From IMG/VR virus record IMGVR_UViG_3300046001_007206, positions 1 to 20,640 of that record: a stretch of DNA of 20,640 nucleotides; one strand, 5' to 3'. Numbering within the stretch: position 1 is the stretch's first letter; each line of letters starts with the position of its first letter. Source of the DNA: a virus. Positions 1 to 20,640 of the stretch are shown in pieces. A model generated the notes under the pieces. That model was not told the origin of the DNA. It saw only the letters and a program-made list of their open reading frames with translations, and ran no database searches. A program made the translations under genes and the position numbers.

Positions 1-94
1 TAGCGGCAAGTATATTTTACTTACTACGAATAGTACATATAAAAACTTTACTATTGGTTACGAGAAAGACGGATTAATGGTTATTTTTCTTTAA
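1..94 (+). CDS. C-terminal end of an upstream gene (partial)
   Basis: An open frame enters from the left edge and runs about 31 codons to a TAA at 92-94. The tail reads SGKYILLTTN...MVIFL. It ends 17 bases before the next start, which fits the tight gene packing here. Too little is visible to name a family. It could be chance read-through, because the frame is short, but no other gene covers this stretch. Confidence 0.4.
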   Translation, partial: SGKYILLTTNSTYKNFTIGYEKDGLMVIFL

Positions 95-111
95 TCCCAT
101 CTATAGAAAAT

Positions 112-441
112 ATGTCAGAACTAAACATTCTTTCTCCCGAAACTACTACAATTGGTGCCATAACAGTTACAAGTGGTATTATATTAAAAATAGTAGAAAC
201 TATATGGAATAATAAATCTACTATGAACGAGCACACCATTCTGCGTAAAGAATTACGAGATGAATTAGATTCTGTGCGAATGTTGTTGGTTCGTATCCAA
301 GAGGAAGTAGACGAGTGGCGTGAAAAATATTATCATCAAGTAGAAACTACAAATGAATTGTTGTATGAGGTAAGTGTGTTGAAAAATAGATTATCAAAAT
401 ATGAGTCATTGACAGACGAACACAAGTACTTAGATGATTAA
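112..441 (+). CDS. small protein with hydrophobic N-terminus and coiled coil
   Basis: A 109-residue protein of unknown function. Residues about 12-32 form a moderately hydrophobic stretch (TIGAITVTSGIILKIVETIW) that could be one membrane segment or a buried helix. Residues about 40-100 are rich in Glu, Lys, Arg and Leu with heptad-like spacing, so a long helix or coiled coil is likely. This layout occurs in phage spanin- or XhlA-like proteins, but no family-specific motif supports that reading. The ribosome-binding site is weak. The stop overlaps the start of the next gene by 8 bases, suggesting translational coupling. Confidence 0.7.
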   Translation: MSELNILSPETTTIGAITVTSGIILKIVETIWNNKSTMNEHTILRKELRDELDSVRMLLVRIQEEVDEWREKYYHQVETTNELLYEVSVLKNRLSKYESLTDEHKYLDD

Positions 442-751
442 TAATATAGTATATACTGTCACCGTGTTGGACTTCCGAATAAATCCACCGTTGGGATATC
501 GAAATACACCGGTGATATGTACGGAACTAAAAGATGCCATTTATATAGTACGAAATAATATACGAGATTTGGCAGACAGCGCCACTTATCAATATGCCGT
601 AATAGAAAAATCTCGTACAAATGAAATTCGTCCAAATTTAGAAACACAGAGTTTACGGTTGTGGTACAAATATAATTCAATAAAAGATGAATTTGAATCT
701 TGTGACTCACCGGCGCAATTAAGAAATCAAACGGGATTCGGTATCGGATAA
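434..751 (+). CDS. hypothetical phage protein
   Basis: A 105-residue soluble protein I do not recognise. The middle part (TPVICTELKDAIYIVRNNIRD, about residues 25-45) looks like a compact alpha/beta domain with a helix of alternating charged and hydrophobic residues. There are no obvious catalytic motifs and no signal or membrane segment. It overlaps the preceding gene by 8 bases and is followed after 14 bases by the next, so it is probably part of one transcript. A reverse-strand frame covers the same bases but has no ribosome-binding site and runs against all neighbours. Confidence 0.7.
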   Translation: MINNIVYTVTVLDFRINPPLGYRNTPVICTELKDAIYIVRNNIRDLADSATYQYAVIEKSRTNEIRPNLETQSLRLWYKYNSIKDEFESCDSPAQLRNQTGFGIG

Positions 752-765
752 CAAACGAGGATATA

Positions 766-1209
766 GTGGAAAATATAGTTTTAGGATTTGTATTGGGTGC
801 AACAACATTAGGATTTGTAACATTAATTATAATTTCAGTACGATTACTATATGTAATTTCTGAGATGGCGACTATAGTAAAATCTATATACATATCTACA
901 AACAAAATAGAACAGATGTCGCAAGCAACAATGCAAGCATCGGAAAATTTTGTGGATGCATTAAGTAGCGCCGTCCAGGATCCAGAGATACGACCTCATA
1001 CAGGACCAAATATTTTTAAGATGTTTAGTTCGGAGGATGGAAAACACACAGCATCGACATTTGAATCGTTACTGGAAAAAATGAAAAAAGATCCAAATTA
1101 CAACCAAATGTCAAATAATGATATCGAAGAAATTCGGAAGTTATTCGAAGATAATTCGGAAGAAGATGATGCCGACGATAACGACACCCTAGAACCTTGG
1201 AAAAAATAA
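766..1209 (+). CDS. single-pass membrane protein with acidic tail, GTG start
   Basis: A 147-residue protein that starts with GTG at 766, five bases after a good Shine-Dalgarno (ACGAGG, 755-760). Residues about 4-30 (VLGFVLGATTLGFVTLIIIS and beyond) form one clear transmembrane helix. A linker follows, and the C-terminal 25 residues are strongly acidic (NSEEDDADDNDTLEP). Topology is probably N-terminal anchor with the acidic domain in the cytoplasm. Function is unknown. An anchored protein with an acidic tail could tether a partner, but that is inference. Confidence 0.75.
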   Translation: MENIVLGFVLGATTLGFVTLIIISVRLLYVISEMATIVKSIYISTNKIEQMSQATMQASENFVDALSSAVQDPEIRPHTGPNIFKMFSSEDGKHTASTFESLLEKMKKDPNYNQMSNNDIEEIRKLFEDNSEEDDADDNDTLEPWKK

Positions 1210-1212
1210 TAT

Positions 1213-1386
1213 ATGATACTCAGCGATAAAAGAATTTTACAATTAGTAAAAAAACTTAGTAAGAAACCCTTGACAAAACGAAAGGCACAACTTATCATTG
1301 ATAGTGACGAACATGATACACGAATAAAGTCAGCTACGGCAGACGAAATATTTCGTGAAATGAAAAAATTACCATACGCAGATTAA
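1213..1386 (+). CDS. 57-residue hypothetical protein
   Basis: A short open frame begins four bases after the previous stop and encodes 57 residues, starting MILSDKRILQLVKKLSKK and ending in KKLPYAD. It is basic at the N-terminus and amphipathic. The first residues resemble the start of dCTP deaminases (MILSD), but the protein is far too short to be one. Tight spacing and absence of any other gene here support it as real. A sequence with good -35/-10 spacing lies within it (1270-1298). Confidence 0.5.
   Translation: MILSDKRILQLVKKLSKKPLTKRKAQLIIDSDEHDTRIKSATADEIFREMKKLPYAD
1270..1298 (+). promoter_or_regulatory. possible sigma70-type promoter inside a small gene
   Basis: TTGACA at 1270-1275, a 17-base spacer, then TATCAT at 1293-1298. 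It matches the spacing of the stronger promoters elsewhere in this window and would serve the genes from 1459 onward. It lies inside a short coding frame, so it may be chance. Confidence 0.35.
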
Positions 1387-1400
1387 TCAAGTAAAACATA

Positions 1401-1418
1401 TACACGTGCGCACGTGTA
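1401..1418. repeat. perfect 18-bp palindrome
   Basis: The bases TACACGTGCGCACGTGTA form a perfect palindrome in an intergenic stretch (1387-1458). It could be a dimeric-protein operator or, as RNA, a compact hairpin. There is no T-run after it, so a simple terminator is unlikely. It lies downstream of the possible promoter at 1270 and upstream of the 1459/1533 genes. Confidence 0.5.
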
Positions 1419-1458
1419 ATTTAAACAAATTAACTAAAAACTTTTCTTGGTTTTTGGT

Positions 1459-1536
1459 ATGAGTTGTCATGCGCATGATAAGCTTATTAAAGAAAGAAAA
1501 GAAAAAGAAGCAAAAAGAAAAGAAAGAAAAAAATGA
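1459..1536 (+). CDS. possible 25-residue Lys/Glu-rich peptide
   Basis: An ATG frame of 25 codons reads MSCHAHDKLIKERKEK and then only Lys, Glu, Arg and Ala. Its TGA overlaps the ATG of the next gene (ATGA), the usual sign of coupled translation. There is no clear Shine-Dalgarno. The purine-rich 3' half may simply be the ribosome-loading region of the next gene, so the peptide is uncertain. Confidence 0.25.
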   Translation: MSCHAHDKLIKERKEKEAKRKERKK

Positions 1537-1886
1537 ATAATTATATAAATATAACAGGAACAGGATGGAAGATATTAATAGATAAAGCTATAGCTATAAC
1601 AGAAACGCTAACTTTTGCTAAAATAGAATCTATTAATACAGAACATGGCATGCTTAAAATTAAGTTTGTTCCACCCCTTGACAACACACAGCAGTATATA
1701 TTAGATTGTCTATCGTACAAGTTAGAGCGTGACTCCGCCAAATTATGTGAGGAATGTGGAGAATACGGATTACGAAGACAGAACCTACCAATAACTAAAT
1801 GTTTGTGCATAACGTGTTATACCTTGGTATATAACACACTAATGGAGTCCGCGTCATCTCAGGTGACAAGTCAAGAACCTCAATAA
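1533..1886 (+). CDS. hypothetical protein with Cys4 zinc ribbon
   Basis: A 117-residue protein. The first 65 residues form a mixed alpha/beta region with no known motif. Residues about 72-95 contain CEEC and, 17 residues later, CITC, a four-cysteine zinc-ribbon pattern. The last 20 residues are polar and probably disordered. A zinc ribbon suggests binding of nucleic acid or protein, but nothing shows which. A long purine tract (about 1490-1530) precedes the start and would serve as ribosome-binding region. The next gene follows after 10 bases with its own GAGG. Confidence 0.7.
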   Translation: MNNYINITGTGWKILIDKAIAITETLTFAKIESINTEHGMLKIKFVPPLDNTQQYILDCLSYKLERDSAKLCEECGEYGLRRQNLPITKCLCITCYTLVYNTLMESASSQVTSQEPQ

Positions 1887-1896
1887 CGAGGTATAT

Positions 1897-2151
1897 ATGT
1901 TTTATACAGAAGAAGATGTTCAGTCAGCAGTAAACGCAGCAGTAAAGATTTTTGGAAAGCAGGGAAGCATGGACACGGGTAAAAATGTTTTTTATAATGT
2001 TGCAGTGTTTACTCGTGAATTTGGTAAGTTGTGGTATGGTGATGTAAGCACATTTGATTTGGCGGAAAAGATGAAAGCATTAAGCACCACCATCGATATG
2101 CAGGTTTCTATTATCGATGAACAGTTTAATACAATCATTGTTCCTAATTAA
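1897..2151 (+). CDS. hypothetical phage protein
   Basis: An 84-residue protein preceded by ACGAGG (1886-1891), five bases before the ATG. It has no signal, membrane or catalytic motif. The sequence looks mostly helical (TEEDVQSAVNAAVKIFGKQG and FDLAEKMKALSTTIDMQVSI). It is probably the last gene of the leading operon, because the next gene has its own promoter 60 bases downstream. Confidence 0.7.
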   Translation: MFYTEEDVQSAVNAAVKIFGKQGSMDTGKNVFYNVAVFTREFGKLWYGDVSTFDLAEKMKALSTTIDMQVSIIDEQFNTIIVPN

Positions 2152-2187
2152 ATTAAAATTAATAACCAACAATCTTTTTAGCAGCAA

Positions 2188-2216
2188 TTGACAGTAACCA
2201 CACGATCAACTATACT
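2188..2216 (+). promoter_or_regulatory. strong sigma70-type promoter
   Basis: TTGACA at 2188-2193, a 17-base spacer and TATACT at 2211-2216. This near-consensus promoter lies in the 175-base gap before the gene at 2327, leaving a leader of about 105 bases. I see no riboswitch in that leader. Confidence 0.8.
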
Positions 2217-2326
2217 TACAGAGTACTGAGTAGGACAGTCCCGAAGCTCATCCACTAATGCGGTGTTGCTCGTACAAATATCGGGTATTTTACAAGCATT
2301 AAACTTTTATTAAAGAGGTTATTTAT

Positions 2327-2638
2327 ATGGCAAATCGTAATTCCAACACCAATTTCACGGTGAAGACCTACTCCGATTCGGAGCGTGAAGCTACTACGCG
2401 GCGTATCTCCTCGTACCTTCGTACACTCGCCAACCGTCGTACCGATGGTGTAGTGACGGCAGATGATGTACACACCTACCTCAACCGTGATGGTGTCCGT
2501 CCGCAGCAGGTTCGTACTCGTCTTTCGTTCATTAATTCGGTACTCGCTGGTAGTGGTATGTTTGAGCAGGCTGGTATGGTTTCTTCAACCCGTCCACAGG
2601 CCAAGGGTCGTTCAATCACTGCTTGGATGATCGCTTAA
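2327..2638 (+). CDS. winged-helix-like small DNA-binding protein, probably abundant
   Basis: A 103-residue basic protein. Residues about 42-52 (VTADDVHTYLN) and 56-72 (VRPQQVRTRLSFINSVL) look like two helices, followed by a strand-turn-strand ending in GRSITAWMI, so a winged helix-turn-helix is the best reading. Codons are clearly richer in G+C (CGT for Arg, ACC for Thr) than in neighbouring genes, as in highly expressed genes. It has its own near-consensus promoter, a GAGG ribosome site and a strong terminator, forming a single-gene unit. It may be a nucleoid-type or regulatory protein; the target is unknown. Confidence 0.75.
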   Translation: MANRNSNTNFTVKTYSDSEREATTRRISSYLRTLANRRTDGVVTADDVHTYLNRDGVRPQQVRTRLSFINSVLAGSGMFEQAGMVSSTRPQAKGRSITAWMIA

Positions 2639-2660
2639 TTAGTTAATCTAATTACTAATA

Positions 2661-2690
2661 AAGGGAGAGCAAATTTGCTCTCCCTTTTCT
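2661..2690 (+). terminator. intrinsic terminator with 13-bp perfect stem
   Basis: AAGGGAGAGCAAA pairs with TTTGCTCTCCCTT (2661-2686) with no loop bases to spare, so the top of the stem opens; the T-run continues to 2688. It closes the transcript of the gene at 2327. Confidence 0.9.
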
Positions 2691-2741
2691 GTTTTTGTAT
2701 GAGCAATGTTGTACTTATTAGAGTACATAACAGGAGGTTAT

Positions 2742-2909
2742 ATGAGTAATTCCCGAGAATATAAGACACATCCTAACGAAGTATTCCTTACACAGATGGC
2801 ACCAGAGCAGCTACAATTATTTCAATTTGAAGTGGAAACATATGATAATTCAAAACCATATTTAGCTGCGTTAAAAGAACAACTATCACGATTGGAAATT
2901 AAACTATAA
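2742..2909 (+). CDS. 55-residue hypothetical protein
   Basis: A longer frame opens at 2706, but the textbook AGGAGG at 2733-2738 fixes the start at ATG 2742, giving MSNSREYKTHPNEVFLTQ and so on. The protein is acidic and probably helical in its second half (KPYLAALKEQLSRLEIKL). Function is unknown. It is the first gene of the transcript that continues into the glycosyltransferase nine bases later. Confidence 0.7.
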   Translation: MSNSREYKTHPNEVFLTQMAPEQLQLFQFEVETYDNSKPYLAALKEQLSRLEIKL

Positions 2910-2918
2910 GAGTATTAT

Positions 2919-4055
2919 ATGCGGTTACATTTATTAGGACTTCCCCATACACAAACTACAAATGAATTTAGTCATTGTGCGTTTACGGGAAAAGTAAAAC
3001 GGTTTTCTCCGATGATGCAATCTGTCGGTCATGATGTTATTCATTACGGTGTAGAAGGCGCCTATAGCGGTGCAACATATAATGTAAATGTATTGATGTA
3101 TGACGAATGGATGTATATTCGTAAAAAAATATTTAAAGAAAAATATGGTGACCGTGAAGGTATGCAAAGTGATTTTATCGGTGATCTCGCTGACACAGGA
3201 AACGAGTTATATCAACTTTTTAATCAACGATTAAAAGTAGAACTTACAAAAAATTTAGACAACGATGATATAATTTGTTTACCGTTCGGGTACGCACACG
3301 AATCGGCAATATCAGAATTTTCAAATGCAAAGATAGAAACTGGTATCGGATACCCTAACTCATATCAACCGTATAGAATATTTGAAAGTTATGCATGGTA
3401 TCACTATGAGATGGGGCGGCAGGGAACAAGTGGAAACGATTATCACTGGGTAATTCCAAATTATTTTGATGTGAGTGAATGGGACTATGTACACACGCCA
3501 GAAAAATATATTGCATATTTTGGAAGAATTTCTGATATCAAAGGTTTGCGAATTGTATACGAAATAGCAAAACACAGACCTGATTTACAATTTGTAATGT
3601 GTGGCCAAGGAGATCCTTCTCCATACTTGGATCTTCCAAATTTAACATATAAACCACCCATACACGGTAAAGACCGTGCACAATTTTTGGGTAATGCCAT
3701 GGCAGTGTTAATGCCAACACGATATGTGGAACCATTCGGTGGGGTAACAGTTGAAGCGGAATTATGCGGCACCCCCGTTATAGGATCTTCGTATGGAAGC
3801 TTTACAGAAACAATTAAACACGGTGTTACAGGATTTACTTGTAGAACACTCGGTGATTACTTATCTGCACTAGAAAAAATAGAAGAAGGATTTCTTGAAC
3901 GAAGTACAATACGAAATGTGGCAGTAGACCGATATGATATGTACAAGTTAGCAAATGATTATGATAATGTGTTTCAACAAGTATCGGATGTGCGTAAAGG
4001 AGCAGGATGGTACAGTACTCGTTCTAAAATAGGTGAGGTTAAAAAATCTATATGA
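2919..4055 (+). CDS. GT4-type glycosyltransferase (GT-B fold)
   Basis: A 378-residue enzyme expected to transfer a sugar from a nucleotide-sugar donor in the cytoplasm. The C-terminal half carries the GT4 signature: FGR at 201-203 near the start of the donor domain, VMCGQGDPS at about 226-234, and EPFGGVTVEAELCGTPVI at 271-288, which holds the E-x7-E motif (E271 and E279) that binds the nucleotide sugar. Length fits the family (350-400). Donor and acceptor cannot be read from sequence. Its last four bases overlap the start of the UDP-sugar dehydrogenase (ATGA), so the two are probably made together and may share a pathway, for example adding an acidic sugar. The phage could use it on host surface glycan, virion protein or DNA. 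Confidence 0.88.
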   Translation: MRLHLLGLPHTQTTNEFSHCAFTGKVKRFSPMMQSVGHDVIHYGVEGAYSGATYNVNVLMYDEWMYIRKKIFKEKYGDREGMQSDFIGDLADTGNELYQLFNQRLKVELTKNLDNDDIICLPFGYAHESAISEFSNAKIETGIGYPNSYQPYRIFESYAWYHYEMGRQGTSGNDYHWVIPNYFDVSEWDYVHTPEKYIAYFGRISDIKGLRIVYEIAKHRPDLQFVMCGQGDPSPYLDLPNLTYKPPIHGKDRAQFLGNAMAVLMPTRYVEPFGGVTVEAELCGTPVIGSSYGSFTETIKHGVTGFTCRTLGDYLSALEKIEEGFLERSTIRNVAVDRYDMYKLANDYDNVFQQVSDVRKGAGWYSTRSKIGEVKKSI

Positions 4056-4891
4056 ATAAAATAGGTGTTGTTGGATTAGGTTATGTGGGTACCGCGGTTC
4101 AAAAAGGATTTGAATCTATACGAACGGTGGCCACTTACGATATTATAAAAGAATGTAATACAAACTCCATAGAAGATTTGGTAATGCAATCACAAATAAT
4201 TTTTATTTGTGTACCAACACCAATGAATACGAATGGTACATGTAATGTTGATATTGTAAAATCTGTATTGAAGGAAATATCTGAAGTGGAAACATGGCAT
4301 AAGCCAATCTGCGTATTAAAATCCACAGTAACGCCAGGTACAACAAACGAATTGGTTCGTGAATTTTCTAATTTAACAATTTGTTTTAATCCTGAATTTC
4401 TGACGGAAAGAAATTACATTAATGATTTTATGTCACAAGTAAATATTATTATTGGATATTCTACAGCACCGAAGGAAATACAACCTGTACTAGATTTGTA
4501 TTACGAACGATTTCCAAATTCACAGGTATGGACCACCCCCGCAACAGAGGCGGAGATGATAAAGTATGTTGCTAATACTATGTTATCAACGAAGGTCGCG
4601 TATTTAAATGAAATATATCAGATATGTCAAAAAACAAATATTAATTATGATTCAATTGCAAATGTATTAAAATTTGATGACCGACTTGGAACAACACATT
4701 GGAATGTACCTGGACACGATGGTAAATATGGGTTTGGTGGCACGTGTTTTCCAAAAGATTTGAATGCATTAATACAATTTAGTGAACAACATGGTCAACC
4801 GACTCCTTTATTAAAAGCTATTTGGGAAAAGAATCTTGAAGTTCGACCCGAACGAGATTGGGAACACGATAAAGGACGAGCGGTAACATAA
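4052..4891 (+). CDS. UDP-glucose/GDP-mannose dehydrogenase family, short form
   Basis: A 279-residue NAD-dependent nucleotide-sugar dehydrogenase. Visible landmarks are GLGYVG at 8-13 (NAD-binding loop), CVPTP at 53-57, STVTPGTT at 91-98, NPEFLTE at 113-119, a Lys-containing EMIKYVANT at 168-176, and GFGGTCFPKD at 227-236 with the expected catalytic Cys232. Family members normally exceed 400 residues; this one stops soon after the catalytic Cys and lacks the C-terminal substrate-binding domain. Either it is a naturally minimal phage form or it is truncated. It overlaps the glycosyltransferase by four bases. The likely product is an acidic UDP-sugar for transfer by that neighbour. Confidence 0.85.
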   Translation: MNKIGVVGLGYVGTAVQKGFESIRTVATYDIIKECNTNSIEDLVMQSQIIFICVPTPMNTNGTCNVDIVKSVLKEISEVETWHKPICVLKSTVTPGTTNELVREFSNLTICFNPEFLTERNYINDFMSQVNIIIGYSTAPKEIQPVLDLYYERFPNSQVWTTPATEAEMIKYVANTMLSTKVAYLNEIYQICQKTNINYDSIANVLKFDDRLGTTHWNVPGHDGKYGFGGTCFPKDLNALIQFSEQHGQPTPLLKAIWEKNLEVRPERDWEHDKGRAVT

Positions 4892-4920
4892 TATAGATTA
4901 TAATATATTATTGGGGTGAC

Positions 4921-4949
4921 TTGACTTTTTCAGATCAGCTCGTTATATT
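4921..4949 (+). promoter_or_regulatory. sigma70-type promoter before membrane protein and tmRNA
   Basis: TTGACT at 4921-4926, a 17-base spacer and TATATT at 4944-4949, placed 25 bases before the start at 4974. It probably drives that gene and the tmRNA behind it. Confidence 0.7.
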
Positions 4950-4973
4950 AATACTATACACCACGGAGGTGCT

Positions 4974-5204
4974 ATGTCAACTCAAGAAAAAAATCGTGTA
5001 ATTGTTATCGAATTGGGACCAGCCACACTATTATGGATGATGCAAATTCCATTGGTATGTTTGAAGTTAACAAATGTACTAACTCTGCCATGGTGGTTGG
5101 TGTTGATTCCAATGTGGGGAGTATTCGCATTAACAATAATTCTTAGTTTAGTAGTGGGTGTTATGTGGTTAGTAAAAAATACATTTTATTTTACTAAACG
5201 ATAA
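4974..5204 (+). CDS. small two-helix membrane protein
   Basis: A 76-residue protein with a strong GGAGG (4964-4968) before its ATG. Residues about 13-37 and 39-67 are hydrophobic (LVCLKLTNVLTLPWWLVLIP, then FALTIILSLVVGVMWLV), consistent with two membrane helices joined by a short turn containing PMW. A short charged N-terminus and a Lys-rich C-terminus suggest both ends in the cytoplasm. Function is unknown. A holin is possible by size and topology, but lysis genes are not visible nearby, so this is only a suggestion. It ends 13 bases before the tmRNA. Confidence 0.7.
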   Translation: MSTQEKNRVIVIELGPATLLWMMQIPLVCLKLTNVLTLPWWLVLIPMWGVFALTIILSLVVGVMWLVKNTFYFTKR

Positions 5205-5217
5205 TATGTATTTGTAC

Positions 5218-5563
5218 GGGCATGACCTGGCTTCGACGGGGTGTGGACGATTAAGTGTTGTATCTCGTTTGGTAAGACGAGTAAAACAGACCAACAATTT
5301 CAAACGGCAACCAAAACTTAGCCTTAGCAGCCTGATCTTTTAGATCCGCTGCTTGACAAGATACTGATCCATATAAGGTATTTTGTAATCGAATATGGTA
5401 TAACATTAGAAAATGAATTGATATCTAATGTAGAATTCTTCAATTCAAAGTTGCGTAGGTTCGTCACTTATTAAACACGCGATGTAGTACATACAAGTGA
5501 CTATATACATAAAAACTTAATAAAAAGCAATCTCGGACGCGGGTTCAAATCCCGCCATGTCCA
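5218..5563 (+). ncRNA. ssrA: transfer-messenger RNA (tmRNA)
   Basis: A 346-nt tmRNA, which rescues stalled ribosomes and tags the unfinished protein for proteolysis. The ends form the tRNA-Ala-like domain: GGGCATG (5218-5224) pairs with CATGTCC (5556-5562), including the G3-U70 pair that alanyl-tRNA synthetase recognises, with A73 at 5563. The T-arm GCGGG-TTCAAAT-CCCGC sits just before. The 5' side has the conserved CTGGCTTCGACGGG. The tag frame reads GGC AAC CAA AAC TTA GCC TTA GCA GCC TGA (5306-5335), that is GNQNLALAA; one codon earlier would add Asn. The LALAA end is a classic ClpXP degradation signal. No CCA is encoded. tmRNA is known in some phages but is uncommon. Confidence 0.95.
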
Positions 5564-5599
5564 CTTAAAGGTTCATGTTAATAATTTGATGGAGTATCT

Positions 5600-5872
5600 A
5601 TGTTCAAATTTATTCAACATTGGATCAACACCTTGATGTTATTAATATCAGCATCATCGCAAAAAGAAGTTATTGTAGGGCGGTATAATCTTTTAATGGA
5701 CGAACTTGGTCAAGCACGTACACTATCAGAATTGGTAAGTATTAAAAAACATATACTTGCATTTGATATATCTGTTAAAAAAATGGGTTCCCCGGAGTGG
5801 GCAACTAATTACACACGGTATTTAGATGCTCGGTGGAATCGCCGATATAGACTATGGAAATCACGGGATTAA
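5600..5872 (+). CDS. hypothetical phage protein
   Basis: A 90-residue protein with GGAG nine bases before the ATG. The N-terminus (FIQHWINTLMLLISA) is weakly hydrophobic; the rest is helical and basic, ending in RYLDARWNRRYRLWKSRD. No recognised family. It is the first gene after the tmRNA and is followed closely by the gene at 5877. Confidence 0.65.
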   Translation: MFKFIQHWINTLMLLISASSQKEVIVGRYNLLMDELGQARTLSELVSIKKHILAFDISVKKMGSPEWATNYTRYLDARWNRRYRLWKSRD

Positions 5873-5876
5873 AATT

Positions 5877-6236
5877 ATGCTAAAACGCCGCATTAAAAAG
5901 ACATCACGAACGGAAGTGATGAAAACAACAGGCCGTCAGTATCTTGTATGTAAGGAATGTAATGACGAAGAAGTTTTGGTGAGTACCGACATAGGTACTG
6001 TCACGTGCGGCCGATGCGTACAACGAATGAGCGCACCACCACAAAGCGTACAGAAGAAGTCGGAGGGTGAAAAGTTTCCTCGTGGTTGGCACTTTAAAGC
6101 ACGATATGTACATACGGATGGTAAGGTATATGTTCGGGGACAACTAACTACCGACACCGATACACCACCCACAAAGAATATAAAGAAAAAGGTTGCTAAA
6201 AAAATTACAAAGACAAAAACTAAAAAACATGTTTAA
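5877..6236 (+). CDS. basic zinc-ribbon protein
   Basis: A 119-residue protein. An in-frame ATG at 5826 would overlap the previous gene by 47 bases, so the ATG at 5877, four bases after that stop, is preferred. Residues about 25-48 hold CKEC and, 17 residues later, CGRC, a four-cysteine zinc ribbon. The C-terminal 25 residues are almost all Lys and Thr (KKKVAKKITKTKTKK), a likely nucleic-acid-contacting tail. Function is unknown. The stop overlaps the next start by 8 bases. Confidence 0.7.
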   Translation: MLKRRIKKTSRTEVMKTTGRQYLVCKECNDEEVLVSTDIGTVTCGRCVQRMSAPPQSVQKKSEGEKFPRGWHFKARYVHTDGKVYVRGQLTTDTDTPPTKNIKKKVAKKITKTKTKKHV

Positions 6237-6561
6237 GTTACCAAATAAACCTTTTCATACTATTCAAAAATTTTTAATTGAACATCGTCCGTTGGTATTT
6301 CGGTATTTGGTTAAAAAAATAAAATTTGCCATACAACACGATGTAACACGAGTAGAACTGTTTGAATTACCAAATTCACAAACCACAAGACATGTGGCGG
6401 TGGTTAAAGAAATTGATTATGAAAAAGTTTTGCAACAAGCTATGGATGTGTGTTCTGAAGTAGAAGATTACGAAACAGCGGCAAACGCACGAAATACAAT
6501 CCGACTGTATAGAGAAAAACACATCACCAAACTATTAAATGAAATCGATACAGAGGAATAA
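6229..6561 (+). CDS. small protein with UVR-motif-like helix pair
   Basis: A 110-residue protein. An upstream in-frame ATG exists at 6193, but the ATG at 6229 overlaps the preceding stop by only 8 bases, matching the local style. Residues about 70-105 (EKVLQQAMDVCSEVEDYETA then ANARNTIRLYRE) resemble the UVR motif, the two-helix hairpin seen in UvrB, UvrC and McsA-type proteins that mediates protein contacts. The N-terminal half is unrecognised. It is followed after three bases by the HNH gene. Confidence 0.65.
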   Translation: MFKLPNKPFHTIQKFLIEHRPLVFRYLVKKIKFAIQHDVTRVELFELPNSQTTRHVAVVKEIDYEKVLQQAMDVCSEVEDYETAANARNTIRLYREKHITKLLNEIDTEE

Positions 6562-6564
6562 TTT

Positions 6565-7095
6565 ATGGCTATAGAAACAACTCGATGTGTTGTTTTGAAT
6601 GCCACATACGAACCAATCGACACGGTATCGGCAAAACGAGCATTACTACTGTTTTTAGAAGGTAAAGCGGTTATTGTGGAAGCACATCCAGAATTTGTTA
6701 TGCGATCTCCTAGGCAAACATTTCCTGTCCCTCTGATGATTGCCCTTAAACATTATATTAAGGGAAGACGCGTGTTTACAACCAAAGCATTATTGACACA
6801 AAAAAATTTATTTACACGAGATGGATACACTTGTCAATATTGTGGTAGAAAGAAAAGCCAATTAAAATTATCGGAATTTTTAACGAGGGATCATGTGATT
6901 CCTACGGCAAAGGGCGGACGAGATATATGGACAAATGTTGTTACTTGCTGTAACGAATGTAATAATAAAAAATCTGATTATTTGATGCACGAAATTAATA
7001 TGACATTGTTAAAACCATTACAAGAACCAACGATATTCGAAATTTGGACACGACAACAACAAAAATTATACGGATGTAATAAAGTGGTATTATAA
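6565..7095 (+). CDS. HNH endonuclease (cellular-type family)
   Basis: A 176-residue nuclease. The N-terminal part (CVVLNATYEPIDTVSAKRAL, about 8-27) is typical of a widespread HNH family of bacteria and phages, unlike NUMOD-type homing enzymes. The HNH core spans about 86-138: CQYC at 90-93, the catalytic DH at 109-110, an Asn near 124 and CNEC at 129-132, giving a ββα-metal fold with a structural zinc. It should cut DNA; in phages such proteins act in packaging, recombination, defence or mobility, and the role here is not shown. It starts three bases after the previous stop, and its stop overlaps the next start by one base. Confidence 0.85.
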   Translation: MAIETTRCVVLNATYEPIDTVSAKRALLLFLEGKAVIVEAHPEFVMRSPRQTFPVPLMIALKHYIKGRRVFTTKALLTQKNLFTRDGYTCQYCGRKKSQLKLSEFLTRDHVIPTAKGGRDIWTNVVTCCNECNNKKSDYLMHEINMTLLKPLQEPTIFEIWTRQQQKLYGCNKVVL

Positions 7096-7790
7096 TGTTA
7101 GTTGAATCAAAAATAAATGGTAAGAAGTGGTTGTGGGTTAATATACAAAAAACCGCAACCACTTCGACATTAAAAACTTTCTTTCCAGAGAAAGAATATA
7201 ATCAGCAATCACATCAAATTTATGTTGATTTGGTTCGAATGTATGGATACCACGATACATTTACAATGGTAAGAGATCCTATTGATAGATTTTTATCGGG
7301 GATAAATCATTTATTCAGCGTGTGTGAATGTAAACGATGTATAATAGATGTAACCATACCGACAACAACCGAAGAAGTTATTTTGTTTCTTAGTGACATG
7401 TTACGACTAAAAAAGAAAACACCAAATTTTTTTGAAACTGCTTATAGAAATTCACAAAATAGTTTACATTTAGAAGTGGTGAATAGTATACAAAAAAGAT
7501 TTTCTCGTAATATTACAGTAGGTGATGTACAATGTATTCGTTGGCCAGTAATAATACCTCAACACTATATCTTACACAAAGCAACAAATATAAAAATTTT
7601 TAAATATGAACAAATAGAACAGTTTTTTCATTTTGTAGAGACTGAACTAGGATACAGCGTAGTACAAGAAAAATTTAGAAACTACACAAATAAACTAAGT
7701 AATGTTGATGTGAATAATTCCACATTAAGAACTTTGATATATGAATTACACAAAGAAGATTTTAAATTATACGGTTATAACATATGTTAG
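7095..7790 (+). CDS. sulfotransferase-like protein, copy 1
   Basis: A 231-residue protein with the two landmarks of the PAPS-dependent sulfotransferase superfamily (P-loop-like fold). VNIQKTATTST at about 15-25 corresponds to the 5'-phosphosulfate loop, with Gln where IPKTAST-type enzymes have Pro. VRDPIDRFLSG at 59-69 corresponds to the 3'-phosphate-binding motif. A four-cysteine cluster (CECKRC, around 77-82) may add a zinc or disulfide feature. It would move sulfate from PAPS to a sugar or protein hydroxyl. The next gene is a diverged tandem copy with the same first six residues, overlapping by seven bases. Confidence 0.75.
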   Translation: MLVESKINGKKWLWVNIQKTATTSTLKTFFPEKEYNQQSHQIYVDLVRMYGYHDTFTMVRDPIDRFLSGINHLFSVCECKRCIIDVTIPTTTEEVILFLSDMLRLKKKTPNFFETAYRNSQNSLHLEVVNSIQKRFSRNITVGDVQCIRWPVIIPQHYILHKATNIKIFKYEQIEQFFHFVETELGYSVVQEKFRNYTNKLSNVDVNNSTLRTLIYELHKEDFKLYGYNIC

Positions 7791-8482
7791 TTGAATCCAA
7801 AATTGATAAATCACAGTGGATATGGATTAATATACCCAAAACAGCATCAACATTTATTCGAAATTGTTTGTATGGAAATAAAAATATATTAGATGGACAA
7901 ACACACCTAACCTATTTAGAAAATGTGCATTTGTATGGGCAACAAAACGCATTTACCGTGGTACGAGATCCATTAACAAGATTTAAATCTGGATTAAATC
8001 ATATTTTTAGTGAATGTAATTGTGGTAAGTGTACTATCTTTTATGATCGACCGCCAACAACAATTGAGGTAGTTTCTTTTTTAAGTGATTTAGTAAAATT
8101 AAATAATAAACATGAAAATTTTCACTATTTATCATACCAAACAGGTTCCAGTAAACTTTGGTTGGAAATATTGAAAAGTATGCAAATAAATTTTATAAAA
8201 AGTAGAATATTGAATGATCCTTCCAATTGTGTAATGTGGGCTTTTATATTACCTCAATTTCTATACCTTGACAAAATACAAAGTCGGGATTATATTTTTA
8301 AATATGAAACATTAAACGACTGTGCAGAGTTTATACAGAATAGATTGGGATATACAGTAGATACATCGGTTAAACACAGACAATATTCATATAAACTTTC
8401 TAATGTAGATTTTACAAATAAAGAACTTTTGGATCTATTAAAAAATTATTATAAAGAAGATTATACTGAATTAAACTACTAA
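7784..8482 (+). CDS. sulfotransferase-like protein, copy 2
   Basis: A 232-residue paralogue of the preceding gene. It keeps MLVESKI at the start, the canonical INIPKTASTF phosphosulfate loop at about 15-24, and VRDPLTRFKSG at 60-70. The Cys cluster is conserved (CNCGKC), and both end in a similar YKLSNVD segment. Divergence is high, so the duplication is old or the two have different acceptors. This copy has the better 5' loop and is more likely active. There is no carbohydrate kinase or PAPS synthase in view, so PAPS would come from the host. Confidence 0.78.
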   Translation: MLVESKIDKSQWIWINIPKTASTFIRNCLYGNKNILDGQTHLTYLENVHLYGQQNAFTVVRDPLTRFKSGLNHIFSECNCGKCTIFYDRPPTTIEVVSFLSDLVKLNNKHENFHYLSYQTGSSKLWLEILKSMQINFIKSRILNDPSNCVMWAFILPQFLYLDKIQSRDYIFKYETLNDCAEFIQNRLGYTVDTSVKHRQYSYKLSNVDFTNKELLDLLKNYYKEDYTELNY

Positions 8483-8499
8483 AATTTAAAGAGGTTACT

Positions 8500-9123
8500 A
8501 TGCTCGACTACGAAGAAAAAGCCAAACAAAACCTAGAAAAGTTTAACGCATTTCTTGCCGACGATCCTCGGTTGGATAAATTAAATGAGATGTACGAAAC
8601 CTTCGGAGAACAGTTAATTACTGCACCTGCATCTGGACGAGTGCATTATCATAACGCATTTCCTGGTGGGTATCTTGATCATGTAGTTCGTGTAGCTGAA
8701 GCATCGATGAAAATGGCTACCATATACAAGTCCATGGGTGGTGTTATTGATTTTACTAAGCAGGAAATGATTTTTTCTGCACTACATCATGATCTTGGTA
8801 AATTAGGTAACGAACAAGGTGCGTATTATCTAGATCAAGATTCTGACTGGCATAGAAAGCGTGGTGAGATGTACAAGTATAACGAAAATATTCAGTATAT
8901 GCCGGTCACCGACCGAGCATTGTACATCCTACAGAAATTTGATATTTCCGTCACAGAGAAAGAATGGATTGCAATTAAGTTGTCCGATGGTATGTACGAT
9001 GATAGTAATAAAGCATATTTAAAAAACCACGGTGTATATCCCATGAAGACAAATCTACCGTATATCATTCATTGGGCAGATCATATGGCATGCACAGTTG
9101 AACGAGATCAGACGAAGTTTTAA
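8500..9123 (+). CDS. HD-domain phosphohydrolase
   Basis: A 207-residue metal-dependent phosphohydrolase of the HD superfamily. Metal-binding residues are readable in order: H61 in GGYLDHVVR, the HHDLGK motif at 96-101 with the His-Asp pair H97/D98, and D194 in IIHWADHMA near the C-terminus. Length fits single-domain HD proteins of phages. Substrates in the family include nucleotides, cyclic nucleotides and RNA ends (YhaM-like); the substrate here cannot be fixed. The start follows GAGG (8489-8492) at good distance. It is the last gene before the tRNA region. Confidence 0.85.
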   Translation: MLDYEEKAKQNLEKFNAFLADDPRLDKLNEMYETFGEQLITAPASGRVHYHNAFPGGYLDHVVRVAEASMKMATIYKSMGGVIDFTKQEMIFSALHHDLGKLGNEQGAYYLDQDSDWHRKRGEMYKYNENIQYMPVTDRALYILQKFDISVTEKEWIAIKLSDGMYDDSNKAYLKNHGVYPMKTNLPYIIHWADHMACTVERDQTKF

Positions 9124-9155
9124 TATTAAGAATTAATTAAGTTTTTATTTTGATA

Positions 9156-9183
9156 TTGACTACTGTGTATAATCTTGTATATT
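9156..9183 (+). promoter_or_regulatory. sigma70-type promoter for the first tRNA group
   Basis: TTGACT at 9156-9161, a 16-base spacer and TATATT at 9178-9183, fourteen bases before the first tRNA-like gene. A second TATAAT lies inside the spacer but is too close to the -35. Confidence 0.7.
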
Positions 9184-9196
9184 CATAGTAGACAAT

Positions 9197-9274
9197 GCAC
9201 TTATGGCGGAATTGGCAGACGCACCAGCCTTAGGAGCTGGCGGGAAACCGTGGGTTCGAATCCTACACCTTCCG
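9197..9274 (+). pseudogene. tRNA-Leu(UAG) with non-pairing acceptor stem
   Basis: The body is a good class II tRNA-Leu: a D-arm with GGCGGAATTGG, anticodon loop CTTAGGA (UAG), a short variable arm and T-arm GTGGG-TTCGAAT-CCTAC. The acceptor strands do not match: 5' GCACTTA (9197-9203) against 3' ACCTTCC (9267-9273) gives only two pairs, and base 73 is G rather than the A expected for Leu. The 5' end is identical to that of the tRNA-Leu at 9560; the 3' end is identical to that of the tRNA-Ser at 14551. It is probably a recombination hybrid that cannot fold normally. Confidence 0.75.
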
Positions 9275-9559
9275 TACATATAATTGTAGCGAATCATAGT
9301 GAGTAGTCCGGATAGGCGCTATGAATAACGACTTAGGGGGGCGTTGATAGGTGTGCCTAAGCCTTAACTATCTGCTCGGGATAGGTAAAGGGGAGCAACA
9401 AAAGCCGTAGAATGTCTTCCTCTATATTATAGTGGCGAGACTAGCATGGTGTTAGGGATGGCCTCTTAACATACGTCGATGAACTGCTGTTAGACAGTCA
9501 TTCTACTACTCATTGCCAGTTGAGGAAAGCGCGCGGGCTCATGACCCGAACTGGTATAC
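9275..9559 (+). ncRNA. structured non-coding island A
   Basis: A 285-base stretch between two Leu tRNAs with no gene but many hairpins. Pairs seen include CATAG 9295/CTATG 9319, CTTAGG 9332/CCTAAG 9356, TGCTC 9373/GAGCA 9393, an 8-bp closing stem GTAGAATG 9407-9414/CATTCTAC 9499-9506 that encloses TGTTA 9450/TAACA 9467, and CCAGTT 9516/AACTGG 9549 enclosing CGGG-CTCATGA-CCCG. The last hairpin resembles the anticodon arm of an initiator tRNA. G+C is higher than in nearby genes. No known RNA family was recognised. Confidence 0.45.
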
Positions 9560-9639
9560 GCACTTATGGCGGAATTGGTATACGCGCTTGTCTTAGGAAC
9601 AAGTCCGAAAGGATGGGGGTTCAAGTCCCTCTAAGTGCA
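9560..9639 (+). tRNA. tRNA-Leu(UAG)
   Basis: Acceptor GCACTTA/TAAGTGC pairs perfectly; anticodon loop CTTAGGA between CTTGT and ACAAG gives UAG. Class II variable arm TCC-GAAA-GGA, T-loop TTCAAGT, A73. It is the intact counterpart of the hybrid at 9197, and both have the same anticodon. Confidence 0.95.
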
Positions 9640-9725
9640 TATGTGGTGGTGGATACAAAATGAAACATATGTGCAGAAAAAACTGCATTTAACTACTGAA
9701 CATTACATCAAGGTTGACATTTAAT

Positions 9726-10217
9726 ATGAAAGTTTCAATTGGTCGATATCCAAAAGATCCTAATAAAACACAAAAAGTTAATGTTCGTATTGACAAATGG
9801 GATACATGGAGCATGGATGCCACGTTGGCGCACATCATTGTTCCCATGCTGAAACAGTTGAAAGCAACAAAGCATGGCGCACCTCTTGTTGAGCTGGAAG
9901 ATGTACCAGAACATCTTCGTTCAGAAAAAACAGATGAATATGGGGTAGATGCCACGCATTTTGAACGGTGGGATTGGGCCATGGATGAAATGATTTTTGC
10001 ATTTGAAAGCAAACTCATTGAATGGGAAGATCAGTTTTGGAAACGGTCACCAGAATTAGATGTAACAACCTATCCAGAAGATGCAGGTAAAGATATGATT
10101 CCTCTTCGTTGGAAAGATGAAGGTGATTGTGATTGGGATGGTATGCGTGAATATGGAACTCGTATACAAAATGGATTTCGGCTGTTTGGTAAATATTACC
10201 AACACTTGTGGGATTGA
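9726..10217 (+). CDS. conserved phage protein of T4-like phages, unknown function
   Basis: A 163-residue acidic, Trp-rich protein. I recognise the pattern (DTWSMDATLAHIIVPMLKQL, then LEDVPEHLR, FERWDWAMDEMI and a terminal NGFRLFGKYYQHLWD) as a family found widely in tailed phages and annotated as hypothetical. The frame opens with a TTG at 9714, but that leaves no room for a ribosome site; the ATG at 9726 has AAGG about 12 bases upstream and is preferred. Nearly every Trp and acidic position seems conserved, suggesting a structural or capsid-linked role, but this is not established. Confidence 0.85.
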   Translation: MKVSIGRYPKDPNKTQKVNVRIDKWDTWSMDATLAHIIVPMLKQLKATKHGAPLVELEDVPEHLRSEKTDEYGVDATHFERWDWAMDEMIFAFESKLIEWEDQFWKRSPELDVTTYPEDAGKDMIPLRWKDEGDCDWDGMREYGTRIQNGFRLFGKYYQHLWD

Positions 10218-10220
10218 TAA

Positions 10221-10313
10221 ATGATATCATCGATTTTAATTTTTAGTGTAGTTGCAATTATTGTGGTGGGTGGTACATTTCTAATTGCAAAATTTTTAGA
10301 AACGCAAGAATAG
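10221..10313 (+). CDS. 30-residue single-pass membrane peptide
   Basis: A short frame starts three bases after the previous stop and encodes 30 residues, beginning MISSILIFSVVAIIVVGG and ending FLETQE. It is one hydrophobic helix with a short acidic tail. It ends five bases before tRNA-Asn. No clear ribosome site is visible, but the position and clean helix make it plausible. Confidence 0.45.
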   Translation: MISSILIFSVVAIIVVGGTFLIAKFLETQE

Positions 10314-10318
10314 TATAT

Positions 10319-10391
10319 TCCCAGATAGCTCAGTTGGTAGATCCGCGCACTGTTAATGCGCTGGTCGGGGGTTCAAGTCCCTCTCTGGGAG
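10319..10391 (+). tRNA. tRNA-Asn(GUU)
   Basis: Acceptor TCCCAGA/TCTGGGA, anticodon loop CTGTTAA between GCGCA and TGCGC (GUU), T-loop TTCAAGT, G73 as expected for Asn. The D-stem is imperfect on its 3' side (GATC). Confidence 0.93.
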
Positions 10392-10417
10392 CTTTATAAA
10401 CATTAAGTAAAACAAAA

Positions 10418-11014
10418 ATGAAAAATTTAATTGTAGTAGGACATCCCGATAAAAAAAGTTTTTGTTATAATGGTATTTTTAAAACTATACAAGATACCTT
10501 GAAACAAGGTAATAACGAAGAAATACAAATAATTGATTTATATAAAGACGATCTTTCCATTAAAAAGAAAGAAGTTATCAATCACTACCAAGAGCTTGTA
10601 ACTTGGGCGGATCGTATTTATATTATCTCTCCTGTGTGGTGGTTTCGGTGCACCCCACTAATGGAAGAATTTTTTGATGTGGTATTTACACCTGGATTTG
10701 CATATAAATTTATTCCGTTGTTTCCTAAATACGGATATCCAAAACCATTGTTATCACATAAAAAAGTTCGGACATATTTAACGCACGGCGCACCCTCACT
10801 TCCTGTATATCTTTTATACTTTAATGCGGTGAAACTTCGATTGGTACTAGGAGTATATTCATTTGTCTTTGGATGGTTTAAAACAAAAACACGCCAATTC
10901 TGGAGTGTTCCGTTTGTAGACGAACATGTACGAATAAAATATCTTAAAAAGGTTGCACATGATGTATTAAAGGATTTAAAATGTGTAGGAAAAAATAAAA
11001 TTACACATTCGTAA
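10418..11014 (+). CDS. NAD(P)H-dependent oxidoreductase, flavodoxin-like fold
   Basis: A 198-residue protein of the flavodoxin-2 family (KefF/MdaB-type quinone reductases). The N-terminal LIVVGHPDKKSF (about 4-15) is the FMN/FAD phosphate-binding loop, and IYIISPVWWFRCTPLMEEFFD (about 67-87) is the second flavin-contacting segment, with the typical PxWW. It should use NAD(P)H to reduce quinones or similar acceptors in the cytoplasm. Length matches the family. Such enzymes are common in bacteria and rare in phages, so it is probably an acquired auxiliary gene. The base composition has become AT-rich like the phage. It sits between tRNA-Asn and the lipoprotein gene. Confidence 0.82.
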   Translation: MKNLIVVGHPDKKSFCYNGIFKTIQDTLKQGNNEEIQIIDLYKDDLSIKKKEVINHYQELVTWADRIYIISPVWWFRCTPLMEEFFDVVFTPGFAYKFIPLFPKYGYPKPLLSHKKVRTYLTHGAPSLPVYLLYFNAVKLRLVLGVYSFVFGWFKTKTRQFWSVPFVDEHVRIKYLKKVAHDVLKDLKCVGKNKITHS

Positions 11015-11049
11015 TTTTTAGTTTTGTTCATTTTTATTTGGAGAATAGT

Positions 11050-12201
11050 ATGAAAAAATTTTTGTTAGTAGCAGTTGCATCACTTTCACTCATGGCATGC
11101 ACAGATGATGTCATTACCACGCCTGCGTTTGAATCCAAGGTCACGACCATTGTGGTGACGCCCACCGCCTCCCAGTTAGAAATGGGGCGGACCGTCACGT
11201 TAACGGCAGTTGTCAAGGATCAGCGTGATTCTGTCATGACGGGCAAGACGGTGACATGGATGTCAAACAACACAACTGTTGCCACGGTTGTAACCGCGGT
11301 GGCCACTGCAGGCACGACCACGGCAACGGTCACGGGTGTCACCAAGGGCACGGCAAATATTGTCGCCTCGGTTGAAGGCAAGAGCACAACAATTCCTGTG
11401 TTCGTGGTTGATCCCACCGTCGCCACGGTCACTGTTACGGCAACGGTCCCCACATCGTTTTTCGTGGGAGAGACATTACAGGCAACGTCTACTGCACGAG
11501 ATGCCAGTAATAACGCCTTGACATCATTCATCACCACCTGGACATCAAGCGCGCCCACCGTTGCCTCTGTGTCTACGTCAGGATTGATCACGGCATTGAC
11601 GGCAGGCACCACCACCATCACGGCATCTTCTGGTGGAAAGACGGGCACGTTGAACATCACGGTGACCTTGGTCCCGGTTGCCCGTGTGGTTCTCACGTTG
11701 CCCAAGGCGGCACAGGTGGGACGTAGCACCAGTGTTGCGGCAGATTTGCTTAATAGTTCAGGCACGGCATTGTCAAGCACATCTCGTACATTTGGCTGGC
11801 ATAGCAGCAATGAGTCCATCGCCACGATTTCTGCAACAGGTGTCATCACTGGCCTTACCTACGGCAGCACGATTGTCACTTGCGTTGTTGAAAACAAAGT
11901 TGGCACATTGGTGGTGAATGTCACGGAAACGGGCATCAATTACATTGTGGTGTCACCTGATAGCTCAGACCTCAAGGTGGGTGCCACGCGCCAATACACC
12001 GCTACTGCGTTTGATGTTGATAGTGTGGCGTTGAGTGTGTCGGCATTGGCTGGTCGCCCGTTCACCTGGACCGTCGCCAATACGGAAACGGCACGAGTGT
12101 CCGATACAGGGCTTGTGTTGGGTATCGCTACAGGAACCACATTGGTGTCAGCTTCAATTGGAGCAGTTTCAGATAATGCAAAAGTGGTAATTGTTCCATA
12201 A
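11050..12201 (+). CDS. lipoprotein with four BIG2-type Ig-like repeats
   Basis: A 383-residue exported protein. GGAG (11040-11043) fixes the start at 11050, giving MKKFLLVAVASLSLMAC, a signal peptide with lipobox LMAC and acceptor Cys17. Four bacterial Ig-like repeats follow (about 33-112, 113-193, 195-280, 285-383), each with Thr/Val-rich strands and a GxxTGLxxGTTTI-like end (for example SGLITALTAGTTTITA). It would be anchored in a bacterial membrane facing outward. G+C and codon use are clearly higher than in neighbours, and the style is frequent in Gemmatimonadota, so recent acquisition from a host is likely. It could act in adhesion, surface masking or superinfection exclusion; none is shown. 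Confidence 0.88.
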   Translation: MKKFLLVAVASLSLMACTDDVITTPAFESKVTTIVVTPTASQLEMGRTVTLTAVVKDQRDSVMTGKTVTWMSNNTTVATVVTAVATAGTTTATVTGVTKGTANIVASVEGKSTTIPVFVVDPTVATVTVTATVPTSFFVGETLQATSTARDASNNALTSFITTWTSSAPTVASVSTSGLITALTAGTTTITASSGGKTGTLNITVTLVPVARVVLTLPKAAQVGRSTSVAADLLNSSGTALSSTSRTFGWHSSNESIATISATGVITGLTYGSTIVTCVVENKVGTLVVNVTETGINYIVVSPDSSDLKVGATRQYTATAFDVDSVALSVSALAGRPFTWTVANTETARVSDTGLVLGIATGTTLVSASIGAVSDNAKVVIVP

Positions 12202-12216
12202 CATATTATGATGGAT

Positions 12217-12291
12217 AACACGGCGGCCTGAACTGGGTGAGGCACCGCTTTCATAAGGCGGTTCATGTGGGTTCGAATCCCACCCGTGTTA
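12217..12291 (+). tRNA. tRNA with CAU anticodon (Met or Ile2)
   Basis: Acceptor AACACGG/CCGTGTT, D-stem GCCT/AGGC, anticodon loop TTCATAA between CCGCT and GGCGG, T-arm GTGGG-TTCGAAT-CCCAC, A73. It lacks the three G-C pairs of initiator tRNA and has a paired first base, so it is elongator Met or the AUA-reading Ile2; sequence alone does not decide. Confidence 0.9.
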
Positions 12292-12300
12292 CTAAAATTT

Positions 12301-12383
12301 GGGAGTGCGGCAACGTTGGAGAGTTGCCTTTGACTGTAAATCAAATGCCTTCGGCTGAGTAGGTTCGAATCCTTCCACTCCCA
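12301..12383 (+). tRNA. tRNA-Tyr(GUA)
   Basis: Acceptor GGGAGTG/CACTCCC, anticodon loop CTGTAAA between TTTGA and TCAAA (GUA), long variable arm TGCC-TTC-GGC as usual for bacterial Tyr, T-loop TTCGAAT, A73. One T-T mismatch lies in the T-stem. Confidence 0.93.
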
Positions 12384-12433
12384 CATTTACATAAACGATA
12401 CTTGGTGTAATTTCAAAAATTTAAATTTATTAT

Positions 12434-12507
12434 ACCCCCGTGGTCTAATTGGATAAGACAACATTCTTCTAAAGTGTCCGATGGGAGTTCAAATCTCTCC
12501 GGGGGTG
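12434..12507 (+). tRNA. tRNA-Arg(UCU)
   Basis: Acceptor ACCCCCG/CGGGGGT, anticodon loop CTTCTAA between ACATT and AGTGT (UCU, for AGA/AGG), T-arm GGGAG-TTCAAAT-CTCTC, G73. It serves the AGA codons common in this AT-rich phage. Confidence 0.93.
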
Positions 12508-12512
12508 CTTAC

Positions 12513-12595
12513 GGTGCGATGGCTGAGTGGCTGAAGGCAGGGGTCTGCAAAACCTTTGGAGAAATCCCACGCCAGTTCGAATCTGGCTCGCACCT
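12513..12595 (+). tRNA. class II tRNA with Cys anticodon (GCA)
   Basis: Acceptor GGTGCGA/TCGCACC and T-arm GCCAG-TTCGAAT-CTGGC are perfect. The D-arm (TGGCTGAGTGGCTGAAGGC) and a long variable arm (TGG-AGAAAT-CCCA) are those of a tRNA-Ser, yet the anticodon loop is CTGCAAA (GCA, Cys) and base 73 is T, the key Cys identity base. Normal bacterial tRNA-Cys is class I with a short variable loop. The anticodon stem has two G-T pairs. Class II tRNA-Cys-like molecules have been described in a few bacteria; this may be one. Confidence 0.88.
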
Positions 12596-12619
12596 TTTTA
12601 TATTATAGGAGATTATATT

Positions 12620-12775
12620 ATGGATAGTAAACAAGTCAAGAAAGTTGCAGCGAATTCAATAGCTATTATCGTAATAGTATTATTTGGAATTATTCTATTT
12701 ATTGGTGAAACAAATCCAACTATGTTACAAGGTGGTGATATTCAACATGCTATAGACACCGTACAGGACAAATGA
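12620..12775 (+). CDS. 51-residue single-pass membrane protein
   Basis: The frame opens earlier, inside the tRNA with the Cys anticodon, but AGGAG at 12608-12612 sets the start at ATG 12620. The 51-residue product has one membrane helix (about 12-29, SIAIIVIVLFGIILFIG) and a polar C-terminal tail ending HAIDTVQDK. Its TGA overlaps the ATG of the next membrane protein, so the two are probably co-translated and may form a pair. Function is unknown. Confidence 0.65.
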   Translation: MDSKQVKKVAANSIAIIVIVLFGIILFIGETNPTMLQGGDIQHAIDTVQDK

Positions 12776-13050
12776 AACACATATTATATGCAAAACCCAG
12801 AACACTGACCGACACCGAAGAACATATTATAGTAAAACGAAAGTGGTGGGCGGTTATACTACTAATAGTAGGTGGTATAATGTTAGCGGGTAGAATTCCT
12901 AATATTCCACCGGCAATTCCATACATATTTTTCTTTTTTGGCCACGGTGGAATGTTGCATAGTTTCTGGAAAAAACACGATTACCCAATGGGTATTGTCA
13001 ATTTAGCGTGGTTGCTTATTGATATCATCGGTATGATACGATGGTTGTAA
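12772..13050 (+). CDS. small three-helix membrane protein
   Basis: A 92-residue protein coupled to the preceding gene by an ATGA overlap. Hydrophobic stretches at about 24-40 (WWAVILLIVGGIMLAG), 45-58 (NIPPAIPYIFFFFG) and 73-92 (MGIVNLAWLLIDIIGMIRWL) suggest three membrane helices; the N-terminal 23 residues are polar. I do not recognise a family. The small helix pair and coupled partner might act together in the host membrane, for example in lysis timing or exclusion, which is inference. Confidence 0.68.
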   Translation: MKHILYAKPRTLTDTEEHIIVKRKWWAVILLIVGGIMLAGRIPNIPPAIPYIFFFFGHGGMLHSFWKKHDYPMGIVNLAWLLIDIIGMIRWL

Positions 13051-13148
13051 AATTACCATGTATAAAAATATATAAATTAAAGATCGAAAAACATATGCCA
13101 CCGAAGAGAAATTACAACTACTTGACAATATAAAAGAACGAGGTTATA

Positions 13149-13400
13149 ATGTTATCAAAGATGACACCAAATGATAAGTTAAAGTTAGTCGCTGCATTGA
13201 AAGATATGAGTACATCCATGACTCGTGTTGATGCGGAACGAGATTTGCAAAAGAACATTAAAAATGATATTAATAAAGAACTAGATTTGAGTAAAAAAGT
13301 TTTTTCGAAGTTAGCAAAAGTATACCACAAACAAAACTTTGCTGATGAAGTAGCAACGCATCAAGAGTTTGAATCGTTGTATGAGGAAGTTACAAAGTAA
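13149..13400 (+). CDS. dsbA: DsbA-like late-promoter-binding protein (T4 family)
   Basis: An 83-residue protein whose pattern matches the T4 DsbA family: KLVAALKDMSTSMTRVDAER (about 13-32), a central LSKKVFSKLAKVYHKQNF (about 49-66) and an acidic end FESLYEEV. In T4, DsbA binds double-stranded DNA near late promoters and enhances late transcription. The length is close to the T4 protein (about 89). GAGG lies six bases before the ATG. Presence of this gene is the best taxonomic marker in the window for a T4-like phage. The assignment is by remembered family pattern, not alignment. Confidence 0.8.
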   Translation: MLSKMTPNDKLKLVAALKDMSTSMTRVDAERDLQKNIKNDINKELDLSKKVFSKLAKVYHKQNFADEVATHQEFESLYEEVTK

Positions 13401-13408
13401 TGTGGATT

Positions 13409-13480
13409 GGAGCATTGGTCTATCGGTTAGGACGCTAGCCTGTCACGCTGGAAGGACGAGTTCGATTCTCGTATGTTCCG
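13409..13480 (+). tRNA. tRNA-Asp(GUC)
   Basis: Acceptor GGAGCAT/ATGTTCC, anticodon loop CTGTCAC between CTAGC and GCTGG (GUC), T-arm ACGAG-TTCGATT-CTCGT, G73 as expected for Asp. Confidence 0.94.
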
Positions 13481-13501
13481 TTTAACTTGTGAATATGATT
13501 T

Positions 13502-14545
13502 ATGAAACTATTATTTTTATCAGTATGTGGTAAATTAGACGAACCAGAAGATACGAAATATATTAATTTGTATCTGGCATCGTTAAAACAAAATGTAGTA
13601 CCATATTTTGATGTTAAGGTAATATTATTGACCACATATAAAATAGAAAATTTACAAGAAAGTTTATTGCAAAAACAAATTGATGAATATGGTCTATCAG
13701 ACATCATTGAATTAAAAACTATAAATGAACTGGAGCTACCAGAAAAATCTTTAACTTACATCAAAACTGTTAATTGGTTTAATCGTATAGGTATTCACAT
13801 GAATGTGTTGTACGATTATTCTTCACGATACAATTTTTTTAATGCAGATTGGATATTTCATGTTGATACTGATTCTGAATTTTTAGAAAATTTTCAAACA
13901 TGCATAACAACAATAAATGAACTAACAAAAGCACATCCACGCATAGTAATATCGTTGGCAGGAGATTCATATCCGTCTAATATTGTAAGCGGTAGTACCG
14001 AGTATGTATTTACTGAAGTAGCACGTGCTAATTTTTATGAAGGTGACGGTGCTGACAAACAAGATAACTTTGTAGTTATTGATGAAAAGGAAATGCGTGA
14101 AGACGATCATAGAAGAAAATATAATTCAATGGTGTTTAGTCCTTCGCAAATGAAAGTTAGAAATGATTTCGTAGGAATTTCCAGAGAAGCATCGAGTATA
14201 GCAAATTTTAATTGGGTGTTTATGTATTATCACGAACACTTTAAAGATAATGGTCCGTTACAAACAATGTGGCCTGATAAAGCATTAAAATTAGATAATA
14301 ATAATAAATTGTACGAAGTACCTGTTCCTCAAATTCATATTAACTATCATATGGGAGGAATGTTACAATATAAGTTACATAGTAATGAAGTGGATATAGT
14401 TAGAGTACAATTACCTGGATATACACACGCTGTACACCATTATAGTTCTGGGTGGTTTAATGGAAATTTTATGAAACGATCACTTGAAACATTGAATTCC
14501 AAATATCAAGAAACAAAAGAAATTTGGAACAAAGATTACGAATGA
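13502..14545 (+). CDS. putative glycosyltransferase (GT-A type, DxD)
   Basis: A 347-residue soluble protein. Residues 1-6 (MKLLFLSVCGK) begin with a strand typical of Rossmann-like folds. WIFHVDTDSEF at about 117-127 holds a DxD-like motif (DTDSE) that would bind the metal and nucleotide sugar in GT-A enzymes. The C-terminal part has QTMWPDKALKL and IHINYHMGGMLQYK, which recall acceptor-site segments of GT6-like enzymes, but I am not certain of the family. No membrane segment. It would act in the cytoplasm on an unknown acceptor. It lies between tRNA-Asp and tRNA-Ser and has no strong ribosome site. Confidence 0.6.
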   Translation: MKLLFLSVCGKLDEPEDTKYINLYLASLKQNVVPYFDVKVILLTTYKIENLQESLLQKQIDEYGLSDIIELKTINELELPEKSLTYIKTVNWFNRIGIHMNVLYDYSSRYNFFNADWIFHVDTDSEFLENFQTCITTINELTKAHPRIVISLAGDSYPSNIVSGSTEYVFTEVARANFYEGDGADKQDNFVVIDEKEMREDDHRRKYNSMVFSPSQMKVRNDFVGISREASSIANFNWVFMYYHEHFKDNGPLQTMWPDKALKLDNNNKLYEVPVPQIHINYHMGGMLQYKLHSNEVDIVRVQLPGYTHAVHHYSSGWFNGNFMKRSLETLNSKYQETKEIWNKDYE

Positions 14546-14550
14546 AAATT

Positions 14551-14632
14551 GGAAGGTTCGCATAATGGTATTGCACCGGTCTACTAAACCGACAACCGTA
14601 AGGTTATGTGGGTTCAACTCCCTCACCTTCCG
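14551..14632 (+). tRNA. tRNA-Ser with ACU anticodon
   Basis: Acceptor GGAAGGT/ACCTTCC, variable arm AACC-GTAA-GGTT, T-loop TTCAACT and G73 fit tRNA-Ser. The anticodon loop is CTACTAA, so the anticodon reads ACU, with A at position 34 instead of the universal G (GCU). The first base pair of the anticodon stem is a C-A mismatch and the T-stem has one T-T. A34 is avoided here because inosine would also read the Arg codon AGA. It may be decaying or may reflect special decoding. Confidence 0.85.
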
Positions 14633-14659
14633 TAATATAAAAAATTAATAAAGTACCCC

Positions 14660-14688
14660 TTGACAACAGAACAACTTCGATGTATATT
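14660..14688 (+). promoter_or_regulatory. consensus promoter for a tRNA sub-cluster
   Basis: TTGACA at 14660-14665, a 17-base spacer and TATATT at 14683-14688. The -10 region and the following leader (14679-14703) recur without change at 18184-18208, so this is a duplicated promoter module. Confidence 0.85.
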
Positions 14689-14703
14689 ACTAATGTTGAG
14701 TGA
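14679..14703 (+). repeat. 25-bp direct repeat, copy 1
   Basis: A 25-base sequence that includes the -10 box and ends TTGAGTGA. The second identical copy is at 18184-18208, and both sit a short distance before a tRNA gene. Further downstream the two leaders stay similar (GAAAAC and AACGCC). Confidence 0.85.
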
Positions 14704-14730
14704 AACGATGTTTGAAAACAGAAACACAAC

Positions 14731-14803
14731 GCCCTTATAACTCAATTGGCAGAGTAGCTGGCTTTTAACCAGTAAGTTCTAGGTTCAAGTCCTAGTGGGG
14801 GCA
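14731..14803 (+). tRNA. tRNA-Lys(UUU)
   Basis: Acceptor GCCCTTA/TGGGGGC with two G-T pairs, anticodon loop CTTTTAA between GCTGG and CCAGT (UUU), T-arm CTAGG-TTCAAGT-CCTAG, A73. It is the first gene behind the promoter at 14660. Confidence 0.94.
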
Positions 14804-15012
14804 TTTGTTGTAGAATCTACCCGCGGTAGGAGTATACTTCCCGCGCCACACGATTAATTCTCTATCGGCCCTTACGCGAGACACCACTACACCGGTGCAT
14901 GGGAAATACCGTAAGCACGCCCTCGTGAATGGAAAACATGTGTGAGGATGGCACCATGAAGAATAGGTAGATTCTCCCCTATAAAATGGGGGGATGTAGT
15001 ACCATCCATTTT
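14804..15012 (+). ncRNA. structured non-coding island B
   Basis: No gene; a 10-bp closing stem AGAATCTACC (14812-14821)/GGTAGATTCT (14966-14975) encloses several hairpins: CGCGG 14822/CCGCG 14841, CTTACG 14871/CGTAAG 14910, and CACG-CCCT-CGTG near 14916-14927. Two more hairpins follow outside (CCCC with GGGG near 14976-14991, and GGATG with CATCC just before the next tRNA). The base composition is GC-rich for this genome. A compact, separately folding RNA is likely; no family was recognised. Confidence 0.5.
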
Positions 15013-15096
15013 GCTCCGATGGTGAAATTGGTAAACACTCGACACTTAAAATGTCGCGCTCGTAAGGGCTTGTCGGTTCGATTCCGACTCGGAGCA
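15013..15096 (+). tRNA. tRNA-Leu(UAA)
   Basis: Acceptor GCTCCGA/TCGGAGC, anticodon loop CTTAAAA between CGACA and TGTCG (UAA), class II variable arm, T-arm GTCGG-TTCGATT-CCGAC, A73. Confidence 0.95.
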
Positions 15097-15113
15097 CTAT
15101 GTATTAAAATGTT

Positions 15114-15187
15114 GCGGGTGTAGCTCAGTTGGTTAGAGCGCAACTTTACCAAAGTTGAGGTCGCCGGTTCGAACCCGGCCACCCGCT
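15114..15187 (+). tRNA. tRNA-Gly with ACC anticodon
   Basis: Closely matches the usual bacterial tRNA-Gly: acceptor GCGGGTG/CACCCGC, D-arm GCTCAGTTGGTTAGAGC, T-arm GCCGG-TTCGAAC-CCGGC and T73. The anticodon loop is TTACCAA between CAACT and AGTTG, so it reads ACC where GCC is normal. A34 in a Gly tRNA is very unusual in bacteria. It is the only Gly tRNA in the window with normal D- and T-loops. Confidence 0.92.
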
Positions 15188-15206
15188 TATATTATTTTAT
15201 AAAAAC

Positions 15207-15277
15207 GGGCGGTGAGATGTAATGGGTGCATACTTCCTTTGCAAGGAAGTTGAGGGGTTCGATTCCCACACTGTCCA
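15207..15277 (+). tRNA. tRNA-Ala(UGC)
   Basis: Acceptor GGGCGGT/ACTGTCC with the G3-U70 pair that identifies Ala, anticodon loop TTTGCAA between CTTCC and GGAAG (UGC), A73. The T-stem is poor (AGGGG against CCCAC, three pairs), and the D-arm is short. Confidence 0.88.
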
Positions 15278-15293
15278 CTTGAAAAAATTAATT

Positions 15294-15384
15294 GGGCGAG
15301 GTAACGTGCAGAAAGACGTTTCTGTGGGAGTCACCACACGGTAGCCCCGTGTTCAGGAAGCCGGTTCGAATCCGGCCTCGTCCA
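15294..15384 (+). ncRNA. tRNA-like molecule without a normal anticodon arm
   Basis: The outer parts are perfect for a tRNA: acceptor GGGCGAG/CTCGTCC (G3-U70 included), T-arm GCCGG-TTCGAAT-CCGGC, and A73. The 48 or so bases between are not: they form CAGAAA-GACG-TTTCTG, TGTGG-GAGTCA-CCACA (6-base loop, no U33 in place) and ACACGG-TAGCC-CCGTGT, and no D-loop GG exists. The G3-U70/A73 features would let AlaRS charge it in principle, as with tmRNA. It may be a degenerate tRNA, or a tRNA mimic with another job. Its total length is 91 nt. Confidence 0.6.
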
Positions 15385-15387
15385 CTT

Positions 15388-15455
15388 GGGTGATTAGCTC
15401 ATCTGGTTAGCGTATTTGAGTGGAAACACGGTGTTTGACATGGGTTCGATATATG
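15388..15455 (+). pseudogene. 5' tRNA remnant upstream of endonuclease
   Basis: Starts as a standard tRNA (GGGTGAT, TA, then GCTCATCTGGTTAGCG) but has a shortened D-stem, a scrambled middle and a T-loop-like GGGTTCGAT with no matching 3' acceptor. TTTGACAT in the middle recalls the loop of tRNA-Val(GAC). The endonuclease gene begins 31 bases later and ends inside an intact tRNA-Val. The Val assignment of the remnant is tentative. Confidence 0.6.
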
Positions 15456-15485
15456 TATATGTACCATCATTAAACGCATACTAAT

Positions 15486-16142
15486 ATGAAAACTTGTCCA
15501 AAATGTAAAACACCGCACGATAAACAAGGTACATTCTGTAGTAGAAAGTGTGCTAATAGTAGAAGCTGGTCGATAGAGGATAAAGAAAAAAAAAGAACAG
15601 CAAATTTACAATCACCTAAAATACTATTGCTAACCTCGCGTATAAAAAGTTGTCAAATCTGCGGAGTGGAGTTTCAAACGACACATCGAGTATCCAGAAG
15701 TAAAGCTTGTTGCGGGGAAGTGTGTCAAAAACAATTTATGTTTAATAGTAATTCTACTGCTCAACAGAAAAGATGTCAGTCATTAAGTGAAAAACTTCGA
15801 TTGAGAGATATTGGCAGGCGTGGCGGGTTTGGTAAAAAGGGAACAACTGCAGGTGGGACAAAATATCAGTCTACTCTGGAAAAAAATTGTTTTGAATATT
15901 TAGAAAACAAACATATACCATTTATAGCACATAGACCCCTACCCAATTCATCAAAAATATCTGATTGTTATATACCGTCGTTGGATTTGTGGATAGAAAT
16001 AGATGGCATTGATAGAGAAAAACGACAGAAGTGGTTAGAAAATGAATATAGATTTTGGCAAGATAAAATGCAGCAATATGAATCTCGAAATCTAAAACTA
16101 GCTGTAGTAAAAACAGTAGATGATTTGGCTCGCTTAGTGTAG
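15486..16142 (+). CDS. putative homing endonuclease, VSR/EDxHD-like, with zinc fingers
   Basis: A 218-residue protein. The N-terminal half holds two zinc-finger-like modules (C4, C7, C18, C22; then C56, C59, C75/C76, C80) for DNA contact. The C-terminal half has a PD-(D/E)XK-type core: E132 in QSTLEKNCFEYLE, D160 in KISDCYIPSLDLW and E171/D173 in WIEIDG, the layout of Very-short-patch-repair-like nucleases used by homing enzymes of the EDxHD group. A TTAGGT-like GGFGKKG segment lies between. It should cut a DNA site, probably in the tRNA region. Its last codons (LARLV) and stop lie within tRNA-Val (from 16128), so the two genes share 15 bases. No strong ribosome site is visible. Confidence 0.78.
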   Translation: MKTCPKCKTPHDKQGTFCSRKCANSRSWSIEDKEKKRTANLQSPKILLLTSRIKSCQICGVEFQTTHRVSRSKACCGEVCQKQFMFNSNSTAQQKRCQSLSEKLRLRDIGRRGGFGKKGTTAGGTKYQSTLEKNCFEYLENKHIPFIAHRPLPNSSKISDCYIPSLDLWIEIDGIDREKRQKWLENEYRFWQDKMQQYESRNLKLAVVKTVDDLARLV

Positions 16143-16200
16143 CGGTTTGCACGTTTGGTTTACATCCAGAAAGTGACAGGTTCAAATCCTGTAGCGAGCA
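16128..16200 (+). tRNA. tRNA-Val(UAC)
   Basis: Acceptor GCTCGCT/AGCGAGC, anticodon loop TTTACAT between TTTGG and CCAGA (UAC), T-arm GACAG-TTCAAAT-style loop with CCTGT, A73. Its first 15 bases are also the 3' end of the endonuclease gene. Confidence 0.94.
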
Positions 16201-16216
16201 CTTACCTTTTAACCAA

Positions 16217-16492
16217 ATGTATATGACTTCAAAATTTAAAATTGGAGATGTTGTCAATAACATTTTGCTTAGTAGTTGTACACCTACCACCGGTAGTTTT
16301 CCGTGGGACGGCGAATCAAAAGCTACAATCGTAGCGTTCCATCCAGACGGCATTCCTTGGAACGATACTCATACGTTGCCAAATACATATATGATTGAAT
16401 ATGAATCTACTACGAAATGGGGAACGCAGTGGGGTTCGTGGAGTAGAATTCGTCCTGCATATGAACATCAGTTGAAGTTGATAGTTGAGTAA
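16217..16492 (+). CDS. hypothetical protein
   Basis: A 91-residue protein, or 89 if the second ATG (16223) is used; neither has a good ribosome site. The start KFKIGDVVNNI and the following beta-rich, Trp-containing sequence (WGTQWGSWSRI near 75) suggest a small beta-barrel like those that bind nucleic acid or modulate enzymes. No motif allows a firm call. It starts 16 bases after tRNA-Val and is followed by the gene at 16524. Confidence 0.65.
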   Translation: MYMTSKFKIGDVVNNILLSSCTPTTGSFPWDGESKATIVAFHPDGIPWNDTHTLPNTYMIEYESTTKWGTQWGSWSRIRPAYEHQLKLIVE

Positions 16493-16523
16493 AAATTATT
16501 TATTACATTTACTAGGTTACATT

Positions 16524-16733
16524 ATGAAAGCACGCGTTGTTCAAATGTTACGAGCACAAGCAGAAGCAGAGCGACAGAAAGCATTACTGTCGTTAGAATT
16601 ACTAATGAATGTTCCTGTGGGTATTGGTGATCACTCCACGGGAGATTTTTATAAAAATGCAGAAGAAGCATTACAAATGCTCGTTGATGCAGAAGATAAA
16701 TTAGAAACACTTACTAAGTATTTTTCTGAATAA
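16524..16733 (+). CDS. small helical protein conserved in T4-like phages
   Basis: An upstream in-frame ATG (16485) overlaps the previous gene; the ATG at 16524 is preferred and gives 69 residues. The sequence (MKARVVQMLRAQAEAERQKA, then LLMNVPVGIGDHSTGDFY) is helical with a central Gly/Pro loop. I have the impression of a small hypothetical protein conserved in T4-like marine phages. No function is known. The C-terminal half is acidic and amphipathic. Confidence 0.65.
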   Translation: MKARVVQMLRAQAEAERQKALLSLELLMNVPVGIGDHSTGDFYKNAEEALQMLVDAEDKLETLTKYFSE

Positions 16734-16839
16734 GAGAGGGACCACTAATAAAGGGCTCCAAAGCAGCGTCGATGCAAGCGGGAGTCGTCTGGAGTGATGC
16801 CAGACCGAAGATAGGGAACTGCGTTAAAAAGACCCTGCC
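16734..16839 (+). other. structured stretch before an atypical tRNA-Gly
   Basis: No gene. Hairpins GTCTGG/CCAGAC (16787-16805) and AGGG/CCCT (about 16812-16836) lie between ATGCAAGCGG (16772-16781) and CCGCCTGCAT (16838-16847), which are complementary. The latter contains the 5' acceptor strand of the tRNA-Gly at 16840, so the two folds exclude each other. Confidence 0.4.
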
Positions 16840-16910
16840 GCCTGCATAGTGTAGAAGCAACATGCGACCCTTCCAAGGTTGAGTCCCGGTGGCAGAATCC
16901 GGTGTGGGCT
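16840..16910 (+). tRNA. atypical tRNA-Gly(UCC), no GG in D-loop, altered T-loop
   Basis: Acceptor GCCTGCA/TGTGGGC pairs fully with wobbles; D-stem GTGT/ACAT; anticodon loop CTTCCAA between CGACC and GGTTG (UCC); T73 as in Gly. The D-loop is AGAAGCA, lacking the G18-G19 pair, and the T-arm is CCGG-TGGCAGAAT-CCGG, lacking TTC. The canonical D-loop/T-loop contact is therefore impossible. Stems are intact, so this is not random decay. Standard tRNA finders may miss it. Confidence 0.7.
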
Positions 16911-16998
16911 TCCCATGGGCATACATGGGTGATAGGTAAATGTGTCTTGATGCTCAACATGCCAATCAAGACAAACGAATGATGAATGACAATGAAAT
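16911..16998 (+). ncRNA. hairpin-rich non-coding stretch C
   Basis: Two clear hairpins: CCCATG-GGCATA-CATGGG (16912-16929) and GTCTTGAT (16944-16951)/ATCAAGAC (16965-16972). The bases between hold GATAGGTAAA, which is also present in island A at 9379-9388. No gene. There is no T-run, so these are not simple terminators. Confidence 0.4.
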
Positions 16999-17079
16999 GC
17001 CCTTGTGATGGAATGGTATACATGGCAGTTTCAAAAACTGCTGCCTCACGGTGTGTGAGTTCGAATCTCACCGAGGGCA
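16999..17079 (+). tRNA. tRNA-Leu(CAA)
   Basis: Acceptor GCCCTTG/CGAGGGC, anticodon loop TTCAAAA between GCAGT and ACTGC (CAA), class II variable arm, T-arm GTGAG-TTCGAAT-CTCAC, A73. Confidence 0.94.
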
Positions 17080-17096
17080 CTAGATGAACAAATTAT

Positions 17097-17169
17097 AGGG
17101 CGGTAGCTCAATTGGTAGAGTCTACGGTTTGGGACCGTAATGTTGCAGGTTCAAGTCCTGTCCGCCCTA
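17097..17169 (+). tRNA. tRNA-Pro(UGG)
   Basis: Acceptor AGGGCGG/CCGCCCT, anticodon loop TTTGGGA between TACGG and CCGTA (UGG), T-arm GCAGG-TTCAAGT-CCTGT, A73. Confidence 0.95.
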
Positions 17170-17189
17170 CTATAATACGAGGAGATAAT

Positions 17190-17537
17190 ATGACAGAGTT
17201 GATTAGTAAATATTTTGAAGCGTTTAACAACAAAGATTTGGTCACATTATCCGAATTATATGCAGATAATGTTATACTAAATGAATGGAACGAAAACATC
17301 TTTACAGGTAAAGAAGCAGTATTATCTGCAAACAAAACATTATTTGATAAATTTAATAGTGTGGTGATAGAAGTACTTAGTTCTGGTGTCGATGAAATTA
17401 GTAATATATCAGCATCATATATTTCGTTAAATGAAATTTCTGTGTCGTTGGATGATGATACGCATATCACGGTAGTGGATATTATTGAAGTAGTGGATAA
17501 TAAAATTCGCGGTGTGATGGCATATAGAGGATTCTAA
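17190..17537 (+). CDS. SnoaL/NTF2-like protein
   Basis: A 115-residue protein. The frame opens inside tRNA-Pro, but GAGGAGA at 17179-17185 sets the start at ATG 17190. The sequence begins LISKYFEAFNNKDLVTLSELYADN and continues with FTGKEAVLSANKTLFDKFN, the helix-helix-strand pattern of SnoaL-like NTF2 folds (cone-shaped small-molecule pocket). Members act as isomerases, cyclases or binding proteins; no catalytic residues can be assigned here. Its TAA shares one base with the ATG of the sulfotransferase-like gene, so the two are probably coupled. Confidence 0.75.
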   Translation: MTELISKYFEAFNNKDLVTLSELYADNVILNEWNENIFTGKEAVLSANKTLFDKFNSVVIEVLSSGVDEISNISASYISLNEISVSLDDDTHITVVDIIEVVDNKIRGVMAYRGF

Positions 17538-18154
17538 TGCGAATCGCAGTATTCTCGACACCCAGAACATGTAGTACATTTATGTGTGATGTAATTGCAA
17601 ATAATTTTAATGTAATTAATCACAACGAAGGAGTGTACTCGACATTTGGTACAAATACAGAAGGTAAGATTGAATGGTTAAAGTCAAATAATGATTATGT
17701 TGTAAAATTGTTTGCAAAATATTTTTTTGATAATTTATATATTATACAAGAAACATTTGATTGGAATATGTTTGATCATGTGTTTATAACCGAAAGAAAC
17801 GATCTAACAGAGCAAATGGCAAGTATATATAATATCTGGCATAATGGTAACAGTGGTGATTATATAGATTTTACTACCGATGATACTATCGATTTATATA
17901 ATCGTCATAAAAATTATATGCAAACTTTTTATGATATTAAAAAACACTTATTAGAAAATCACAAAAGCGTACATGTGATTGAATATGAAAAATTACAGAC
18001 AGATCCAATACCATATTTAAATGATATAACGGGTATAACATTTACAACATCAACGGATAGACTTACGAAAACAAATATAAATTATAAAGAAAAATACACA
18101 AACTATGATCGATTAAATACTATTATTAATAATTGGAACTTAATCAAAACTTAA
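17537..18154 (+). CDS. sulfotransferase-like protein, third copy
   Basis: A 205-residue protein with FSTPRTCSTFMCDVI at 6-20, the form of the phosphosulfate-binding loop in P-loop sulfotransferases, and FITERNDLTEQMASIYN at about 98-114, matching the 3'-phosphate motif (Arg followed by a helix). It lacks the N-terminal MLVES and the Cys cluster of the tandem pair at 7095 and 7784, so it is a separate lineage. It is translationally coupled to the SnoaL-like gene. It would use PAPS from the host to sulfate an unknown acceptor. Confidence 0.7.
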   Translation: MRIAVFSTPRTCSTFMCDVIANNFNVINHNEGVYSTFGTNTEGKIEWLKSNNDYVVKLFAKYFFDNLYIIQETFDWNMFDHVFITERNDLTEQMASIYNIWHNGNSGDYIDFTTDDTIDLYNRHKNYMQTFYDIKKHLLENHKSVHVIEYEKLQTDPIPYLNDITGITFTTSTDRLTKTNINYKEKYTNYDRLNTIINNWNLIKT

Positions 18155-18164
18155 TAACCAACAC

Positions 18165-18193
18165 TTGACAATCGTATTCTTCTGATGTATATT
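18165..18193 (+). promoter_or_regulatory. consensus promoter, duplicate of the one at 14660
   Basis: TTGACA at 18165-18170, a 17-base spacer and TATATT at 18188-18193. It stands directly before a broken tRNA-Glu and the endonuclease gene, where it originally must have served the tRNA-Glu. Confidence 0.85.
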
Positions 18194-18208
18194 ACTAATG
18201 TTGAGTGA
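18184..18208 (+). repeat. 25-bp direct repeat, copy 2
   Basis: Identical to 14679-14703; it spans the -10 box and the start of the leader. The -35 and spacer upstream are less similar. Confidence 0.85.
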
Positions 18209-18228
18209 TTGAAAACTGAACTACTAAC

Positions 18229-18268
18229 GCCACCTTCGTCTATCGGTTAGAACATTTTTTCAAAGTAT
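18229..18268 (+). pseudogene. 5' half of a tRNA-Glu(UUC), truncated
   Basis: GCCACCT, TC, then GTCTATCGGTTAGAAC (D-arm with GG) and an anticodon arm ACATT-TTTTCAA-AGTAT with UUC in place (four of five pairs). After this, no variable loop, T-arm or acceptor follows. The endonuclease gene begins 36 bases later, and an intact tRNA-Glu(UUC) follows that gene. Confidence 0.75.
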
Positions 18269-18297
18269 CATACTACTTATAGTAAGTGATTAACCGA
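18243..18297 (+). promoter_or_regulatory. possible leader hairpin of the endonuclease gene
   Basis: TCGGTTA (18243-18249, in the tRNA remnant) is complementary to TAACCGA (18291-18297), just before the start at 18305. ACTTA-TAG-TAAGT forms a hairpin inside. The pairing would partly cover the only ribosome-site-like bases (CCGAGAA), so it could restrain translation. Confidence 0.4.
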
Positions 18298-18304
18298 GAA
18301 ATAT

Positions 18305-18922
18305 ATGGCAAACCTAGGTGGATATAGAGAAGGATCGGGAAGAAGTAAGTCAGGGTATTATAAAGGAATCTATTGCGGATCTACTTATGAACTTTGTTGG
18401 GTGATATATGCACTCGACAACGGAATAGAATTTGATAGATTTAAAGGAATACTGCGAGATAATAATCTATCCTATGTTCCCGACTTTCTCTTGAAGGATG
18501 GAAAAACAATAATAGAATTAAAAGGATATGAACTCAAAGAATCTGTGAATAAAAAAACGCAATTAGCAGAAAGTCTCGGGTATACTGTAATTGTCTTACG
18601 AAAAAATGATTTAAAAGATGTATTTTCATATGCAGAACAAAAATATAAAACTAAGAAATTTTATACATTGTATGATGAATATAAACCAATATATGAATAT
18701 CAATGTGCTCAATGTGGTTCTAAAATTTTAAGAGATAAGCAATGTAAAAAATCCATCGCAGTTTGTTCACGAAAATGTTCAATGTTGCATAACAGACTAG
18801 TTCAAGTATCATCTAGGATAGGTACTCCCAATCAAAGAGCTAAAGAGTTTTATAATAAACACAGAGACAGAGTTTTAGCTAGACGAAGAGAACTCTACTT
18901 AGAAAAAAAATTGGCCTCATAG
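18305..18922 (+). CDS. putative homing endonuclease, PD-(D/E)XK type, with C-terminal zinc finger
   Basis: A 205-residue protein. The start (GGYREGSGRSKSGYYKG) is a basic, Gly-rich DNA-contact segment like those of phage homing enzymes. The nuclease core is clear: E29 in GSTYELCWVIYAL, D60 in YVPDF and E71-x-K73 in IIELKGY, a full PD-(D/E)XK set. The C-terminal part has C134, C137, C154 and C158, a zinc finger, then a basic helix. The domain order is opposite to that of the enzyme at 15486. The stop TAG is made of bases 8-10 of the downstream tRNA-Glu, so the gene ends in the tRNA. The promoter at 18165 and a tRNA-Glu remnant lie upstream. Confidence 0.8.
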   Translation: MANLGGYREGSGRSKSGYYKGIYCGSTYELCWVIYALDNGIEFDRFKGILRDNNLSYVPDFLLKDGKTIIELKGYELKESVNKKTQLAESLGYTVIVLRKNDLKDVFSYAEQKYKTKKFYTLYDEYKPIYEYQCAQCGSKILRDKQCKKSIAVCSRKCSMLHNRLVQVSSRIGTPNQRAKEFYNKHRDRVLARRRELYLEKKLAS

Positions 18923-18984
18923 ATTAGTGGTTAGATCGACGCTCTTTCAAGGCGTAGGGCGGGTTTCGAATACCCGTGGGGCTA
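18913..18984 (+). tRNA. tRNA-Glu(UUC)
   Basis: Acceptor GGCCTCA/TGGGGCT (first pair G-T), anticodon loop CTTTCAA between ACGCT and GGCGT (UUC), T-arm CGGGT-TTCGAAT-ACCCG, A73. The 5' ten bases overlap the endonuclease gene. It matches the anticodon of the broken copy at 18229. Confidence 0.93.
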
Positions 18985-19008
18985 CTATTAACGGTATGTA
19001 ATTATTAC

Positions 19009-19083
19009 CCGCCACGAGCCAGCTAGGTTGAAGGCGCTCGTCTTATATACGAGAGATGCTCGGTTCAAATCCGAGGTGGCGGA
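19009..19083 (+). tRNA. tRNA-Ile(UAU)
   Basis: Acceptor CCGCCAC/GTGGCGG, anticodon loop CTTATAT between CTCGT and ACGAG (UAU), T-arm CTCGG-TTCAAAT-CCGAG, A73. Most bacteria read AUA with a lysidine-modified CAU tRNA instead; a UAU tRNA needs no TilS. Confidence 0.93.
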
Positions 19084-19097
19084 CTTTTTGAAAATAT

Positions 19098-19171
19098 GGT
19101 CCCTTAACTCAGCTGGTTAGAGTGCTCCACTCATAATGGAAGAGTCGTCGGTTCAAGTCCGACAGGGACCA
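19098..19171 (+). tRNA. tRNA with CAU anticodon (Met or Ile2), second copy
   Basis: Acceptor GGTCCCT/AGGGACC, D-arm ACTCAGCTGGTTAGAGT, anticodon loop CTCATAA between CTCCA and TGGAA, T-arm GTCGG-TTCAAGT-CCGAC, A73. It differs strongly from the CAU tRNA at 12217, so one may be Met and the other Ile2. Confidence 0.93.
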
Positions 19172-19367
19172 TTAGTAATTCCCGTCCGTTTCTATATGCA
19201 GTGGACGTTAAATAAAGCATATTCGGTACATGAACTCCGACAATATTCATGAGTGGTCGCACCAGCTCAAGTGGTGGAACGGGTTCGGGAAAAGTATTGA
19301 TTAGCTACCAATATTTGGGGAACCTACAAGATACCGTGGAAAGTATCTGATAATCCCCGCCCACTAT
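19172..19367 (+). ncRNA. structured non-coding island D
   Basis: No gene. Stems seen: TTCCCG 19179/CGGGAA 19286 closing the first half, CATGAA 19229/TTCATG 19246, CACC/GGTG near 19259-19276, AGTATTG 19293/CAATATT 19309, and GGGG 19317-19320/CCCC 19355-19358 enclosing AGATAC 19329/GTATCT 19343. Nearly every segment has a partner, so a compact RNA is likely. It does not match islands A or B in sequence, and no known family was recognised. Confidence 0.5.
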
Positions 19368-19439
19368 TGGCCTATCGTATAATGGTTATTACTCTTGGCT
19401 TTGAACCAAGTAACCAAGGTTCGATTCCTTGTAGGCCTA
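19368..19439 (+). tRNA. tRNA-Gln(UUG)
   Basis: Acceptor TGGCCTA/TAGGCCT with a T-T at the first pair (weak first pairs are typical of Gln), anticodon loop CTTTGAA between CTTGG and CCAAG (UUG), T-arm CAAGG-TTCGATT-CCTTG, A73. Confidence 0.93.
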
Positions 19440-19464
19440 TGTAGTACGATTAATTTTTCTTTCT

Positions 19465-19535
19465 GCGGTTCTAGTGTAATAGATAGCACATCTGGTTTCC
19501 AACTAGAAAGTCCGGTGCAACTCCGAGGAACCGCT
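19465..19535 (+). tRNA. atypical tRNA-Gly(UCC), second copy
   Basis: Acceptor GCGGTTC/GAACCGC, anticodon loop TTTCCAA between TCTGG and CTAGA (UCC), T73. The D-loop is AATAGATA with no GG, and the T-loop is TGCAACT where TTC is normal; the T-stem has one mismatch. It shares these two losses with the Gly tRNA at 16840, although the rest of the sequences differ. Confidence 0.85.
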
Positions 19536-19575
19536 CTTTTGTAGTATGTAGTATAATTCTAAACTAGGAGACAAT

Positions 19576-19749
19576 ATGCGTAAATTAATGATTATGGCAG
19601 CAGTTTTGATCACTGCGTGTGCAAAGGGTGAAGCAGTTACGACAGATAGTACAACAGTGGATAGCACGGTTACGGTAGTAGATTCAACCGTTACACCTAC
19701 GATTACAGTAACGCCTACGGATACAACACTCGTTACCCCAGAAAAGTAA
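19576..19749 (+). CDS. small Thr/Val-rich lipoprotein
   Basis: A 57-residue protein with AGGAG (19566-19570) before the ATG. MRKLMIMAAVLITAC is a lipoprotein signal with lipobox ITAC, giving a mature protein from Cys15. The rest is low-complexity Thr/Val/Asp with a repeated DST-V pattern (TTDSTTVDSTVTVVDSTV), extended and surface-exposed. It would be anchored in the host membrane. Like the BIG2 lipoprotein it may alter the cell surface, for example to block superinfection; this is inference. A branched terminator follows at once. Confidence 0.72.
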   Translation: MRKLMIMAAVLITACAKGEAVTTDSTTVDSTVTVVDSTVTPTITVTPTDTTLVTPEK

Positions 19750-19755
19750 TACTAT

Positions 19756-19844
19756 AATAAGAACACTCTTGTGCGAGGTGTGACGCACTTGTTGTGGTGG
19801 CAGGAAGAACAGGGAACTGTTTGATAGAGAGTGTTCTTATTTTT
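19756..19844 (+). terminator. branched terminator or small RNA after the lipoprotein
   Basis: A perfect 14-bp stem AATAAGAACACTCT (19756-19769)/AGAGTGTTCTTATT (19828-19841) with a T-run to 19844 encloses two hairpins, GTGCG/CGCAC (19771-19787) and AACAG-GGAA-CTGTT (about 19808-19822). It is an intrinsic terminator with a three-way-junction head; the head may be a stable RNA or protein-binding element. Confidence 0.75.
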
Positions 19845-19860
19845 GGAAAGGTGGCCAAAT
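19845..19860 (+). pseudogene. possible 5' remnant of a tRNA-Ser
   Basis: GGAAAGGTGGCCAAAT resembles the 5' end of tRNA-Ser (acceptor, TG, GCC...). It agrees with the first eleven bases of the intact tRNA-Ser(UGA) at 20350 in all but one position. Nothing after it continues the tRNA. The HNH endonuclease gene starts 70 bases later. The match is short, so it may be chance. Confidence 0.4.
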
Positions 19861-19930
19861 TTATTAGTATTTGATACTTTTTCTATTAACCTCACTATTT
19901 ATTAGTGTAATTTTATAATAGGAGAAGTTT

Positions 19931-20344
19931 ATGCCAAATGTACATTCAATTAAAAAATGTCCTGTTTGTGGATTGGAAACTCGTAGAGCAGGTAAACATT
20001 GTTCACAAAAGTGTGCTAAGCTATTAACTCGTGATAAAAAAATCAAATTGTGGTTAGAAGGAAATCATGATGGTATGCGAGGAAAAACATCTACTGCTTA
20101 TTGGATTAAAATACATTTAATTGAACAACGTGGTGAGAAGTGTGAAAAATGTGGATGGAGAGAAAAGAACATCCATACAGGAAAAATACCAATAGAACTT
20201 TCTCACAAAGATGGTGATTTTAAAAATAATAAAATAGCAAATTTAGAACTTATTTGTCCAAACTGTCACGCATTAACCGATAGTTACAAAGGTGCAAATA
20301 AAAAATCCGGAAGACCAAGAAGTAAATATTATAGAGGTATGTAA
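19931..20344 (+). CDS. putative HNH homing endonuclease with zinc finger and AT-hook-like tail
   Basis: A 137-residue protein. The N-terminus is a four-Cys zinc finger (C10, C13, C24, C28) very like the first finger of the enzyme at 15486. The HNH core runs about 65-115: CEKC at 71-74, H92 in LSHKDGD, N104 and CPNC at 109-112. The basic tail KKSGRPRSKYYRG resembles a NUMOD3/AT-hook DNA contact. GGAG precedes the ATG. It ends five bases before tRNA-Ser(UGA). It is probably a freestanding homing enzyme. Confidence 0.85.
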   Translation: MPNVHSIKKCPVCGLETRRAGKHCSQKCAKLLTRDKKIKLWLEGNHDGMRGKTSTAYWIKIHLIEQRGEKCEKCGWREKNIHTGKIPIELSHKDGDFKNNKIANLELICPNCHALTDSYKGANKKSGRPRSKYYRGM

Positions 20345-20349
20345 ATTTA

Positions 20350-20434
20350 GGACAGGTGGCAGAGTGGTCTATTGCAGTGCTCTTGAAAAGCACCGTACCG
20401 AAAGGTACCGAGAGTTCGAATCCCTCCCTGTCCG
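20350..20434 (+). tRNA. tRNA-Ser(UGA)
   Basis: Acceptor GGACAGG/CCTGTCC, anticodon loop CTTGAAA between GTGCT and AGCAC (UGA), variable arm GTACC-GAAA-GGTAC, T-loop TTCGAAT, G73 as expected for Ser. It starts five bases after the HNH gene. Confidence 0.95.
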
Positions 20435-20439
20435 CCTTC

Positions 20440-20511
20440 GCCCCTGAAGCATTAATGGTGATGCACAGGTTTTGTAAACCTGAGAACTCGGATCGTTACC
20501 GGGCAGGGGCT
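20440..20511 (+). tRNA. tRNA-Thr(UGU)
   Basis: Acceptor GCCCCTG/CAGGGGC, D-arm GCAT/ATGC, anticodon loop TTTGTAA between CAGGT and ACCTG (UGU), T-arm CTCGG-ATCGTTA-CCGGG with A in place of the first T of the loop, T73. It is the last tRNA before the terminator. Confidence 0.88.
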
Positions 20512-20553
20512 CTTATAAACTAATTTAAAAGTACATACACTTTATATTTATAT

Positions 20554-20585
20554 AGGACTCGCACCGTAGTGGTGGAGTCCTTTTT
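20554..20585 (+). terminator. intrinsic terminator closing the tRNA cluster
   Basis: AGGACTC (20554-20560) pairs with GAGTCCT (20575-20581), with an inner CACC/GGTG stem and a run of five T (20581-20585). It is placed 43 bases after the last tRNA. Confidence 0.88.
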
Positions 20586-20640
20586 CCGTAGTGATCAGTT
20601 GAATGTTTCCGATGTTGATGTAAAGTTTGATAATGGGTTA

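Follow-up and report, generated by a model that had tools for sequence, protein, structure and literature searches.

The window, a 20,640-base IMG/VR virus record analyzed over its full length, carries a one-piece tmRNA gene (ssrA) on the plus strand at positions 5218-5563. A complete tmRNA with the tag GNQNLALAA had been proposed here in the original prediction, and two programs agree on it. ARAGORN calls a one-piece tmRNA with this tag at 5218-5564, and the Rfam family RF00023 matches 5218-5566 with 108.9 bits against a cut-off of 47, covering the full model in linear order (model positions 1-374). Position 5563 is the discriminator A, so that the gene ends there, as had been predicted, and the mature RNA lacks an encoded CCA. 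The linear match and the one-piece call rule out a two-piece (permuted) tmRNA. Both ARAGORN and an alignment with 17 relatives place the tag reading frame at 5306-5335 of the plus strand (GGC AAC CAA AAC TTA GCC TTA GCA GCC TGA), an internal open frame with a stop codon and a protease-type C terminus. G3-U70, the alanine identity pair, is found in the acceptor stem in all 18 aligned rows.

The neighboring features lie on the same strand. A sigma-70-like promoter site (TTGACT-N17-TATATT, 4921-4949) precedes a 76-aa membrane ORF (4974-5204; phrog_1374, function unassigned), which ends 13 nt before the tmRNA starts. Downstream lies a 90-aa ORF (5600-5872) that is kept beside the tmRNA in near relatives. 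No intrinsic terminator was found within 4850-5700.

A phage tmRNA lineage with a conserved tag frame

Besides the window, the same tmRNA lineage was found on 19 contigs, giving 20 records in all. Eight contigs were found via the downstream 90-aa protein and a pattern written on the tag gave the same eight, while a pattern on the tmRNA 5' end matched 17 contigs, 11 of them new. The new contigs carry the tags GNNQLALAA (one), GNYTLALAA (six) and GNYNLALAA (four). In two contigs, L008/L021 (a near-twin of the window) and L012/L017, the contig starts inside the gene and the tmRNA is thereby truncated. Loss of the tag frame in relatives had been named as evidence that would speak against the gene; it was not seen, as a frame of the form GN-x-x-LALAA is open in 20 of 20 records. 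Within the near subgroup GNQNLALAA is identical in all seven rows, and GN-x-x-LALAA holds in all 18 full rows. A deviating ARAGORN tag for L014/L019 (GKEFFNSKL...) was rejected as a miscall, since the alignment shows an unbroken GNQNLALAA frame at the corresponding position. Between the subgroups the codons of LALAA differ only synonymously and the amino acids at tag positions 3 and 4 vary, which points to selection on the peptide tag and not only on the RNA.

The tag was also used to look for a host. Genome contigs scanned with the tag pattern gave four matches: two tmRNAs of Mollicutes, whose tags are different (GNQNLAFAA and GNQNFAFAA), and two loci without an ARAGORN tmRNA call. A looser pattern gave ten matches in 395 Bacteroidota genomes, a sample of that phylum, and ARAGORN recognizes eight of them as tmRNAs, with the tag GNEEFALAA in seven and GNNNFALAA in one. 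These tmRNAs are 48-56% identical to two phage rows and single out no host. None of five tag strings occurs in the papers searched, and window positions 5000-5800 gave zero DNA matches in the named-phage collection. The nearest named relative is Microcystis phage Mel-JY01, reached through one baseplate protein of a related contig (40.7%). It has no tmRNA over the cut-off, and the host is thus not settled by this relative.

Compensatory changes in the tmRNA structure

We aligned 18 full tmRNA genes, 13 of them distinct, and compared them with a structure containing four pseudoknots that was written from the window sequence. Across the 18 rows, 93.9% of the paired cells can pair, compared with 84.1% in shuffles, and 37 pairs have changed on both sides compared with 21.1; none of 500 shuffles was as high in either measure. 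The covariation score was 0.331 versus 0.162 in shuffles (0/500 as high), and slid versions of the structure reached at most 0.098, a comparison that favors the structure over the slid controls because it was derived from the window. The count of additional pair types, one of five measures, was unexceptional (65 versus 61.2, with 43 of 500 shuffles as high).

Strong compensatory change was seen in the pseudoknots, the T-arm and the acceptor stem of the 18 full genes. The 5' strand of the acceptor stem (5218-5224), which includes the G of G3-U70, pairs with 5556-5562, and in its pairs 5 to 7 both partners have changed. The T-arm (5539-5555), matched by RF00023 and the alignment, is 100% paired and three of its five pairs have changed on both sides. 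Alignment and pair counts also support pseudoknot PK1 (5264-5294, with stems 5264-5268/5277-5281 and 5269-5273/5290-5294) and helix H5 (5326-5353), which holds the tag end and the stop codon. In PK2 (5358-5398) the second stem is 100% paired with four pairs changed on both sides, and in PK3 (5404-5447) the first stem is 100% paired with all six pairs changed on both sides. The second stem of PK4 (5451-5501) is likewise 100% paired. The secondary structure with pseudoknots that characterizes RF00023 is therefore conserved, weakly so in parts of PK3 and PK4: in this alignment a distant subgroup lowers pairing in the second stem of PK3 (76.9%) and in the first stem of PK4 (62.8%), either through misalignment or through real divergence. 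Judged from its sequence, the gene at 5218-5563 is a selected tmRNA and no remnant.

A promoter-like site accompanies the tmRNA

The original prediction had placed the tmRNA behind its own promoter and a membrane gene. The site at 4921-4949 is the only good promoter site upstream of the tmRNA. A promoter scan of 4850-5700 found five sites, compared with 4.3 (SD 2.2) in shuffles, a count at chance level. The promoter call is supported not by this count but by a comparison of 17 loci, which were scanned over 500 nt upstream of the tmRNA (the eighteenth, L010, was omitted, its tmRNA being identical to that of L009). Using the pattern TTGA(C/T)(A/T)-N16-18-TA(T/C)(A/T)(A/T)T, which was written after seeing the site in the window, a promoter-like site was found in 17 of 17 loci where shuffles led us to expect 0.3. 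The stretch between site and tmRNA varies: it holds the 76-aa membrane ORF in the window and different small ORFs in several relatives, and it is empty in six (L055, L056, L058, L061, L062 and L064), where the site stands 55 nt before the tmRNA, within the 88-nt gap after the upstream ORF. The constant partners thus appear to be the promoter-like site and the tmRNA, not the membrane gene. The predicted upstream promoter is borne out to this extent, but it is not the tmRNA's own, as in the window it is shared with the membrane ORF.

The phage and its possible partners

Contigs of the relatives encode T4-like baseplate wedge proteins and the window encodes a DsbA late-transcription protein, which together suggest a T4-like and probably virulent phage. 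SmpB (PF01668) was found in 0 of 20 contigs (9 and 11 searched), an absence that weighs little because most are fragments, the largest having 166,598 bases; the same search found SmpB in 10 bacterial control genomes. Given this absence the tmRNA would use the SmpB of the host, and it probably also works with host alanyl-tRNA synthetase and proteases.

The window further holds 22 tRNAs called by ARAGORN, all on the same strand and from position 9560 on. Among them are Ser(ACT) at 14550-14633, Gly(ACC) at 15114-15187 and Ile(TAT) at 19009-19084, whose anticodons are unusual in bacteria; L041 and L054 have a Ser(ACT) tRNA as well. Two more tRNA-like sequences, one Leu-like (9204-9266) and one Gly-like (16840-16910), lie above the Rfam cut-off and were not called by ARAGORN. 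Four long tRNA spacers (9283-9559, 14805-15012, 16734-16839 and 19173-19366) contain extended hairpins and no clear ORFs, and apart from tRNA-like matches no Rfam family reached its cut-off in them. Two adjacent similar ORFs occupy 7095-8482, the first of them with a match to a phage sulfotransferase family (phrog_3347). At 11038-12201, a lipoprotein-like ORF that contains Ig-like Big_2 domains has a GC content of 52.7% compared with 36.9% for the window and may therefore have been acquired recently from a host of higher GC content.

Ordinary ribosome rescue as the likely role

The structure, the covariation, the alanine identity pair, the conserved tag frame and the promoter-like site are best explained by a working one-piece tmRNA that performs ordinary ribosome rescue with host factors, a reading to which we give a probability of roughly 0.8 and from which we infer expression, charging, tagging, proteolysis and benefit. 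The tmRNA would be transcribed from the host-type promoter together with the neighboring small ORFs, trimmed by host RNase P and completed with CCA by the host enzyme, or by a phage enzyme not seen here. Host alanyl-tRNA synthetase would charge it through G3-U70, and host SmpB and EF-Tu would bring it to ribosomes stalled at the ends of broken messages. There it would add A-GNQNLALAA to the stalled peptide, after which the fragment would be removed by host proteases of the ClpXP type and the ribosome recycled. The likely benefit is that ribosomes would be kept free for phage translation while RNA of the infected cell is degraded or cut, with the tmRNA acting alongside the 22 or more tRNAs that the phage itself encodes. 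The available text of PMC10264068 proposes that phage tRNAs counter tRNA-cleaving defenses, and a tmRNA beside a tRNA array would fit such a counter-defense view.

Our data add a well-supported phage tmRNA lineage from uncultured T4-like phages, with 20 records and four variants of the tag; several of these phages carry large tRNA sets. Such conservation speaks for an advantage to phages that bring ribosome rescue of their own, a benefit of which, to our knowledge, little has been measured. To test it, the lineage provides naturally varying tags and a promoter-like site that is conserved.

Instead of serving general rescue, the tmRNA might direct host proteins, or a single specific target, to degradation, for example to recover amino acids or to weaken a defense. 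The conserved LALAA ending would suit such a role. However, it is established that trans-translation acts on stalled ribosomes and not on chosen proteins, and neither an adaptor nor a target was seen here. Although host-protein tagging has been suggested for phage Melnitz in the available text of PMC9004378, we therefore consider it unlikely for this lineage.

Nuclease-like ORFs that end in tRNA genes

Two nuclease-like ORFs on the plus strand of the window end inside tRNA genes. The first (15486-16142, no Pfam family) has its stop codon at 16140-16142 inside tRNA-Val (16128-16201), and the second (18305-18922, weak DUF559 match) has its stop codon at 18920-18922 inside tRNA-Glu (18913-18985). 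Joint control of the tmRNA with nuclease messages that may lose their stop codon had been raised as a possibility in the original prediction. In such an arrangement, RNase P would strip the stops of the two messages at tRNA-Val and tRNA-Glu and the phage tmRNA would clear the products, so that the nucleases stay low; tRNA maturation, nuclease dose and ribosome rescue would then form one circuit. With arfA, a nonstop message that occurs naturally and is controlled by tmRNA is described in the available part of PMC10107115, and the position of both stop codons in the window would allow a similar switch.

The relatives of the two ORFs bear on this idea. The 15486-16142 ORF has only two, both 100% identical, and is uninformative on nonstop control. 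For the 18305-18922 ORF we found 47 related loci, 45 of which were usable in that the stop codon lies inside the locus. Sixteen of the 45 end inside tRNA-Glu in sense orientation, as the switch would have it, but seven end inside an antisense tRNA-Glu and 12 stop 0-19 nt before a sense tRNA-Glu, and in these RNase P cannot create a nonstop message. Three more lie just downstream of tRNA-Glu and seven have none near. The antisense and exact-stop cases suggest residence next to the target tRNA gene rather than a processing switch.

Carriage of the tmRNA follows the overlap no better. A tmRNA over the cut-off occurs in five of the 47 nuclease contigs, namely L068 and L072 (antisense), L070 (downstream), L074 (sense overlap) and L096 (no tRNA-Glu near). 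Counting L067, the near-twin of the window whose tmRNA is truncated by the contig end, carriage is 2/16 among sense-overlap loci versus 4/29 among the others, in contigs that are fragmented. The other 18 contigs of the tmRNA lineage are absent from the 47 nuclease matches, and the tmRNA of the host would serve such a switch equally well. An arfA-type conserved stop loss together with a tmRNA was thus not found among these contig fragments, and the proposed joint control is not supported, given overlap in both orientations and a tmRNA carriage that does not track it. Even for the viruses with sense overlap (16/45), such a circuit now appears very unlikely.

The family itself (window 18305-18922 and L067-L111) lies beside tRNA-Glu(TTC) in 38 of 45 loci, in 23 of which the stop codon is inside the tRNA-Glu gene, sense or antisense. 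Sense, antisense and near-stop placements tie the family to the tRNA-Glu gene itself, and this nuclease-like family, with its weak DUF559 match, looks like a tRNA-Glu-linked homing nuclease. We rejected the idea that the nuclease split tRNA-Glu and left a 5' half upstream, as the downstream tRNA-Glu compared with 150 nt upstream never beat shuffles (23 loci).

Hardly credible, finally, is a passenger or decayed remnant of imprecise excision or recombination at the host ssrA, a common attachment site, for although ssrA is a known integration site in the available texts of PMC9004378 and PMC12656738, the gene is complete, compensatory changes and an intact tag frame run through the lineage, and the absence of an integrase (PF00589) from 20 of 20 contigs, mostly fragments, together with the T4-like baseplate genes of the relatives argues against an attachment-site remnant.

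Other tmRNA-like RNAs and comparison with known systems

Several further tmRNA-like RNAs were found in the window and in other phage contigs. A tRNA-like RNA at 15294-15387 of the window has an acceptor stem with G3-U70 and a T-arm and lacks an ordinary anticodon arm. We rejected it as a second, tag-less tmRNA-like RNA, as it scores 20.4 bits with RF00023, below the cut-off, and misses what we take to be the tmRNA D-loop motif. A 112-nt RNA in L050 (LR756508.1, 414804-414915; RF00023 58.2 bits, G3-U70, no tag domain) is a possible tag-less tmRNA; a pattern from a tag-less RNA of a huge phage gave zero matches in viral contigs. The same 484-kb uncultured phage holds a full-length tmRNA match (L048, 92434-92880) with a 32-aa open frame ending PAAV, whose reading as a tag is uncertain. 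Among contigs found through the nuclease, L114 and L116 carry other phage tmRNAs, to which ARAGORN assigns a 29-aa tag with the end ELALAA and a 19-aa tag with the end LQFAA, respectively; reading by hand gave tmRNA open frames of 32 aa (end LMAA) in L117 and of 33 aa (end LLAA) in L118.

The tmRNA of the window shares with the bacterial one-piece tmRNA (RF00023) the acceptor stem with G3-U70, the T-arm, H2, H5, four pseudoknots and the tag end ALAA, and differs from it in being phage-encoded and in having no CCA in the gene. Compared with 10 bacterial tmRNAs, two phage rows show identities of about 47-56%. Among phages, cluster C1 mycobacteriophages carry tmRNA. They represent another phage group with another host, and, like the phage of the window, they have a large tRNA set, their tRNA arrays being described in the available part of PMC10264068. 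Bradyrhizobium elkanii phages also have tmRNA genes, likewise without proven function as far as the available text of PMC12656738 goes; according to the same text these phages are without tRNAs, whereas the tmRNA of the window lies in a region with at least 22. In the Methylophilales phage Melnitz, a T4-like virulent phage, a complete tmRNA likewise stands behind an early promoter. In the available part of PMC9004378 its tmRNA is two-piece, permuted and under a glutamine riboswitch, whereas that of the window is one-piece and the Rfam search of the window reported no riboswitch. The same source counts tmRNA in 402 of 18,146 phage genomes, with 133 unique structures, 53 of them two-piece. At 2.3% of phage genomes, phage tmRNAs are fairly called uncommon, as in the original prediction, though they were already known, and the gene described here belongs to an already published kind of phage gene.
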